Source: Deferrisoma camini S3R1 (lineage in GTDB: Bacteria > Desulfobacterota > Deferrisomatia > Deferrisomatales > Deferrisomataceae). Taken from it: 64,000 nt of DNA. Shown in pieces: positions 1 to 64,000 of this stretch; within the stretch, counting starts at the first letter, position 1; each line of letters starts with the position of its first letter. The stretch is from the NCBI RefSeq assembly GCF_000526155.1, contig NZ_JAFN01000001.1, positions 3,164,264-3,228,263 on the forward strand. Reading direction: 5' to 3'. The notes beneath the pieces were generated by a model. It had not been told where the DNA came from. It saw only the letters and a program-made list of their open reading frames with translations, and did not search any database. The translations under genes and the position numbers were made by a program.

Positions 1-52
1 TCCAAGCCTCCCAGCGTCCCAGCATCCCAGCGGGCCGAAGGCCCGAGGTTAC
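1..52. repeat. flank module of the dispersed intergenic repeat
   Basis: This short leader holds imperfect tandem units of the CCTAGC/CCCAGC type followed by the hairpin-forming GGGCCGAAGGCCC. The same string recurs near 13.2, 16.2, 16.6, 19.5, 24.5, 24.85, 26.0, 26.5 and 40.6 kb. It ends just before the ribosome binding site CGGAGG (54-59) of the first gene. Confidence 0.6.
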
Positions 53-66
53 ACGGAGGCCGCATC

Positions 67-906
67 TTGAACGGCCCGGGCCCCTCGGTGGGTCCGGGCC
101 TTCATCGTCTGGGGCCTGGGGTCTGGATCACCTCGGGCCGGGCCGCCGTGGTGGAGGGGCGGGATCGCTTGGCGGTGGTGGACCCGGGGGACGAGCCGTG
201 GGACATCGTGGGCGAGGAGGTCCGGCGGCTGGAACGCGACACCGGCAAGCCCGTGGGATGGGTGCTGGTCACCCACTCCCACCCGGACCACGTGGCGAAC
301 CTGGCGGTGGCCCGGCGGATGCGGCCCGACGTGCGGGTGGTGGCCCATCCTGCGGGGGGGCTGGGGCCCGACCTGGCGGTGACGGAGGACCGGGCCTTGG
401 ACGAGGTGGGCCCCGGGGTGCGGGCCCTGGCGACCCCAGGCCACTCGGACCGGGGGGACGACCTGTCGTTTTGGGTGCCGCCGGGGATCCTGTTCTCCGG
501 CGACCTGGTCCAGCCCAAGGGCGAGACCTGGGAGCGGGCGTTCTACCCCAGCCCGTACCCCTACTTCCGGGACGGCGACGCGTACCTGGACAGCCTAGCG
601 CGGCTGGAGGCCCTGCCCCTGGAGGTGCTGGTCACGGGCCACCGGGAGATCCGAGTAGGAGACCGGGGCCGGGCCTGGATCCGGTTGACCCGGCGGGCCA
701 TCGAGCGGCTGTTCGAGGAGGCGGCCCGGTGGGAGGGACCTCCCGACCCCGTGGCTGCGGGGCGGGAGGTGTTCCGCCGGCTGTGCCGGGAACGGGGCAT
801 CCCCTCCGAGGCGGTGGAGCGGCGGCTCGCTGGCGCTCCGGGGGAGAGCCCGTTCGAGCGGTTCGATCTGCCCGGGTTCCTGTGGGCGTGGCGGCGGCGC
901 CTTTGA
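67..906 (+). CDS. MBL-fold metallo-hydrolase
   Basis: 279-residue cytoplasmic hydrolase of the metallo-beta-lactamase superfamily. The metal-binding signature HSHPDH is at residues 70-75. It is followed by the usual downstream elements: a TPGHS motif near residue 125 and an FSGDL motif near 147. A GHRE motif near residue 195 could supply the last metal ligand. The C-terminal third is Arg/Glu-rich, as in the glyoxalase II and beta-lactamase-like (LACTB2) group. The start is a TTG, chosen because CGGAGG lies 7 bp upstream. It stands 34 bp ahead of the thioredoxin lipoprotein gene. The substrate cannot be read from the sequence; a thioester or glutathione-type hydrolase is plausible. Confidence 0.8.
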   Translation: MNGPGPSVGPGLHRLGPGVWITSGRAAVVEGRDRLAVVDPGDEPWDIVGEEVRRLERDTGKPVGWVLVTHSHPDHVANLAVARRMRPDVRVVAHPAGGLGPDLAVTEDRALDEVGPGVRALATPGHSDRGDDLSFWVPPGILFSGDLVQPKGETWERAFYPSPYPYFRDGDAYLDSLARLEALPLEVLVTGHREIRVGDRGRAWIRLTRRAIERLFEEAARWEGPPDPVAAGREVFRRLCRERGIPSEAVERRLAGAPGESPFERFDLPGFLWAWRRRL

Positions 907-940
907 CCGGGCCGACCCGCGGCCGTATCCTGGGGCCGCC

Positions 941-1999
941 ATGGAAATCGTGCGAGCCGTTGCCACGGGCCTGATCGGGGCCGCGGTCCTGGTGCTGGGG
1001 GGGTGTTCGGCCCCGCCCCACGAGGGCCCCCAGGAGAAGACCGGCGGAGAGAGCGTCACCGTCGAGGTGAACGCGCTGGCGCCGGCGTTCGCCGGCAAGA
1101 CCCTCGATGGGGGCGTGGTGCGGCTGGCGGACTACATGGGCTCTCGGGTGGTGCTCCTGGAGTTCTGGAGCGTGTTCTGCAAGTCGTGCCTCGACGAGAT
1201 GCCCCACATCGAGGACCTGTACCGCCGGTACGAAGATAAGGGCCTGGCGGTGATCAGCGTGAACACCGACGTGTTCTCGGCCCAGCGCATCCGCCGGTTC
1301 CTCAAGAAGACCGGCATCCGGCCGCCGTACCCGGTGGTGCTGGACGCCCGGCAGGAGGTGGTGAAGGCCTACGGGGTGGAGGTGCTGCCGGTCACCGTGA
1401 TCGTGGACCGGTCGGGATGGATCCGGCTGTACCAGGAGGGCTACCGGCCGGGCGACGAGGATCGGTTCGAGCGGGTCGTGCGGCGGTACCTGGGCCGCAG
1501 GGGGGAGACCGACGTGACCCTGGCGCCCCGGGGGGGGATGACGGCGTTCGCGCCGGCCGGAAGCCGGCTGGTGGAGGTGGGGACCCGGCTGGAGCCGCTC
1601 CGGGGCACGGCCCTGGAGGGCGGCGAGGTCACGATCGGGCCCGGGTCGGCCCACTTCCTGTTTTTCTGGAGCCTGTACTGCCGGCCGTGCCGGAGCGAGT
1701 TCGGGCCGTTGTGGGCGCTGGCCCGGCGCTACCAGCAGAGGGGGGTGCGGTTCTACTCGGTGAACGTGGACACGCCCGCCCTGGGCCACCGGATCCGGCG
1801 GTTCCTAGAGGGCCGGGGCAGCCCGCCGTGCCTGGCCGACTGGGAGGGCAAGGGGGTGGCCCGGGCCCTGGGGGTGCGGGCCACCCCCACGGTCGTGGTG
1901 ATCGACCGGGAGGGGAGGGTGGTGCACGCGTCGGCCGGGAAGGTGGACCTGGAGGCCCTGGAGGCCTCGTTGAAGGGGGTGGCCGCCCCGGCGCGTTGA
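941..1999 (+). CDS. lipoprotein with two tandem TlpA/ResA-like thioredoxin domains
   Basis: 352 residues. The N-terminus is a lipoprotein signal ending in LGGC (residues 19-22), so the protein should be anchored in the envelope. Two complete TlpA/ResA-like domains follow. The first has FWSVFCKSC with a CxxC redox pair near residue 85. The second has [10 protein letters not shown] near residue 247. Each is followed by a cis-Pro strand (VLPVTVIVD and ATPTVVVID). The family usually carries one domain; two active-site pairs in one chain suggest sequential disulfide exchange, for instance in cytochrome c maturation. The cytochrome partner would have to be elsewhere, since no ccm or ccs genes are in the window. 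Confidence 0.85.
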
Positions 2000-2093
2000 C
2001 ACGGCCGGGGCCGGTGGTATTGATGAATCGATTCGGTTGGAAAAAGAGGGCCGGCCCTTCGGGCCGGAGGGCCGAACACGGAGAGAGAACGCG

Positions 2094-2933
2094 ATGTGGG
2101 ACTACAGCGACAAGGTGAAGGACCATTTCCTCCACCCGCGCAACGTGGGCAAGATGGAGGATGCGGACGCGGTGGGCGAGGTGGGGAGCCTCGCGTGCGG
2201 GGACGCGCTGCGGCTGTACCTGAAGATCGAGGACGAGCGGATCGTGGACGCCAAGTTCCAGACCTTCGGGTGCGGCAGCGCCATCGCCTCGGCCTCGGCC
2301 CTGACCGAGATGGTCAAGGGCAAGACCCTGGACGAGGCGCTCCGGATCACCAACCGGGACATCGCCGACTACCTGGGCGGGCTTCCCAAGGAGAAGATGC
2401 ACTGCTCGGTGATGGGGCGGGAGGCCCTGGAGGCGGCGATCAACAACTACCGGGGCATCGAGACCCCGAAGGCCGAGCTCGAGGGCGAGGTGGTGTGCGA
2501 GTGCTTTGGGGTCACGGACCGGCAGATCCGTCGGGCCATCGAGGAGAACGACCTCCAGACCGTGGAGGACGTGACCCACTACACCAAGGCCGGGGGCGGG
2601 TGCGAGCGGTGCCTGCCGGACATCGAGCGGATCCTGCGGGAGGTCCGGGGGGAGATGCGTCGGGCCAAGGCTCAGCCCGAGGCCAAGCCCCGGCGGCTCA
2701 CGAACCTGCAGCGGATCCAGTTGATCCAGAAGGTGATCGACGAGGAGATCCGGCCGGGGCTCCAGGCCGACGGCGGGGACCTGGAGCTGGTGGACGTGGA
2801 CGGAACCACGGTGTACGTGCGGTTCCGGGGGATGTGCGTGAACTGCCCGTCGAGCCAGGTGACGCTGCAGGACGGGATCGAGGCGAGGCTGCGGGAGATG
2901 GTGGACCCCGAGATCCGGGTGGTGGAGGCGTAG
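2094..2933 (+). CDS. nifU: NifU-type Fe-S cluster scaffold
   Basis: 279-residue three-domain NifU. The N-terminal IscU-like scaffold has cysteines in SLACGD, TFGCGSA and MHCSV. The central BFD-like [2Fe-2S] domain carries CECFG and GGCERC (about residues 137-175). The C-terminal Nfu domain has the cluster-binding CVNCPSS motif. ATG 2094 is preferred over an upstream in-frame ATG because the scaffold begins MWDYSDKV and because a GGAGAG ribosome site lies just upstream. A 7-bp GC hairpin (2051-2067) sits in the leader. nifS follows after 4 bp. No nitrogenase genes are near, so general Fe-S assembly is the likely role. Confidence 0.95.
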
Positions 2934-2937
2934 GACC

Positions 2938-4119
2938 ATGCGAACGATCTATCTCGACAACAACGCGACGACCCGGGTGGATCCGGCCGTGTTCGAGGAG
3001 ATGCGGCCGTACTTCTGCGAGCTGTACGGCAACCCCTCGAGCATGCACACGTTCGGAGGACAGGTGGCGCGGAAGCTGGCCGAGGCCCGGGAGCGGGTGG
3101 CCGAGCTGCTGGGCGCCGACCCCTCCGAGATCGTGTTCACGAGCTGCGGCACCGAGGGGGACAACACCGCGATCCGCTCGGCCCTCGAGGCCCAGCCCGA
3201 GAAGCGCCACGTGGTGACCACCCGGGTGGAGCACCCGGCCGTGCTGAACCTGGTGAACCATCTGATCAAGAAGGGCTACCACGTGACCCTGCTGGGGGTG
3301 GACGAGCACGGCATGATCGACCTGCAGGAGCTGGAGGACAGCCTGCGCGAGGACACGGCCGTGGTGTCGATCATGTGGGCCAACAACGAGACCGGCACCG
3401 TGTTCCCCGTGGAGCGGGCGGCCGAGATCGTGAAGAGCCGGGGGATCCTGTTCCACACCGACGCCGTGCAGGCCGTGGGCAAGGTGCCCATCGACCTGCG
3501 GTCGCTGCCGATCGACTTCCTGGTGCTGTCGGGGCACAAGCTCCACGCGCCCAAGGGCGTGGGGGCCCTGTACGTGCGCAAGGGCACCCCCTACCGGCCG
3601 TTCCTGATCGGGGGCCACCAGGAGCGGGGCCGCCGGGGCGGCACCGAGAACGTGCCGGGGATCATCGCGCTGGGCAAGGCGTGCGAGCTGGCCCGGCAGC
3701 ACATGGCCGAGGAGAACACCCGGGTGCGGGCCCTGCGGGACCGGCTGGAGAAGGGGCTGCTGGCCGCCGTGCCGGACACCCGTCTCAACGGCCACCCCAC
3801 CGAGCGGCTGCCCAACACGGTGAACCTGTCGTTCAAGTACGTGGAGGGGGAGGCGATCCTGCTGCTGCTCGACCAGATCGGGGTGTGCGCCAGCTCGGGG
3901 TCGGCCTGCACCTCGGGCAGCCTGGAGCCGTCCCACGTGCTGCGGGCCATGGGGGTGCCGTTCACCTTCGCCCACGGCTCCGTGCGGTTCAGCCTGAGCC
4001 GGTTCAACACCGGGGAGGAGGTGGACTTCGTGGTGGCCGAGATGCCCAAGATCATCGAGCGGCTCCGGTCGATCTCGCCGTTTTCCGAGGAGCACGAGCC
4101 TTCGGTGGGCGCGTGCTGA
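2938..4119 (+). CDS. nifS: cysteine desulfurase NifS/IscS family
   Basis: 393-residue PLP enzyme that takes sulfur from cysteine for cluster assembly on NifU. The N-terminus is YLDNNATT. The PLP lysine is K201 in SGHKLHAPKG, and the persulfide-bearing cysteine is C324 in SSGSACTSG, in the short-loop class I form typical of NifS/IscS. Length is normal for the family. It lies 4 bp after nifU, so translation is probably coupled. A NifS/NifU pair is common in anaerobic bacteria as the housekeeping Fe-S system. Confidence 0.95.
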   Translation: MRTIYLDNNATTRVDPAVFEEMRPYFCELYGNPSSMHTFGGQVARKLAEARERVAELLGADPSEIVFTSCGTEGDNTAIRSALEAQPEKRHVVTTRVEHPAVLNLVNHLIKKGYHVTLLGVDEHGMIDLQELEDSLREDTAVVSIMWANNETGTVFPVERAAEIVKSRGILFHTDAVQAVGKVPIDLRSLPIDFLVLSGHKLHAPKGVGALYVRKGTPYRPFLIGGHQERGRRGGTENVPGIIALGKACELARQHMAEENTRVRALRDRLEKGLLAAVPDTRLNGHPTERLPNTVNLSFKYVEGEAILLLLDQIGVCASSGSACTSGSLEPSHVLRAMGVPFTFAHGSVRFSLSRFNTGEEVDFVVAEMPKIIERLRSISPFSEEHEPSVGAC

Positions 4120-4136
4120 GCCGCTCGTAGGGACCC

Positions 4137-4721
4137 ATGAGCGGCGGACCGCCGGCGTCGTCGGAGGTGAGGGACCTGGAGCAACGGGTGGAGGAGCTGC
4201 GGAGGGAGTACGATCACTTCCTGGCCGGGGTGCGCCGCACCGAGCCCGAGAAGTTGCGGCGGGACCTGGAGCGGGAGCTGCGGCGGCTGGTGGGGTCGCC
4301 CCTGCTGACCACGGCGGAGCGGTTTCGGGTCACGACGCTGGCCCACCGGTTCCGGGCCCTGGAGTCCCGTGTCCGCAAGCTGATGGAGCGGCGGGAGGCC
4401 CGCAAGGCGCGGGTAGGGGCCGAGGCGCAGGGGGGGGCGGAGATCGTGGTGGATCGGCTGCTGCTCGGCAACCCGGCGGCCCTCGAGCGCTACGTGGGCC
4501 GGCTGCACCGGGAGATCTCCCGGGCGTCCGGGGGGCGGGCGCCGGTGTCCCTGGAGACCCTGCGGGACCGGATCGTGGCCGCGGCCGGGGCGCACCTGGA
4601 CCGGGAGGGGGTGGCGGGGGTTCGGTTCCGGGTGGAGGTGAGCGACGGCCGGCCCCGGGTGAAGGGGGACGTGTTGGTGCGTCGGGGCGGGGAGGGCAAG
4701 GGTGGCCCCACCCAGGGTTGA
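4137..4721 (+). CDS. coiled-coil protein resembling the MXAN_5187 C-terminal family
   Basis: 194 residues without signal peptide or membrane segment. Residues 8-35 and 75-100 look like coiled coil (DLEQRVEELRREYDHFLAG). The middle stretch with ERFRVTTLAHRFRALESR, and a C-terminal part with helix plus RFRVEVSDGRPRVKGD, resemble a deltaproteobacterial family named after MXAN_5187. That assignment rests on memory of the pattern. The gene lies 17 bp after nifS and may be co-transcribed. It converges on the pentapeptide gene 12 bp away. No catalytic motif is visible. Confidence 0.6.
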   Translation: MSGGPPASSEVRDLEQRVEELRREYDHFLAGVRRTEPEKLRRDLERELRRLVGSPLLTTAERFRVTTLAHRFRALESRVRKLMERREARKARVGAEAQGGAEIVVDRLLLGNPAALERYVGRLHREISRASGGRAPVSLETLRDRIVAAAGAHLDREGVAGVRFRVEVSDGRPRVKGDVLVRRGGEGKGGPTQG

Positions 4722-4733
4722 GGGTCGGGGTCT

Positions 4734-5186
4734 TCAGCGGCCCAGGCGGCGCAGCAGGGCGACCAGGGGGTCGTGGCGGAGCCGGGTGCCCCGGTCCACG
4801 GCCAGGCGGATCTCTTCGGCGCGCACGTCCGAGGGAAACACCGCGGCCGTGATGTCCGCGCCCAACAGGCAGGCCCCTTCGAGCCGGGCCTCGGCCAGGT
4901 AGGCGTTGTAGAGGTTGGCCCGGGAGAGGTTGGCGCCCTCGAGGTCGGCCCCCTCCAGGTTGGCGAACCGCAGGGACGCCCCCTCCAGGTCGGCCGCGGC
5001 CAGGTGGGCCCGGACGAGCCGGGCCCGGTCGAGGCGCACGCCCGAGAGGTCCACACCCTCGAGCCGGGCCGCGGTGAGGTCGGCGCCCGAGAGGTCCACG
5101 ATCTGACGGCGCTTGCGGGCCACCTCGTTGAACGCCTCCACGTCGCCGCGCTCGAGCAGGGTCAGCAGTTCGGTGCGCAGGTCCAC
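4734..5186 (-). CDS. pentapeptide repeat protein
   Basis: 150 residues. About 13 consecutive A(D/N)LxxA-type pentapeptides run from residue 32 to 113 (DLSGADLTAA, DLEGASLRFA, NLEGADLEGA, NLSRANLYNA). They predict a right-handed quadrilateral beta-helix. A short N-terminal helix (LRTELLTLLERGDVEAFNEVA) precedes it. A C-terminal segment with RAEEIRLAVDRGT is a common cap. Members of this family include gyrase-protecting proteins, but nothing here shows that role. Upstream of its start lies one of the dispersed structured repeats. Confidence 0.85.
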   Translation of the reverse strand: MDLRTELLTLLERGDVEAFNEVARKRRQIVDLSGADLTAARLEGVDLSGVRLDRARLVRAHLAAADLEGASLRFANLEGADLEGANLSRANLYNAYLAEARLEGACLLGADITAAVFPSDVRAEEIRLAVDRGTRLRHDPLVALLRRLGR

Positions 5187-5255
5187 GGGGCCTCTCCGGG
5201 ATCAACGGGGGTCACATGAACCCGGCGACAAGATAGTCGCGTCACCTCGGAGCGC

Positions 5256-5441
5256 GGGGCAAGGGACCTGCCTCCGGCCGGGCGCGAAGCCGGGCATGAG
5301 ATTCGCCGCGCAGGCATGGGACCGAAGAGCTGGTTTCATGACAACTCGGTGGAATCCGAACCATTTCGCGGTCCGAGCGTCAGAGGCGCTGCGCGGCGAG
5401 CTAAGGGGCCGCACCCGGCTCTCCGGCAGGTCCCTTGCCCC
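5256..5441. repeat. structured intergenic repeat, copy A (perfect 17-bp inverted ends)
   Basis: 186-bp element whose left end GGGGCAAGGGACCTGCC (5256-5272) is perfectly complementary to the right end (5425-5441). An inner stem pairs 5278-5286 with 5410-5418. The interior shares long stretches with copies at 16305-16490 and 40327-40512 and less with 24609-24794. It fills most of the 347-bp spacer between the pentapeptide gene and the atp terminator. No ORF of substance is inside. Confidence 0.75.
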
Positions 5442-5486
5442 TCCGAGCAGGGAGCGATAGCGCCTGTTTATCCGCCGGGCTAATGA

Positions 5487-5513
5487 AAAGGGGCACCCAC
5501 GGGGCGCCCCTTT
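5487..5513 (-). terminator. rho-independent terminator of the atp operon
   Basis: On the minus strand a 12-bp stem (5502-5513 pairing with 5487-5498, one G-U) with a 3-base loop is followed by a T-run. It lies 21 bp beyond the atpC stop codon and so closes the ATP synthase transcript. Confidence 0.85.
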
Positions 5514-5533
5514 CGCTGTGTCTGGGGCCTGGG

Positions 5534-5950
5534 TCAGCGCAGGTGGCGGCTGGCCACCTGGATGCGGTTCACGGCCCGCTCCAGTTTGGCCTGGGCCTCG
5601 GCGTACTCCCGGGACTCGTGGCTGAGCCGCTGGAGCTCGGCCTCGGCCTCGGCCTTCTCGGCCTCGGCCAGGGACAGGTCGATCTCCGAGGGGAACTCGG
5701 CCTCCTCGGCGAGCACCGTGACCTTTTCGTGCTGCACCTCGGCGAACCCGTGCCGCAGGGCCAGGAAGTGCTCCTCCCCGCCGATGCGGTACATGAGCTC
5801 GCCCACGCCCAGGGCCGTGAGGAACGGGGTGTGCCCCGGAAGCACGCCGAACTCGCCCTCGATGCCGGGCGCCGTGACCTCGTCGACCTCGTCGCTGACC
5901 AGGAGGCGCTGGGGGGTGACCACCTCCAGCCGAAACCGCTGCTGTGCCAT
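5534..5950 (-). CDS. atpC: ATP synthase F1 subunit epsilon
   Basis: 138 residues. The N-terminal beta-sandwich begins with FRLEVVTPQRLLVSDEVDEV and contains GEFGVLPGHTPFLTAL, the family signature. The C-terminal helical hairpin (EAEKAEAEAELQRL) is full length. Epsilon links the gamma shaft to the c-ring and can inhibit ATP hydrolysis. It is the last gene of the minus-strand atp operon, 15 bp after atpD, and ends just before a strong terminator. Confidence 0.95.
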   Translation of the reverse strand: MAQQRFRLEVVTPQRLLVSDEVDEVTAPGIEGEFGVLPGHTPFLTALGVGELMYRIGGEEHFLALRHGFAEVQHEKVTVLAEEAEFPSEIDLSLAEAEKAEAEAELQRLSHESREYAEAQAKLERAVNRIQVASRHLR

Positions 5951-5965
5951 GGGGTCCTCCCCGGG

Positions 5966-8287
<2,322 letters not shown>

Positions 8288-8307
8288 GGGCTAACGCTCC
8301 CTAGGGA

Positions 8308-9819
<1,512 letters not shown>

Positions 9820-9826
9820 GGCTCTC

Positions 9827-10369
9827 TCACCCCTTCATCAAGCTGTCGCGCAGCCGCTGGAGTTGGGTGCGCAAGCTGGCATCGAAAACGAGGTTGCCGA
9901 CCCGCGCCATGACCCCCCCGAGGATCTCGGGGGACTGGCGGGTCGAAAGGACGATCTCCTTCTGGAGCCGCTTGGCCAGGGCCTGGCGGATGGCCTCGAG
10001 CTCGGCCTCGTCCAGCGGCAGGGCGGTGACCACCTCGCCCCGCACCCGGCCGGCGGCCTCGTCGGCCAGGGTGTCGTAGGCCTCGAGGATGTCGGGCAGG
10101 GCGGGGAGCTTGCGGGCCTCGAGGAGCACCCGGAGGAAGTTGGCCACCAGATCCGAGGGCCCCAGCCTCTCGAGGAGGGCCCCGAGCACCTCGGCCTTGA
10201 CCCGGCGGGGAAGCACGGGCGTCAGGAGGGTGGTGCGCAGCTCGGGGTTGGAGGCCAGCAGATCGTAGAGCTCCCGAAGCTCCTGTCCCACGGGTTCGAT
10301 CCGGCCCTGCTCGCGGGCCAGCTCGAACAAGGCCTTGGCGTAACGGCGGGCGATGCGCTTCCGGTTCAA
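9827..10369 (-). CDS. atpH: ATP synthase F1 subunit delta
   Basis: 180-residue OSCP/delta protein. The N-terminal helical bundle starts [18 protein letters not shown]. The C-terminal domain ends with [23 protein letters not shown], the family signature. It connects the peripheral b/b' stalk to the top of F1. The start codon overlaps the atpF stop (ATGA, 10366-10369), so translation is coupled. Confidence 0.95.
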
Positions 10370-10941
10370 TGGAGTCCCTCGACGCGCTCAACGGTGAAAG
10401 CGACGGCCTTCTTCTGGTCCTCGGGGCCGTAGGCCTTGCGGAGGATCTCCTCGGCCAGGCTGACGGCCAGTTGGGCGGCCTCGGCCCGGAGCTGGTCCCG
10501 GGCCCGCTTGACCTCGCTCTGGGCCGAGGCCTCGGCCTGGCGGCGGATGGACTCGGCCGCCTTGTCGGCCTCGGCCAGGATGCGCTCCTGCTGGCGCTTG
10601 CCCTCGGCCTCGAAGTCGGCCCGGAGCCGGGCGATCTCGTCCTCCAGGTGGGCGACCCGGTCCTTGTACTCCCGGAGCTTGGCCTGGGCCGCCTCCAGGG
10701 CCTTGCGCGACTCCTCCAGGGCCCGGCGGATGTTCTCGCGGCGGTCCTGCAGGGCCTGGGGCACGGTCTTGCGCAGGGCGAAGTAGAGGATGCCCACCAG
10801 GATACCGAAGTTCACGAACTTCATGCCCAGGGCGAACCAGGGGTTGCCGCCCCCCTCGCCGCCGCTGGCGAAGGCGACCGCCGGGAGCAGCAGGGCGGCG
10901 GCCGAGAGCGCCACCGCACGGGCGCGGACCAGCGAACGCAT
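10366..10941 (-). CDS. atpF: ATP synthase F0 subunit b, with signal-like N-terminus
   Basis: 191 residues. An N-terminal signal-like segment (MRSLVRARAVALSAAALLLP) precedes a short Gly-rich loop and the single membrane helix (KFVNFGILVGILYFALRKTV). A long charged coiled coil follows, with repeated EAEGKRQQERILAEA-type heptads. The extra leader is seen in other deltaproteobacterial b subunits. ATG 10941 overlaps the upstream stop as ATGA and has AAAGGAGGG upstream. Together with the next gene it forms a b/b' heterodimeric stator. Confidence 0.92.
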   Translation of the reverse strand: MRSLVRARAVALSAAALLLPAVAFASGGEGGGNPWFALGMKFVNFGILVGILYFALRKTVPQALQDRRENIRRALEESRKALEAAQAKLREYKDRVAHLEDEIARLRADFEAEGKRQQERILAEADKAAESIRRQAEASAQSEVKRARDQLRAEAAQLAVSLAEEILRKAYGPEDQKKAVAFTVERVEGLH

Positions 10942-11369
10942 CAGGCAACCCTCCTTTCGAGAAGGCGCTCGGCCAGATCCTGGGCCAAGGTGCGGGCGTC
11001 GGCCTCCAGCACCTTGCGGGCCTCGTCGGCCTCGGCGCGGACCTGGGCCCGGATCTTGGCCAGCTGGGTCTCCGCCTCGGCCGCGGCGTCGGCCAGGAGC
11101 TTCTGGCGCCGGGCCTCGGCCTCGTGGACGAGCCGGGTGCGGACCCGGTCGGCCTCGGCCTTGGCCTCGCGGATCTTGGCCTGGTAGTCGGCCCAGATGG
11201 ACTCCGCCTCGGCCTCCAGGGTCTCGGCCTGGCGGCGTCGGCCCTCGGTGCGCTCCTGGCGTTCCTGGAGGACCCGGAGCATGGGCCGGAACAGGATCCG
11301 ATCCAGCAGGACCATCAGGACGAGAAAGTTGACGAGTTGGATGATCAGGGTGGCGTTCAGATCGATCAC
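10941..11369 (-). CDS. ATP synthase F0 subunit b' (second b-type stator)
   Basis: 142 residues from GTG 11369. That start is preferred over longer upstream frames because GGAGGAGT lies just upstream and because the protein then starts IDLNATLIIQLVNFLVLMVLLD, directly with the membrane helix. The remainder is a long Ala/Glu/Arg coiled coil. No signal-like leader is present, unlike the neighbouring b subunit. It is the first gene behind an internal promoter. Confidence 0.9.
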   Translation of the reverse strand: MIDLNATLIIQLVNFLVLMVLLDRILFRPMLRVLQERQERTEGRRRQAETLEAEAESIWADYQAKIREAKAEADRVRTRLVHEAEARRQKLLADAAAEAETQLAKIRAQVRAEADEARKVLEADARTLAQDLAERLLERRVA

Positions 11370-11409
11370 GGGAACACTCCTCCCAAGGGCCCGGCGGAAA
11401 GCGGCCGCG

Positions 11410-11438
11410 ATGATACACGAACCCCCCCCGGGAATCAA
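11410..11438 (-). promoter_or_regulatory. sigma70-type promoter for the b'-b-delta-alpha-gamma-beta-epsilon genes
   Basis: On the minus strand TTGATT (11433-11438) and TATCAT (11410-11415) are separated by exactly 17 bp, 41 bp ahead of the b' start codon. It splits the ATP synthase genes into an F0 (a, c) part and a stator/F1 part that can be transcribed independently. Confidence 0.65.
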
Positions 11439-11483
11439 ACACCCGAAAGGTGAAAAGAAACGGGCGGGTTTCGGCGGTTATGG

Positions 11484-11500
11484 GGCCCCGGGAGGGGGCC
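11484..11500 (-). terminator. possible terminator or attenuator after the c-subunit gene
   Basis: On the minus strand GGCCCC (11495-11500) pairs with GGGGCC (11484-11489). A T-rich stretch follows only about 40 bp further on, so this is a weak candidate. It lies 8 bp after the atpE stop and before the internal promoter. Confidence 0.35.
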
Positions 11501-11508
11501 GGTCGGCC

Positions 11509-11757
11509 CTACACGACGAAGATCAGGAGCAGCGCGACGACCAGGGCGTAGATGCCGGTGGACTCGGACACGGCCTGGCCCACCAGCATGGTGCGGGTCA
11601 GGAGGTTGGCGTGCTCCGGGGCCCGGGCGATGCCCTCGCAGGCCTTGCCGGCAGCGAACCCCTCGCCGATGCCGGGGCCGATGGCGCCGAACCCCATGGC
11701 GATGCCGGCGCCGAGGAGGGCTGCGGCTCGGACCAGGTCTGCTCCGGTGATGTCCAT
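11509..11757 (-). CDS. atpE: ATP synthase F0 subunit c (single hairpin)
   Basis: 82-residue proteolipid: two membrane helices joined by a polar loop ([12 protein letters not shown]). The ion-binding carboxylate is E65 in [12 protein letters not shown]32, V63, S66, T67 and Y70 also match the ligand set described for sodium-binding c subunits (Q/E32-V63-E65-S66-T67-Y70), so sodium coupling is possible; that is inference from residues only. AAAGGAG precedes the ATG. It lies 32 bp downstream of a second, fused c-type gene, so the ring may be built from two kinds of subunit. Confidence 0.93.
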
Positions 11758-11789
11758 GGGACGACTCCTTTCCTGGGTGAGGGTCCAGA

Positions 11790-12500
11790 TCATACGACGT
11801 ACAGGAGCACGAGGGCCACCACGAGCCCGTACACGCTGGTGGACTGGCTGACGGCCTGGCCCACCAGCATGGTACGCAGGATCAACGGCGCCCGGTCGGG
11901 CCGGCGGGCCGTGCCGTCGCAGGCGGCCGCGCCGGCGAACCCGGCTCCGATGCCCGGCCCGGTGGCCGAGACCCCGGCCGCGATGGCGGCGCCCAGGAGG
12001 GCCGCCGCCCCGGACAGGGTGAACTCCGGGGGCTGGGACCGGAACATGAGCAGGAACGCCACGAGCAGGGCGAAGATCGACGGGGTCTGGGCCACGGCCT
12101 GGGACACGAGCATGGTGGTGGTGATCCGGGCCGCCCGGGCGGGGTTGCGGCCGACCGCGGTGCAGGCTGCGGCCGAGGGCAGGCCCGAGCCGTACCCGGG
12201 GCCGAACGCGCCGGCGCCCATGCACAGGCCGGCGGAGAAAAGGGCCACGCCCCGGAGCAGGGGCCCGGAGTCCGGGCCGAACAGGAGGAGCAGGGCCACC
12301 ACCAGGGCGAAGATGCTGGCCGACTCGGCCACGGCCTGGCCCACCAGCATGGTGCGCAGGATCGTGGGGGCGGCCTGGGGTTGGCGGGCGATGGCCTCGG
12401 CGGCCCGGCCGGCGGTGAGGCCTTCGCCCAGGGCGGAGCCGACCGCGCCGAGCCCGATGCACAGGGCAGCGCCCGCGAAAGCGGCGAGGGAGAGGTCCAT
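11790..12500 (-). CDS. triple-hairpin ATP synthase c-type proteolipid
   Basis: 236 residues formed by three in-frame c-subunit hairpins (about residues 1-75, 80-155 and 160-236), hence six membrane helices. Each repeat keeps the GxGxG helix, the polar loop with Arg, and the MLVxQAV helix. Only repeat 1 keeps the ion-binding carboxylate (E59). The equivalent residues of repeats 2 and 3 are Q138 and Q219, checked codon by codon. The helix-1 acidic residue (E26) is likewise replaced, by S105 and A186. Multi-hairpin c subunits are known from archaeal A-type and eukaryal V-type enzymes and in duplicated form from Acetobacterium. It is 9 bp after atpB and 32 bp before atpE. Confidence 0.9.
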
Positions 12501-12509
12501 GGGCAGCGA

Positions 12510-13184
12510 CTACTCCTGGATGGCCACGGAGATGTAGGTGAGCGTGAGCATGGCGAACACGAACGCCTGGACCGTTCCCACGAACAGCCCGAAAAAGGCG
12601 TACAGGAACGGGGGGATCAGGACGTAGTGAACCAGCCGGGACACCACCGCGATGATGATGGCCCCGCCCATGATGTTTCCGTACAGGCGGAACGAGATGG
12701 ACACGACTTTGGCGAGTTCTCCGATCACATTGAGCGGGAACATGAAGAAGAACGGCTGGAAGTACTCCTTGACGTAGGCCTTCCACCCCTTGACCCGCAG
12801 GGCCGTGACGTGGGCCACCACGAAGCCGATGAGGCCGAGGCCGAGGGTGGTGTTCAGGTCCCGGGTAGGCTCCTGGAGAAGGGGCACCACCCCGATCCAG
12901 TTGGACACGAGGATGAACAGGAACAAGGTGGCGATGAAGGCGAAGTAACCGGGCCCGAGCTTCCCCAGGCTCTCGTCGACCAGGTCGCGGAAGGCCTCGA
13001 TCACGGACTCGACGGCGGCCTGGAACGGAGAGGGCACCAGGCCGGGCCGCCGGGCGGTCCAGACGCCCAGGGCCAGGAGCAGGATCATCACCAGCCAGGA
13101 CATGGCCAGGGTGACGGCGTTCAAGGTCACGGTCCGGCCGTTGACCGTGAACACCCAGTGGGGGATGGAGAGGATCTCTTCCAT
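12510..13184 (-). CDS. atpB: ATP synthase F0 subunit a
   Basis: 224-residue membrane protein with about five to six helices. The essential arginine is in the fourth-helix motif [13 protein letters not shown], and the C-terminal helix [19 protein letters not shown] is conserved. [25 protein letters not shown] is the family signature. It forms the ion half-channels against the c-ring. Immediately upstream, between it and atpI, the operon is interrupted by about 340 bp of dispersed repeat. Confidence 0.96.
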
Positions 13185-13189
13185 GTGAC

Positions 13190-13510
13190 CTCGGTCGTTG
13201 GTCGTCAGTCGTTGGTCGTCGGTCGGGGGCCTTCGGCCCGCTGGGCGGCTAGGCAGCTAGGCGGCCGGGCGGCTCTCGAACCGCGCCAGAGCTCGGGGCA
13301 TGGGGACCAGGGACCAGAATTCAGCGGACCGGAGACAGGAAAAACCACGGGCGTGCTCCTGCATCCGACGCTGGAACCTGTCCTCTGAATTCCGTTTTCT
13401 GGTTCCTGAACCGCAGGCCCCATGCCTCCGGCGTGAAGGCCCCGGACCAGCGGAAGTTACCCTTCCCCGTTGTACGGCCCCCCAGGGGCCTGATGGGGTT
13501 TCCACGGGAT
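13190..13510. repeat. mosaic repeat inside the atp operon, inverted relative to the 19.3-kb copy
   Basis: A 321-bp non-coding spacer between atpI and atpB. It consists of the GACCGAC/GACCAAC 7-bp tandem units, the GGGCCGAAGGCCC hairpin, the CCTAGC units, then a structured core (13295-13428) with GCATGGGG-type ends. An inner inverted repeat around GAATTCAG is present on both sides of the core. Its reverse complement is nearly identical to 19231-19515. Confidence 0.7.
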
Positions 13511-13526
13511 TCGTGCCCCCGCTGCA

Positions 13527-13850
13527 TCAGGTCCGGGTGGCGTCGAGGGCCAGGAGCGCGGTCGGGACCAGCAGGCCCACAGCGGCCGCGGCCAGCGCGG
13601 TCCGGGAAAAGGTAACCGCGACGGCGAGAAAGGCAAGCCGCAGGGCCGTGCGGGCGAGGGCACCGAGGGCCGCCCGCCGGCTCGCCGTTCGGGGATCGGG
13701 CGGCAGGCGCCGGGCCACGGCCGCATGGAGCAGCAGGGCCAGGGACCCGCCGAGCAGGCCCCAGGCCGCGCCGAGGGCCGCGTGGCCGCCGCCCAGGGCC
13801 CCCGCCGCGGCCACCGTGGCGAGACCGACCAGGGGCAGGCGACCGGTCAC
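13527..13850 (-). CDS. atpI: ATP synthase subunit I-like membrane protein
   Basis: 107 residues from GTG 13850, which overlaps the atpZ stop as GTGA. About four hydrophobic segments are visible (VGLATVAAAGALGGG, AAWGLLGGSLALLLHAAVA, TALRLAFLAVAVTFS, ALAAAAVGLLVPTALLAL). Subunit I proteins assist c-ring assembly and are poorly conserved. The assignment rests on size, topology and position between atpZ and atpB. The stop codon is followed directly by repeat sequence. Confidence 0.7.
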   Translation of the reverse strand: MTGRLPLVGLATVAAAGALGGGHAALGAAWGLLGGSLALLLHAAVARRLPPDPRTASRRAALGALARTALRLAFLAVAVTFSRTALAAAAVGLLVPTALLALDATRT

Positions 13851-14119
13851 GGCTTGTTCCTGCGACGGCCGGGCTTGTCGAAGGCGTCCATGGCGATCCG
13901 GTACACGGTCCAGATCCCGGAGAGGGCGCCGAGGGGGATGAACACGGCCTTCCACAGCCCGCCGGTGCCCATCCACCGGTCGAGCCCGTGGCCGATGGCC
14001 AGGCCGATGCCCACGGCCGCGGCCATGGTGAGGCCCAGGTGGGTCACGAGGCCCAGGTTCTCACTGAGGTCCTTGAGCTCCTTGGGGTCGATGCCCCAGC
14101 GCTTCTTGGATCGGGCCAC
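13847..14119 (-). CDS. atpZ: AtpZ/AtpI family protein
   Basis: 90 residues with two membrane helices (HLGLTMAAAVGIGLAIGHGLD and LWKAVFIPLGALSGIWTVYRIA). It has a basic C-terminus (KPGRRRNKP) and the family pattern GLxxGxxLDRWxGT. AtpZ works with AtpI in assembly or cation supply of F-type ATP synthases. Its start lies 33 bp after the parB stop, so the chromosome-partition and ATP synthase genes may share a transcript. Confidence 0.85.
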   Translation of the reverse strand: MARSKKRWGIDPKELKDLSENLGLVTHLGLTMAAAVGIGLAIGHGLDRWMGTGGLWKAVFIPLGALSGIWTVYRIAMDAFDKPGRRRNKP

Positions 14120-14152
14120 CGCCCACCTCCCGACCGCCGAAGGCCCCAGGGC

Positions 14153-15001
14153 TCAGGCCGGCGACGATTCGAGCAGTTCTAAGATGCGATCCAGGTCGTC
14201 GAGGTTTCGGTACTCGATGGTCAGCCGGCCGGAGCCCTTCTTGCGGCCCGGCACCACGCGGACCCGGGTTCCGAACCGGCGGGAAAGGCGCTCCTCGAGC
14301 GAGCGCACGTTGGGGTCAGGGGCCGGAGCCGCCGGCCTGCGGGGCCGGGGTCGCCGGGCGAGCTCCTCGGCCTGGCGGACGGACAGGTTCTTTCGGAGGA
14401 TCTCCTCCAACAGCCCCAAGCGGTCGGCCTCGTCCTCCAGGCTGAGGATCGCGCGGGCGTGGCCGGCCGTGATCCGGCCGGAGCGAAGGGCGGTCAGGGC
14501 CCGGTCGGGCAGGGTGAGGAGCCGCAGGGCGTTGGCCACGGCCGGCCGGGACCGGCCGATCCGCCGGGCGAGCTCGTCCTGGGTCAGGCCGATGCGCTCG
14601 ATCAGCACCCGGTAGGCGAGGGCCTCCTCCACCGGGTTGAGGTCCTGGCGCTGGAGGTTTTCGACCAGCGCGAGCTCCAGCACCTCTTCGTCGTCCGCAT
14701 GGCGGAGAATTGCTGGAACCTCAGTGATCCCGGCAAGTTGCGCCGCTCGCCAGCGCCGCTCTCCGGCGATCAGCTCGTACCCGCCGGCGGGGTCCTGGCG
14801 CACGATCACGGGCTGGACCAGGCCCTTTTCCCGGATGCTCTGGGCGAGCTCGTCCAGGGCCTCGGGGTCGAAGTCCTGCCGGGGCTGGTGGGGGCTGGGG
14901 TGGATCTCCTCCACGGGGCAGAGGAAGTACTCCCCTTCGAGCCGGTCGGGCAGGAGGGCGTCCAGGCCGGTTCCGAGGGCCGGTCGTCTCTTCTTCGTCA
15001 T
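14153..15001 (-). CDS. parB: chromosome partitioning protein ParB
   Basis: 282 residues. The N-terminal CTP-binding domain contains PHQPRQDF, the SIREKGLVQPVIVR segment and GERRWRAAQLAG. The central helix-turn-helix (LTQDELARRIGRSRPAVANALRLL) binds parS. A C-terminal dimerisation segment (GSGRLTIEYRNLDDLDRILELL) ends the protein. Two perfect parS sites are at 16025 and 19125. It lies 19 bp after parA. Confidence 0.97.
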   Translation of the reverse strand: MTKKRRPALGTGLDALLPDRLEGEYFLCPVEEIHPSPHQPRQDFDPEALDELAQSIREKGLVQPVIVRQDPAGGYELIAGERRWRAAQLAGITEVPAILRHADDEEVLELALVENLQRQDLNPVEEALAYRVLIERIGLTQDELARRIGRSRPAVANALRLLTLPDRALTALRSGRITAGHARAILSLEDEADRLGLLEEILRKNLSVRQAEELARRPRPRRPAAPAPDPNVRSLEERLSRRFGTRVRVVPGRKKGSGRLTIEYRNLDDLDRILELLESSPA

Positions 15002-15020
15002 GGGCGGGCTCCCGAGGGCA

Positions 15021-15776
15021 TCAGGCGAGGAGCTCCCGGGCCATGCGCAGGTAGCTCTGGGCGCCGGTGGACCGGACGTCGTAGAGCAGGGCGGGCTTGC
15101 CGTGGCTGGGGGCCTCGCTGAGGCGCACGTTCCGGGGAATCACGGACCGGAACACCTTGTCGCGGAAGTGGCGGCGGACCTCCTCGGCCACCTGGTGGCT
15201 GAGGTTGTTGCGGGCGTCGAACATGGTCAGGAGGATTCCCTCGACCTGGAGCCGGGGGTTGAAGCTCCGGCGCACGGTGCGGATGGTGGTGAGGAGCTGG
15301 CCCAGGCCTTCGAGGGCGTAGTACTCGCACTGCAGCGGGATGATCACCGCGTCGGCGGCCACCAGGGCGTTCACCGTGAGGAGCCCCAGGCTGGGGGGGC
15401 AGTCGATGAACACGAAGTCGTAGCGGTCGCGGATCTCGGCCAGGGCGGTGCGCAGGCGGTACTCCCGGCGGTCGGCGGCCACGAGTTCGACCTCGGCGCC
15501 GGCCAGGTCTCGGGACGCGGGGATCAGGCTCAGGTGGGGCACCTGGGTGGGGCGGACCAGGTCGGCCGCCGGGGCATGCCCCAGGAGAAGGGGGTAGGCC
15601 GACGGTTCCCCTGGAGCGAGGCGCACGCCGAGGCCGCTGGACGCGTTGGCCTGGGGGTCCAGGTCGACCAAGAGGACCCGTTTCTCCGCGGCCGCGAGCG
15701 AGGCGGCCAGGTTCACGGCGGTGGTGGTCTTGCCCACCCCGCCCTTCTGGTTCGCGGTGCAAAGGATCCTACCCAT
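15021..15776 (-). CDS. parA: chromosome partitioning ATPase ParA (Soj)
   Basis: 251-residue deviant-Walker ATPase: KGGVGKTTTAVNLAASLA near residues 10-27, VDLDPQANAS, and FIDCPPSLGLLTVNAL. ATG 15776 is chosen because GGGAGG lies just upstream and the protein then starts MGRILCTANQKGG. An open frame further upstream would only add Pro-rich sequence. It forms an operon with parB and lies about 250 bp from a parS site. Confidence 0.97.
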   Translation of the reverse strand: MGRILCTANQKGGVGKTTTAVNLAASLAAAEKRVLLVDLDPQANASSGLGVRLAPGEPSAYPLLLGHAPAADLVRPTQVPHLSLIPASRDLAGAEVELVAADRREYRLRTALAEIRDRYDFVFIDCPPSLGLLTVNALVAADAVIIPLQCEYYALEGLGQLLTTIRTVRRSFNPRLQVEGILLTMFDARNNLSHQVAEEVRRHFRDKVFRSVIPRNVRLSEAPSHGKPALLYDVRSTGAQSYLRMARELLA

Positions 15777-16024
15777 GGCGTCCTCCCGAGGCGCGGTATG
15801 GTAGCACAGGGGGGCGGAGGGGGGAACGTTTTTGGGGGGGCGGGAAGGCTGGAAAGCTGGGAGGCTAGAAGGCTGCGAGACCCCAGGCGTTGCAGGACAT
15901 GGCATGGGGCCTGCTCGAAGTGGGGCGCCGCTTTGCCGGGGGCATGGCCGTTTTTCTGAGTAACCACTCTAGGCGGCGAGACCGTTGGGCAGCGGGCCGC
16001 GGTCCCAGGCCCGTGCGGGCCGGA
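15777..16024. other. spacer upstream of parA
   Basis: About 250 bp between parA and the first parS. It contains the tandem-like string GGAAGGCTGGAAAGCTGG (15841-15858) and a G-run. No gene or clear promoter box was recognised with confidence. Confidence 0.4.
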
Positions 16025-16040
16025 TGTTTCACGTGAAACA
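16025..16040. promoter_or_regulatory. parS centromere site 1
   Basis: The perfect 16-bp palindrome TGTTTCACGTGAAACA, identical to the consensus ParB loading site. It lies about 250 bp upstream of parA. Confidence 0.97.
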
Positions 16041-16119
16041 TTCCGGTGGAAGCGCTCTTCAAGACAGGAGTCCGACAGAGAGCCTCTCGGGTAGGCAGGG
16101 GGGCTGTATGCTGGGTACG

Positions 16120-16589
16120 CCCATGCGGAGAGTCTCGGTCCGAGCTTTGGCGCGGTTCGAGAGCCGCCTAGCGGACCGAAGGCCCCCGACCGACGACCGT
16201 TGACCGTAGACCGACGACCGAAGTTACTGGGAACCCCTTCGGCCGCTGCGCGACCCTACAACGGAGAAGGGTGACGTGCGTTGGTCCGGGCCATTGCCGG
16301 CGGCGGGCATGGGGCCTGCTTCCGGCCGCGCGCGAAGCCGGACATTGAGATTCGCCGCGCAGGCAAGGGGCACCGGCGGTGGCCCCATGACCGTTCGACG
16401 GGACCCGAACGAACTCACGGTGCGAGCGTTGGAGGCGCTGCGCGGCGAGCCAAGGAGCCGCGCGCGGCTCTCCAGCAGCCCCCTTGCCCCCGACCGTGAT
16501 AGTGATAACAAAGAGGCGTGCTGGCACTTAGAACGCTGGGAAACCATAGGGGTTTTTTAAGCCTCCTGGCATCCCAGCCTCCTAGCGTC
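16120..16589. repeat. mosaic repeat with structured copy B (16305-16490)
   Basis: Non-coding stretch between parS site 1 and rsmG. In order it holds the GCGCGGTTCGAGAGCCG and GACCGAC tandem flank (16144-16225) and the ACAACGG...CGTTGG linker (16258-16288). Copy B follows, with ends GGGCATGGGGCCTGC and its imperfect complement. The CCTAGC units near 16570 run into the 3' end of rsmG. The interior of copy B is closely similar to copies A and D. Confidence 0.7.
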
Positions 16590-17225
16590 CTAGCGGGCCG
16601 AAGGCCCCAGACCACCCCGGTACACGAGCAGCGATCGGGGACCCAGGCCGGGCAGGCGGGGGAGGTCCCGGCGGGCCACCAGGACCCAGCCGGGCGGCTG
16701 GATCGCCGGCTCGCCGGCGCGGGGCAGCACCACCGCGCCGCCCGGGGCGAGGAACGGGGCGGCCAGAAGAAGGGCGGCCTCGATGTCGGCCACGGCGCGG
16801 GCCGTTACGGTGCGGAAGGCCGCTGCGAGCTCCGGGTGCGGCTCGAGGATCTCGGGGGCCCGACCCTGGAACACGGTGACGTTCGGCAGGCGGAGGACGC
16901 GGGCGGCGTGGCGGGCGAAGGCGACCCGCTTCGATCGGGGTTCGAGCCCGGTGCAGGCGAGTTGGGGGTGCACCAGGGAAACCGGCAGCAGGGGAAGACC
17001 GGGGCCGGTGCCGATGTCGAGAAAGGGGCCTTCCGGCGGCTCTGGGAGAAACGGGAGCAGGGCGTCCGCGATCTGCAACCGGACCCCCTCGAGGGTTCGG
17101 GGGCCCACGAGCCGGATGCGCCGGTTCCAGCGGTGGAGCTCGGCCGCTAGGGCCTCGAGCTTCTCCCACGGGAGGTCGGGGCGGACCGCCCGAAGGGGGG
17201 CCCAGGGGTCAGGGGCCGCCGGCAT
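16590..17225 (-). CDS. rsmG: 16S rRNA (guanine-N7) methyltransferase RsmG
   Basis: 211-residue GidB-family SAM-dependent methyltransferase acting on G527 of 16S rRNA. The SAM motif is FLDIGTGPGLPLLP, followed by LEPRSKRVAFARH. It lies 3 bp after mnmG, the usual pair. The last residues (GLGPSAR) and the stop codon are encoded by the dispersed flank repeat GGGCCGAAGGCCC...CTAG, so the original C-terminus may have been replaced or extended when the repeat arrived. Confidence 0.93.
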   Translation of the reverse strand: MPAAPDPWAPLRAVRPDLPWEKLEALAAELHRWNRRIRLVGPRTLEGVRLQIADALLPFLPEPPEGPFLDIGTGPGLPLLPVSLVHPQLACTGLEPRSKRVAFARHAARVLRLPNVTVFQGRAPEILEPHPELAAAFRTVTARAVADIEAALLLAAPFLAPGGAVVLPRAGEPAIQPPGWVLVARRDLPRLPGLGPRSLLVYRGGLGPSAR

Positions 17226-17228
17226 GGC

Positions 17229-19100
17229 TCACAGGGCCCCGATGCGCTTGAGGTGGACCAGGAGTACGGGTCCGGCCGAGGGCCGGACCCCCGGGATCCG
17301 GAGGGCCTGGGCCAGGGTGAGGGGACGGGCCTCCTGAAGGATTTGGCGAACCTCGGTGGCGAGGCCTTCGATCCGGGTGTAGTCCAGATCCGGGGGCAGG
17401 GGGGTGGCCTCGAGGCGGCGCACCTGCTCGATGCCCTCCAGGTCGCGGCGCACATAGCCCTCGTACTTCACCTCCACCTCCGCGGTCACGGCGTCCCGGG
17501 GGTCAAACGGAGGCCAGCCCTCGGCGAGGGGGCGGAGGGCCTGAAGGGTCACCCCGGGCCTGCGGAGCAGGTCCTCTAGGGCGGCCGGCTCTCGCAGGGG
17601 CGAGGAGCCGGCCGCGGCCAGCACCCCGTTCACGGCCGGCCCCGGCCGCACCCGCGTGGCACGCAGGAACGCACGGAGCTCGGCCAGGCGGTCCTTGCGG
17701 CGGCGGAACCGGGCCTCGCGTTCTGGGGGTACGGCGCCGACCCGCAGGCCCAGGGGGGTGAGGCGCAGATCGGCGTTGTCCTCCCGGAGGAGCAGACGGA
17801 ATTCGGCCCGGCTAGTGAACATGCGGTAGGGCTCCTTCGTGCCCTTGGTGACCAGGTCGTCCACCAGCACGCCCAAGTAGCCCTCGTGGCGGGCCACGGT
17901 GACCGGGTCGGAGCCGCCGGCCCGGAGGGCCGCGTTGATCCCGGCCAGGATCCCCTGGGCCGCGGCCTCCTCGTACCCGGAGGTGCCGTTGATCTGGCCG
18001 GCCAGAAACAGCCCGGGGATCCGCTTGGACTCCAGGGTGGGGAACAGGTCCCTGGGGTCCACGAAATCGTACTCGATGGCGTACCCCGGCCGGAGGATCT
18101 CGACCTCCTCCAGGCCCGGGATGGATCGGAGGATCGCGACCTGCACGTCCAGGGGGAGGCTGGTGGACACGCCGTTGGGGTAGACCTCTGTGGTGTCCAG
18201 GCCCTCGGGCTCCAGGAACACCTGGTGCCGCTCGCGGTCGGCGAACCGGACCACCTTGTCCTCGATGCTGGGGCAGTACCGGGGCCCGATCCCCTCGATC
18301 ACGCCGGTGTACAGGGGGGAGCGGTCCAGGGACGCGCGGATGATCTCGTGGGTGCGGGGGGTGGTGTAGGTGATGTGGCAGGGCACCTGGGGTCGATCGA
18401 TGGCCGGGGTGTCCGCGCTGAACGGGAGGGGGTGGGGGTCGCCCGCCTGCACCTCGAGGGCGTCCCAGCGGATCGTGCGGCCGTTGAGCCGGGGCGGGGT
18501 GCCGGTCTTGAGCCGGCCCATGGGGAACCCGAGCTCCCGCAGGTTCTCGGCGAGCGCCCGGGACGGGGGCTCGCCGGCCCGGCCAGCCGGGAACCGGTTC
18601 AGCCCCACATGGGCCAGGCCGTTCAGGAAGGTGCCGGGGCACAGCACCACCGTGCGGCCCGGGTACCGGACGCCCTCCCGGGAGACCACCCCCCGCAGCT
18701 CCCGGCCCTGGACCCACAGGGCCACCACCTCGGCCTGGTGGACGGTCAGGCCCGGCTGGGTCTCCACGGCCCGCTTCATGTGGGCGCCGTAGGCCGTGCG
18801 GTCGGCCTGGGCGCGCGACGCCCACACGGCCGGGCCCTTGCGGGTGTTGAGCCTGCGGAACTGGATGCCGGTCGCATCGATGGCCCGGCCCATCTCGCCC
18901 CCCAGGGCATCCACCTCGCGCACCAGGTGGCCCTTGGCCAGGCCTCCGATGGCCGGGTTGCACGACATCTTGCCCACGGTGTCCAGGTTGAGGGTGAGGA
19001 GCAGGGTTCGGGCCCCGATGCGGGCCGCGGCCAGGGCCGCCTCGATCCCCGCGTGGCCCGCGCCCACCACGATCACGTCGTGGCTCTGGTGCCAGTCCAT
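17229..19100 (-). CDS. mnmG: tRNA uridine-5-carboxymethylaminomethyl modification enzyme MnmG (GidA)
   Basis: 623-residue FAD enzyme that works with MnmE on wobble uridine of tRNAs. The dinucleotide motif [19 protein letters not shown] is near residue 8. [23 protein letters not shown] and [18 protein letters not shown] are family signatures. The C-terminal helical MnmE-binding domain is complete. ATG 19100 is preferred over an upstream ATG because the extra residues are encoded by the parS site and repeat DNA. rsmG follows after 3 bp. Confidence 0.97.
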
Positions 19101-19124
19101 GCCGTTCCTCCGGCCTGGCCGGAA

Positions 19125-19140
19125 TGTTTCACGTGAAACA
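19125..19140. promoter_or_regulatory. parS centromere site 2
   Basis: A second perfect TGTTTCACGTGAAACA palindrome, only 24 bp upstream of the mnmG start codon and 3.1 kb from site 1. ParB spreading from it could affect mnmG expression. Confidence 0.97.
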
Positions 19141-19230
19141 TCGGTCTTCGGTCGACGGTCGAAAAGTGATGTCTCGCCGGTACGGCCGAGCCCGCTATAC
19201 CATCCAACGGAAAGCCCCATCAGGCCCCTA

Positions 19231-19515
19231 CGGGGCCGGGCAACGGGGAAGGGTGACTTTCGTTGGTCCGGGGTTTTCTCGCCGGAGGCATGGGGCCTAC
19301 GGTTCAGGAGTCAGAAGACGGAATTCAGAGGACAGGTTCCAGCGTCGGATGCAGGAGCACACCTGTGGTTTTTCCTGCCTCCGGTCCGCTGAATTCTGGT
19401 CCCTGAAACCATGCCCCGAGCTCTGGCGCGGTTCGAGAGCCGTCCGGCCGCCTAGCTGCCTAGCCGTCCAGCGGGCCGAAGGCCCCCGACCGACGACCAA
19501 CGACCGAAGTTACAG
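19231..19515. repeat. mosaic repeat with structured copy G (19284-19419)
   Basis: Fills the mnmE-mnmG gap. It has the linker with CAACG...CGTTG, then a core bounded by GGCATGGGGCC and its near complement. Inside the core GAATTCAGAGGAC (19321-19333) faces GTCCGCTGAATTC. The flank of CCTAGC units, GGGCCGAAGGCCC and GACCGAC 7-mers runs to 19515. It is the inverted near-twin of the copy inside the atp operon. Confidence 0.72.
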
Positions 19516-19528
19516 GAAGGAGCCGCCG

Positions 19529-20896
19529 CTACTTCCCGATGCAGAACCGGGAGAAGATCCGGTCCAGCACATCCTCGGGTGCGCCCCAGCCCAGGAGCTC
19601 GGCCAGGTGCCGGCGGGCCCCGTGCACCTCGCTGGCGGCCACCTCGGGGAACTCCCCCCGTCCCAACAGCTCGGCCGCCCGGCGCACGCACGCGAGGGCC
19701 TGGGCGACCAGGGTGCGGTGGCGCTCCCGGGTCAGCGGAGCCTCCCCGGACGGACCCCCGCCCCGGAGGGCCAGCCGACCCAGCTCCTCCACGAGCCGGG
19801 GGATCCCCTCCCCGGTGCGCGCCGACACCAAAAGGGTCTGGACCCCGTGGTCCTTGCGGATCCTCTCGGCCGGGCCCGGGCCCCGGTCGGCCTTGTTGAC
19901 CACGGCCAGAAAGCCGGGCCGAGGGGACAGGCGGTCCAGCTCCCGGGCCTCCTCGGGCAGCAGGGGCCGGCCGGCCTCGCACACGAACACCACGGCGTCG
20001 GCCTCGTCCAGCACCCGGCGCGCCCGGCGGACGCCCTCCTCCTCCACCGGGTCGGCGGCCTGGCGGAGCCCGGCCGTGTCCACGAGCCGCACCGGAACGC
20101 CCGCGGCCTGGGTCCACCCCTCCACCAGGTCCCGGGTGGTCCCGGGCACCTCGGTCACGATGGCGCGGTCCTCTCCCACCAGGCGGTTGAGCAGGCTCGA
20201 CTTGCCCACGTTGGGCAGGCCCACCAGGGCCACGGTGAACCCCTCACGGGCCGTGCGCCCCCAGGCGAAGGTGGAGAGCTTTCTCTCTATTTCTTCTTCG
20301 ATATCGGATAGTTGGGATGAGATCGCCCCCCACTCGGGGGTGCCCACGTCCTCCTCCTCCGGAAAGTCCAGATGGGCCTCCAGCAGGGCCAGGGCCCGGG
20401 CGAGCCGGTCCTGCCAGCCCCCCACCTCTTGGGACAGAGCCCCGGCCAGGATCCGCTCGTGGGTGCGCAGGGCCTCGGTGGTGCGGGCCTGGATCACGTC
20501 GAGGACCGCCTCGGCCTGGACGAGGTCGATGCGGCCGTTGAGGAAGGCTCGGAGGGTGAACTCCCCGGGCCGGGCCAGCCGGGCCCCGGCCGCGAGGCAC
20601 GCCTCCAGCACCGCCCGGGCCGCGGCCAGGCCGCCGTGGCAGTGGATCTCGAGAACGTCCTCCCGGGTGTAGGACCGGGGCCCGGGCATCCACAGGGCCA
20701 GCACCTCGTCGACGGGCCCGCCCCGGGCGTCGAGGGCCACGGCCAAGGTGGCGGAACGGGGGGCCAACGCATCCAGCGGCTCCCCGCTCTTCCTGCGGAG
20801 CACGGCCCGGGCCACCGAGCCGGCGGCCGGCCCGCTCACGCGGACGATGGCCACCCCGCCGACCCCGGGAGGAGTGGCCAAGGCGGCGATGGTCAT
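19529..20896 (-). CDS. mnmE: tRNA modification GTPase MnmE (TrmE)
   Basis: 455 residues. The N-terminal folate-binding domain starts with TIAALATPPGVGGVAIVRVSG. The GTPase domain has GLPNVGKS (226-233), DTAGLR and NKAD. The last residues CIGK carry the catalytic C-terminal cysteine. Forms the wobble-uridine modification complex with MnmG. It starts 4 bp after yidC ends; the jag gene often found between them is absent. Confidence 0.97.
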   Translation of the reverse strand: MTIAALATPPGVGGVAIVRVSGPAAGSVARAVLRRKSGEPLDALAPRSATLAVALDARGGPVDEVLALWMPGPRSYTREDVLEIHCHGGLAAARAVLEACLAAGARLARPGEFTLRAFLNGRIDLVQAEAVLDVIQARTTEALRTHERILAGALSQEVGGWQDRLARALALLEAHLDFPEEEDVGTPEWGAISSQLSDIEEEIERKLSTFAWGRTAREGFTVALVGLPNVGKSSLLNRLVGEDRAIVTEVPGTTRDLVEGWTQAAGVPVRLVDTAGLRQAADPVEEEGVRRARRVLDEADAVVFVCEAGRPLLPEEARELDRLSPRPGFLAVVNKADRGPGPAERIRKDHGVQTLLVSARTGEGIPRLVEELGRLALRGGGPSGEAPLTRERHRTLVAQALACVRRAAELLGRGEFPEVAASEVHGARRHLAELLGWGAPEDVLDRIFSRFCIGK

Positions 20897-20900
20897 GACG

Positions 20901-22520
20901 TCACGCCGGTGCGGTCTTCCGGGTCTCCCGCATCATCCAGGCTTGCTGGGCCACGCTCAGGACGTTGTTCACCAGCCAGTACAGCACCAGACCCGAGGGG
21001 AAGTTGAGGAACAGGAAGGTGAACACCACCGGCATGCCGTACATCATCATCTTCATCTGCCCCTCGTTGGCCCCGGTGGCCGGGGTCAGCTTCTGCTGCA
21101 GGAACATGGTGGCCCCCATCAGCAGCGGGGTGATGTAGTACGGGTCCTTGGCGGAGAGGTCCTGGATCCACCAGAAGAACGGGGCGTGCCGAAGCTCGAT
21201 GGAGCCGAGGAGCACCTTGTACAGGGCGAAGAACACCGGGATCTGCACCAGCATGGGCAGGCACCCGCCCATGGGATTGACCTTGTGGGTCTTGTAGAGC
21301 TGCATCATCTCCCGGTTGAGCCGCTCCTTGTCGTCCCCGCACTTCTCCTTGATCCGCTGGAGCTTGGGCTGGATCTCCTTCATTTTTTGCATGGACCGGT
21401 AGCTCTTGGCGCTCAGGGGCCAGAAGATGAGCTTCACCAGCACCGTGAGCACGATGATCGCCACGCCGTAGTTGCCGGTGACCCGGTAGATGGCCTTCAG
21501 GAACCACAGCAGGGGCACGGCCACCGGATGGAAGAACCCGTAGTGCACCACCTCGGTCAGGTTCGACCCCAGCGGGGCCAGGGCCTCGCGGAGCTTCGGG
21601 CCGGCGAACACCCGCAGCTCCTGGCGCACCGATCCGCCGGGGGGGATGTCGGCCGCCGGAAACCGCAGCTCGGCCACGGCAACGTTCTCCCGGCCCTGGA
21701 ACCGGCCCACCCGCAGCTCCTGCACCTGACCCTCCCGGGGCAGGGCGGCCACCAGGAAGTACCCGTCCACGAAGGCGGCCCATCCGATGCGGCCGGCCTC
21801 GGTGACCCCCTCTTCCAACTTCTTGAGCTTGACCTCTTCGTACTCCCCGTCCTTGAGGTACGCCGGCCCGTGGAAGTTGTACCGGCTCATCTTGTCCTTG
21901 GTGGCGGCGGTGAAGTCTCGGATCATGGTCCAGGCGATCCGGTCCGACACGGGCGCGGTGCCCAGGTTCTCCACGTCGACCCGCACGTTCAGGGCGAACC
22001 CCTCCGGAGGGAGCTCGTAGGTCTGGACCACCCGAAGGCCGTCCGGCCCCTCCCAGGCGAGCACCACCCGGCGGTCGGTGGCGTCCACGATCCGAAACAC
22101 CGCCTTCCCGGGCTGGTTCCGGCCGAGCAGCCGGACCAGGCCCACCCGATCCAGGCCCGAGGGCGAGGCCAGGAGCGACACGGGCCGGTCCCCGTCCTCC
22201 CCCTTGTCGAGGTAGCCCTTGAGCTCCACCCGCCGAATCGCGGCCCCCAGGGAGCTGACCTCCACCCTCAGGTCCCGGTTCTCCAGCACCCGGGTCTCCA
22301 CCTTGGCCGGGGCGGCCGGCGGAGGAGCGGGCGCAGGCGCGGGAGCCGCCGGGGCCGGGGTCCGGACCTCGGGCGCCGGCGTCGCCTGGGGGGCCTCCTT
22401 GGCGGCGGGCTGGGCCGGCGGTTCCCCCTTCTTGGGCGGAGGCGGGGCGAAGAAGTACTGGAACAGGACCAACACGGCCATGGACAGCACCACGGCCAGG
22501 AGCGTACGCTTGGTTTCCAT
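20901..22520 (-). CDS. yidC: membrane protein insertase YidC
   Basis: 539 residues in the Gram-negative layout: N-terminal helix (LLAVVLSMAVLVLFQYFF), a Pro/Ala-rich linker, a large periplasmic beta domain (about 75-330), then five conserved helices containing GNYGVAIIVLTVLVKLIFWPLS and MGGCLPMLVQIPVFFALY. Inserts proteins such as the ATP synthase c subunit into the inner membrane. It follows yidD by 17 bp and precedes mnmE by 4 bp. Confidence 0.97.
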   Translation of the reverse strand: METKRTLLAVVLSMAVLVLFQYFFAPPPPKKGEPPAQPAAKEAPQATPAPEVRTPAPAAPAPAPAPPPAAPAKVETRVLENRDLRVEVSSLGAAIRRVELKGYLDKGEDGDRPVSLLASPSGLDRVGLVRLLGRNQPGKAVFRIVDATDRRVVLAWEGPDGLRVVQTYELPPEGFALNVRVDVENLGTAPVSDRIAWTMIRDFTAATKDKMSRYNFHGPAYLKDGEYEEVKLKKLEEGVTEAGRIGWAAFVDGYFLVAALPREGQVQELRVGRFQGRENVAVAELRFPAADIPPGGSVRQELRVFAGPKLREALAPLGSNLTEVVHYGFFHPVAVPLLWFLKAIYRVTGNYGVAIIVLTVLVKLIFWPLSAKSYRSMQKMKEIQPKLQRIKEKCGDDKERLNREMMQLYKTHKVNPMGGCLPMLVQIPVFFALYKVLLGSIELRHAPFFWWIQDLSAKDPYYITPLLMGATMFLQQKLTPATGANEGQMKMMMYGMPVVFTFLFLNFPSGLVLYWLVNNVLSVAQQAWMMRETRKTAPA

Positions 22521-22537
22521 CGTTTCTATTCCCTGGT

Positions 22538-22795
22538 TCAGGAGTCGGGCACGGGGTCGATGCCCCCGGGGTGCCCAGGGTGGCAGCGCGCCAGCCGCCA
22601 GAGGGTGAGCCGGGTCGCCCGCCAGAACGGCAGCCGGCCGTAGGCTTCGAGGGCGTAACGGCTACAGGAGGGGTAGAACCGGCACCTGGGGGGGAACAGG
22701 GGGGAGACGAACCGACGGTATGCGAGGATCAGTCCGGCCGCGAGTCGGCAAGCCAGGGCGCCAGGGCCCGGTCGAGTTCCCGTTCCACGTCCCAC
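22538..22795 (-). CDS. yidD: membrane protein insertion efficiency factor YidD
   Basis: About 85 residues from GTG 22795; the start is uncertain because no ATG lies close by. The body is unmistakable: AYRRFVSPLFPPRCRFYPSCSRYALEAY, then LWRLARCHPGHPGGIDPVP. The small basic protein helps YidC-dependent insertion. With this start it overlaps the end of rnpA by 67 bp; a CTG closer to AYRRF is an alternative. Confidence 0.88.
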   Translation of the reverse strand: MGRGTGTRPGPGALACRLAAGLILAYRRFVSPLFPPRCRFYPSCSRYALEAYGRLPFWRATRLTLWRLARCHPGHPGGIDPVPDS

Positions 22796-23274
22796 AGGGT
22801 CAGATCGGCCGCCCCCTTGCGGGCCACCACCACGCAGTCCACGGGGTGGTCGAACCGGTGGCGGTGAGTTCGGAAGTATTCGCGGATCAGCCGCTTGACG
22901 CGGTTGCGGTCGTGGGCCTTGCCCACCTTGCGCGACACCACAAGCCCCAGGCGACTCGGCGCCTGGGGCCGCGAGAGGATCACCACCGTGAAGTGGGGGC
23001 AGTGGGCTCGGCGTCCCCCCTGAAACACCCGGTCGAACTCTGCCCGCTTCCGGATACGGCATGCCCGGGGGAACCGGTACCTGGGGCGCGCGTCTACTTC
23101 CGGGGGATCTCCACCGCCAGGCGCTTGCGCCCCTTCTTCCGGCGCCGGGCCAGCACCTTGCGGCCGTTGCGGGTGGCCATGCGCGCCCGGAACCCGTGGG
23201 TGCGCTTTCGGCGGATGCGGCTGGGGTTGTAGGTCAGCTGCTGCATATGAAAACCTCCTCGGCGGTTCGCTCAT
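22729..23274 (-). CDS. rnpA: ribonuclease P protein component, apparently with an extension that overlaps all of rpmH
   Basis: The conserved RnpA core is clear: [20 protein letters not shown], then [26 protein letters not shown]. In this frame no ATG, GTG or TTG occurs between 23274 and the GTG inside the EFDRVF motif. The only ordinary start that yields a whole protein is therefore ATG 23274, giving 181 residues. That start lies upstream of rpmH, so rpmH would be nested out of frame inside rnpA, as described for Thermus. The extra 65 residues are Pro/Ala/Gly-rich. A rare start codon such as the ATC near 23038 is the alternative. Confidence 0.85.
23094..23246 (-). CDS. rpmH: 50S ribosomal protein L34
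   Basis: 50 residues, starting [20 protein letters not shown] and ending [10 protein letters not shown]: the full L34 sequence. The ribosome site GAGGAGG is 8 bp upstream of ATG 23246. It is the first gene of the rnpA-yidD-yidC block in its own frame. The dnaA gene, often divergent from rpmH, is not here; hemW occupies that place. Confidence 0.97.
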
Positions 23275-24487
23275 GGCCGATCTCGAAACGGTTTCGGAAA
23301 TGCGGAACCCTACGGCAGATTCCGTCCCGGCGTCAAGCCCCTTTTCCGCCCGGTCCGCGTACGTGCACGTGCCGTTCTGCCGGAGCCGATGTCGCTACTG
23401 CGCCTTCTACTCAGGCGAGTCCCCCGACCTGCGCGACGCGTACCTGCGCGGGGTGGAGGCCGAGGTGCACGCCTGGGGCGCCGGCGGCGGCGCCCTGGAC
23501 ACGGTGTACGTGGGGGGCGGCACGCCCCCCACCCTGGGCGCGGCCGGCCTGGGCCGGATCGTGGATGCTCTGGCCCGGGTCCGGGGCCTCGCCCGGGGCG
23601 CGGAGCTCACCGTGGAGGTGAACCCGGCGCAGGGGCTCCGGCTGGCCGACCTGCGGGCGATCGGGTTCACCCGGGTCTCGGTGGGGGTCCAGGCCCTGGA
23701 CGAGGGATGGCTGGCCCGCCTCGGCCGGCGGCACGGCCCGGGTGGGGCCCTGGCCTGCCTGGAGGCGTGCCGGCGGGCCGGGTTCGCCTCGGTGTCGGCC
23801 GACCTCATCCTGGGCCTGCCGGGGTTGGACCCGGCGGCCGCGGCCGACTGGGCCGGAGAGTGCGTGGCGGCCGGGGCCGACCATCTCTCGGTGTACCTCC
23901 TGGAGATCCACCCCGGCACCCCCCTTGCCCGCGACGCGGCCGCCGGTCGGTTCCGGCCGGCCTCGGCCGAAGAGACCGTGGCCCAGTGGGAGGCGGTGGC
24001 CGAGCGGCTCGAACTCCTGGGTCTCTCTGCCTACGAGGTGTCGAACTTCGCCCGCCCGGAGGCCCGGTGCCGCCACAACCAACGCTACTGGGCCCAGGAA
24101 GCCTACCGCGGCCTCGGGCCCGGGGCCCACAGCTTCGACCCCGGCGCCGGGCCGTGGGGGACGCGGTGGGAGAACCGGCCGGACCTGAGGGCGTGGGCCC
24201 GGGCCGTGGGGGCCGGCCGGGTTCCGCCCCAGAGGGTGGATCGCCGCACCCGGGACGGCGCGCTCCTGGAGACCCTGTTCCTGTGGGCCCGGCGCCCCGC
24301 TCCCTGGCCCGGGGAGGCCCTGGCAGCTCTGGGGGTGGAAGCCTTGCGGGCCGAGCCCCTGCTCGCCGACCTGGAGGCGGCCGGCGACCTGGCCCCCTCG
24401 GGCCGGCCCACGCGCCAGGGCATGCTGCGGGCCGACGGCATCGCCCGGTGGCTGTGGGAGCGGCTCAAGAGCCGCCCGGCCGCCTAG
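23273..24487 (+). CDS. hemW: radical SAM HemW (coproporphyrinogen III oxidase-like)
   Basis: 404 residues. The radical SAM cluster motif is C36-x3-C40-x2-C43 in VPFCRSRCRYC, followed by YVGGGTPPTL and a SVGVQALDEGWLARLGR segment typical of HemW/HemN. The C-terminal HemN domain is present (RHNQRYWAQEAYRGLGPGAHSF). HemW inserts heme into respiratory proteins rather than oxidising coproporphyrinogen. ATG 23273 has no good ribosome site; ATG 23300 is possible. The last codons and stop (RPAA) lie in the dispersed flank repeat. Confidence 0.88.
   Translation: MADLETVSEMRNPTADSVPASSPFSARSAYVHVPFCRSRCRYCAFYSGESPDLRDAYLRGVEAEVHAWGAGGGALDTVYVGGGTPPTLGAAGLGRIVDALARVRGLARGAELTVEVNPAQGLRLADLRAIGFTRVSVGVQALDEGWLARLGRRHGPGGALACLEACRRAGFASVSADLILGLPGLDPAAAADWAGECVAAGADHLSVYLLEIHPGTPLARDAAAGRFRPASAEETVAQWEAVAERLELLGLSAYEVSNFARPEARCRHNQRYWAQEAYRGLGPGAHSFDPGAGPWGTRWENRPDLRAWARAVGAGRVPPQRVDRRTRDGALLETLFLWARRPAPWPGEALAALGVEALRAEPLLADLEAAGDLAPSGRPTRQGMLRADGIARWLWERLKSRPAA
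23307..23336 (-). promoter_or_regulatory. candidate promoter of the rpmH-rnpA-yidD-yidC operon
   Basis: On the minus strand TTGACG (23331-23336) and TAGGGT (23307-23312) are 18 bp apart. Transcription would start near 23300, so ATG 23274, the proposed rnpA start, would be in the leader of the mRNA. The boxes overlap the 5' end of hemW on the other strand. Confidence 0.55.
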
Positions 24488-24900
24488 CGGGCCGAAGGCC
24501 CCCGACCAACGACCAACGACCGAAGTCACCGGGAGGCCTCGTCAGGCCCCTGCGGGGCCGTACAACGGGCAAGGGTAACTTCCGTTGGTCCGGGGCCTTT
24601 ACGCCGGAGGCATGGGGCCTGCTTCCGGCCGTGCGCGAGTGCAGCATCCGATCGCCGCGCCTTCGCATGCCGTTGCCGGAGCAGGCTGTTCGGGCGGCGA
24701 CAGCGGAGGGCCCTGGAATTCGACGAAGCTACAGATGTTCGGGGGGCGCGGCGAGCCAAGGAGCCGCGCCCGGCTCTCCAGCAGACCCCATGCCCCACCG
24801 AGCGTTTGGCGGCGGTTCGGGGAAGCGGCCCGGCCGCCTAGCAGCCCAGCTGCCTAGCGGGCCGAAGGCCCCCGACCAACGACCGCAGGTTCCCCGTTCC
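24488..24900. repeat. mosaic repeat with structured copy C (24609-24794)
   Basis: About 410 bp without a gene between hemW and the hrcA promoter. It starts with GGGCCGAAGGCCC and GACCAAC units, then the linker with CAACGG...CCGTTG (24565-24589). Copy C follows, with ends GGCATGGGGCCTGC and its near-complement. Its interior differs from copies A, B and D in the left-centre and shares that part with 57077-57130. A second flank (24826-24895) closes the spacer. Confidence 0.7.
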
Positions 24901-24929
24901 TTGACTACCCCCGGACTCGTTGCTACGGT
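24901..24929 (+). promoter_or_regulatory. sigma70 promoter of the hrcA heat-shock operon
   Basis: TTGACT (24901-24906) and TACGGT (24924-24929) are separated by 17 bp; TG two bases before the -10 makes it an extended -10. It is placed directly upstream of the CIRCE operator. Confidence 0.8.
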
Positions 24930-24935
24930 ACGCCG

Positions 24936-24962
24936 CTAGCACTCCCAAGGGCGGAGTGCTAA
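24936..24962 (+). promoter_or_regulatory. CIRCE operator (HrcA binding site)
   Basis: Inverted repeat CTAGCACTC-N9-GAGTGCTAA, one base off the consensus TTAGCACTC-N9-GAGTGCTAA. It lies at the transcription start and 12 bp before hrcA, so HrcA represses its own operon. Confidence 0.95.
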
Positions 24963-24974
24963 GGCGGGAGAGCC

Positions 24975-26018
24975 ATGACGGAAACGACGCTCAAGGATCG
25001 GGACGCGAGGATTCTCGGCGCGGTGGTGGAGGAGTTCGTCCACACCGCCGAGCCGGTGGGGTCGCGCAACCTGGTCAAAAAGTACCGGCTCGAGATCTCC
25101 CCGGCCACGGTGCGCAACGTGATGGCCGACCTGGAGGAGATGGGGTTCCTGTACCAGCCCCACACCTCGGCCGGCCGTCAGCCCACGGACCGGGGCTACC
25201 GCTACTACGTGGATCATCTCCTGCCGGGGCCCTCCCTGCCCTCGGGCCAGCGCCGGCGCCTGCGGCAGGGCATCCGGGACGCCGACCTGGATGCCTTGGA
25301 GAGCCTGCTCGAGGCCACCTCCCGGGTGCTCTCGCGGGTGGCCCACCAGGTGGGTCTGGTCGTGGCCCCCCGGATCGAGGTCCGGGTGTTCCGCCACGTG
25401 GACCTGGTGCTGCTCCGGCCGGGCCGGGTCCTGGTGATCCTGGTGACCCGGTCGGGGGTGGTCCACCACCGGGTGGTGGAGGCGCCCGAGGTCCGCAGCC
25501 AGGCCGAGCTGGAGAAGATGACCAACTACCTGAACGGCCTCCTGGAGGGGGTGCCCCTGGTGGCGGTTCGGGAGCGGATCCTGGCGGAGATGGAGAACGA
25601 GCGAGTCCAGTACGACCGGCTGCTGCGCCAGGCTCTGGAGCTGGGCTCGCGGGCCGTGGGCGCCGACGAGGACACCGGCCAGGTGTACGTGGGGGAGCCC
25701 CTGCGGATCTTGGAGCAGCCGGAGTTCCAGGACCTGGGCAAGATGCGCCAGCTGTTCGAGGCGTTCGAGCGCAAGGGGATCCTGCTGCGGATCCTGGACC
25801 GGGCCGTGGAGACTCCGGGCGTGCAGGTGTCCATCGGCTCCGAGAACCCGGTGGCCGACCTGCAGGGGTGCTCGGTGGTGGCCACGGCCTACGGCCGCGA
25901 CGACCGGCCCATGGGGGCCCTCGGGGTGATCGGGCCCACCCGGATGCCCTACGGTGAGGTGATCGCCCTGGTGGAGTACGCGGCCCGGCTGCTGGGCCAG
26001 GCCCTGGAGCGGCTGTAG
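24975..26018 (+). CDS. hrcA: heat-inducible transcription repressor HrcA
   Basis: 347 residues. The N-terminal winged helix contains LKDRDARILGAVVEEFVHTAEPVGS and SPATVRNVMADLEEMGFLYQPHTSAGR, the HrcA signature. The C-terminal GAF-like part includes SIGSENPVADLQGCSVVATAYG and GALGVIGPTRMPYGEVIALVE. It binds CIRCE and is kept active by GroEL. It is the first gene of hrcA-grpE-dnaK-dnaJ, though 500 bp containing a MITE and other repeat DNA separate it from grpE. Confidence 0.97.
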   Translation: MTETTLKDRDARILGAVVEEFVHTAEPVGSRNLVKKYRLEISPATVRNVMADLEEMGFLYQPHTSAGRQPTDRGYRYYVDHLLPGPSLPSGQRRRLRQGIRDADLDALESLLEATSRVLSRVAHQVGLVVAPRIEVRVFRHVDLVLLRPGRVLVILVTRSGVVHHRVVEAPEVRSQAELEKMTNYLNGLLEGVPLVAVRERILAEMENERVQYDRLLRQALELGSRAVGADEDTGQVYVGEPLRILEQPEFQDLGKMRQLFEAFERKGILLRILDRAVETPGVQVSIGSENPVADLQGCSVVATAYGRDDRPMGALGVIGPTRMPYGEVIALVEYAARLLGQALERL

Positions 26019-26043
26019 GTTCGAGAGCCGCCCGGCCGCCTAG

Positions 26044-26219
26044 CCCGCATTATTCATGAGCGTTCGTCGCGAAACCGTCGAGTGTGCGTCAGATCGGGGC
26101 AAGCGCAGCGCCGAGGGGCGCAGGCGTACTGGACGGTACGTCGAGCCCCGAGGCGCGAGCACGCCCCGAGATGGCGTGCAATCGGCGGTTGCAGCAGAAG
26201 GCTTCATGAATAATGCGGG
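26044..26219. mobile_element. 176-bp MITE-like element with 16-bp terminal inverted repeats
   Basis: The left end CCCGCATTATTCATGA (26044-26059) and the right end (26204-26219) are perfect reverse complements. CTAG flanks both sides (26040-26043 and 26220-26223), consistent with a 4-bp target duplication. No transposase is encoded. It has inserted into the CCTAGC flank repeat downstream of hrcA. The ends and target size resemble IS1380-type elements, but that link is from memory. Confidence 0.8.
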
Positions 26220-26223
26220 CTAG

Positions 26224-26519
26224 CAGCCTAGTATCATGGTTCGCAAGTTCGTGCATTCCCGAGGGGGTGGGGCTGGGGGCCCCTCCTTCGCTGAACGGCC
26301 TCGCAGGGGCCGCCTCGGCGCGGTCCGCTGCGGCGCGTGAGGGCACGCGCCGCGGCCGCTCCCCTGGCGCCGGGCGGCCCGGGCTGCTCGGCCGTCGCGC
26401 TTCGTCGGGGCCCCCGGCCCCACCGCCGGGATGGATATACTTCTTTGTGGAACGGAAACACTAGCCGCCCAGCGGACCGGAGGCCCTGGCCGCCCAAACG
26501 AGAATCGGAGAGACCGGAC
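26224..26519. other. GC-rich spacer upstream of grpE
   Basis: Holds several GC-rich hairpin-like strings (for example near 26333-26360 and 26410-26435) and, at 26462-26490, another copy of the CCGCCCAGCGGACCGGAGGCC flank. No protein-coding gene was recognised. A start for grpE transcription could lie near TGGATATACTT (26432-26442), but no convincing -35 was found. Confidence 0.4.
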
Positions 26520-27131
26520 ATGACCGACACGAAGGACGAGGTGCGGACCGACACGGAAGAGCGGGCTGCCGCCCCTGACACCCCCCCGGGGGAGGGGGAG
26601 GCGCCCGAGGCCGCCGAGACCCAGGCCGGCCCGGACGAGGCCCGCGAGCCGTCGGCCGAGGAGCTGCTGGCCCGGCGCACGGCCGAGCTGGAGGAGGCCC
26701 AGAAGCGGGTCCTCTACCTGGCGGCCGAGCTGGAGAACTACAAGAAGAGGACGGAGAAGCGGCTCAAGGAGGCCGTGGAGTACGGCGCGGAAGGGCTGCT
26801 CAAGGATCTGCTGCCCGTGCTCGACAACCTGGAGCGGGCCGTGGATCACGCCCGCCAGACGGGGTCCGAGGGGTTCGAGGCCCTCCTGGAGGGCCTGGGG
26901 CACGTGCTCCAGCAGTTCCGGGACGCCTTGTCCCGGCACGGGGTGGAGCCGGTCCCGGGTGAGGGGGAGCCGTTCGATCCCTACGTGCACGAGGCCATGG
27001 CCCAGGTGCCCGGCGAGGAGAACGGCAAGGTCCACCAGGTCTTCGAGAAGGGCTACCGGCTGAAGGGGCGGCTGCTCCGACCCGCAAAGGTTGTGGTGAC
27101 CAAGGTTGCCCCGCCCCAGGGCGATGGTTAA
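26520..27131 (+). CDS. grpE: nucleotide exchange factor GrpE
   Basis: 203 residues. An acidic disordered N-terminus (about 1-45) is followed by a long helix (ELEEAQKRVLYLAAELENYKKRTEKR), and the beta domain includes FDPYVHEAMAQVPGEE and VHQVFEKGYRLKGRLLRPAKVVV, the GrpE signature. ATG 26520 is chosen because the conserved part follows at a normal distance; sequence further upstream is repeat DNA. It releases ADP from DnaK. dnaK begins 66 bp downstream. Confidence 0.95.
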   Translation: MTDTKDEVRTDTEERAAAPDTPPGEGEAPEAAETQAGPDEAREPSAEELLARRTAELEEAQKRVLYLAAELENYKKRTEKRLKEAVEYGAEGLLKDLLPVLDNLERAVDHARQTGSEGFEALLEGLGHVLQQFRDALSRHGVEPVPGEGEPFDPYVHEAMAQVPGEENGKVHQVFEKGYRLKGRLLRPAKVVVTKVAPPQGDG

Positions 27132-27197
27132 GGTACGCGCGCCCCGATCCGGGGCGGCGACCGACCGAACGAGAATCCTGATAGAGGAGGCAAACCC

Positions 27198-29108
<1,911 letters not shown>

Positions 29109-29132
29109 CCGCACCGGCCGCGTAACGGTTGC

Positions 29133-29161
29133 CAGGGGACCCCTGCGGGGGTCCCCTGTTT
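29133..29161 (+). terminator. rho-independent terminator after dnaK
   Basis: An 11-bp perfect stem (29133-29143 with 29148-29158), 4-base loop and a TTT tail. It separates grpE-dnaK from dnaJ, so dnaJ probably has its own start or depends on read-through. Confidence 0.88.
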
Positions 29162-29269
29162 CGTTCGCGGCGCGAGGCCCCCTCTTCCCCCTACCCCCCG
29201 GGGCGCCGGGGCGGCTACAATGTGTCCCTTGGTTTCCCCGTCCCCTACCCCCGTCCTGCCGAGAGGGCC

Positions 29270-30376
29270 GTGGCACGAGTGAACTACTACGAGATCCTGG
29301 GCATCCACCGCAACGCCAGCGCGGCCGAGATCAAGCAGGCCTTCCGCCAGCTGGCGCTGCGCTTCCACCCGGACCGCAATCCCGAGGACCCCGAGGCCGA
29401 GGCCCGGTTCAAGGAGATCGCCGAGGCCTACGAGGTGCTGTCCGATCCGGCCCGGCGGGCCGAGTACGACCGGGGCGGCCGGCCCTCGCCCGGGGCGTTC
29501 CGGACCCGGGAGACCGATCTGCGGGCCCAGGTGGACGAGCTGTTCCGCGAGATCTTCGGCGACGTGTTCGGCGGCCGGGGTCCCCGGGGCCCCCGGCCCC
29601 AGAGGGGCGCCGACCTGCGGTACCGCATCCAGCTGGACCTGGCCGAGGCGGTGGAGGGCGGGGTTCGCGACCTGGAGATCCCGGCCCGCAGCCTTTGCCG
29701 GTCGTGCGGGGGCACCGGCGCCCGGCCGGGCACCCCCCGGGTGGCCTGCCCCGAGTGCCGGGGCCACGGCACGGTCCGGTTCCAGCAGGGGTTCTTCCAC
29801 GTGGAGCGCGAGTGCCCGGTGTGCGGCGGCGACGGCCGGGTTCCCGAGTCCCCGTGCGCGGCGTGCGAGGGCCGGGGCCAGCAGGAGGTGGTCCGGCGGC
29901 TCCAGGTCCGCATCCCGCCCGGGGTGCAGACCGGCGACCGGCTCCGGCTGGCCGGGGAGGGGGAGGCCGGACAGCACGGCGGCCCTCCCGGCGACCTGTA
30001 CGTGGTGGTGGAGGTTCGGGAGCACCCGGTGTTCCGCCGGGAGGGCCGGGACCTGGTGTGCGAGGTTCCGGTCTCCTACGCCCAGGCCGCCTTGGGCGCG
30101 GACCTGGAGGTGCCCACCCTCGGCGGGGAGCGGGTTCGGGTGCGGATCCCCCCGGGCACCCAGCCGGGCGCCGAGTTCACGGTGCCGGGGCACGGGGTGC
30201 CCGCCCGGGGCGGGGGCCGGGGGAACCTCCGGGTGCGGATCCGGCTCGAGGTGCCCAAGGCCGTGCACGGCCGGGTTCGGGAGCTGGTGGAGCAGCTGGC
30301 CCGGCTCGAGGCCCAGGACCCCGACTCTCCCCAGGCCCGGTTCTGGCGCAGGGTGTCCGAGGGGGAATCCGGGTGA
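29270..30376 (+). CDS. dnaJ: chaperone DnaJ (Hsp40, type I)
   Basis: 368 residues from GTG 29270 (GAGAGGG just upstream), giving [12 protein letters not shown]. The J domain has RFHPDRNP. The Gly/Phe region is unusually short. Four zinc-finger motifs are present: [24 protein letters not shown] and CAACEGRG. The C-terminal substrate domains follow. A TACAAT box is at 29216, but no good -35 was seen. The stop overlaps the start of the next gene (GTGA). Confidence 0.95.
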
Positions 30377-32280
30377 GGCCCCGGCGGTTCGTCTGGGTGG
30401 CCGTTGCCGCGGTCCTGACGGCCTGCGGCCGGCCCGCGGTGAGGCCCGAGCCTCCGGTTCCGCCGGTGCAGGTGCACCGGCGGGTGTTCGGTCCGCCCGC
30501 CCGCCCGGAGTCGCCGCCCTCGCCCCCTTCTTCGCCCGCCCGGCCCGAGGCGCGGGCCCCGTCCGTCCCTCCCCCGTCTCCTCCCCCGCCGGCCGAGGCT
30601 CCCCCTCCGGCCCCGGACCCCCTTGCCGAGGCCGAGGCCCGCATCTCCCAGGGGGAGTTCGATGCCGCCCTGGCCGCGTTGGAGGCTGCCGAGCCCACCC
30701 CCGAGGTCCTGCGGAGAAAGGGCGACGTGCTGGTCGCCCTGGGCCGCTACCCCGACGCGGTGGCGGCGTACGCGGCCGCGCTGCCCGAGGACGACGACGT
30801 GGCGGCCGAGCCCCTCAGGGCGCTGATCCGCAGCGTGCTCGACGCCATGGGCGCGGCCGACCTGGAGGCGGTGGCCCGGCGGTGCCCGTTCTGCCCCGAG
30901 GGCGGCTACGCCCGTCTGCGGCTGGCCCGCCTGGCCCTGGCCCAGGGGCAGACGGACCGGGCCCTGGAGCTCCTGTCGGACCTGGAGGCCGACTTCGCGG
31001 GCGAGCCGGTGGGCCGGGCGGCGGCCGCGCTGCGAGGCCGCATCGAGGCCCGCAAGGCCGTGTCGCCCGGCACCTACGGCCTACTGGTGCCCCTCACGGG
31101 CCCCTTGGCGCCGTTCGGCCGGCGGGTGCTCAGGGGGGCCGTTTTGGGCGCGGGGCTGTTCGGGCCGGAGGATCCGGGCGTTCGGCTGCTGGTGCGGGAC
31201 ACCCGGGCCGACCCCGAGACCGCTGCCGCGGCCGCAGAGGAGCTGGCCCGGGCCGGAGCCGTGGGCCTGGTGGGGCCGCTCAAGGGCGAGGCCGCCCGGC
31301 GGGCGGCCTCGGCGGCCCGTTCGGCGGGGGTGCCCCTGGTGGCCCTCACCCCGGCGGCCGGGGTGGCCGGCGACGGGTCCTACCGGTTGTACCTGCCCGA
31401 GGCCGAGGAGATGGCCGTGCTGGTGCGGTACGCGGTGCAGGGGCTGGGGCTGCGCACCTTCGCGATCCTCTACCCCGACACAAACACGGGGCGGTTGTAC
31501 CGGGACCGGTTCTGGGACCGGGTGGTGGCCGAGGGCGGCGAGATCACCGGTGTGGAGGCGTTCGGCGGGGACCTGGCGTCGGCCAGCGAGGCCGTGGAGC
31601 GGCTCACGGGGGTGTACGGGCTCACCCCGGAGGAGCTCCGGGCCCGGTTCCTGGAGGAGGAACGGCTCCGCCTGGCCCGCGAGCGGGAGCTGTGGGAGGC
31701 CCTGGGCGTCACCCCGGCCGAGGCGGGCGAGCCGGACGCCGCCATCCAGGTGGACGAGCAGCGCCTGGCCGAGTACAAACCCCGGCCCATCGTGGACTTC
31801 GACGCGGTGTTCCTGCCGGCTCCGGCCCTGACCGCGGCCCAGGTGGCGCCGCTGCTGGCGTTCCACGACGTGGAGGACGTGGTCCTGCTGGGGATCCGGG
31901 CCTGGAACTTCCCCGGGTTCGTGGAGGTGGGCGGCGACGCCGTGGAGGGGGCGGTGTTCGCGGCCGAGTTCCATCCGGACCGGCCGGCGAGCCGGGCCTT
32001 TGCCGAGGCCTACCGGCGGGCCTACGGCGAGACGCCGGGGGTGCTCGAGGCCTACGCCCACGACGCCCTGGCCCTGGTGGTGGCCGGCGGGGCCGAGGAG
32101 ACCCGCCCCGCCCTGGCCGCCCGGCTGGCCGGGGCGGCCGCGTTCCCCGGGGTGCTGGGGCCGATCACCGCCACCGGTGGGGACCTGTGGGCCCCCCCCG
32201 CTCTTCTGACCGTCCGTCGGGGCCGCATCGTGCCGGTGGAGGAGCCCCCCACGGACCTTTCGTTGCCGAGGAATCCATGA
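30373..32280 (+). CDS. LpoA-like lipoprotein with periplasmic-binding-protein fold
   Basis: 635 residues from GTG 30373. The lipobox VLTAC is at residues 14-18. A Pro-rich linker (about 20-80) and a TPR-like segment (about 85-230) precede a type I periplasmic-binding domain: [21 protein letters not shown], later [22 protein letters not shown] and the [12 protein letters not shown] segment. This layout matches penicillin-binding protein activators of the LpoA/YraM class and related envelope receptors. It overlaps dnaJ by GTGA and the M16 gene by ATGA, so three genes appear translationally coupled. Confidence 0.8.
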
Positions 32281-34841
32281 CCGAGCTGCCCCGTTTCCAC
32301 CGCCTGAGCAACGGGTTCGAGGTGCTCGTGCTCCCCAACCGGGCCGCGCCGGTGGTGGCCATGGACCTGTGGATCCGGGCCGGAAGCGCGTGCGAGGAGC
32401 CCGGCCAGGGGGGGCTGGCCCACCTGGTGGAGCACATGCTGTTCAAGGGCACCGAGCGGCGGGGCCCCGGCGCGATCGCGGCCGAGGTCGAGGGCGTGGG
32501 AGGCGAGATCAACGCCTTCACCAGTTTCGACCACACGGTGTACACCCTGGTGCTTGCGAGCCGGTTCACGGAGCTGGGGCTCGACATCCTGGCCGACGCC
32601 GTGTTCCGGTCGCGGTTCGACTCCGAGGAGCTGGAGCGGGAGAAACGGGTGGTGCTCGAGGAGATCAAACGGGGCCGCGACCACCCGCAGCTCCGGCTGT
32701 CCCGGCTTCTGTTCCAGGAGGCCTACCGGGTGCACCCCTACGGCCGGCCGGTGATCGGCACGGAGCAGACCGTGCGGTCCTTCGGGCCCGACCACTGCCG
32801 GGCCTTCGTGGCCCGGTGGTACCGGCCGGCCAACATGACCCTGGTGGTGGCCGGCGACGTGGACGAGGGGGCCCTGCTGGTCTGGGTGGAGCGGTGGTTC
32901 GGGGGAGGCCGGCGGGGCCGGCCCCGGCCCCCGGCCCGGCCCCGCGAGCCCCGGCCCGACGGGCTGCGGGTGCGGTTCGAGGACCGGGAGCTGACCGAGG
33001 TCTACCTGAGCGCGGCCTTCCCCGGCCCCTCGGCCCGGGCCCGGGACGTGGCGGCGGTGGACCTGCTCGCCGCCGTGCTGGGCCAGGGGGAGGCCTCCCG
33101 CCTCCAGCACCGGGTCAAGCTCGAGCGCAACCTGGTCCGGGTGGTGGGCGCCGGGGCGTACACCCCCCGCGACCCGGGCTTGGTGTACCTGTCGGCCGTG
33201 GCCGACCCCGAGCGGGTGGCCGAGGCGTTCGAGGCCGTGCTCCACGAGACCTTCCGTCTGCGCCACGAGCCGGTGGGGGCCCGGGAGCTGGATCGGGCCC
33301 GGCTCAACCTGGAGGCCGAGTTCGTGTACCAGCGCGAGACCGTGCAGGGCCAGGCGGAGAAGGCGGGGTTCTTCCACCTGGTGCTGGGCGACGCCGCGGC
33401 CGAGCAGGCCTACCTGGAGCAGCTCCGGGCCGTGGGCCCGGCCGAGGTGCAGGCCGCGGCCCGCCGGTACCTGCGGCCCGAGCGGGCCGTGGTGGTGGCC
33501 CTGGGGCCGTCCGGGGTTCCCGGATGGGACGGGGCTGCCGCGGCCCGGATCGTCCGGGGGGCGGCCGAGGCCAGCCGGCGGATCCACCGCCGCAGCACGG
33601 CGGTGCGGCGCCAGTGGGTGTGCCACACCCTGGCCAACGGCGCCCGGGTGATCGTGAAGGTGAACCCCCAGGTCCCCCTGGTGGCCCTGCGGGCCGGATT
33701 CCTGGGGGGCCTGCGGCAGGAGCCGGCGTCCCAGGCCGGGGCGTTCCACCTGCTGGCCCGGTCCTGGACCCGCGGAACGGCGTCGCGCAACGTGTTTGAC
33801 ATCGCCCACGCCGTGGACGCCCTAGGCGGGGACGTGGAGGGGTTCTCGGGCCGCAACTCGTTCGGCCTGCGGGCCGAGTTCCTGTCGCGCTACCTGGAGG
33901 ACGGCCTGGAGCTGGTGGCCGAGATCCTGACCCACCCCACCTTCCCGGAGGAGGAGGTGGCCAAGGCCCGGGAGGACGCGGTGGCCGGCCTGCGGGCCCG
34001 GCGGGACAACCCCTCGGGGTTTGCCTTCCGGCGGTTCGAAGCGGCCCTGTACGGGGGGCACCCGTTCGGCCGGGACGTGCTGGGCACCGAGGAGGCCCTG
34101 GCCGGGCTCACGGCGGCAGACCTCCGGGCCCTGTACCGGGCCGCGGTGCGGCCCGAGAACCTGGCCGTGGCCGTGGTGGGCCGGGTGTCGCCCGACCGGG
34201 TGATCGAGTTCTGGGAGCGGGCCCTGGAGGACCTGGCGCCCAAGGGCGAACTGCCCCCCTCGCCCGGTTCACCGGCCCCGCCCGCCGGAGCCCAGGTCCG
34301 GCGGGAGCCGTCGCCGTTCGAGCAGGCCCACGTGGTGGTGGGGTTCCTGGGGGCCCGGATCACCGACGCGGACCGCTACGCCCTGCGGGTGGTGGACTCG
34401 ATCCTGAGCGGCCAGGGCGGGCGGCTGTTCCGGAGGCTCCGGGACGAACGGGGCCTGGCTTACGCGGTCACCAGCGTGTGCGTGGAGGGCCTCGACCCCG
34501 GCTACATCGCGGGGTACATCGCCACCGCGCCCGAGCACGCCGAGGAGGCCCGGCAGGGGCTGCTGGAGGAGATGGCCCGGTTGGCCCACACCCCGCCCGA
34601 CCCGGACGAGCTGGACCGGGCCCGGCGAAAGCTGGTGGGCGCGTTCGAGATCGCGCTCCAGTCCAACCAGGTCCAGGCCACCCAGATGGCCCTGGACGAG
34701 GTCTACGGGCTGGGCTACCGCTCCCTGGAGACCTTCGCCCAGCGGGTCATGGCCGTGGACGCCGAGGCCGTGCAGCGGGTCGCCGCCCGGTACCTGCGTC
34801 CCGAGGCGTCGGTCAGCGTGGTGCTCGGAGGCGGTGGTTGA
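32277..34841 (+). CDS. fused M16 zinc peptidase (active plus inactive half)
   Basis: 854 residues made of two M16 units. The N-terminal unit has the inverted zinc motif HLVEHMLFKGTERR (HxxEH near residue 53) and GGEINAFTSFDHTVYT. The C-terminal unit begins about residue 440 (RQWVCHTLANGARVIVK). Its motif is degraded to FHLLARSW, so it should be the non-catalytic partner of a clam-like chamber. No signal peptide is visible. Substrates are likely short peptides. It overlaps both neighbours (ATGA and TTGA). Confidence 0.9.
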   Translation: MTELPRFHRLSNGFEVLVLPNRAAPVVAMDLWIRAGSACEEPGQGGLAHLVEHMLFKGTERRGPGAIAAEVEGVGGEINAFTSFDHTVYTLVLASRFTELGLDILADAVFRSRFDSEELEREKRVVLEEIKRGRDHPQLRLSRLLFQEAYRVHPYGRPVIGTEQTVRSFGPDHCRAFVARWYRPANMTLVVAGDVDEGALLVWVERWFGGGRRGRPRPPARPREPRPDGLRVRFEDRELTEVYLSAAFPGPSARARDVAAVDLLAAVLGQGEASRLQHRVKLERNLVRVVGAGAYTPRDPGLVYLSAVADPERVAEAFEAVLHETFRLRHEPVGARELDRARLNLEAEFVYQRETVQGQAEKAGFFHLVLGDAAAEQAYLEQLRAVGPAEVQAAARRYLRPERAVVVALGPSGVPGWDGAAAARIVRGAAEASRRIHRRSTAVRRQWVCHTLANGARVIVKVNPQVPLVALRAGFLGGLRQEPASQAGAFHLLARSWTRGTASRNVFDIAHAVDALGGDVEGFSGRNSFGLRAEFLSRYLEDGLELVAEILTHPTFPEEEVAKAREDAVAGLRARRDNPSGFAFRRFEAALYGGHPFGRDVLGTEEALAGLTAADLRALYRAAVRPENLAVAVVGRVSPDRVIEFWERALEDLAPKGELPPSPGSPAPPAGAQVRREPSPFEQAHVVVGFLGARITDADRYALRVVDSILSGQGGRLFRRLRDERGLAYAVTSVCVEGLDPGYIAGYIATAPEHAEEARQGLLEEMARLAHTPPDPDELDRARRKLVGAFEIALQSNQVQATQMALDEVYGLGYRSLETFAQRVMAVDAEAVQRVAARYLRPEASVSVVLGGGG

Positions 34842-35254
34842 GGCGCGGTGCGCGGCCGGTACGCTGGGTTTTCGTGGTCGTCGGGGCCGTCGCGGTGGGG
34901 TTGGGGATCGTGGGGATCTTCGTCCCGCTGCTTCCCACCGTTCCGCTGTTCCTTCTGGCCGCTGCGTGCTTCGCTCGAGGTTCGGAGCGCCTGCATCGGT
35001 GGCTCGTGGAGCACCGTCACCTGGGGCCGGTGATCCGGGCTTACGGCCGCGGCCGGGTGCCCCGGCGGGCCCGGAACCGGGCGCTTATGCTGATCTGGCT
35101 CACGATCCCCTTGACCGCCTTCCTGGCGGTCCGGGCTCCTTGGCTGCGCGCGGGGCTCCTGGGGGTGGGGGCCGCGGTGTCCGTCTACCTCCTGCGGCTT
35201 CCGCTGGAGGAGGCCTCAACTCCTGGGGAGGACGGGCCGATTCAGGAGGGGTGA
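34838..35254 (+). CDS. YbaN-family DUF454 inner-membrane protein
   Basis: 138 residues from TTG 34838, which overlaps the previous stop as TTGA. Hydrophobic segments WVFVVVGAVAVGLGIVGIFVPLLPTVPLFLLAAACFARGS carry the DUF454 pattern G-x-PLLPTxPF. HRWLVEH and a second pair of helices (ALMLIWLTIPLTAFLAV, LGVGAAVSVYLLRLP) follow. The function of the family is unknown. Confidence 0.85.
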   Translation: MRRGARPVRWVFVVVGAVAVGLGIVGIFVPLLPTVPLFLLAAACFARGSERLHRWLVEHRHLGPVIRAYGRGRVPRRARNRALMLIWLTIPLTAFLAVRAPWLRAGLLGVGAAVSVYLLRLPLEEASTPGEDGPIQEG

Positions 35255-35288
35255 CCCGCCGGGTCGTTCTTTCCTACGGGGAGGGGGC

Positions 35289-36326
35289 ATGGGGTCCGTG
35301 ACCGAACCGATTTCCGTCCAAGACCTGATCCGTTCCATTCACGCGGTCCTCGTGGTGTTCGACCCGGAGGGCCGGGTCCGGCTGTGGAACCCCGCGGCGG
35401 AGCAGTCCCTGGCGTTGGAGGAAGGGGCCGGGCCCGAGCGGGTGGCCGAGCGGCTGGGGCCCGAGGTGGCCGCGGCCGTGCGCACCGCCCTGGCCCGCGG
35501 CGCCTCGGTGCGGGTGGACGAGGTCTCCCTCGAGGTGGGGGGCCGGCCGCGCACCTTCGGGTTCACGGTGTCGCCGATCCGGGCCGACGACGGCCCGGCC
35601 GGGGCGGTGCTCACGGGCCGCGACATCACCAGCCGGGTCCGGCTGGCGTCCACCCTGGAGGACCTGACCCGCCGGGCCGACCGGGAGTCGGCCCTGCGCC
35701 GGCTCGTGCACGAGCTGCGCACCCCCCTCAACTCGATCCTGGGAACCGCCCAGTACCTGGAGCTGATCACCGAGCCGCAGGCGCCCCCCCGCCGGTACGC
35801 CCGGCTGATCGCGGACGAGGCCTCCCGGCTCTCCCGGCTGCTCGACGGGGTGGACGAGCTCCGCCAGGCCCGGGCCGTTCGACTGCGGGCGGCCGATCCC
35901 CTGCCGGCCGTGCGGCGGGCCGTGGAGGTCATGGCGCCCCTGGCCGACGAGGCCGGGGTGCGGCTGGAGACCGACCTGCCCCCTTCGTTGCCCCCGGTGT
36001 CCCACGACCCCGACCGGCTGGAGGAGGTCGTTCTGAACCTGGCGCAGAACGCGGTGGAGGCGGCCGGGGCGGGCGGTACGGTACGGGTCGCGGCCGGGGC
36101 CGATCCCGAGGAGGTGTGGATCGCGGTGGAGGACGACGGGCCCGGGGTGCCCGACGAGATCCGGCCCCGCCTGTTCCAGCCGTTCGTGTCGGGCAAGCCC
36201 GGCCGGGGCCGGGGGCTCGGCCTGGCCCTGTGTCGGGAGATCGTCGAGGAGCACGGGGGCGAGATCGTGTATGAGCCGCCCCCGGGCCGAGGGGCCCGCT
36301 TCCGGGTCCGCCTGCCACGGCCATGA
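35289..36326 (+). CDS. PAS-domain histidine kinase
   Basis: 345 residues without membrane segments, so a soluble sensor. An N-terminal PAS domain (about 8-120: FDPEGRVRLWNPAAEQ) precedes the dimerisation helix with phospho-acceptor HELRTPLNSILG. The ATPase domain has LNLAQNAVEAAG (N box), DDGPGVPDEI (G1) and GRGLGLALCREIVEEHGG (G2). It resembles NtrB-type kinases. Its stop overlaps the next gene, which ends in a receiver domain, so the two are the likely signalling pair. Confidence 0.92.
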   Translation: MGSVTEPISVQDLIRSIHAVLVVFDPEGRVRLWNPAAEQSLALEEGAGPERVAERLGPEVAAAVRTALARGASVRVDEVSLEVGGRPRTFGFTVSPIRADDGPAGAVLTGRDITSRVRLASTLEDLTRRADRESALRRLVHELRTPLNSILGTAQYLELITEPQAPPRRYARLIADEASRLSRLLDGVDELRQARAVRLRAADPLPAVRRAVEVMAPLADEAGVRLETDLPPSLPPVSHDPDRLEEVVLNLAQNAVEAAGAGGTVRVAAGADPEEVWIAVEDDGPGVPDEIRPRLFQPFVSGKPGRGRGLGLALCREIVEEHGGEIVYEPPPGRGARFRVRLPRP

Positions 36327-38650
36327 CCGCGGCCCGTTCCGAGGCCCTGCGTCGGCTCGAAGACCTGCTGGCCGGCCGGGTCCGGGTGCCGGCCGAGGCC
36401 CTGGACCGCCTGCTGGCCGCCCTGATCCAGCGGGCCGGCCCGGAGGGCCTGCAGGCCGTCGGGCTGCACCTGGTGCGGGAGCCCGATCCCCGCAGGGCGG
36501 CGCTCCTGATCGACAGCCTTCCCCCTTCCCTGGTGGAGCCCCTGATCCCCTACCTGGTCGAGGGGGTGGTGAAGAGCCCCACCCTGCCCCGGGGGCTCGC
36601 GACCGTCCGGGCCCTCGGGGGCCTGGGCAGTCCCGCGGCCCACCGGGCCCTGACCGACATCGAGGCCAAGGTGCCCCACCCCGCCCTTCGGGCCGCGGCC
36701 GCGGCCCGAAGGGCGGAGATCGAGACCGCCCACCCGGCCCGGTACGTGTGGCTGCCCCGGTTGGCCGCGGGGGGCGAGGTCGAGGCCGCCGAGGAGATCC
36801 GACGGGGCCTGCGGGAGGCCCCCGATCCCGACCTGGAGACCCTGCTCCTGGCCGTGTGGCCCCAGCTGGAGGGGCCGGCCCGGCAGGTGGCCCTCGACGT
36901 CCTGGCCGAGAGGGGCACCGAGGTCTCGTACCGGGCCCTGCGGGAGGCCTGGAGGCCGGAGGCGCGGGACGGCGGGGCGATCCTGGGGGCCCTGGCCGGC
37001 ATCGTGGGGAGACACCCTGCCCTGGCCCAGGCCGACCGGGCGTTCTGGGCCAGGGCCCTGGAGGGGGCCCTGGACGACCCGGCCGTGGGGGGGGCCCTGG
37101 CGGCCTTGGCCTGTGCCGGCACCCAGCCGCCGGACGCCCGGCTGCTGGGCCGGATGCTGGCGTCGTCGGTGGAGGCGGTGCGCCGCCGGGCCGAGGAGTG
37201 CCTGGTGCGGTGGCCGGTGGCGGAGCTGGCGGAGCCCCTGCGGGCCCTGCTCCCCCGGGTGGGCGAGGCCGAGGCGGTCCGGGTGCTCCAGGCCCTGGAG
37301 AAACAGGACGCCGGCCGCACCCTGGAGGCCTGGGCCTCCGATCCCGATCCCGGCCGGCGCACCGCGGCGGCCCGGGCGGCCCTGGCCTGCGGCCGGGACG
37401 ACCTGTGGGGCCGGCTTTTGGCCGACCCCGACCCCCGGGTGGCGCTGGCCTCGGCCTCGGCCCTGGGGGAGGCCGAGCCCCGGACCCTGCTGGCCATCGA
37501 GGGCGCGCTCGCCGCGTCCCCCGTGCCGCTGGTGGTGAAGACCCTGTGCGAGTACCTGGCGGAGCACGGCGACGCCAGCTCCGGGGACGCCCTGGCCGGG
37601 TGTCTGGTGCGGGAGCCCTGGCGGGCGGCCCCTGCGGCCCGGGCCCTGGCCCGGCTGCGGCAGCGGGGCGTGCTCTCCTGGGAGTTTCTGTCCGACGGGG
37701 CGCGGGAGGCGGTGGGCCGTGCGGCCGCCGACCTGCCCCTCGAGGGGCCGGCCCTGGCCCTGTGGGGGGCCCTGATCGAAGACCTGCCGGTGGAGGTGCT
37801 CCAGACCCTCCGGGACCGGCTCCAGGCGGCGACCCAGGGCGAGACGCGGGCCCGGCCCAAGGCCACCCTGCTCCAGGCGGTGTACCTGGCGGTGGTGGGC
37901 CGGCTCCAGGTGCTGCGCACGGCGGAGCGGTGCCGCGAGGAGGCCGAGGCGCTGCTGGCCAAGCTCGAGACCGGCCGGATCCGGTCCGACCAGGTGGGGG
38001 CGCTGGCCCGGTGCTGGGTCCGGCCCGACGTCACGTTTCCCGAGGACCTGTCGGCCCGGGTGGAGGCGTTCCTGCTGGGGGTGGCCGAGGACCGGCACGC
38101 CCACGTGGGGGCCCGGGTGGAGGCGGTGCGGGCCCTGGGCTGCCGGGGGTCGGCCCGCTGCATTCCGGCGCTGGTGCGGCTGCGGCGCAACCCCCTCACG
38201 GCCCTGGCCGACACCGCGCGGGAGGCCCTGGCCGAGGTGGCCCGCCGCAACCCGGCCGCCGAGGTGGTGTCGCCGGCCGGGGACGAAGGGGGGCCGACCG
38301 TGCTGCTGGTGGAGGACGAGGCTTCGGTGCGCGACGTGTACGCCCGATACCTGCTGGAGAAGGGGTTCTCGCCCCTGCCCGCCGGCGACGGTCTCCAGGC
38401 CCTGGACCTGATCGAGAAGCTCCCGGTCGATCTGGTGGTGCTCGACCTGGAGCTGCCCCGGCTGGACGGGTTCGGGGTGCTCGAGGCCCTGGCGCGCCGC
38501 CGCCGTCGGCCGCCCGTGGTGGTGGTCACGGCCCACGGCGACCGGGCCACGGTGCTGCGGGCCGTGCGCCTGGGGGCCGACGACGTGGTGGTGAAGCCGG
38601 TGGACCTGGAGGCCCTGGTGGAGCGGATCGGCCGGCTCCTGGCCCGATGA
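36323..38650 (+). CDS. HEAT-repeat protein with C-terminal response-regulator receiver domain
   Basis: 775 residues. About 650 residues of alpha-helical repeats of the HEAT type (for example PEALDRLLAALIQR, GALAALACAGTQPPDARLLG, ARVEAVRALGCRGSARCIPAL) are followed by a complete receiver domain. The latter has VLLVEDEASVRDVYARYL, LVVLDLELPRLDG with the phospho-acceptor aspartate, VVTAHG and VVKPVD. No DNA-binding output is present; the HEAT array would be the output, perhaps a phosphorylation-controlled scaffold. It is coupled by ATGA overlap to the histidine kinase. Confidence 0.9.
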   Translation: MTAARSEALRRLEDLLAGRVRVPAEALDRLLAALIQRAGPEGLQAVGLHLVREPDPRRAALLIDSLPPSLVEPLIPYLVEGVVKSPTLPRGLATVRALGGLGSPAAHRALTDIEAKVPHPALRAAAAARRAEIETAHPARYVWLPRLAAGGEVEAAEEIRRGLREAPDPDLETLLLAVWPQLEGPARQVALDVLAERGTEVSYRALREAWRPEARDGGAILGALAGIVGRHPALAQADRAFWARALEGALDDPAVGGALAALACAGTQPPDARLLGRMLASSVEAVRRRAEECLVRWPVAELAEPLRALLPRVGEAEAVRVLQALEKQDAGRTLEAWASDPDPGRRTAAARAALACGRDDLWGRLLADPDPRVALASASALGEAEPRTLLAIEGALAASPVPLVVKTLCEYLAEHGDASSGDALAGCLVREPWRAAPAARALARLRQRGVLSWEFLSDGAREAVGRAAADLPLEGPALALWGALIEDLPVEVLQTLRDRLQAATQGETRARPKATLLQAVYLAVVGRLQVLRTAERCREEAEALLAKLETGRIRSDQVGALARCWVRPDVTFPEDLSARVEAFLLGVAEDRHAHVGARVEAVRALGCRGSARCIPALVRLRRNPLTALADTAREALAEVARRNPAAEVVSPAGDEGGPTVLLVEDEASVRDVYARYLLEKGFSPLPAGDGLQALDLIEKLPVDLVVLDLELPRLDGFGVLEALARRRRRPPVVVVTAHGDRATVLRAVRLGADDVVVKPVDLEALVERIGRLLAR

Positions 38651-38665
38651 GCACCGCGCGGCCGG

Positions 38666-38693
38666 TTGTGTTTTCGGCCCCGCCCGCTAGAAT
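38666..38693 (+). promoter_or_regulatory. candidate sigma70 promoter for the hydrolase/DUF1614 pair
   Basis: TTGTGT (38666-38671) and TAGAAT (38688-38693) with 16-bp spacing, 45 bp before the hydrolase start. Confidence 0.5.
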
Positions 38694-38738
38694 GCGGACG
38701 GTTTCACTCTCGCTGGACCCCATCGACCGGAGGTTCCC

Positions 38739-39488
38739 ATGCCCCGAGTTCACTGGATCGGCGAACCGGACCCGGACGGCCGGGCCCTGGTGCTCCTCCA
38801 CGGCGCCGGCGGCGTCCACCGCCTGTGGCTGCCGGTGTGGCAGCGGCTCCGGGCCCGGGGCATTCCGGCCGTGGCCGCGGACCTGCCCGGCCACGGCCGG
38901 TCCGCGCCGCCGGACGAGTGGTCGGTGGAGGGGCTCGCCGCGGCCGTGGCCGCAGGGCTTCGCCAGGGGGGCGTGGCCGCCTATGCCGTGGCCGGCCACT
39001 CCCTGGGCGGTGCCGTGGCCCTGACCCTCGCGGCCCAGGGGGCGGAAACGGTCCTGGGCCTGGCCGCGGTGGCCACGGGCGCCCGGCTGGCCGTGAACCC
39101 GGCGATCCTCGAGGGGCTGCGGACCGCGTTCGGCCCCACGGTCGAACGGATCGCCCGCTGGTGCTACCCCCGGGGAACCCCGGAGGAGGTGTGGCGCGAG
39201 GCGGTCCCGACCCTGTCCGAGGCCGGCCCCGACGTGCTCCTGGCCGACCTCCAGGCCTGCCAGCGCTACGGGCTACCCCCCGACGTCCTGGCCCGGATCC
39301 GGGTGCCCGCGGCCGTGGTGTGCGGTGACCAGGACGCCATGACCCCCCCTGAGCTGTCCCGGGAGCTGGCTGGTGCCGTGGCCGGCGCCCGGCTCTGCCT
39401 GGTGCCCGGTGCCGGGCACATGGTGATCCTCCAGGCCCCGGACGAGGTGGCCGACGCCCTGGCCGAGCTGTGGGAGGCGGCGGCGTGA
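38739..39488 (+). CDS. alpha/beta-hydrolase
   Basis: 249-residue serine hydrolase. The oxyanion strand VLLHGAGGVHRLW, the nucleophile elbow AGHSLGGAV (Ser near residue 88), the acid strand VVCGDQDAMTPP and the catalytic His in GAGHMVILQAP are all present. The substrate is unknown; esterases, lactonases and related enzymes share this pattern. Its stop overlaps the DUF1614 start (GTGA). Confidence 0.9.
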   Translation: MPRVHWIGEPDPDGRALVLLHGAGGVHRLWLPVWQRLRARGIPAVAADLPGHGRSAPPDEWSVEGLAAAVAAGLRQGGVAAYAVAGHSLGGAVALTLAAQGAETVLGLAAVATGARLAVNPAILEGLRTAFGPTVERIARWCYPRGTPEEVWREAVPTLSEAGPDVLLADLQACQRYGLPPDVLARIRVPAAVVCGDQDAMTPPELSRELAGAVAGARLCLVPGAGHMVILQAPDEVADALAELWEAAA

Positions 39489-40156
39489 TCTTCTTCCCCT
39501 TGGCCCTGGTGTTCGCCCTGGTGCTGTTCCTCCTGGGCCTGTTCGTGCTGGCCTTGGTCCAGGTGGGGCTGATCGGGGCGGCGTTCGCCAAGCTGGGGCT
39601 CCCGCCCCAGGCCGTGCCCCTGGTGCTCTTGGGCAGCCTGTTGGGCAGCGGGATCAACATCCCGGTGCGGCGGATCCAGGCCCCGGCCCGGCCGGTCCAG
39701 CTGGACCTGCTGGCCCTGGGGTTCCGGTTCCGGTTCCCGGGGCTGCCCCTGCGCCAGGAGACCGTGCTGGCCGTCAACCTGGGCGGGGCCGTGATCCCCA
39801 CCCTGGTGTCCCTGTACCTCCTGGGCCGGGCCGGGTCGCCCTGGGGGTACCTGGCGGCCACGGCCGCCGTGACCTGGGTGGTCCACCGGTTCGCCCGGCC
39901 GGTGCCGGGGTTCGGCATCGCGGTGCCCCTGCTCGTGCCCCCGGCCGCGGCCGCGATCGCGGCCCTCTTGTTCAGCCCGGCCGAGGCCGGCCCGGCGGCC
40001 TACGTGGCCGGCACCCTGGGGTGCCTGCTCGGCGCGGATCTGCTGAACCTCCCCAAGATCGCCCGCCTGGGCGCGCCGGTGGCCTCCATCGGCGGCGCCG
40101 GCACCTTCGACGGGGTGTTCCTCTCGGGCGTGATCGCCGTGTTCCTGGCGGGCTGA
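39485..40156 (+). CDS. DUF1614 multi-spanning membrane protein
   Basis: 223 residues from GTG 39485. About six hydrophobic segments, the first being FFPLALVFALVLFLLGLFVLAL. The pattern LLGSLLGSGINIPV and the end GAPVASIGGAGTFDGVFLSGVIAVFL are typical of DUF1614. Its last 27 codons are duplicated 13.93 kb away at 54006. Function is unknown; members are common next to cytochrome or methanogen-type genes. Confidence 0.85.
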   Translation: MIFFPLALVFALVLFLLGLFVLALVQVGLIGAAFAKLGLPPQAVPLVLLGSLLGSGINIPVRRIQAPARPVQLDLLALGFRFRFPGLPLRQETVLAVNLGGAVIPTLVSLYLLGRAGSPWGYLAATAAVTWVVHRFARPVPGFGIAVPLLVPPAAAAIAALLFSPAEAGPAAYVAGTLGCLLGADLLNLPKIARLGAPVASIGGAGTFDGVFLSGVIAVFLAG

Positions 40157-40180
40157 CGGCCCGGCCGGCTCCTCCCCCCC
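40076..40180 (+). repeat. left copy of a 105-bp direct repeat (putative attachment or duplication site)
   Basis: Matches 54006-54110 at 104 of 105 positions; the single difference (40138 C versus 54068 G) is synonymous in the DUF1614 gene. It covers the last 81 bp of that gene and 24 bp beyond. The two copies bracket the whole catabolic block. Confidence 0.9.
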
Positions 40181-40326
40181 ACGGCTGCCTCTCGGATCGT
40201 GGGGCCTGCTGGAGAGCCGGCCGCCGGCGTTTCAGGGATCAGCAACAGAATCCAGCTTCCATAGGCCGCGAGGCGGCCTGTTTGCGAAGAAATAACTCGA
40301 CCCGACCCCCGCACAGTTTCGGCGGT

Positions 40327-40512
40327 GGGGCATGGGGTCCGCTTCCGGCCGCGCGCGAAGCCGGGCATGAGATTCGCCGCGCAGGCACGGGGCACCAACG
40401 GTGGTTTCATGGCAGTCCGGCCGGGGACCGAACGGTTCACGGTGCGAGCGTTGGAGGCGCTGCGCGGCGAGCCAAGGAGCCGCACGCGGCTCTCCAGCAG
40501 ACCCCATGCCCC
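40327..40512. repeat. structured intergenic repeat, copy D
   Basis: Ends GGGGCATGGGGTCCGC (40327-40342) and its complement at 40497-40512 with one C/A mismatch. The interior is closely similar to copies A and B. It lies in the 760-bp spacer after DUF1614 and is flanked by CCTAGC units near 40585-40615. Confidence 0.75.
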
Positions 40513-40634
40513 CGAGACCGTGAGGCGGCGCCAAAGGGGCTGGGGCGTGCTTGGAACACTCTGGAATCAAGTAGGTTTTCATGCGTCCTAGCCTCCCAGC
40601 CTCCTAGCGGAAGTTACTTGGAAGACAGGACTCT

Positions 40635-40666
40635 CCTCGGCACGGTCGAATCGGACCGTGCCGAGG
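40635..40666. other. perfect 13-bp stem hairpin
   Basis: CCTCGGCACGGTC (40635-40647), a 6-base loop, and its exact complement (40654-40666). No T-run follows on the plus strand, so it may be an operator or the remains of a terminator at the junction between repeat DNA and the TetR region. Confidence 0.6.
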
Positions 40667-40845
40667 GAGGGGCCCTCTCCCACATTTCCCGGACCTTTGT
40701 CTCCTTGACGACCTTTGGTCTCCGAACCAGAAGCAGGCCCCATCCCCTATGCCCTCGGAGCCCCAAGAGTTCGCCCGCTTGGCCGCCGTTCCATGGGCTG
40801 GGAGGCGGGCCTGGTCGCCTCCGGGGAAAAAGGTCTCCGTGATTC

Positions 40846-40895
40846 TGGACACCCGAAAGAAGGCGCTGTATAAGCAAACTGACGAGTGAATCATG
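40846..40895 (+). promoter_or_regulatory. promoter of the double TetR gene with possible operator half-site
   Basis: TGGACA (40846-40851), 17-bp spacer, TATAAG (40869-40874). Just downstream, TGACGAGTGAATCATG (40880-40895) resembles the sequence at the same place in the catabolic promoter (42450-42465). The shared pattern is TGAC-N3-TG-N2-TCATG, suggesting one regulator binds both. Confidence 0.6.
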
Positions 40896-40920
40896 CAAAA
40901 CACAAAGGAGCGCGTTGCGC

Positions 40921-42183
40921 ATGAAGAAGAGCGTTCGCACCAGGCCCCGGGCCCTATCCTCAAAAGGGCGCAAAACACGGGCGGCCCTCTTGGAGGCCGC
41001 CCACGAGGTGTTCAAAGAGGTGGGGTACTACGCCGCCTCGGTGGCCCAGATCGCCCGCAGGTGCGGAGTTTCTCCGGGAACTTTTTATCAATATTTCGAC
41101 AACAAGGAACAGGTTTTTCTAGAGTTGAATGATTTGGTTGTGAGTGGCTTTCTGGAAAGATCTGCCTGTATAGCTTGCAATGCGTCGGACTTTGATGGGC
41201 TGTTAAGGTCTGAGGTGGCTCTGTTGTTAGAGCATACACGGGAGAACTTTGCTTTTCATAGAATTCTTGGGGAGTCCGACCTGGTTGACAAAGTCACCAT
41301 ATCATATTATGAGGCCATCGCGAGGCACTACCGAGATTTTTTCCGACAACAACACCACCTCGGGAATATCGCCGGGTTCGACCCCAACCTTTTGGCCTAC
41401 GCGTTGATCGGAATTTGCTACTTCAATAACCTGAACTGGGAACACAGTCCCCCGGCTTTCTCTTTTGGGGAGGCCGTCGGGTGGATCGTAGATCTTCTGA
41501 AAAAGGGAGTCGCCGGCCCTGCTCCGTGGAACGATCCCCCCGATCTCGCTCAAATCCCTTTTCGGACCCCACCGCCCAGCTCCTTCCGGACGGACGAGCC
41601 GATGAGCAAGGGAGAGCGCACCCGCCAGGCCATTTTTCGCGCCGCAGAAGCAGTTTTCGGCCGCAGCGGGTTCAGCAGGGCGAACATCGCCGACATCACC
41701 CGCGAGGCCAATGTTGCCCAGGGTACGTTTTACGTTCACTTTGAGAGCAAGAGCGACCTGATCGAGGGGTTCATCAAGCACATCAACCGAGAGGCTCGCC
41801 GGGAGATCCAACAGGCCATTGCCGGGATTGAGGACCGGAGGGAGGCCGAGCTCGTCGGTATCTGGGCGTTTTTCGACTTTCTGCGCAGGCACCGGGCCAT
41901 ATACAGGCTGATCCCGGAGTTCGAGATGATCGCCCAGGACGTGGGGATGTGGTACTACAACAAGATCGCCCAGGGATATCTCAAAGGGGTCAAAAAGGGC
42001 ATCGAAAGGGGTCAACTCCGTGATCTCCCCCCCACCTTCCTCGTGCGTTCCATCATGGGGCTCACCCACTTTATCGGGTTGAAGTGGATCGTCTGGGCTC
42101 CGGACGATGCCGCGGAGTTTCCGTCCCCGTTGTTTGCAGACCTCGCTGAGTTCCTCCTTTATGGATTGGATCCCCGAAGGTGA
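40921..42183 (+). CDS. tandem double TetR/AcrR-family regulator
   Basis: 420 residues from ATG 40921 (TTG 40915 is possible; AAGGAG is at 40905-40910). Two complete TetR units lie in one chain. The first has a helix-turn-helix with VAQIARRCGVSPGTFYQYFDNKEQVF. The second, after a Pro-rich linker near residue 215, has IADITREANVAQGTFYVHFESKSDLI. Each is followed by its own helical ligand domain. One chain could thus bind both halves of an operator or sense two ligands. DNA at 41080-41330 is clearly richer in A/T than its neighbours, a sign of foreign origin. It most likely controls the divergently spaced but same-strand catabolic operon starting at 42494. Confidence 0.88.
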   Translation: MKKSVRTRPRALSSKGRKTRAALLEAAHEVFKEVGYYAASVAQIARRCGVSPGTFYQYFDNKEQVFLELNDLVVSGFLERSACIACNASDFDGLLRSEVALLLEHTRENFAFHRILGESDLVDKVTISYYEAIARHYRDFFRQQHHLGNIAGFDPNLLAYALIGICYFNNLNWEHSPPAFSFGEAVGWIVDLLKKGVAGPAPWNDPPDLAQIPFRTPPPSSFRTDEPMSKGERTRQAIFRAAEAVFGRSGFSRANIADITREANVAQGTFYVHFESKSDLIEGFIKHINREARREIQQAIAGIEDRREAELVGIWAFFDFLRRHRAIYRLIPEFEMIAQDVGMWYYNKIAQGYLKGVKKGIERGQLRDLPPTFLVRSIMGLTHFIGLKWIVWAPDDAAEFPSPLFADLAEFLLYGLDPRR

Positions 42184-42417
42184 GTCTTTGCTGGCCGTTG
42201 CCGGCGTGAGGCAGGGGCCCGCCGAGGGGTTCCTGGATATCTGAGGCTCTTCTGTCGTAAAGGGGCCGGCCTCGGACCTGTGGGACCCGGCCGCCCCCTC
42301 TCCCGTTTTCCCCCCCCCTCTTGAGCGACCGAGCGGGTGGCCGTGGGCTGCACCCCTCTCGCACCTCCCGCCGTTTTGCCGACCCGCAAGCCAAAACAAC
42401 ACCGTTTCATTTTTTTC

Positions 42418-42470
42418 TTGACACCCGGGAGGAAGGCCGGATAGTTTTCTGACACATGGTTCATGTCTCA
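42418..42470 (+). promoter_or_regulatory. promoter and palindromic operator of the catabolic operon
   Basis: TTGACA (42418-42423), 17-bp spacer, ATAGTT (42441-42446). An imperfect palindrome TGACACATGGTTCATGTCTCA (42450-42470; given here as two arms, TGACACATGG and TTCATGTCTCA) lies at the expected start of transcription. It is a good candidate site for the TetR-type regulator encoded upstream. Confidence 0.7.
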
Positions 42471-42493
42471 GCTTTTGGGGAGTGTCTACCTTG

Positions 42494-43243
42494 ATGCGGG
42501 ATCTCGGGTCTGAAGACGTCGTCGTGGTGACAGGGGCCAGCTCCGGGATCGGTGCGGCCTTGGCCCAGGAGTTCTCCCGTCAGGGCGCGCGGGTGGCCCT
42601 GGCGGCTCGCCGGGAGGAGCGACTTAGGGAGGTTGTGGACGGATGCCCGGGCCCCACCCTCATCGTGAAAGCCGATGTGACGACGTCGCGGGGCCGGGCC
42701 GATCTGCTCGAACGGGTCGTAGGGCGCTGGGGGCGGATCGACGTTTTGGTCAACAACGCCGGCAGGGGAGCTTATGGGCCGTTCTTGAAGGCTTCCGAGC
42801 CGGTGTGGAGGGCCCTGTTTGAGGTGAACCTGTTTGCCACGGTGTTCCTGACGCAGGCGGTTCTCCCCGACATGCTGGGGCGGGGGAGGGGACTCATCGT
42901 GAACATGGCCTCCATCGCAGGGCTCGTGGCCCACGCGAACAACGTGGCGGCATACGTGGCCAGCAAGCACGCGGTGGTCGGCTTCTCGCGGGGCCTTGCC
43001 CGCGACCTCCAGGGCACCGGAGTTCGGGTCAAGGCGGTTTGTCCCCATCTCACCGACACCGAGTTTTTCGAGACGTCATGCGGGGCGGACGAGATGAGGC
43101 CCCTCGTCGCCGAGCACAGGAGTCTTATGGATTCCACAGAGGCCGTGGCCCACGGAGTCATCGAGCAGCTGGATTCGCCGGGCCTGATTCTCTTCCCCAC
43201 GCCGAAGCCGGCGCAGGCCTTCGACAGGCTGCGGGACCTCTGA
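42494..43243 (+). CDS. short-chain dehydrogenase/reductase (SDR 1)
   Basis: 249 residues from ATG 42494 (GTG 42482 is also open; GGGGAG lies at 42477). The Rossmann motif VVVTGASSGIGAALA, VNNAGRGAYGPF, the SIAGL strand with catalytic Ser, and YVASKHA with the catalytic Tyr/Lys are present. It is a classical SDR. It is the first gene behind the regulated promoter and is followed after 1 bp by a second SDR. In this context it may oxidise or reduce a hydroxy- or oxo-acyl intermediate. Confidence 0.88.
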   Translation: MRDLGSEDVVVVTGASSGIGAALAQEFSRQGARVALAARREERLREVVDGCPGPTLIVKADVTTSRGRADLLERVVGRWGRIDVLVNNAGRGAYGPFLKASEPVWRALFEVNLFATVFLTQAVLPDMLGRGRGLIVNMASIAGLVAHANNVAAYVASKHAVVGFSRGLARDLQGTGVRVKAVCPHLTDTEFFETSCGADEMRPLVAEHRSLMDSTEAVAHGVIEQLDSPGLILFPTPKPAQAFDRLRDL

Positions 43244-43244
43244 C

Positions 43245-43991
43245 ATGCGCACGCGACCGGTGGAAACGGCGCTGATTACCGGGGCCGGCTCGGGAATGGG
43301 GCGGGCCGCGGCCCTTCGGCTGGCCCGCGCCGGCCGGACCGTGTTCATGGCTGACATCGACCTGACCGCGGCGCGGGCCGTGGCCCAGGAGGTCGCCTGC
43401 CGTGGGGGCCGGGCCGAGGCCTTGGTCGTGGACGTGGCGAGCAGCTCTTCCGTGGCAGGGCTGTTCGAGGCGGTTCTCGAGCGGGCTCCCCGACTGGACC
43501 TCGTGGTTCACGCCGCCGGGATCCTGGGCCAGACCGCCTGGCTCGACGAGCTGTCCGATGAGGGGTGGCGCCGCCTGATGGCCGTCAACCTGGACGGCAC
43601 CTTCTTCTGCTGTCGTGAGGCGGTGCGACACATGAAGGAAAGGGGCGGGGGACGGATCGTCCTGTTCTCGTCGGTCGCCTCGCTCACGCCCACCCCCGGG
43701 GCCGTGGCGTACTCGGCCGCAAAAGGGGCGGTGAACATGCTGGCCAGGTCCCTTGCCGCCGAAGCTGCCCGCCACAACGTACGCGTCAACGTGATCGCTC
43801 CGGGCTATGTCGACACCCCGATGCTGGAAGGCCTGCCCCCCGGTTTCTGCGATCACATCTTGAAAAGGACGCCCCTGAAGAGATTGGGAACCCCTGAGGA
43901 GATAGCGGCCCTGGTGGGGTTCCTCGCCTCTCCCGAGGCGGACTTCTTCACGGGACAGGTCTTCAGCCCCAACGGCGGTTTGGTGATGTGA
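43245..43991 (+). CDS. short-chain dehydrogenase/reductase (SDR 2, FabG-like)
   Basis: 248 residues. ALITGAGSGMGRAAALRLARAG, HAAGILGQT in place of NNAG, FSSVASLTP with the catalytic Ser, YSAAKGAVNML with Tyr/Lys, and NVIAPGYVDTPM place it near 3-oxoacyl reductases and 3-hydroxyacyl-CoA dehydrogenases of the SDR type. The C-terminus PEADFFTGQVFSPNGGLVM is typical. Expected to handle the 3-hydroxy step after the hydratase encoded next. Confidence 0.9.
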   Translation: MRTRPVETALITGAGSGMGRAAALRLARAGRTVFMADIDLTAARAVAQEVACRGGRAEALVVDVASSSSVAGLFEAVLERAPRLDLVVHAAGILGQTAWLDELSDEGWRRLMAVNLDGTFFCCREAVRHMKERGGGRIVLFSSVASLTPTPGAVAYSAAKGAVNMLARSLAAEAARHNVRVNVIAPGYVDTPMLEGLPPGFCDHILKRTPLKRLGTPEEIAALVGFLASPEADFFTGQVFSPNGGLVM

Positions 43992-43998
43992 GGCGGCG

Positions 43999-44811
43999 AT
44001 GACGGGATTCGAGCACGTGGACGTGAGGGACGAGGGCGCAATCCGCTGGGTGGCCGTGAGAAGACCTCGGGACCGCAATTCCATCCACTCGGCCCTGATG
44101 GCAGAGCTCGGGCGCCTTCTGGACGAGTCCGAAAGGGCAAACGTCCGAGCGCTCGTCTTCACCGGAACGGGTCCCACCTACTTCATCGGCGGCGCCGACG
44201 GGGTCGAGATGATGCGGTTGGACCCGGAGCGGGGGGAGGCGTTCTCGGAGCGGTTCCAGCGCCTGCTCAGCCGGATGGAGGCGAGCCCGCTCATCCTGGT
44301 TGCAGCGATCAACGGCCTGTGCTTCGGCGGCGGATTCGAGCTCGCCCTGGCCTGCGACTTCCGGGTGGCCAGCACGACCGCCCGCATCGGGTTGCCCGAG
44401 GTCAAGGTGGGGCTCATCCCGGGGGGGGGAGGGACCCAACGCCTCCCCCTGCTGGTCGGGAGGGGCCTGGCCACGGAGATGATCCTGAGCGGAAGGCTCT
44501 ACCCAGGCGACGAAGCGGCCCGCCTCGGGCTGGTCCACCGCGTGGTCGCCCCCGAGGCCCTGGAGGAAGAGACACGGAGGCTGCTCGAATCGGTGCTCCG
44601 CCACCCCGCGTACGCGCTCTCCCTGGCCAAGCAGGCGGTGCGCGCCGCCGGAGAAAGCGCGCTGGAGGATGGCTTTCGAACCGAAAGGGCCCTGTTCGGC
44701 AGGTGCTTCGAACAGACGTTCTTCTCGGATCTGATGACCGAGCAGTTGCGAAACGGATCTCTCCAAACGTCCATGGACGTCCGGGACATTCTAGGAAAGG
44801 ACGAGACATGA
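43999..44811 (+). CDS. enoyl-CoA hydratase/isomerase family protein
   Basis: 270-residue crotonase. The oxyanion-hole segments are [12 protein letters not shown] and [22 protein letters not shown]. Glu is present at both catalytic positions (GGGFELAL and GLPEVKVGL), so hydratase activity is plausible. [21 protein letters not shown] completes the signature. It overlaps the flavoprotein gene by ATGA. With the acyl-CoA ligase and SDRs it forms a beta-oxidation-like set lacking an acyl-CoA dehydrogenase and a thiolase. Confidence 0.92.
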
Positions 44812-45383
44812 GAGTCGTGTGCATCGGCGGCAGCCTGCGGCCCCAGAGCAACACCTTGGAGTACCTCAACCGGTGCGCCGGGATCCTGGAGCAGGAGGGG
44901 ATCGAGACCGAGGTGATCTCCCTTCGCGGAAAGGAGATCCAGCCCTGCCGGGGGTGCTACGAGTGTGTGGAGACGGCCCGATGCGCCATCCAGGACGACG
45001 ACTTCGCCGAGATCCTCGACAAGATGTGCGCGGCGGACGGCATCGTGTTGGGGTCGCCGGTCTACATGTCCTCGGTCGTGCCCCCCATGATGGCCCTGCT
45101 TTCCCGAGCGACCTTCGTGGCCCACTGGAACGGCAAGTTCCTGGCAGGGAAGGTGGGCGGTCCGATCACGGTCGCCCGACGGGCCGGCCACAACCTCGCC
45201 TTCTCCCAGCTCCTGCTGTGGTTCTTCATCAACGGCATCACCGTTCCCGGGTCGACCTACTGGACCGTGGGGATGGCCGGGACCGGGGGGGCCCGGGATG
45301 CGCTCGAGGACCAGGAGGGCATGGGCCACGTGGAGAACTTCGCCCGAAATCTGGCGGATGTGTTGAGGAAGATCCGTGCCTGA
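44808..45383 (+). CDS. iron-sulfur flavoprotein (NAD(P)H-dependent FMN reductase fold)
   Basis: 191 residues. Flavodoxin-like start VVCIGGSLRPQSNTLEYL with the FMN phosphate loop. The cysteine motif CRGCYECVETARC (C-x2-C-x2-C-x5-C) is the compact [4Fe-4S] motif of methanogen-type iron-sulfur flavoproteins, and the FMN-binding GSPVYMSSVVPPM follows. Such proteins pass single electrons between ferredoxin-like carriers and two-electron acceptors. In this operon it could supply electrons to, or take them from, a reductive or oxidative step. It overlaps the hydratase gene. Confidence 0.88.
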   Translation: MRVVCIGGSLRPQSNTLEYLNRCAGILEQEGIETEVISLRGKEIQPCRGCYECVETARCAIQDDDFAEILDKMCAADGIVLGSPVYMSSVVPPMMALLSRATFVAHWNGKFLAGKVGGPITVARRAGHNLAFSQLLLWFFINGITVPGSTYWTVGMAGTGGARDALEDQEGMGHVENFARNLADVLRKIRA

Positions 45384-45402
45384 GCCCGGAGGAGGGAGTG
45401 CC

Positions 45403-46920
45403 GTGGACGGAATCGGCTGGTGGCTTCGCAAGCGCGAGGAGCTGAGCGCGGACCGGGAAGCGGTGGTGGACGGAGACCGGCGCCTGACGTACCGGGATCT
45501 CAACCGCCGGGTCAACCGGGCGGCAAGGGCGCTGCAGGCCCTGGGGGTCAAGCCGGGCGACCGGGTGGGGCTGCTGGCCTACAACCGTGTCGAGTTCGTG
45601 GAGGTGATCTTTGCCACGGCCAAGCTGGGCGCGATCCTGGTGCCGCTGAACTGGCGTCTGACCGCCCCGGAGCTGGACTACATCCTCACGGACAGCGGCA
45701 CCGAGACCCTGTTGTTCGATCCCGGGCTGGAGGACCTCGCCCGAGAGCTCCGCGCCGCTGCCTGCGTGCGCCGGGCCGTGTGCCTGGGTGCGGACGCTGT
45801 CCTGGGGGCCCACGCGTACGAGGCGTGCTTGGCCGCGCAACCGGATGCCGAGCCCGAGGTCTCCCCGCTTCCGGACGGGGACACGCCCCACATCCTCATG
45901 TACACCTCGGGCACCACCGGGCGGCCGAAGGGTGCCGTGCTCAGCCAGGGCGCCAGTTTCTGGAACGCCCTCAACCTCCAGCTGGCTCTGGACTTCACGT
46001 CGGCCGACCGAAATCTCCTCGCCCTGCCCATGTTCCACATCGGGGGGATCGGGCTGTTCACCCTGCCCATGCTCTATGTGGGCGGCACGGTCGTGCTCCA
46101 GCGGACCTTCGACGCCTCCGAGGCCCTTCGGCTCCTGAGGGAGGAGAGGATCAGCCTCTTCTTCGGAGTTCCGGCGATGTTCCTGTTCCTCCTTCAGCAC
46201 CCGGAGTTCGATCCCTCCGCGTTCGCCGGCGTCCGGTGTGCGATGAGCGGGGGCGCGTCCCTTCCTCCGAGCCTGGTGCAGCAGTACCACGAGGCCGGCA
46301 TCGCCCTGCAGCAGGGGTTCGGCATGAGCGAGGCGGCCCCGGGCATCACCACCCTGCCCAAGAGCCTCGCCCTGCTCAAGGCCGGCTCGGTGGGCCGGGC
46401 CCTGTTCCACGTGGAGGTGCGGGTGGTGGACGAGCGGGGCGACGAGGTGCCCCGGGGCCAGGTGGGGGAGCTGGTCCTCCGGGGCCCCAACCTGATGCAG
46501 GGGTACTGGAACCGGCCGGAGGCCACCCGGCAGGCCTTCTCCGGCGGGTGGTTCCACTCGGGGGACCTCGCCCGGATGGACGAGGACGGGGACCTCTACA
46601 TCGTGGATCGCAAGAAGGACATGTTCATCTCGGGCGGGGAGAACGTCTACCCCGCCGAGGTGGAGAACCTGATCTACGAGCTGCCCCAGGTCTCCGAGGC
46701 CGCGGTGGTCGGCGTGCCGGACGACACCTGGGGGGAGGTCGGGTGCGCGGTGGTGGCCGTCAAGCACGGCCACACGCTGACGGTGCAGCAGGTGCTGGAG
46801 CATCTGCGCCCCCGTCTGGCCAAGTACAAGGTCCCGAAACGCGTGGTGTTTGTGGATGCCCTGCCGCGCAACGCCGCCGGCAAGGTGCTGAAGAACGTCC
46901 TTCGGCAACAGGCCCGCTGA
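45403..46920 (+). CDS. acyl-CoA synthetase / AMP-dependent ligase
   Basis: 505 residues from GTG 45403, chosen because GGAGGG (45391-45396) precedes it at good spacing; an in-frame GTG at 45376 has none. The adenylation motif is YTSGTTGRPKGAVLSQG; QGFGMSEAAPG, HSGDLARMDEDGDLYIVDRKKD and the C-terminal lysine region PRNAAGKVLKNVLR are all present. It activates a carboxylic acid to its CoA thioester. The substrate cannot be read from sequence; its place beside a dedicated importer suggests an aromatic, alicyclic or branched acid. Confidence 0.92.
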   Translation: MDGIGWWLRKREELSADREAVVDGDRRLTYRDLNRRVNRAARALQALGVKPGDRVGLLAYNRVEFVEVIFATAKLGAILVPLNWRLTAPELDYILTDSGTETLLFDPGLEDLARELRAAACVRRAVCLGADAVLGAHAYEACLAAQPDAEPEVSPLPDGDTPHILMYTSGTTGRPKGAVLSQGASFWNALNLQLALDFTSADRNLLALPMFHIGGIGLFTLPMLYVGGTVVLQRTFDASEALRLLREERISLFFGVPAMFLFLLQHPEFDPSAFAGVRCAMSGGASLPPSLVQQYHEAGIALQQGFGMSEAAPGITTLPKSLALLKAGSVGRALFHVEVRVVDERGDEVPRGQVGELVLRGPNLMQGYWNRPEATRQAFSGGWFHSGDLARMDEDGDLYIVDRKKDMFISGGENVYPAEVENLIYELPQVSEAAVVGVPDDTWGEVGCAVVAVKHGHTLTVQQVLEHLRPRLAKYKVPKRVVFVDALPRNAAGKVLKNVLRQQAR

Positions 46921-46984
46921 GGTTGCCTCTCCGGCTCGCGGCCCTGCGCGGGTCGGTTTCCCGCACCCCACGAGGAGGAAGACG

Positions 46985-48187
46985 ATGACGGGAAAGCACG
47001 GGTTCACACTCATGTCCTTCGCTCTCGCGGTGGCCCTGTTCTCCGCTCCCCCTGCGAGGGCGACGGAGAAGCCCATCAAGATCGCCCAGGTGGTGGGGGT
47101 CACGGGCCCGTTCGAGGTCTACGCCAAGCAGTCCATCACCGGGTTCAAGATGGGGCTGGAGTACGCCACCCGCGGCACGATGCGGGTGCTGGGCCGGCCC
47201 ATCGAGGTCATCGTCAAGGACACCCAGCTCAAGCCCGACCTGGGCAAGCAGCGACTGACCGAGGCCTATAAGGACGACGGGGTAGACCTGGCCGTGGGGG
47301 GCGTCTCGTCGGCCGTTGCCCTCGCGATGCTGCCCGTGGCCGCGGAGTTCAAGAAGGTGCTGGTGGTAGAGCCGGCCGTGGCCGACAGCATCACCGGCAA
47401 GGCGTGGAACCGCTACGTTTTCCGTACCGGCCGGAACTCGTCCCAGGAAGCCATCGCCAACGCGGTGGCCCTGGCCCGGCCCGGGGTGTTCATCGCAACC
47501 CTGGCCCAGGACTACGCGTACGGCCGCGACGGCGTGGCAGCCTACAAGGAGGCTGCCGAGGCCAAGGGGGCCAAGGTCGTGCACGAGGAGTATGTCCCCC
47601 TCAAGACCGCGGACTTCACGGCTCCGGCCCAGCGGATCATCAAGGCCCTCAGCCGCGTGAAGGGCGACAAGTACCTGTTCGTGATCTGGGCGGGAAAGGG
47701 AAACCCACTGGGCAAGTTGCGGGCGATGAAGCTGGAGGAGAAGCACGGGATCAAGCTCACGGCGGGCGGCAACATCCTCGCCGCGCTGAAGCTCTACAAG
47801 CCCCTGGAGGGCATGGAGGGCGCCACCTACTACTACTACGACATCCCCAAGAACGAGGCGAACCGGTGGCTCGTGGAAGAACACCGGAAGCGCTTCAACC
47901 GGCCCCCCGACTTCTTCACATGCGGGGGCATGAGCGCCGCGATCGCGGTGGTGAAGGCCATCGAGACGGCCGGATCCACGGACACCGAAGCGCTCATCAC
48001 CGCCATGGAGGGCATGCACTTCCACACCCCCAAGGGGGAGATGGTGTTCCGCAAGGAGGACCATCAGGCGCTGCAGTCCATGTACCACTTCCGGATCAAG
48101 AACGATCCCGGCCTGCCGTGGGCGGTACCCGTGCTCGTGCGGGAGCTCACCTGGCAGGACCTGGACGTTCCCATCCGCAACCGGTAG
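46985..48187 (+). CDS. ABC transporter substrate-binding protein, branched-chain/aromatic acid type
   Basis: 400 residues with a cleavable signal (FTLMSFALAVALFSAPPARA, about residues 8-27). The mature part starts KPIKIAQVVGVTGPFEVYAKQS, the Peripla_BP_6 pattern. Substrate-binding partner of the four importer genes that follow. Proteins of this family bind amino acids, urea, amides or aromatic acids; here the catabolic neighbours favour an organic acid. A 64-bp gap follows the ligase gene. Confidence 0.92.
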   Translation: MTGKHGFTLMSFALAVALFSAPPARATEKPIKIAQVVGVTGPFEVYAKQSITGFKMGLEYATRGTMRVLGRPIEVIVKDTQLKPDLGKQRLTEAYKDDGVDLAVGGVSSAVALAMLPVAAEFKKVLVVEPAVADSITGKAWNRYVFRTGRNSSQEAIANAVALARPGVFIATLAQDYAYGRDGVAAYKEAAEAKGAKVVHEEYVPLKTADFTAPAQRIIKALSRVKGDKYLFVIWAGKGNPLGKLRAMKLEEKHGIKLTAGGNILAALKLYKPLEGMEGATYYYYDIPKNEANRWLVEEHRKRFNRPPDFFTCGGMSAAIAVVKAIETAGSTDTEALITAMEGMHFHTPKGEMVFRKEDHQALQSMYHFRIKNDPGLPWAVPVLVRELTWQDLDVPIRNR

Positions 48188-48197
48188 CCCGGCGGGC

Positions 48198-48218
48198 GGG
48201 CCCCCGCGGAGGGGGCCC
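48198..48218 (+). terminator. intercistronic attenuator hairpin after the binding-protein gene
   Basis: GGGCCCCC (48198-48205) pairs perfectly with GGGGGCCC (48211-48218) around a 5-base loop, 11 bp after the stop codon. No T-run follows. Such structures often give more binding protein than permease. Confidence 0.6.
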
Positions 48219-48259
48219 TGCCGCCCTCCCTTGCCCGCACCTCCCGAGGAGACAGCACC

Positions 48260-49024
48260 GTGGCCGAGGCCGTCCTCGAGACCCGGAACCTGACGATCCG
48301 GTTCGGTGGCAACACCGCCATCGACAACGTGAGCCTCCGGGTGGAGCCGTACACCCTCAAGTCGATCATCGGGCCCAACGGGGCGGGGAAGACCACCCTG
48401 TTCAACCTGCTGAGCGGCCAGTACCGGCCCAGCTCCGGACGGGTGCTGTTCCACGGCCGGGATGTCACCCCCCTCGGGCCGGCGGACCGGGCCCGGATCG
48501 GGATCGGCCGGTCGTTCCAGCTCACCAACCTCTTTCCCTCCCTGACGGTCCTCGAGAACGTGCGCCTCGCGCTCCAGGCCCGGGAGCGGGTGGGTCTGGT
48601 GTTCTGGCGCCGTTGCGAGGCCTACCCGGAGCTGGAGGAGCGGGCCTACGGGATCCTGGAGGAGGTGTCGCTCGAGCACCGGTGGGCCGACAGGGCCGAG
48701 GCCCTGCCCCACGGGCAGCAGCGCCAGCTGGAGATCGCGATTCTGCTCGGCCTGGACCCGGAGGTGTTGCTCCTCGACGAGCCCACGGCCGGCATGAGCA
48801 TGGAGGAGGTTCCCGCCGTCCTGGACCTCATCCGCCGGATCAAGGCGACCCGGACCCGCACGATCCTTCTCGTGGAGCACAAGTTCGACATGATCATGGC
48901 CCTTTCCGACAGCATCGCCGTGCTCAAGGACGGCCGGCTCCTGTGCGACGACTCCCCCGAAGCGGTCTCGTGCAACCCGGAGGTCCTGGAGGCCTACCTC
49001 GGCGGAGGCGTGCGAGATGTCTGA
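48260..49024 (+). CDS. livG: branched-chain-type ABC transporter ATPase LivG
   Basis: 254 residues from GTG 48260. Walker A GPNGAGKTTLFNLLSG, the Q-loop GIGRSFQLTNLFPSLTVLENV, the signature PHGQQRQLEIAILLGLDPEV, and Walker B LLLDEPTAGMS. The signature reads HGQQRQ instead of the usual SGGQQR, a common LivG variant. The C-terminal extension is typical of the family. It overlaps livF by 8 bp. Confidence 0.93.
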   Translation: MAEAVLETRNLTIRFGGNTAIDNVSLRVEPYTLKSIIGPNGAGKTTLFNLLSGQYRPSSGRVLFHGRDVTPLGPADRARIGIGRSFQLTNLFPSLTVLENVRLALQARERVGLVFWRRCEAYPELEERAYGILEEVSLEHRWADRAEALPHGQQRQLEIAILLGLDPEVLLLDEPTAGMSMEEVPAVLDLIRRIKATRTRTILLVEHKFDMIMALSDSIAVLKDGRLLCDDSPEAVSCNPEVLEAYLGGGVRDV

Positions 49025-49727
49025 CCCGATCCTGGCCCTGGAGGGGGTGCACGCGCACATCGGAGGCCACCACATCCTCCAGGGGGTGTCCCTGGAGGCC
49101 CGGCCCGGGCGGGCCACGGTGCTGCTGGGCCGGAACGGGGCGGGAAAGACCACCACCCTGCGCACCATCATGGGGCTGGTCCGGGCCAGCAAGGGGACGA
49201 TCCGGCTGGCGGGGGAGAGGATCGAGCGCCGGAGAACCTTCGAGATCGCCCGGCTCGGCGTGGGGTACGTGCCGGAGGACCAGGCGGTGCTGTCCCACCT
49301 GACCGTGGAAGAGAACTTCCGCCTGGCCATGCCCCGCGAGACCGAGGAGTCGGCCCGGCGGCTCGACACGGTTTTCCGGCTCTTCCCCGCCCTCAAAAAG
49401 TACTGGCGGGCCAAGGCGGGCGTGCTCTCCGGAGGCCAGAAGCAGATGGTGGCCATCGGTCGGGCCTTCGTCACGGATCACCGGCTGCTCCTGATCGACG
49501 AGCCGTCCAAGGGGCTGGCGCCCGTGGTCGTGGACCACCTGATCGAGTCGCTCCGGCACATGCGCGAGGAGACGACCGTGATCCTGGTGGAGCAGAACTT
49601 CCACATGGCCCGACACGTGGGGACCGACTACTTCATCCTGGACGACGGACGGGTCGTTCATGGGGGCCGGATGGAGGACCTGGTGAACGATCACACGGTG
49701 AAAAAAAGGTACCTGGGAATCGGGTGA
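49017..49727 (+). CDS. livF: branched-chain-type ABC transporter ATPase LivF
   Basis: 236 residues. Walker A GRNGAGKTTTLRTIMGL, Q-loop VGYVPEDQAVLSHLTVEENF, signature LSGGQKQMVAIGRAFVTDHRLLLIDEPSKGLAP. It is the partner ATPase of LivG and completes the nucleotide-binding pair. It overlaps livG by 8 bp and precedes livH by 13 bp. Confidence 0.93.
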   Translation: MSDPILALEGVHAHIGGHHILQGVSLEARPGRATVLLGRNGAGKTTTLRTIMGLVRASKGTIRLAGERIERRRTFEIARLGVGYVPEDQAVLSHLTVEENFRLAMPRETEESARRLDTVFRLFPALKKYWRAKAGVLSGGQKQMVAIGRAFVTDHRLLLIDEPSKGLAPVVVDHLIESLRHMREETTVILVEQNFHMARHVGTDYFILDDGRVVHGGRMEDLVNDHTVKKRYLGIG

Positions 49728-49740
49728 GGAGCACGAAGGG

Positions 49741-50760
49741 ATGAACGCGCTGGACGTGGCAGTCGGACAGCCCTCGGGCCGGCCGGTCAATGGTCGGCAG
49801 CTGGCCGTGGGGGCGGGGGCAGCGGCATTGGTTCTGCTGCCGCTCATCTGGATCGATCCCACCACCTACCTGGTCCTCACGGTGGCCGGCCTGGCCATGG
49901 GGATGTTGCTGTTCCTCACGGCGGTGGGCCTCACCCTGATCTTCGGCCTGATGGACGTGCTCAACCTGGCTCACGGCGCGTTCTTCGCGTGGGGCGGGTA
50001 CGTGGGGTTCAGCGTGCTGCGGCGCCTCGACGTTTTGGGCTGGGTCGAGACGGGCTCGCTCGGGCAGAGCCTGGGTTCCACCCTGCTCGCCTTGGCGGCC
50101 GCCGCCGGGGTGGGCGCCGTGCTGGGGGTGGTGGTGGAACGGGTGGTGGTCCGCCGGGTGTACGGCGATCACCTGAAGCAGATCCTCATCACGGTGGGCC
50201 TCTCCCTGGTGATGGCCGAGGTGATCAAGATCGTGTGGGGGCCCAACGACGAGATGGTGCTCGTGCCCCAGGCCCTCCAGGGGAGCTACGACCTGTTCGA
50301 CGTGGTGATCAACCGGTTCCGGGTGCTGGCCGTCGTGGTGGGCGTGGCGGTGTTCGGGGGGCTCCACCTCCTCCTCCGGCGCACGAGGCTGGGCCTCGTC
50401 GTCCGGGCGGGAGTGGAGAACCGGGAGATCGTGGAGGTCATGGGGTACGACATCGGCCGCATCTTCACCGCGGTATTCGCAGGCGGGGCGGCCCTGGCGG
50501 CCGTGGGCGGGGCCATGTGGGCCGTCTTCCGGGAGCAGATCCACCCCGGCATGGGCGACGAGAACCTCATCCTGGCCCTGATCGTCGTGATCATCGGGGG
50601 AATGGGCTCCGTCACGGGCTCGTTCGTGGGAGCCGTGGTCGTGGGGTTGGCGTTCAACTACGTCTCGTTCCTCGTGCCCAAGCTCGCCCTCGGCGTGAAC
50701 ATCCTGATCATGGTGATCGTTCTCCTCCTCAGGCCCCAGGGTCTGATGGGGCAGGAATAG
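49741..50760 (+). CDS. livH: branched-chain-type ABC transporter permease LivH
   Basis: 339 residues with roughly eight membrane helices. The start of the conserved part is LFLTAVGLTLIFGLMDVLNLAHGAFFAWGGYVG. The cytoplasmic coupling segment RAGVENREIVEVMGYDIGRIF is the LivH signature. The C-terminus LRPQGLMGQE is typical. It forms the membrane channel with LivM. Confidence 0.93.
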   Translation: MNALDVAVGQPSGRPVNGRQLAVGAGAAALVLLPLIWIDPTTYLVLTVAGLAMGMLLFLTAVGLTLIFGLMDVLNLAHGAFFAWGGYVGFSVLRRLDVLGWVETGSLGQSLGSTLLALAAAAGVGAVLGVVVERVVVRRVYGDHLKQILITVGLSLVMAEVIKIVWGPNDEMVLVPQALQGSYDLFDVVINRFRVLAVVVGVAVFGGLHLLLRRTRLGLVVRAGVENREIVEVMGYDIGRIFTAVFAGGAALAAVGGAMWAVFREQIHPGMGDENLILALIVVIIGGMGSVTGSFVGAVVVGLAFNYVSFLVPKLALGVNILIMVIVLLLRPQGLMGQE

Positions 50761-50773
50761 GGAGGGGGAGAGC

Positions 50774-51886
50774 ATGGCTTCCAGGGCCGTTCCTTTGAAC
50801 CCGGCTGCCCGCGGCACGGGGTGGAGCCGGGACCGAACCCGCCTCCTCGCCGCGGGGGTACGCGGGCTTCTCCTGCTGGGCTTCGTCCTGGGCCCCTGGA
50901 TCTTCCCGTCGTTCCGGGCCATGGACGTCCTGGCCAAAATCATGATCTTCGCGGTGGTGGTCGCGTCCTACGACCTGATCATCGGCTACACCGGGATCGT
51001 GTCCTTTGCCCACGGCATGTTCTTCGGCCTGGGCGCCTATTGCCTGGCCCTGGTGATCCACCACGGCGGTGAGCCCCGGGGATACCACCTGGTCGTGGCC
51101 CTGGTGTTGGCCGTGGGGTTGAGCTCGGTGTTGGCCTCGGCCGTGGCGTTCTTCTCCCTCCGGGTCAAGGCGATCTTCTTCGCAATGGTCACGCTGGCCC
51201 TCGCGGAGTTCGCCCACATCCTGGGGGGGCAATGGACCAGCCTCACCTTGGGAGAGGACGGGGTGTCGTTCCGTCTGCCCGGGGTGCTGGGGGTGGGTTG
51301 GACCGGAGGAGAGGTCCTGGGGGTGAGCGTGGACGGACGGCTGATCACCTACTACGCCATCCTGGGGGTATCGGTGGCGGTGTTCGCCGGCCTGCTGCGG
51401 TTCGTGGAGTCGCCGGTGGGCCGCGTGATCGAGTCGATACGGGAGAACGAGCAACGCGCCACGGCCCTGGGCTACCGGACCTTCCTTTACCAGCTCCTGG
51501 CCACCGTGGTGGGCTCGGCCGGTGCCTCGATCGCAGGGGTGTTGTTCGCCGCGTGGGTGCGCTACGTCAACCCCGAGTCCGTGCTGGGGATCCCCATCAT
51601 GCTCAACATCCTCCTCATGGTGATCATCGGCGGGCTGGGCACCCTGTACGGCAGCATCGTGGGCGCCGCCTTCATCATGGTGGCCGAGACCTGGCTGCCC
51701 GAGCTCCAGACGGCTGCCTCGACCCTGCTCCCCGGGGTGGAGATCGCCCAGCGGCTGGCCGAGCGATGGGTCCTCCACTTCGGGATCCTGTTCATGCTGG
51801 TGGTGTTCCTCTTCCCCAAGGGGATCATGGGCGCGGTGCACCAGGTCTTGGCCCGGCGGGAGCCGACCCGGACAGGGGGGCAGTGA
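50774..51886 (+). CDS. livM: branched-chain-type ABC transporter permease LivM
   Basis: 370 residues with about nine to ten helices. SYDLIIGYTGIVSFAHGMFFGLGAYCLAL and the coupling segment RVIESIRENEQRATALGYRTFLYQLLATVVGS identify it. The end FLFPKGIMGAVHQVL is conserved. It is 13 bp after livH and followed 1 bp later by the first KAS III-like gene, so transporter and enzymes are one operon. Confidence 0.93.
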   Translation: MASRAVPLNPAARGTGWSRDRTRLLAAGVRGLLLLGFVLGPWIFPSFRAMDVLAKIMIFAVVVASYDLIIGYTGIVSFAHGMFFGLGAYCLALVIHHGGEPRGYHLVVALVLAVGLSSVLASAVAFFSLRVKAIFFAMVTLALAEFAHILGGQWTSLTLGEDGVSFRLPGVLGVGWTGGEVLGVSVDGRLITYYAILGVSVAVFAGLLRFVESPVGRVIESIRENEQRATALGYRTFLYQLLATVVGSAGASIAGVLFAAWVRYVNPESVLGIPIMLNILLMVIIGGLGTLYGSIVGAAFIMVAETWLPELQTAASTLLPGVEIAQRLAERWVLHFGILFMLVVFLFPKGIMGAVHQVLARREPTRTGGQ

Positions 51887-51887
51887 C

Positions 51888-52967
51888 GTGACCGAAAGGA
51901 ACCGCGCAGGCATCCGGAGCCTGGCCACGTACATCCCCCGAGCCTACCACCAGGCGGAGTACATCGCCGCCCAGAGCGGGACGCCGGCCGAGATCATCCG
52001 CACCAAGCTGGGGTGGTACCAGAAAAACGTCCCGGGCCCGGGCGACGGAACGGTGGCCATGGGTCTGAAGGCCGCACGCAAGGCTCTGTACTACTCCGGG
52101 CTCCAGCCCTCCGAGATCGACCTGGTGGTTTGGAGCGGGGAGGAGGTCAAGGAGTACCGCAACTGGCCCGTGGGGCCGAAGATCCAAAAGGAGCTCGGCC
52201 TGCGGCGCGCGTGGTCGTTCGACATGCAGCAGCGTTGCGGCACCACCGTGGTGGCGCTGAAGCTCGCCCGCGACATGATCCGGGCGGACCCGGGGCTTCG
52301 CAACGTCCTGGTCGTGTCCGGCTACCGCAACTCCGACCTCATCCACTACGCGAACCCGCGGGTGCGGTGGATGTACTTCCTGGCGGCCGGCGGCGCAGCC
52401 TGCGTGGTCCAGCGGGATTGCCCCGTCAACGAGATCCTCGACGGACATTTCATGAGCGACGGGTCGTTTGCGTGGGACGTCTACGTTCCCCAGGGGGGAT
52501 CGGTCGCGCCGGTCACGCCCGAGGGGCTCCGCGAGGGCAAGCAGTACCTGGACGTGCTGGACCCGCAGGGCATGAAGGAGCGGCTCGAGCGGCTGTCCCT
52601 GAAGAACTGGCTGACCTGCATCGATCGCGCCCTGGAGAAGAGCGGCCTGTCGCGGGGCGACGTCGGCTACCTGGCCACCCTGCTCGTCAAGCGGAGCGCC
52701 CACGAGTGGCTCCTGGCCCAGCTGGGGCTCCGGCCGGAACAGAGCCGGTACCTGGCCGAGTTCGGTCACCACGGGCAGAACGACCAGCTCCTGTCCCTCG
52801 AGCTCGCCGTTGAGGAGGGACGGCTTCGGGACGGCGACATCGTGCTCATGCTCTCTGCAGGGATCGGCTACGCTTGGGACGCCCTGGTCCTCCGGTGGGG
52901 ACCCGTAACCACGGCGCGGCATCAAGGGGGCCGGGTGCTGTTGGCCCACTCGGAGGGGAATCCATGA
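51888..52967 (+). CDS. KAS III-like thiolase-fold enzyme with intact active site
   Basis: 359 residues from GTG 51888. The thiolase fold of FabH/HMG-CoA synthase type: KLGWYQKNVPGPGDGTVAMGLKA, and the nucleophile C117 in SFDMQQRCGTT. By alignment with the next gene and FabH, H272 and N298 (GHHGQND) are candidates for the rest of the triad. In this setting it could condense or cleave an oxoacyl chain, which would fill the missing thiolase role. It overlaps its paralogue by ATGA. The substrate is unknown. Confidence 0.8.
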   Translation: MTERNRAGIRSLATYIPRAYHQAEYIAAQSGTPAEIIRTKLGWYQKNVPGPGDGTVAMGLKAARKALYYSGLQPSEIDLVVWSGEEVKEYRNWPVGPKIQKELGLRRAWSFDMQQRCGTTVVALKLARDMIRADPGLRNVLVVSGYRNSDLIHYANPRVRWMYFLAAGGAACVVQRDCPVNEILDGHFMSDGSFAWDVYVPQGGSVAPVTPEGLREGKQYLDVLDPQGMKERLERLSLKNWLTCIDRALEKSGLSRGDVGYLATLLVKRSAHEWLLAQLGLRPEQSRYLAEFGHHGQNDQLLSLELAVEEGRLRDGDIVLMLSAGIGYAWDALVLRWGPVTTARHQGGRVLLAHSEGNP

Positions 52968-53971
52968 GTCCGTCCGAGGCCTCCATCGGGATCGTCAGCC
53001 ACGGCGTGTACCTTCCCCTGCGCCGCGAGACGGCCGCCCGGGTGGCCTCCCGGGCGGGGCTCGGGAAGGAGGAGGTCGAGGCGCTGGGGATCCGCTGCAG
53101 ACCCGTGCCCGGCCCTGGGGACCATCCCGTGCCGATGGCCGTGCAGGCGGCGCGCCAGGCGCTGGCTCGGGGTGGGGTCGAGCCGGAGCAGGTGGACGTG
53201 GTGATCTGGACCGGGGAGGAGTACAAGGACTACGTCGCCCAGACCGCGGCCATCCGGCTCCAGGAGGAGGTGGGCTGCCGGAACGCCTGGGCGTTCGACC
53301 TCGTGGGTCAGGGGGTCACGAGCCTTGTCGGCCTCCGGGTGGCCCGGGACCTCATGATGGGGGACGACACGATCCGGACGGTGCTCCTGGCCGGGGGCAC
53401 CCGGAACGTCGACCTGGTGGACCCCCGAAACCCGCAAACCCGGTTTCTTCTTGCCTACTCGGCCTCGGGCGGGGCTCTCCTCCTCAGAAAGGACCATCCC
53501 CGGAACCGGTTGCTCGGCCTAGCGTTTCACGTGGACCCGGACATGGCCGACGCGGTGTACGTGCCGGGCGGGGGGACCGAGCAGCCCTTCTGTGAGGAGA
53601 ACCTGGGCACCCCCGCGATGTTCTTCCAGACGGCGGCCCCGGCAGCCCTGGCCGAGTACCTGGCGACCCGGTTCCCCACGGGCCTGGTCGCGGTGGCCCG
53701 GGTGGCCCTCCAAGGAAGACGCCCCGACTACCTGGCCCTGCGCCACCTCCCTCCTGCCGTGCGCGAACAGATCCTCTCGACCCTGGGAATCCGCGACCGC
53801 CGGAGTGCATCGCTCGCCGAATGGGGCCATCACGGCACCAACGACGTGATCCTCTCCCTGGAGCTAGGGGTCCGGAGCGGTGCCCTCCGCAACGGCGATC
53901 TGACGGTGTTGGTGTCCGCTGGGATCGGTTTCACCTACGCCGCCGCCACCGTCCAGTGGGGCCCGGGCTGA
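52964..53971 (+). CDS. KAS III-like paralogue lacking the catalytic cysteine
   Basis: 335 residues from ATG 52964, overlapping the previous stop. It aligns along its whole length with the preceding protein (AWAFDLVGQGVTS against AWSFDMQQRCGTT; WGHHGTNDVILSLELG against FGHHGQNDQLLSLELA). The nucleophile is replaced by G117, and the equivalent of H272 by Arg. It is therefore probably a non-catalytic partner of a heterodimer, as PqsB is to PqsC. The coupled translation fits a 1:1 complex. It is the last intact gene of the island. Confidence 0.8.
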   Translation: MSPSEASIGIVSHGVYLPLRRETAARVASRAGLGKEEVEALGIRCRPVPGPGDHPVPMAVQAARQALARGGVEPEQVDVVIWTGEEYKDYVAQTAAIRLQEEVGCRNAWAFDLVGQGVTSLVGLRVARDLMMGDDTIRTVLLAGGTRNVDLVDPRNPQTRFLLAYSASGGALLLRKDHPRNRLLGLAFHVDPDMADAVYVPGGGTEQPFCEENLGTPAMFFQTAAPAALAEYLATRFPTGLVAVARVALQGRRPDYLALRHLPPAVREQILSTLGIRDRRSASLAEWGHHGTNDVILSLELGVRSGALRNGDLTVLVSAGIGFTYAAATVQWGPG

Positions 53972-54005
53972 TCGGGAGAAAGGGCTTTCGCGGAACTCGG
54001 ATGCA

Positions 54006-54110
54006 CCGGTGGCCTCCATCGGCGGCGCCGGCACCTTCGACGGGGTGTTCCTCTCGGGCGTGATCGCGGTGTTCCTGGCGGGCTGACGGCCCGGCCGGCT
54101 CCTCCCCCCC
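54006..54110 (+). pseudogene. orphan 3' end of the DUF1614 gene (right copy of the 105-bp direct repeat)
   Basis: Encodes the last 26 residues of DUF1614 with its stop codon and 24 bp of downstream sequence, without the rest of the gene. It matches 40076-40180 at 104 of 105 bases. It lies 35 bp after the second KAS III-like gene. Confidence 0.9.
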
Positions 54111-54233
54111 CATCGGCAGCACCGATTCCCCCGCGGCCTCGGATCCCCATTTCCGATTTCCGGTGGGCGGGCCGGCCTCCTAGAATCGGAGCGCACTGCG
54201 TGCTTCCCGTTTCCGTTTCCAGGAGGAGATCCC

Positions 54234-55514
54234 ATGGTTCCCACGGACGACCGCCAGATGTGGCAGGAGCTCGGCCTCGACCTGGAGGCCCACGACGGCC
54301 TTCTCACGGTGCTGGGGCAGGCGTACGAGGACGTGTACCTACGCCAGCCCAACCGACCCCGGGCCATGGAGTACTTCGACTTCGTGGTAAGCCAGATCCA
54401 CGGGCTGCGGGTGCGCGAGCTGCTGCAGGCCAAGGAGGGGGGCCGCAAGGTGGTCGCGGCCTTCTGCGTATTCGTGCCCGAGGAGGTGGTGCTGGCCGCG
54501 GGCGGGGTGCTGATCGGGCTGTGCGGAGGGGCCGAGGTGGGGTTCGACCTGGCCGAGCAGTACCTGCCCCAGGCCACCTGCCCCCTGATCAAGAGCTTCT
54601 TCGGGTTCAAGCTGGCCCGGCTGTGCCCCTACATCGAGCTGGCCGACCTGGTGGTGGGCGAGACCACCTGCGACGGCAAGAAGAAGGCCTACGAGTCGTT
54701 CCACGCCCTGGCCCCGGTGCACGTGATGGAGCTGCCCCAGATGAAGAACCCGGCCGACCGGGTCCTGTGGCGGACCGAGCTCGCCCGGTTCGTGGACCGG
54801 ATCGAGGCCCTGACGGGCAACCGCGTCACCGACCACGCTCTGCGGGAGGCCGTGGGCGTGGTCAACGCCAAGCGCCGGGCCCTGGCCAGGCTGGCGGCCC
54901 TGCGGTCCGCCGACCCGGCCCCCATCTCCGGCCTGGACGCCCTGCTGGTGAACCAGATCTCGTTCTACGACGACCCCGAGCGGTTCACGGCCAAGGTCCA
55001 CGAGCTGTGCGACGAGCTGGAGGAGCGGGTGGCCCGGGGGCAGGGCGTGGCGCCGCAGGGAGCCCCCCGGATCCTCGTGTCGGGCTCGCCCATGGCGATC
55101 CCCAACTGGAAGGTACCCCGGGTGATCGAGTCGTGCGGGGCGGTGGTGGTGGGCGAGGAGTCGTGCGTGGGCTCCCGGAACTTCCGGGACCTGGTGGACG
55201 AGGGACCGGCCGATCGAGAGGAGCTGTTGGACGCCATTGCCGAGCGTCAGCTCCGGATCGAGTGCGCCTGCTTCACCCCCAACGCCGAGCGGGTCGACAC
55301 CGTGGCGCGGATGGCCCGGGAGCTGGGGGCCCACGGCGTGGTGCACTACAACCTGTCGTTCTGCACCCCCTACGCGGCCGAGGCCCTGCGGCTCGACCGG
55401 GAGCTCCGGGGCCGGGGTGTCCGGATGCTGCGCCTCGAGACCGACTACTCCCAGGACGAGGCCCAGGTTCGCACCCGCGTCGAGGCGTTCCTCGAGATGC
55501 TCGCCATGGGGTGA
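54234..55514 (+). CDS. double-cubane-cluster / 2-hydroxyacyl-CoA dehydratase-type reductase
   Basis: 426 residues of the HgdB/BcrC/DCCP superfamily. Conserved cysteines are in GLCGGAEVG, PQATCPLIKSFFG, VGETTCDGKKK, GEESCVGSRNF, CACFTPNAERV and YNLSFCTPY. A single-chain member of this size with these motifs fits the double-cubane [8Fe-9S] proteins that do ATP-driven low-potential reductions, with an activator ATPase that is not in this window. AGGAGG precedes ATG 54234. A TAGAAT -10-like box is at 54181. It lies just outside the island's right repeat, so it is probably an older resident. Confidence 0.82.
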   Translation: MVPTDDRQMWQELGLDLEAHDGLLTVLGQAYEDVYLRQPNRPRAMEYFDFVVSQIHGLRVRELLQAKEGGRKVVAAFCVFVPEEVVLAAGGVLIGLCGGAEVGFDLAEQYLPQATCPLIKSFFGFKLARLCPYIELADLVVGETTCDGKKKAYESFHALAPVHVMELPQMKNPADRVLWRTELARFVDRIEALTGNRVTDHALREAVGVVNAKRRALARLAALRSADPAPISGLDALLVNQISFYDDPERFTAKVHELCDELEERVARGQGVAPQGAPRILVSGSPMAIPNWKVPRVIESCGAVVVGEESCVGSRNFRDLVDEGPADREELLDAIAERQLRIECACFTPNAERVDTVARMARELGAHGVVHYNLSFCTPYAAEALRLDRELRGRGVRMLRLETDYSQDEAQVRTRVEAFLEMLAMG

Positions 55515-55547
55515 GCCCGGGCCGGATGCGGGAGCGCGCCGGGCGGC

Positions 55548-55964
55548 TCAGACCGCCCCGTGCTCCCGCAGGTACTCGGCCGCCTTCTTGTCCGTCTTCA
55601 GGATGTGCTGCCGGAGCCACTCCATCACCCGCTTCTGCACCTCGATGGTCAGGGCGAGCTTGGCGGTGGACTGCTTCTCGTACTCGGCCGCGAGCTTGGC
55701 GAAGTCGCGCTTGAACGCCTCGTGCACGGCCCGGTGCCGCTCGTACTCCGGGTACCCCCCCTTGCGCATGATCTCCTCTTCGGTCTGGAAGTGCTCGACC
55801 GCGTAGCGTCCCAGGAACGCCAGCAGATCCCCCACCACCTTTCGGCCCTTGCCGGCCCGCATGGCCTGGAGGAGCCGGTTCACCTGCTCCACGAGCTCCC
55901 GGTGCTGGCGGTCCACCACCTCGATGCCGGTCTCCATGTCGGGCGTCCACTGCAGTTGAAGCAT
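55548..55964 (-). CDS. bacteriohemerythrin
   Basis: 138 residues from ATG 55964, with GGAGGAG upstream. All diiron ligand motifs are present: DRQHRELVEQ, HFQTEEEIMRKGGYPEYERHRAVHEAF and WLRQHILKTDKK. It is a soluble oxygen-binding protein of four helices, useful in an anaerobe for scavenging or sensing oxygen. It converges with the double-cubane gene. Confidence 0.95.
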   Translation of the reverse strand: MLQLQWTPDMETGIEVVDRQHRELVEQVNRLLQAMRAGKGRKVVGDLLAFLGRYAVEHFQTEEEIMRKGGYPEYERHRAVHEAFKRDFAKLAAEYEKQSTAKLALTIEVQKRVMEWLRQHILKTDKKAAEYLREHGAV

Positions 55965-56150
55965 CGCTCTCCTCCGAGCACACACGGGTCGCCGGGCCCG
56001 CGGGATGGGAACTGCCGTCACGGGTCCACTTGTCGTCCCCGCGCGGCCAAAACTTGAGGGAACCCGCGGCCCCCGGCGGTGGGGCCGGCCCCTATCGACC
56101 GGTGCTCTCGGGGCGGTCTTGCCCGCGTGAACAGGGCGGCCGGCAACGGC

Positions 56151-56948
56151 TCACCTCCTGCCCTCGCCGTCTTCCTCCCTTTCCAGGTGCTTCAGGGGCA
56201 CGTAGAACTTGAGGTACCGCTTGCCGTCGGAGTAGGGGGCGCCTGAGGGGTCCTCCACCAGCACCGTGGCCCGTTTGGTGATCCGGTTGATCCGGCCCTT
56301 GCGCCGGATCCCCTGGAACACGAACGAGACCCGGTCGCCCACCCGCAGGCCGTGGGTACGGGCCGCCCGCCGGGCCGGGGTCTCCAGCCGGTGGGTCACC
56401 TCCGTGTGGCCGAACAGGCCCCGGGCGAGCCGGCGGAACGCATCGGTCCGACAGCTCGACGTCCCGGCCGCGAGGAACTCGATCAGGTGCACCAGCTCGT
56501 GCTCGAAGATCCGCAGCAGGGCGTCGAGCCGGTCCCGGCACCCGAGGCCGTTCACCGCCACCGGTCCGCCGGGCCCGTGGAAGTTCGAGAACAGCAGGTG
56601 CGAGGAGATCACGATCTCGTACCTGGGCCGGTCCGGCCCGGGGGCCGGGCGGAAGGAGGTCTTGCCACCGGCGTGGGTCATGCGGCGCGAGAGCCGAAAA
56701 CCCAGGATCTGGCCGTCGGCTCCCCCCAGGGCCCGGGTCAGGGCCCCGGCGAACATCCGCCGGTCGTAGAGCTCGAACAGGAGCCGCAGGTCCGAGGTGG
56801 CGATCCGGGTGAAGTTCCCCTCCCGCACGTGGGGCGAGCGGGCCAGGAGTTCCTGGCGCACGACCCCGGCCCTTCGGGCCGCGTCAGCCGGGGGAAGGCA
56901 AAACCTCTCGATCCACCCGTTTGGGGTGAGCGTTCTGTTGCGGGGCAT
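56151..56948 (-). CDS. SprT-like zinc metallopeptidase-type protein
   Basis: 265 residues. The zinc motif HELVH is in LLRIFEHELVHLIEFL, with upstream SDLRLLFELYDRRMFAGALTRAL and the ISSHLLF strand, as in SprT-like proteins. The C-terminal part (GLRVGDRVSFVFQGIRRKGRINRITKRATV) looks like a small beta-barrel of the SH3/KOW kind that could bind nucleic acid. A role in DNA-protein crosslink repair is known for eukaryotic relatives; here it is only a suggestion. Confidence 0.75.
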   Translation of the reverse strand: MPRNRTLTPNGWIERFCLPPADAARRAGVVRQELLARSPHVREGNFTRIATSDLRLLFELYDRRMFAGALTRALGGADGQILGFRLSRRMTHAGGKTSFRPAPGPDRPRYEIVISSHLLFSNFHGPGGPVAVNGLGCRDRLDALLRIFEHELVHLIEFLAAGTSSCRTDAFRRLARGLFGHTEVTHRLETPARRAARTHGLRVGDRVSFVFQGIRRKGRINRITKRATVLVEDPSGAPYSDGKRYLKFYVPLKHLEREEDGEGRR

Positions 56949-57305
56949 GCCGCCAGCCTACGAAAACCGCCCGCCCGACACAACGACCCGGGTTCGAGGC
57001 GGTGTCCCCGGCCGCTACCAACCCGAACGAAAGCACTGCCAGACTCCATCCCCTTCGGGCGTGCGGGGTGGAGGCCTGGTTCCGGCCGGGCGCGAGCTCA
57101 ACACCCGATCGCCGCGCCTTCCCATGCCGTGGTCCGCCGCACGAGCCGATCCCCTAAGGCCGGAGGGGTAAGCGGACGATGCGTCGGCCGGAGGCCGACC
57201 TCTTCGGTTTCCACGGTGTGGGGAAGAGGCGCTGTCGCGCCACGGCTGCCCCCGGGGCTTGCGGGGGTCGCCGAGATTCACTCCCAATCCACAAGGAGGT
57301 GCGAC
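56949..57305. repeat. spacer with a partial structured repeat
   Basis: 357 bp without a gene. 57077-57130 matches the left-centre of copy C (24612-24675: TTCCGGCCG...GCGCGAG, CCGATCGCCGCGCCTTC). A 7-bp hairpin GTCGGCC/GGCCGAC is at 57183-57199 and could act on transcription into the cytochrome gene. AAGGAGGTG (57293-57301) is that gene's ribosome site. Confidence 0.55.
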
Positions 57306-58097
57306 ATGGAAAAGGTGACTCGCAGGCAGGTGATCGGGTCGGTCGGTCTGGTCCTGGGCGCCGGCTTGGTGGGCGGCGCGGTGGCCGGTGGTGTTCGACC
57401 GGCGTTCGCGAAAACCGAGGGCTCGGCCCAGGAGGTTCCCTGGCCCTACCGGGAGCTGGACCCGGAAACGGTCGCGGAGAGGGGTTACCAGGGGTACTAC
57501 AAGAAGCACTGCATGTACGGCGTGTTCAGCGCCGTTGTGGGAGAGCTGGCCGACCGGTTCGGTGCGCCGTACAAGAACTTTCCCATGGACATGATGGAGT
57601 ACGGGGCGGGCGGGGTCGCCGGCTGGGCGACCTTGTGCGGCGCCCTGAACGGCGCCGCCGCCGCGATCTACCTGCTCTCGCCCACCCCGAAGCCGGTGAT
57701 CGACGAGCTGTTCTCCTGGTACACCGTGACCGAGTTGCCCGAGTACCGACCCAAGAACGCCAAGTTCGACATCGCCACCTCGGTGGCGGGCTCGCCCCTG
57801 TGCCACGTGTCCGTGGGGCGGTGGTGTGAGGCGTCGGGGTTCTCGTCGTTCTCGAAACAGCGCTCCGAGCGGTGTGCGTGGCTGACCGCCAACGTGGCCA
57901 AGAAGACGGTGGAGCTCCTCAACGCCCAGGTCCAGGGCAAGTTCACCCCGGTTCACCCGATCCCCAAGGAGATCCAGGAGTGCCGGGGCTGCCACGGCAA
58001 AGGCGGCGAGGTGGAGAACACCCGCGGCAAGATGTCGTGCACCCAGTGCCACCAGCAGGAGCCCGAGGACCATCCCGTTCCGTTCAAGAAGACCTGA
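57306..58097 (+). CDS. split-Soret cytochrome c precursor
   Basis: 263 residues. A twin-arginine signal TRRQVIGSVGLVLGAGLVGG (residues 5-24) sends it folded to the periplasm. The body carries a C_GCAxxG_C_C-type helical domain with cysteines in KKHCMYGVFS, WATLCGALNGAAA, SPLCHVSVGRWCE and ERCAWL. Two heme attachment motifs are at the C-terminus: CRGCH and CTQCH. This is the layout of the Desulfovibrio split-Soret cytochrome, a dimer with stacked diheme pairs and an iron-sulfur cluster. Its electron partner is not known. Tat export of a c-type cytochrome is unusual but known for this family. Confidence 0.85.
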   Translation: MEKVTRRQVIGSVGLVLGAGLVGGAVAGGVRPAFAKTEGSAQEVPWPYRELDPETVAERGYQGYYKKHCMYGVFSAVVGELADRFGAPYKNFPMDMMEYGAGGVAGWATLCGALNGAAAAIYLLSPTPKPVIDELFSWYTVTELPEYRPKNAKFDIATSVAGSPLCHVSVGRWCEASGFSSFSKQRSERCAWLTANVAKKTVELLNAQVQGKFTPVHPIPKEIQECRGCHGKGGEVENTRGKMSCTQCHQQEPEDHPVPFKKT

Positions 58098-58170
58098 CCC
58101 TCCCAACGGGCGAAACGCCCCGCGGCCCGGCCCCCGCGGTGCCCCTGGCACTGCCCGGGGCGCCGGGCCG

Positions 58171-58284
58171 GATTTCTGCATCCCTGCCCACGCGGCCGTG
58201 GCGGGGTTCACCCTCGTCACCCGCGCCCCCCGCCGGTACCGCACCTACTTCCCCAAGCTGCGGCTCATCAGCCCCGAGGCGTGA
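58171..58284 (+). pseudogene. C-terminal remnant of a PIN-domain toxin
   Basis: The frame ending at TGA 58282-58284 reads IPAHAAVAGFTLVTRAPR followed by RYRTYFPKLRLISPEA. This is the usual end of VapC-type PIN nucleases (AHA..AGxTLVTR..RYRTYFP.L.LI.P). No start or N-terminal catalytic part is present upstream; the remainder has been lost. Confidence 0.65.
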
Positions 58285-58312
58285 GTGCTTGCCCGGGTGG
58301 GCCTGCAAGCGC

Positions 58313-58443
58313 CGGTTCAGGGCTCCGGTAGTTCCAGCAGGAACCGCCACGCGGGGACCACATCCACCCGACCGGCGTCGGTGCCCACGCGCTCCTCCTG
58401 GGTGCGGGTCACCACCAGACCCCGGGAGATTCCTTGCTCCTTC
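58313..58443 (-). repeat. 131-bp direct repeat, left copy; C-terminal gene fragment on the minus strand
   Basis: About 93 percent identical to 63275-63405. On the minus strand both copies encode the end of one protein (KEQGISRGLVVTRTQEER, then VDVVPAWRFLLELPEP and a stop). The upstream sequences are unrelated, so both are truncated remains. The family is not certain; the end resembles that of some AAA ATPases with DUF4143. Confidence 0.7.
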
Positions 58444-58700
58444 CTCTGAAATCGAGGAACTCCCGGAACGAGAAGGGAAAAAGAGCTCCCAGCCCATCAC
58501 GGGAGCCCCAGGTGTCGCGCGAACTCGCTCTGGAGGGCCGGGAAGCGCCGGCATCCGGACGGAAGGGCGGCGACCCACGAAGGAAACGCCCGCTCCCATG
58601 GGCCCTCTCAAACCTCAACTGCGATGGGTTTACAAATGCGTCGCGTGAAGCCACGCTGTAAACCCTCGGGGCCGAGGATCTCGGAGTCATCTCGGATTCC
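58444..58700. other. spacer between gene remnants
   Basis: No gene recognised. It separates the repeat-borne gene fragment from the antitoxin-like fragment and contains a G-rich stretch but no evident promoter. Confidence 0.3.
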
Positions 58701-58934
58701 GTGGCCCGGCGTCTCTTCGCGGAGTTCCGAAAGAGGGGGTGGCACCGGACGGAGCCGGGAGATGCGGTTCCCCCTGAAGAACCCCAGCGCTTGAAACGGA
58801 TGGTGGTTCGGGCCTTGACGGAGGATCTGATCTCCGAAGCTCGGGCCGAGGAGTTGTTGGGCATGCCTCTTTCTGAGTTCTGGCGCCGCGAAGCCGAGCA
58901 ACACGATGGGTTCCCCGCCGGTGTGGGTGGTTGA
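58701..58934 (+). pseudogene. antitoxin-like fragment (regulator/ImmA-type C-terminus)
   Basis: 77 residues from GTG 58701; the frame remains coding-like a little upstream (ISDSVARRLFAEFRKRGWHR), so the true N-terminus seems to be missing. RMVVRALTEDLISEARAEELLGMPLSEFWRRE is the pattern found at the end of antitoxin or regulator proteins placed before PIN toxins. It overlaps the toxin start that follows, a typical toxin-antitoxin arrangement. Confidence 0.5.
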
Positions 58935-58967
58935 CGCCAATATTCTGATCGATCTGCACCGGGGTGT
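58906..58967 (+). pseudogene. N-terminal stub of a PIN-domain toxin
   Basis: ATG 58906 opens MGSPPVWVVDANILIDLHRG, a classic PIN start with the first catalytic aspartate (VVDANILIDL). After about 20 residues the family pattern stops and the frame runs into unrelated sequence. The gene has been cut off by the DNA that carries the helicase. Confidence 0.65.
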
Positions 58968-59039
58968 GGCTCGCTCTTCTCGATCCGGCTACCTTGGGAT
59001 CTTGACGCAGCCGGAGGGTGAGCCTCGCAGGGGTGATTC

Positions 59040-59414
59040 TTGGCGGATGGGAAGCTTCGGATCTCGTCTCCGGTCGCGTTTTTCCCGGAAAAGCACGAGG
59101 CCGGAGAGGGGGAGCCGACGGGCGTGGATGGAAGTGAGCAGATCCGATTTCTGAAGGCGCGGCTGTCGGCGGCCCTTGCGGAGTGCGAGCGGCTCCGGGA
59201 GGAGAACGCGCGGCTCCGCTCCCGCCTGGGGGCGGATCATCCGGGGGGCTCACGAGAGCCGGCTTGCGTCGTGCCGGGTGCCCCTGTCCACCGGCTGTCG
59301 CCCGCCGCGGAAAAGGTCGCCTTGTTTCGGTCCTTGTTCCGGGGCCGGGACGATGTGTACGCCCTTCGGTGGGAATCGAAAAAGGGTCGATCCGGGCCCG
59401 TCCGGGCCCCCTGA
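59040..59414 (+). pseudogene. N-terminal fragment of a TOTE-type primase-helicase
   Basis: 124 residues from TTG 59040. The coiled-coil EQIRFLKARLSAALAECERLREENARLRSRL is followed by AAEKVALFRSLFRGRDDVYALRWESKKG, which is the start of the archaeo-eukaryotic primase domain in TOTE conflict-system proteins. The frame then ends at TGA 59412. The helicase part of the same protein appears about 50 bp later in a different frame, so the primase core seems to be deleted. The identification is from motif memory. Confidence 0.55.
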
Positions 59415-59469
59415 TGACCGGCCGGTCCCCGGACCTTTCCCCGACTCCGTCCGAGTAGTCCAGGGGAAT

Positions 59470-60864
59470 TTGGTCTACATCGAAAAAAAGGGCCTGCCCG
59501 CCGGGCTCCTGAACCGCCTGGTCCGGATCGCTGCGTTCCAGAACCCGGAGTTCTACCGGGCCCAAGCCATGCGGCTCTCCACGTTCGGAAAACCCCGGGT
59601 GATCCACTGCGCCGAAGACTTCCCGGAGCACGTGGGCCTGCCGAGGGGATGCCTGGACGAGGCGCTCCGGCTGCTGGAGGGCCACGGCATCGGGGTGGAC
59701 CTCGTGGACGAGCGCCATGGGGGCGTGCCCTTGGACGTCACGTTCCAAGGGGAGCTCCAGGAGCTCCAGCAAGAGGCGACCAAGGCCCTGCTCCCCCACG
59801 ACGCGGGGCTCCTTTGCGCCACCACCGCCTTCGGGAAGACCGTGGTGGCGGCGTGGCTCATCGCCGCTCGGGCGGTGAACACCCTGGTCCTCGTGCACCG
59901 GACGCAGCTCTTGGAGCAGTGGAGGGAACGGCTCAGCGCCTTCCTGGGGGTGCCCGTGGAGGCCATCGGCCAGATAGGCGGTGCCAAGAACCGGCCCACG
60001 GGCCTTCTGGATGTCGCGACCTTCCAGAGCCTGCACCGTAAGGGAAGGGTCAAGGACCTTGTGGCCGACTACGGCCACGTGGTAGTGGACGAGTGCCACC
60101 ACGTACCCGCGTTCGGTTTCGAACAGGTCCTGCGGCAGGTAAAGGCCAGGTACGTCCTGGGTCTCACCGCTACACCCATCCGAAAGGACGGCCACCACCC
60201 GATCATCACCATGCAATGCGGCCCCATACGGTTCAACGTCGGGCCCAAGAAGGCGGCCGTGGACCGGCCCTTTTCCCACGAGGTCATCCCGCGGTGGACC
60301 TCGTTCGTGGCCGACCCGAAGGCGGCCGATGCCGGGATCCACGCCCTCTACTCTGCCCTCGCCCGGGACCCCATGCGGAACGAACTGATCCTGAGCGACG
60401 TGCGAAAAGCCCTGGGCGATGGCCGTTCTCCCCTCGTTCTGACCGAGCGACTCGGCCACCTGGACGAACTCGTAGCCCGGCTCGAGGGGGCCGGGGTCCG
60501 CCTTCTGGTGTTTCGTGGGGGGCTGGGGCGGAGGCAGCGGCGCCAGTTGGCCGAGGAGATGCGCTCTATTCCCGACAGCGAGCCCAGGGTGATCGTTGCC
60601 ACGGGCCGCTCCATCGGGGAGGGGTTCGACGACGCCAGGCTGGACACGCTGTTCCTGGCGCTACCCATCGCCTGGCGCGGTACCTTGCAGCAGTACGCGG
60701 GGCGCTTGCACCGGGCCCACGCCGGGAAACGGGTGGTGCGGATCTACGACTACGTGGACGCCGGAGTCCCGGTGCTCCTTCGCATGTACCAGAAACGCGT
60801 CCGAGGCTACCGGGCCATGGGCTACGAGATCCGGGAGGGAGGGTCGAGCGGACCGGCGTCGTAA
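59470..60864 (+). CDS. superfamily II DNA helicase (helicase half of a TOTE-type protein)
   Basis: About 464 residues from TTG 59470. The frame is open as far as 59176, but sequence before about 59430 is out of register with the preceding fragment. Helicase motifs are complete: ATTAFGKTVVAAWL (Walker A), VVVDECHHVPAFGF (DECH box), LGLTATPIRKDGHHPI, LVLTERLGHLDELV, GRSIGEGFDDARLDTLFLALP and QYAGRLHRAH (motif VI). The region before the Walker A (YIEKKGLPAGLLNRLVRIAAF) is the usual linker after the primase domain. The helicase could still fold, but whether it is made is unclear because the start is poor. Confidence 0.75.
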   Translation: MVYIEKKGLPAGLLNRLVRIAAFQNPEFYRAQAMRLSTFGKPRVIHCAEDFPEHVGLPRGCLDEALRLLEGHGIGVDLVDERHGGVPLDVTFQGELQELQQEATKALLPHDAGLLCATTAFGKTVVAAWLIAARAVNTLVLVHRTQLLEQWRERLSAFLGVPVEAIGQIGGAKNRPTGLLDVATFQSLHRKGRVKDLVADYGHVVVDECHHVPAFGFEQVLRQVKARYVLGLTATPIRKDGHHPIITMQCGPIRFNVGPKKAAVDRPFSHEVIPRWTSFVADPKAADAGIHALYSALARDPMRNELILSDVRKALGDGRSPLVLTERLGHLDELVARLEGAGVRLLVFRGGLGRRQRRQLAEEMRSIPDSEPRVIVATGRSIGEGFDDARLDTLFLALPIAWRGTLQQYAGRLHRAHAGKRVVRIYDYVDAGVPVLLRMYQKRVRGYRAMGYEIREGGSSGPAS

Positions 60865-60890
60865 GCGGAGCCCTCCCGGAGAACCGCCCG

Positions 60891-62471
60891 TCACCTGTCC
60901 CCGAGGTGCTGGTCGAGCTCGCGCTGGAGGGCGGAGAAGCGCCGGTACCTGGAGCGGAGCCCCGCCACCCACCCGGGCGCCGGGGCGATGGCCTCGCAGA
61001 CCGCGACCAGGTGCGCGGCGTGGCCGTAATACCGGCGCCGCGTCTTGCTGGTGACCCCGGCCATGCGCTTCTCCGCGGCCCCGCGCATGGCCCGGAACAC
61101 CGTTCGGACCTCCCCGGCCTCTGTTATGCGGCGGACGCCGGCTGCCGCGAGAATCTCCTCGGGTGCCGGCGCGGCGAGCCGGGGGCCGTCTTCCGGTTCC
61201 TCCTCCTCGGGGCCCCACCCATGGGGCAACGAAGAGGAGGGATCCGGGCCCACGGCCAACAGAGTCCCGAACAGCGCAAACAGCAGGTGACCGGGATGCT
61301 CGCTTCCGGACCACCCAAGGCCCGGCGCCTCGGCGAGAAACCCGGCGGCGGCCCCGTGCTCGCCCAGCACCAGGTGGAGGAACGCCCGCTGGCACCGGGC
61401 CTCCTCCGGGCAGGCGTCCAGGGCGCGAGCCGCCCGTTCCCGGATCTCGGCCCGGCTGGTGGCCGCGCCCAGCCAGCGGCGCAACCGCAGAGGGGTTGGC
61501 GCTTCGCGCCACGCCCGCTCCAGACGGGCGGGCAGGTCCTCGCGCCCCAGTTCCTGGGCGGCCAGTGCGGCCCCGTCCAGGAACTCGGCGCGGCACAGGG
61601 CCTGCTCTGTCACGGTCTCGGCCGCTTCCTCGCAGGCCGCCAGGGCGTCCTCCCAGCGCCTCGCCTCCACGAGCGCCCTGCACCAGGCCCGCAGGTCCGA
61701 GACCCGCCCGGTGGACCGGGCGAGCCTGCCGAGCCCCTCTGCACCATCCATGCGGCGGACCGCCTCCCGGAGCCAGCCATCCTCCTCGGTATCCCAACCG
61801 TCCCGGCGGTCGGCCGCGGTGTTCGCCTCGAGGAGCGCCCGCCATTGCGGCAGGAACTCTTCCATCCCGGGCAGAGGCTCCACAGCCACGCGCTCCATCT
61901 CGCGCAGGGGCTCCAAGAACGGACCCAGGACGCCGACCTCGTCCATGGCATCCCATACGGCCCCGGCACGCCGGTCCGGCGCGGTGGTCATGTACGTGGC
62001 CACCACGTACTGGGCCGCGCACGTGCCCACGTCCACCCCCAGCACCTCGTCCACCATCTCGTGCTGCCCGAGGTCGATCTCGGCCTCTCCGAGGGGAACC
62101 AGCCAGGCCCGAAAGATCCGGACCGCGGTGCCGTAGTCCCTGGCGAGGAACGCGTTGGAGCCCTCGAGGAGGCACGCGTCCACGTCCGCCGGGTGGGCCC
62201 ACCCTGCGTGCGCCGCCCTCTCGCCGCGGGAGACGATCTCCGCGACCCGCGGGGTCGGAGGAGGGGCTGGGGCCCACTCGCCGCCGGCCGTCGCGGCCCG
62301 CTCGACCAGTTCGTGAACGATCTGGGAGTGGGTACGCTTGTCGAGGAGCCCGAGCAGCTCGCGGACGAGTTTTCGCAGCTCGTCGGCGCCCATTGCGTCG
62401 ATCGCTCCGTCCACGGCGGACGGGCCCGGTCGCGCCGTGGGCCCTCCTTCTGGGATGTCAGAGCCGGCCAC
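60891..62471 (-). CDS. large helical-repeat protein of unknown function
   Basis: 526 residues. Rich in Ala, Arg, Glu and Leu, with TPR-like helix pairs (SNAFLARDYGTAVRIFRAWL, RALVEARRWEDALAACEEAAE, HLVLGEHGAAAGFLAEAPGL). No membrane segment, signal or catalytic motif is seen. The C-terminus RRRYYGHAAHLVAVCEAIAP, followed by a basic helix, recurs in uncharacterised proteins near SWIM-type zinc finger families, but no name can be given. It is convergent with the helicase, 26 bp apart, and lies within the direct-repeat-bounded segment. Confidence 0.6.
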   Translation of the reverse strand: MAGSDIPEGGPTARPGPSAVDGAIDAMGADELRKLVRELLGLLDKRTHSQIVHELVERAATAGGEWAPAPPPTPRVAEIVSRGERAAHAGWAHPADVDACLLEGSNAFLARDYGTAVRIFRAWLVPLGEAEIDLGQHEMVDEVLGVDVGTCAAQYVVATYMTTAPDRRAGAVWDAMDEVGVLGPFLEPLREMERVAVEPLPGMEEFLPQWRALLEANTAADRRDGWDTEEDGWLREAVRRMDGAEGLGRLARSTGRVSDLRAWCRALVEARRWEDALAACEEAAETVTEQALCRAEFLDGAALAAQELGREDLPARLERAWREAPTPLRLRRWLGAATSRAEIRERAARALDACPEEARCQRAFLHLVLGEHGAAAGFLAEAPGLGWSGSEHPGHLLFALFGTLLAVGPDPSSSLPHGWGPEEEEPEDGPRLAAPAPEEILAAAGVRRITEAGEVRTVFRAMRGAAEKRMAGVTSKTRRRYYGHAAHLVAVCEAIAPAPGWVAGLRSRYRRFSALQRELDQHLGDR

Positions 62472-62639
62472 CTGACACTCTCCTGTCCGGGTGCAGCACG
62501 CAGACCGCGTGCAGGGAAACCGTTGGGATCACCCCGGGGTCCCCAAGCCAGGGCAGGACCCGGGAGCAAAAAGTCGCGCTTCTTCAGCGAATCGAGGGCG
62601 CGTCCGCCGAGAATCCGCCGGAAGCGTCTGCAAGGGGTG
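62472..62639. other. spacer between two minus-strand genes
   Basis: 168 bp; no gene, promoter or repeat recognised with confidence. Confidence 0.3.
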
Positions 62640-63050
62640 CTACGGTTCCGTCGTTTCCTTGTCTCCCGCGAGGAACTCCTCCCACTCCTCCCAGGTCACG
62701 CCGTAAGGTGCGCCCCCTGAGGTGTGGCCGGCGATGAAGGCGAACGACGCGTCCGGCTCGGTCTGGAACCCCTGGCCTTCCGGCGGGTTCCCCCTGGAGC
62801 GAAGCCCGGCACCGGCCGACAGGGTCGTGCGGATCGCAGCCTCCTGTTCCGCTGGCACCTCCACCCCGAGGAGCCGAAGCTCCCGGATCGCGCACTGCGC
62901 GTCCACGCCGAACCGTCGCCGGTATCCCTCCACGATGTTTTTGCCTCGGTACCTGGAGCCCCATCCCGTCGATCGGGCGTGGGCGAGCCGGGCCTTCCGC
63001 CCCATCCGTTTCCGGCGGGGAGTCGACGACGGTCTTCTCTTTCGGGTCAT
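62640..63050 (-). CDS. conserved hypothetical protein
   Basis: 136 residues from ATG 63050 (GAGAGG upstream); an ATG at 63089 is also open. A very basic N-terminus (KRRPSSTPRRKRMGRKARLA) precedes RYRGKNIVEGYRRRFGVDAQCAIRELRLLGVEVP. That segment recurs in a family of small uncharacterised bacterial proteins and looks like a helical, possibly nucleic-acid-binding module. The acidic C-terminus ends GVTWEEWEEFLAGDKE. Confidence 0.6.
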   Translation of the reverse strand: MTRKRRPSSTPRRKRMGRKARLAHARSTGWGSRYRGKNIVEGYRRRFGVDAQCAIRELRLLGVEVPAEQEAAIRTTLSAGAGLRSRGNPPEGQGFQTEPDASFAFIAGHTSGGAPYGVTWEEWEEFLAGDKETTEP

Positions 63051-63274
63051 GCCAGGCCTCTCGGAAAGGGGGTCCGCGGTGGGGGACATGGGGTGCCCAC
63101 GCCCTGTTTCCCCGCAGACGAAGGCCGCGCCGCGCGGCCCCAGGGTACCCCACCTGCACGGCTCACCGCCACGGACTCGGACTCATCAGCCGTTCCCCTC
63201 GGCCCGGGCAGGTAGCTGAAGCACGGCGCCTGGATCTTGCGGGAGCGGGTGTTGGTGCCTTGGGTGGAGCGAGA

Positions 63275-63405
63275 CGGTTCAGGACTCCGGCGGTTCCAGC
63301 AGGAACCGCCACGCGGGGATCACATCCACCCGACCGGCGTCGGGGTCCACGCGTTCCTCCTGGGTGCGGGTCACCACCGGACCCCGGGAGATTCCTTGTT
63401 CCTTC
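63275..63405 (-). repeat. 131-bp direct repeat, right copy
   Basis: Counterpart of 58313-58443 with about nine substitutions. On the minus strand it encodes KEQGISRGPVVTRTQEER and VDVIPAWRFLLEPPES with a stop. Upstream coding sequence is again missing. Together the two copies frame 4.8 kb that includes the helicase. Confidence 0.7.
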
Positions 63406-63478
63406 GACCGGAGCGACGACACCGGAGTGGTCCTGGTGCTTCCAGGCGGCGAAGCAAACCTGGAGTTCGTGCGTCCCG

Positions 63479-63562
63479 TCACGGAAGGACGCCGCCGCAT
63501 CCGGCGGCGAAGGTCGTGGCGCAGTGGATCGCGTCCGGGGTGCGCAGGCCGTACGGCCCCGG
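63479..63562 (-). pseudogene. C-terminal fragment of a second PIN-domain toxin
   Basis: The minus-strand frame ending at TGA 63479-63481 reads YGLRTPDAIHCATTFAAGCGGVLP. This matches the third-motif region of VapC toxins (LRTPDAIHxATAxxxGCDxFLT). Upstream sequence in the frame does not look like a PIN domain. Confidence 0.6.
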
Positions 63563-63701
63563 ATCGCACCGTTTGTCTGGCGTAGGTCCGCGCCACGGTG
63601 CCGAAGCCCGGCGCGGAGTCAGGGGGACCCTCTCCCCCGGGCGCCCTTGTTGCCGCGGCTGCGGTGCGGCGGTACGGAGTGCGCGTCGAGACAACGGGGC
63701 G

Positions 63702-64000
63702 TCACTTGGCGACGAAGCGCACACCTGGAAGTCCCCGGAGGTCGGCATCCGACGTCACCAGTTCCGCCCCGTGCCGCCGGGCTGTCGCGTACACCATCGC
63801 GCCGGCCATCGCCAATCCGTGCCGGAGGGCGTGGTCTGCGGCTTCCAGGGTCAGGGCTGCATCGAGGGATACCACGGTGCTTTGTTGCATGAAGCCGCTA
63901 CACCGCAGGGCCACCTCTTCCCCCGCCTTTGCGGCGAGCACCTTGTACACCTCGTACAACACCACGGCCGGAACCAAGACGGCCTCGGAGGGTGTGAGGA
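63702..64000 (-). CDS. PIN-domain (VapC-like) protein, truncated by the window end
   Basis: The reading frame continues past the right edge; the visible part is about 99 residues. VPAVVLYEVYKVLAAKAGEE holds the second acidic residue. LAMAGAMVYATARRHGAELVTSDADLRGLPGVRF is the C-terminal half. In most relatives the MAGAM stretch reads MADAI, with a catalytic Asp. Here that codon is GGC (Gly), while the last Asp (TSDAD) is kept, so activity is doubtful. The antitoxin, if present, should lie beyond 64000. Confidence 0.75.
   Translation of the reverse strand, partial: LTPSEAVLVPAVVLYEVYKVLAAKAGEEVALRCSGFMQQSTVVSLDAALTLEAADHALRHGLAMAGAMVYATARRHGAELVTSDADLRGLPGVRFVAK

Follow-up and report, generated by a model that had tools for sequence, protein, structure and literature searches.

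Composite MITEs with a common structured core in the intergenic regions of Deferrisoma camini

Four repeats found in the intergenic regions of Deferrisoma camini S3R1 (copies A to D) are full-length members of a palindromic family of ~187 bp. We read this family, with good though not complete confidence, as lineage-specific composite MITEs that have a structured core in common, that are probably mobilised in part by IS630-family transposases and whose fold is kept by selection; it is almost certain that the copies are mobile elements. In this reading, each element is a long imperfect hairpin made of two layers, the outer layer being one of several transposon ends and the inner layer the shared ~187-bp core. 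Two kinds of ends appear, from their sequence, to belong to resident IS630-family transposons, which would probably act in trans and duplicate TA, while a third kind makes TNA duplications. Selection would keep the core foldable, its tip evolving fast, and the core has passed between transposon types, most simply via recombination between copies. The hairpin likely affects transcripts, or is processed in them, and copies would therefore survive mainly in the less disruptive orientation, that is, with the plus strand in sense.

Results

The window, meaning the whole stretch of 64,000 nucleotides that was analysed, comprises positions 3,164,264-3,228,263 of the 4.24-Mb single-contig genome. An alignment of 38 sequences belonging to two genera (alignment A1), with copy A among its rows and copies B, C and D left out, served to build a covariance model for the minus strand. 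This model produced exactly four full-length matches in the window, whose minus-strand scores ranged from 152 to 182 bits and plus-strand scores from 15 to 36 bits; they were the same four copies that the original prediction had located. In plus-strand coordinates, the structured core of copy A lies at 5256..5441 (182 bits for the match to the minus strand) and that of copy D at 40327..40512. The core of copy B (16304..16490) is of a D-like subfamily and departs from standard pairing at three positions of the outer stem. Copy C (24607..24796) represents another subfamily, with the same stems and junctions and a different tip; this divergent interior was absent from the original prediction.

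The family extends over the whole genome. DNA searches with copies A and D detected at least 40 close relatives each, and a 22-nt diagnostic module, with up to 3 mismatches allowed, occurred at 186 genome sites compared to 0 for the reversed pattern. The covariance model identified at least 150 full-length copies at E < 1e-17; all 150 scored candidates matched, and the true copy number is probably above 150. Copies with their flanks were analysed from ~0.51 Mb of stretches around copies, using gene calls from a codon-based script of our own that requires GC-rich third positions. Flanking sequence was available for 133 copies; their overlap with predicted genes never exceeded 90 nt, and none of them lay inside a gene. 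Relatives of the element were present in two genomes of the same genus and in one genome of the same family, the latter with other tips. The model gave no match in 147 other genomes of the phylum, when 17 candidates per genome were scored under strict filters, and phage and plasmid collections gave none either. The element did not match Rfam at gathering or at permissive thresholds and hence is not in a described Rfam family.

Read on the minus strand, the core consists of a 17-bp outer stem (P1) and a 10-bp stem (P2), separated by a short junction that has a near-invariant GGAG on one side and CCGGAA or CCGGAG on the other. Past P2 there are conserved junctions, GGCYCCUUNG on one side and a partly conserved stretch of 14-18 nt on the other, and a near-invariant stem, P4 (CGCCGCGC/GCGCGGCG). 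Other local pairings within the junctions are also possible. The tip of the core is wholly different between subfamilies. In a copy from the other genus (L277) it is very short, ~20 nt including extra pairs, and a long tip is therefore dispensable. When copy A was folded, the plus strand gave a slightly better energy than the minus strand (-113.3 vs -109.6 kcal/mol), with both z-scores below -5.9. A resemblance to HDV-like ribozymes, based on the motif CUAAGG, was dropped, since the order of the helices does not fit.

Alignment of the copies together with their flanks revealed larger inverted-repeat units that enclose the conserved core centrally. With ends, the unit of ~187-bp core measures about 270-290 bp, too short for a transposase gene. 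At least three types of outer ends (T1, T4/T5 and T2) were found on the core, T3 being a further type, and left and right ends matched in 43 copies for T1, 29 for T2, 37 for T3 and 9 for T4, same-genus genomes included. The unit around copy A spans 5217..5483 and has T1-type inverted ends (TGAACCCGGCGAC.../...CCGCCGGGCTAA), so that the inverted ends of the original prediction hold as conserved borders of the core and not as those of the mobile unit. The ends of this unit match an IS630-family element (G000:C1:4028589-4029695), and its TA target duplication is degraded (CA/TG), as are target duplications in many older copies. T3-type outer ends surround copy C (24574..24893; GGTAACTTCCGTTGGTCCGGGG ... 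CCCCGACCAACGACCG), and the left outer end of copy B (16270..16291) is also of T3 type. Copy D with its outer flanks occupies 40268..40621, with a T6-type left flank and a right flank ending near GGAAGTTACTTGG, these borders being approximate and set by eye. Mixed end pairs (T1-T3 in 6 copies, T2-T1 in 4 and T4-T1 in 2, with T3 and T6 combining freely) point to copies having recombined with one another.

T1 units are flanked by TA on both sides, that is, by a TA target duplication, and T1 ends are the ends of a 1.1-kb, TA-flanked IS630-family element (group a; NCBIfam IS630, E 3.5e-73), which in one case has itself entered a core, exactly at TA. The T4/T5 ends are similar to the ends of another IS630 group (b), present in three copies with TA flanks, and BLASTP revealed no useful similarity between the transposases of the two groups. 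T2 units carry a TNA duplication in which the variable central base is identical at both ends in 14 of the 16 scored copies. For T2 (TACCAAGTTGC) and T3 ends (GGTAACTT) we found no transposase, one IS5-type Pfam family having been tested. An IS4 transposase located between T2 ends was considered as the T2 partner and rejected, as it is inserted in the core with a ~10-bp duplication; this IS4-family element (L252:438-1637) has the ends CAATACTGTTCACTT and the duplicated ~10 bp are GACTTACGCC.

Units with other contents also exist. Short T2 units without the core were detected, and in the window a coreless relative (19252..19514) combines T3 outer ends and remnants of the outer stem with a hairpin, GGTTCAGGAGTCAG...CTGAAACC, that replaces the core interior. 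This second hairpin family (TTCAGGAACCAGGAATCAG.../...CTGAATTCTGGTCCCTGAA) takes the place of the core interior within the same outer ends at G000:C1:4047855-4048077 and at L270 as well. Low-complexity tails (CCTAGCATCCCAGCCTCCTAGC / GACCAACGACCGACGACC) adjoin the elements at 16559-16614, at 24823-24878 and in many spacers, and are possibly remnants of nested insertions.

Comparison with same-genus genomes uncovered differences in the presence of the element at several loci, which show recent movement. The cleanest case is a 264-bp E-type insertion at TA; in the window, the intergenic site 20855..20900 lacks an element at the place where a same-genus genome (L143) has one of A type. The family presents several features by which MITEs are recognised: short multicopy units, ends matching a resident transposon, target duplication and insertion polymorphism. 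Of the two natures contemplated by the original prediction, a hairpin-transposed element was right in substance, the element being composite and MITE-like: its ends are inverted, its target sites are duplicated and the genome houses IS630 partners.

We then analysed the base pairs of the core. The compensatory changes originally proposed from single comparisons could be seen by eye, outer pair 7 passing from A-T to T-A and outer pair 11 from A-T to G-C between copies A and D, and an inner-stem pair from G-C to C-G between A and B. A C/A mismatch, which would be G-U on the minus strand, is retained in D, and the non-standard pairs of copy B had likewise been noted correctly. In 38 diverse copies, standard pairs accounted for 95% of the pair cells. 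Both sides changed in 22 out of 37 pairs, compared to 12.5 +/- 1.6 after shuffling (38 sequences of two genera), and 0 of 500 shuffles reached the observed level. The covariation score was 0.310, against 0.126 in the shuffled alignments and 0.03-0.08 when the partner was slid by 1-3 columns.

Because the shuffle control ignores relatedness, two tree-aware tests were added. When events were redistributed on the tree, Watson-Crick pairing in P1 was retained in 89.4% of cases versus 63.5 +/- 5.0% in the null (200 runs, maximum 76.2%; z = 5.1), and 24 double changes fell on the same branch, where the null gave 9.4 on average and 17 at most. The coupled changes were thereby borne out for the outer stem. 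P2 and P4 deviated in the same direction, not clearly beyond the null (z of 1.9 and 1.5), and each shows little variation on its own. In the second test, an R-scape-like APC analysis whose nulls were derived from the tree, no pair reached significance, since the split into A and D subfamilies makes strong background covariation everywhere; the significant covariation that the original prediction expected of R-scape was thus not reached in our approximation, where the two subfamilies dominate the signal. Pairing in P1 is firmly established as being under selection or mechanically maintained. For P2 and P4 it is mainly the between-genus alignment that points to one or the other.

Changes in place were followed at orthologous sites. 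At 31 such sites, core identity was 94.7% and that of the flanking 700 nt was 94.8%, with the core above the adjacent 60 nt; whole cores were not more conserved than their flanks (19 of 31 higher, p = 0.37). Within the core, divergence in 24 orthologous pairs was 0.8% in P4, 1.3% in P2, 1.7% in the junctions, 2.5% in P1 and 3.3% in the tip, and stems plus junctions diverged less than the tip (p = 0.0008). These 24 pairs were chosen as the most similar ones, which lowers the absolute rates and should not alone create the order. The slower change of the inner helices and junctions relative to the tip suggests constraint, and gene conversion could contribute to the pattern. The fold is likely selected.

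The original prediction had also contemplated a folded RNA read from the minus strand, since several imperfect pairs would be G-U there. Reconstruction on the tree agreed with it in one respect, as Watson-Crick pairs were restored 52 times from plus-strand A/C and once from G/T, in ~7 columns, and the minus strand formed the more stable P1 duplex in 181 copies, the plus strand in 24. Whole-core folding energy, in contrast, did not distinguish the strands (130 vs 122 copies), and unpaired and tip columns showed a general 1.5-fold excess of G-to-A changes. Recent private changes to A/C or G/T stood at 35:11 where the plus strand of the copy has the same sense as the two genes beside it and at 12:13 in copies antisense to both (Fisher p = 0.02 in one uncorrected test), and at 18:5 and 13:7 in copies between convergent and divergent genes, respectively. 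With ~7 columns involved, equal whole-core energies, a general G-to-A excess and unbiased antisense copies, the evidence on the strand is mixed. Orientation itself was uneven: of the copies between same-strand neighbours, 68 had the plus strand in sense and 26 had it in antisense (p = 2e-5), and the plus strand followed the leading strand in 93 versus 40, a tendency inseparable from gene direction at these numbers. In the window, copies A and B are antisense to both neighbours, and C and D are sense. A functional RNA transcribed from the core is no more than plausible. That the folded form matters as RNA, with the minus strand favoured, and not only as DNA, is an idea to which we give slightly less than even credence.

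Discussion

The pairing of the arms could have a purely mechanical origin. Were these ordinary MITEs, DNA repair, through quasi-palindrome correction or gene conversion between copies, might copy one arm onto the other with no selection on the fold. Most coupled changes are indeed in the outer stem, cores recombine, as the mixed end pairs indicate, and at some orthologous sites core identity drops to 78-86%, as gene conversion would give. However, arm copying is symmetric with respect to the strands, yet compensations started almost always from A/C, and it explains neither the junctions kept across two genera nor inner stems and junctions that change more slowly than the tip. We regard it as rather unlikely. 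The A/C excess on the plus strand might instead reflect selection weakening a hairpin that disturbs sense transcripts or the lagging-strand template, with no minus-strand product involved. The contrast between sense and antisense copies, a single uncorrected comparison, speaks in its favour, but the bias was also found between convergent and between divergent genes, and pairing has been kept nevertheless; this, too, is a somewhat doubtful account of the data.

A different proposal is that the minus strand of the core would give a functional small RNA, acting in trans or processed, whose gene the transposon ends merely spread. The G-U intermediates of that strand, the internal-loop sequences conserved in two genera and the slower change in place are all consistent with it, as is the preference of the covariance model for the minus strand, which is partly by construction since the model was built on it. 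Against it, the minus strand tends to be antisense to both neighbours, so that read-through would not make the RNA, Rfam has no match, and the A/C bias is absent from recent changes in antisense copies; we consider a small RNA gene of this kind unlikely. As for REP/REPIN-type palindromes moved by a tyrosine transposase (RAYT), the genome does encode Y1-family transposases and the elements are palindromic and intergenic. The longer Y1-family genes that were examined, however, had no core in the surrounding 3.0-6.0 kb, and units of 187-290 bp with TA or TNA duplications are unlike short REPs, which measure 20-40 bp. This origin is disfavoured to the point of being very improbable.

We therefore retain composite MITEs with a selected core as the best reading. 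A stronger version of it would see in the core a selfish structured module, acting as minus-strand RNA, adopted by at least three unrelated end types in one lineage and selected in place, that is, a mobile RNA-like cargo that changes vehicle; we deem this version improbable.

The closest kinds of elements in the literature are RUP and Correia elements (PMC2229807, PMC3049150, PMC10969869). RUP from Streptococcus pneumoniae and other IS630-type MITEs are also short, palindromic and non-coding, with TA flanks and ends of resident IS630-family elements, and are mostly intergenic (for RUP, PMC2229807, PMC3049150). RUP, however, is a simple 107-bp element, whereas here a structured core of 187 bp sits on the ends of two IS630 groups and of at least two further types. 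Correia/NEMIS elements of Neisseria are intergenic MITEs that occur in large numbers and end in TA; they have size variants that differ in their internal parts, their transcripts fold, and RNase III is the proposed processing enzyme of NEMIS RNA (PMC2229807). Compared by description, the present element differs in its GC-rich core, its several end types and its documented coupled changes. BOX, ERIC and BIME are likewise repeats of modular or structured build whose effects on transcripts depend on orientation (PMC3049150), but they consist of other modules, and the element described here lacks a RAYT link. TIMEs, the Tn3-derived miniature elements, are MITEs that resemble it in that stretches of their core are conserved, RNA folds are predicted for them and their copies recombine (PMC4133298). 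They differ in their Tn3 ends, their 5-6-bp duplications and their usually single-copy state. Chunjie, a MITE of Geobacter uraniireducens, is similar by its description in a review, being intergenic and 178-235 bp long in a host historically placed in Deltaproteobacteria (PMC10969869).

In a short search of the open-access literature we found no description of one core common to MITEs with unrelated ends in bacteria. Bacterial MITEs are usually viewed as decayed transposons and are defined by their ends. Here, the folded interior is constant and the ends change. More than 150 copies per genome, together with polymorphic sites in sister genomes, provide a natural experiment on whether the folding of a MITE is selected, and whether at the level of RNA or of DNA. 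It follows that core and end should be classified separately in the short repeats of this group.

Other repeats and transposase genes

Among the Y1-family transposases of the genome, a 166-aa IS200-like protein is encoded in four copies with the same score (G000:C1:718733, 738564, 789121 and 1513274), and longer Y1 proteins are encoded near 215 kb, 484 kb and 1.93 Mb. The window contains further repeats. Four ATP-synthase c-subunit-like units lie in tandem at 11509-12500, one as a single ORF (11509-11757) and the rest in a 236-aa ORF (11790-12500), apparently a fusion of three units (repeats D2/D3). A direct repeat of 108 nt, 98% identical, links the 3' end of the gene before copy D (40073-40180) with positions 54003-54110, 13.9 kb apart, and another of 131 nt, 93% identical, is found at 58313-58443 and 63275-63405, 5 kb apart.

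Follow-up and report, generated by a model that had tools for sequence, protein, structure and literature searches.

A modular repeat unit between atpI and atpB of Deferrisoma camini, one copy of a probably mobile, non-coding repeat family

In Deferrisoma camini S3R1 one repeat unit fills nearly all of the spacer between atpI and atpB, and we have analyzed what this unit is and how it came to lie there. The window referred to below is the whole stretch of 64,000 nucleotides that contains the unit; it extends from position 3164264 to position 3228263 of the contig. The wider question addressed is how small non-coding repeats spread without genes of their own, and why operons tolerate them. Our best explanation, which taken as a whole we consider probable, is that the genus has a very abundant family of mobile, modular repeats without coding function, of which positions 13184-13499 of the window are one member.

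The unit in the atp operon and its inverted twin

The host genome is a single contig of 4.24 Mb, with a G+C content of 69% in the sampled DNA. The genes flanking the unit encode AtpB (PF00119) and AtpI (PF03899), and those flanking a second copy encode MnmG and MnmE. The order of parts in the unit is an outer A arm, GCATGGGG, an interior cassette, CCCCATGC and an outer B arm. The features of the two sites are as follows.

12510-13184, minus strand: atpB; its ATG straddles the end of the A arm (native GTG-GAA start in two relatives)
13179-13183: 5-bp direct repeat TTCCA, copy 1 (TGGAA on the atp strand)
13184-13499, plus strand: unit A-core2-B, 316 bp, probably inserted; absent from the congener G001 (L083)
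13185-13290, plus strand: A arm, made of a heptamer array (GGTCGTT type), a hairpin, an octamer array (GGCNGCTA) and then CTCTCGAACCGCGCC..
13227-13239: A-arm hairpin GGGCCTTCGGCCC
13298-13425: core2 interior, with inverted ends GCATGGGG (13298-13305) and CCCCATGC (13418-13425)
13317-13392: inverted repeat in the core2 heptamer arms, GAATTCAG (13317-13324) and CTGAATTC (13385-13392)
13433-13499, plus strand: B arm, ending GGCCCC..GGGGCCTGATGGGGT (hairpin)
13500-13504: 5-bp direct repeat TTCCA, copy 2
13527-13850, minus strand: atpI
19213-19514, minus strand: inverted twin, B-core2-A, between mnmG and mnmE; site occupied in both congeners

A preliminary description of this DNA had reported near-identical cores at 13295-13428 and 19284-19419 in opposite orientation. 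This is correct, and the likeness runs on through both arms, over about 300 bp at 92% (BLAST with 13190-13510 matched the twin at 92% identity over 299 bp, E 1.3e-118). As an inverted pair, the arms 13205-13303 and 19409-19507 are 97% complementary, and the arms 13308-13501 and 19212-19405 are 91% complementary. The outer end of the A arm is a heptamer array, with a lag-7 base identity of 0.71 (27 ends); an octamer array follows the GGGCCTTCGGCCC hairpin, and the lag-8 identity over the whole of A is 0.46. The arms of core2 are also heptameric, with lag-7 identities of 0.49 and 0.51 against 0.26 in shuffled core2; shuffled controls for the A ends and core2 arms lie between 0.26 and 0.29. The centres of core2 vary from copy to copy. 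The outer ends are not terminal inverted repeats such as MITEs have, the A end GTAACTTCGGTC and the B end (G/A)CCCC..TCAGGCCCC being unrelated by inspection.

In G001 the operon (contig L083, equal to G001:C92) is 94.5% identical to that of the window and has no unit between atpI and atpB; the empty site reads ..GGTGGAAGAGATCC... Alignment of the window with this contig leaves a gap of 316 bases in the window and an overlap of 5 bases in L083, which defines the insert as 13184-13499 and TTCCA as its direct repeat. The atpI-atpB gap is likewise short and element-free in a more distant Deferrisomatales MAG (L084). Since the site is empty in the congener and a 5-bp repeat flanks the 316 bp, the insertion appears lineage-specific, and the simplest reading is that the unit would have arrived between atpI and atpB as a block in this lineage. 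We looked for a relative with the same sequence at this place as ordinary spacer and found a relative without any such sequence there. The earlier statement that the element splits the operon is right as regards an insertion between atpI and atpB, and wrong if taken to mean a broken gene. On the atp strand 13179-13183 reads TGGAA, the TG that closes the atpB start codon followed by GAA. In both relatives (G001 and L084) atpB starts with GTG-GAA, and the window has ATG-GAA over the junction; if the repeat is taken as 5 bp, the A of this codon would come from the element.

A second unit, of the type A-core1-B (L054:14655-15007), is absent from both G001 and G002, the other congener. It has GGGAA on the B side and no clear duplicate on the A side, and the target duplication therefore rests on one site, that between atpI and atpB. 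At a further locus (L008) the A end meets ATGGAAG, and G001 has ATGGAGC there after 36 unrelated bases.

Two other features of the window may be mentioned here. On the minus strand at 11509-12500, a 236-aa ORF (11790-12500) can be read as three c-subunit-like hairpins in one chain, and a separate ORF with one c-like hairpin (11509-11757) comes after it; both are marked by four repeats of 79 nt. These may be fused atpE copies. Further direct repeat pairs lie at 58313-58443 and 63275-63405 (93%) and at 40073-40180 and 54003-54110 (98%).

Size and distribution of the family

Copies were counted in the window and in 40 stretches of 20 kb spaced evenly over the same genome, 864 kb in all (about 20% of the genome). 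Models for nhmmer were built for A, B, core2 and core1, the last being the interior of the first family of repeats recognised in the window, and overlapping matches were removed. This sample contains 88 A, 57 core1, 29 core2 and 21 B modules, from which about 430 A, 280 core1, 140 core2 and 100 B are extrapolated for the genome; the modules make up about 2.2% of the sampled DNA. BLAST of 13190-13510 against the same genome gave at least 59 matching pieces, with 40 of 501 candidates scored. The A-arm hairpin pattern occurs 292 times with up to 3 mismatches, against 6 times for a reversed control; a strand pattern among the hairpin matches listed was set aside as a possible artefact of the listing. 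With genes taken from our own codon-based calls (799 in the sample), 191 of the 195 modules in the 864 kb are intergenic. Other copies in the window that include core1 are these.

5264-5440, plus strand: core1 without recognised arms; the same copy is at this site in G001
16146-16644, minus strand: A-B-core1-A cluster with the same arms; first-family interior core1 at 16312-16489 (plus strand)
24457-24887, minus strand: A-B-core1-A cluster; G001 has a core2-type interior here
40336-40511, plus strand: core1 without recognised arms

Matches to 13190-13510 were obtained in 4 of 39 genomes: the host itself, G001 and G002 of the same genus and, weakly, G003 of the same family. The same four genomes were matched with core1 as query. 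Three copies in G003 (L240, L244 and L253) have a shortened middle with both core1 ends present, and B-arm matches occur there in 7 of 20 stretches that also have core1 matches (L236, L238, L239, L240, L241, L244 and L245). Searches for carriage of the repeats by plasmids and phages gave no match. No description of this repeat family was found in the open-access literature, nor anything that joins Deferrisomatales with repeats.

Elements of other kinds were met at several sites. A repeat of about 216-234 bp (ATATCAATTTGCGATC..) at L070:9529-9750 has many matches elsewhere in G001, and its site is empty in G001 and G002. A further type of outer end (TTGGTACTAATACC / GTTGCGTTCAAA) surrounds a core1-like interior at L061:2549-2876 and L020:1941-2204, each site being empty in one congener. 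In G001 at about 14367-14638 of L178, core1 lies within yet other outer ends (TTATTGACCCGGCG and like), and D. camini is without it there.

Different interiors at orthologous sites

The preliminary description had suggested that one set of ends, common to the two families, may mobilise different interiors. The ends are indeed common, core1 sitting between the same GGGGCATGGGG/CCCCATGCCCC ends. Mixing of ends and interiors was followed in orthologous regions of G001 and G002, using only clusters with both flanks mapped; this gave 61 comparisons, 50 of them with a core in the D. camini copy, and two rows (L061:16377 against G001 and L070:3785 against G002) combine shared and changed parts. The same interior is retained in 22 of the 50 site-by-relative comparisons, one of which (L061:17399 against G001) rests on overlapping alignment blocks. 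The element is absent from the relative in 4, and other sequence occupies the site in 3. In 21 the relative has family modules with the core different or missing: 9 have a core of another family, 8 a core of the same label that does not align (among them L020 against G001, where the main core is shared and a second element is missing), and 4 an arm with another interior. Different interiors thus often lie within the same arms at orthologous sites of congeners.

Clean swaps, with both arms aligned, were found at three loci. L013 has core1 in D. camini and core2 in G001 and G002, between flanking blocks that are 100% and 98% identical to G001. L070:13157 and L070:15692 have core2 in D. camini and G001, and core1 in G002. 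At the mnmG-mnmE copy, compared with G001 over two flanks, the B arm is shared and the interior and A arm are different; in G002 again the B arm is shared and the interior and A arm are not, the G002 contig ending inside the element. The differing interiors and the three clean swaps support the notion of one set of ends with different interiors, both within the genome and between congeners. The part of the suggestion that makes the ends the mobiliser did not find such support, no cognate transposase having been found among the Y1-type ones examined.

Dispersal would be the work of an enzyme acting in trans. Among 12 Y1-type loci examined there is no transposase with matching ends; only L031 and L032 have A, B or core modules nearby, and the IS ends there are unlike A and B. 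A RAYT or IS200-like enzyme was rejected as the mobiliser because no matching ends lie nearby. Some of the Y1 genes are RAYT-like, L036 matching NF047646 at 64.4 bits (below the cut-off of 80). At the four loci of RAYT size (L036-L039) no A, B, core1 or core2 module lies within 1.5 kb, and no rayt gene flanked by inverted repeat copies was found. Loci L031-L034 are four identical copies of an IS200-like element of 616-618 bp. The RAYT-like genes L036, L039 and L042 have tandem repeats that read on the other strand as repeated DQRPEFP-like peptides, and L036 has a DnaA-like C-terminal match.

Two histories other than insertion followed by exchange have to be weighed. In one, atpI and atpB were already separated by the unit in the common ancestor, and the relatives have since lost it through recombination between the 5-bp repeats, as part of the ordinary indel turnover of old intergenic repeats. 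The direct repeat around the unit would permit a precise deletion, and the 22 comparisons with the same interior represent copies older than the species split; however, the unit is missing from G001 and the more distant L084 alike, and the GTG-GAA starts of both against the ATG-GAA across the junction in the window also speak against this history, so that we regard ancestral loss as very improbable. The other concerns the interiors, which on our reading would be swapped in place by ectopic recombination among the many copies via shared arms and palindromes. This is the simplest account of the swaps, since arms of 60-100 bp are shared by hundreds of copies. A recent gene conversion at L013 did not find support, there being no near-identical donor among the candidates scored: the best is 93% over 193 bp in D. 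camini (40 of 595 scored) and 92% in G001 (40 of 316 scored). A serious rival to ectopic recombination is that the cores are MITE-like transposons with palindromic ends of their own (GGGGCATGGGG in core1, TCAGG..CCTGA in core2) which nested into older A/B elements. Core1 often occurs without recognised arms, its ends are TIR-like, the short core1 forms of the sister genus G003 retain both ends around a reduced middle, and solitary elements containing core1 vary in presence between congeners (L061:2652, absent from G002, and two further sites). Against nesting, core1 always points the same way with respect to A and B in those complete units that were listed, arm sequence at L013 and L070:15692 is replaced along with the interior and not interrupted, and an A-B unit that lacks an interior and has one GGGGCATGCCCC was not seen among the units listed. 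We hold nested transposition of the cores to be a real but tentative possibility.

Orientation at gene starts and relation to known systems

The heptamer end of the A arm points towards a gene start in 63 of the 85 copies that have a gene on either side (p 7e-5). Between co-directional genes 51 heptamer ends face the start and 11 do not (p 2.8e-7), and the majority of these 51 are no more than 25 bp away from it. The heptamer ends of A arms are thus directed at gene starts far above chance. Of the 27 A ends sampled, 13 have GGAA in the adjoining 14 nt on the outside; the motif is present in 71 of 1092 14-mers drawn at random from intergenic DNA and in 100 of 770 14-mers upstream of starts. Outside B ends it is present at 9 of 20 only. 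The predicted unpaired probability at -45 to -1 is higher at 29 starts adjoining A than at 200 other intergenic starts (p 1e-4). This effect on accessibility is modest and may be due in part to lower G+C. Shine-Dalgarno frequency is the same next to A and in other starts (0.72 in each).

A target resembling GGAA(G), either as a Shine-Dalgarno sequence or as a Met-Glu start motif, could set the orientation of the unit, and the gene would then retain a usable start. Selection could be an alternative cause of the bias. The low-structure heptamer spacer might make the unit tolerable, and perhaps even useful, as a leader beside the start codon. Taken further, the units would be mobile cassettes anchored at start codons, inserting one way at the ribosome binding site or start, rebuilding the start, serving as low-structure leaders and exchanging interiors via shared palindromic ends. 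We regard this extended reading as doubtful; if true, it would give hundreds of genes of the genus shuffled leaders. A different reading of the same placement makes the units primarily conserved cis-regulatory RNA leaders (riboswitch-like or acting in translational control) that are mobile incidentally. Position and orientation beside start codons are as this would predict, the leader 13185-13526 on the minus strand has a folding z-score of -2.38, and heptamers at starts recall the TAACTGA arrays of Beggiatoaceae (PMC4679880). However, no match in the window reached the Rfam gathering score, covariation is slight, and the interiors frequently differ at the same gene, all of which makes a conserved leader unlikely. 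For core2 RNAalifold gave 10 pairs, which covariation on balance does not support, and for B it gave 4 pairs; the core2 arms have almost no covariation beyond fixed CAG/CTG, and a conserved RNA hairpin in core2 or B is thus unsupported. The preliminary description had also proposed that the copy between atpI and atpB could uncouple transcription. Scans for promoters and terminators gave nothing within the element: promoter-like sites were not found, and one terminator-like site lies outside it, at about chance frequency.

Heptamer repeats also constitute the STRR of cyanobacteria. Four further systems were compared from published accounts, and by analogy BOX and the TAACTGA heptamers appear to be the closest precedents; we do not claim membership in BOX, REP/BIME, TAACTGA or STAR. 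The BOX elements of Streptococcus pneumoniae and S. suis are described as short modular repeats of intergenic DNA, in which end modules enclose interior modules that can replace one another, often clustered and inserted into other repeats, and in S. suis the same boxB interiors lie between two end sets, boxA-C and boxE-F (PMC3049150). This is the nearest system in architecture, end modules around variable interior modules being present here too, and no relation in sequence is claimed. In contrast to BOX as so described, the outer ends here are not inverted repeats, the interiors are unrelated sequences and not multiples of one module, the A arms face gene starts, and interiors at the same site differ between congeners. 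REP/BIME with RAYT (PMC2817692) resemble our family as high-copy palindromic mosaics, and RAYT-like Y1 transposases are present in the genome; however, no head of GTAG type is found here, and the RAYT-size loci L036-L039 are without modules. Nearest in placement are the TAACTGA repeats of marine Beggiatoaceae, described as intergenic heptamer direct repeats, mostly of one orientation, that end a few bases before start codons (PMC4679880). Heptamer direct repeats lie just upstream of start codons here as well, but TAACTGA is absent from both strands of 13184-13499, the heptamers are within a larger mobile unit, and Shine-Dalgarno frequency does not depart from that of other genes. The STAR elements of staphylococci are interspersed intergenic repeats with variable spacers, whose authors report no frequent transfer of spacers between loci (PMC3532100), whereas here kinds of interior known from elsewhere appear at the same site. 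In this family a site-by-site comparison of congeneric genomes displays insertion and replacement of interiors directly, and the target of insertion, the capture of start codons and the exchange of cassettes are each open to test. Such mosaic repeats may help us to understand how short parasitic DNAs become diverse and remodel the leaders of genes. An expansion of a heptamer array was also seen at L070:11535-11604, where 68 extra bases of 7-base repeats (GGTGACG, CGACCTG) are present relative to G001.
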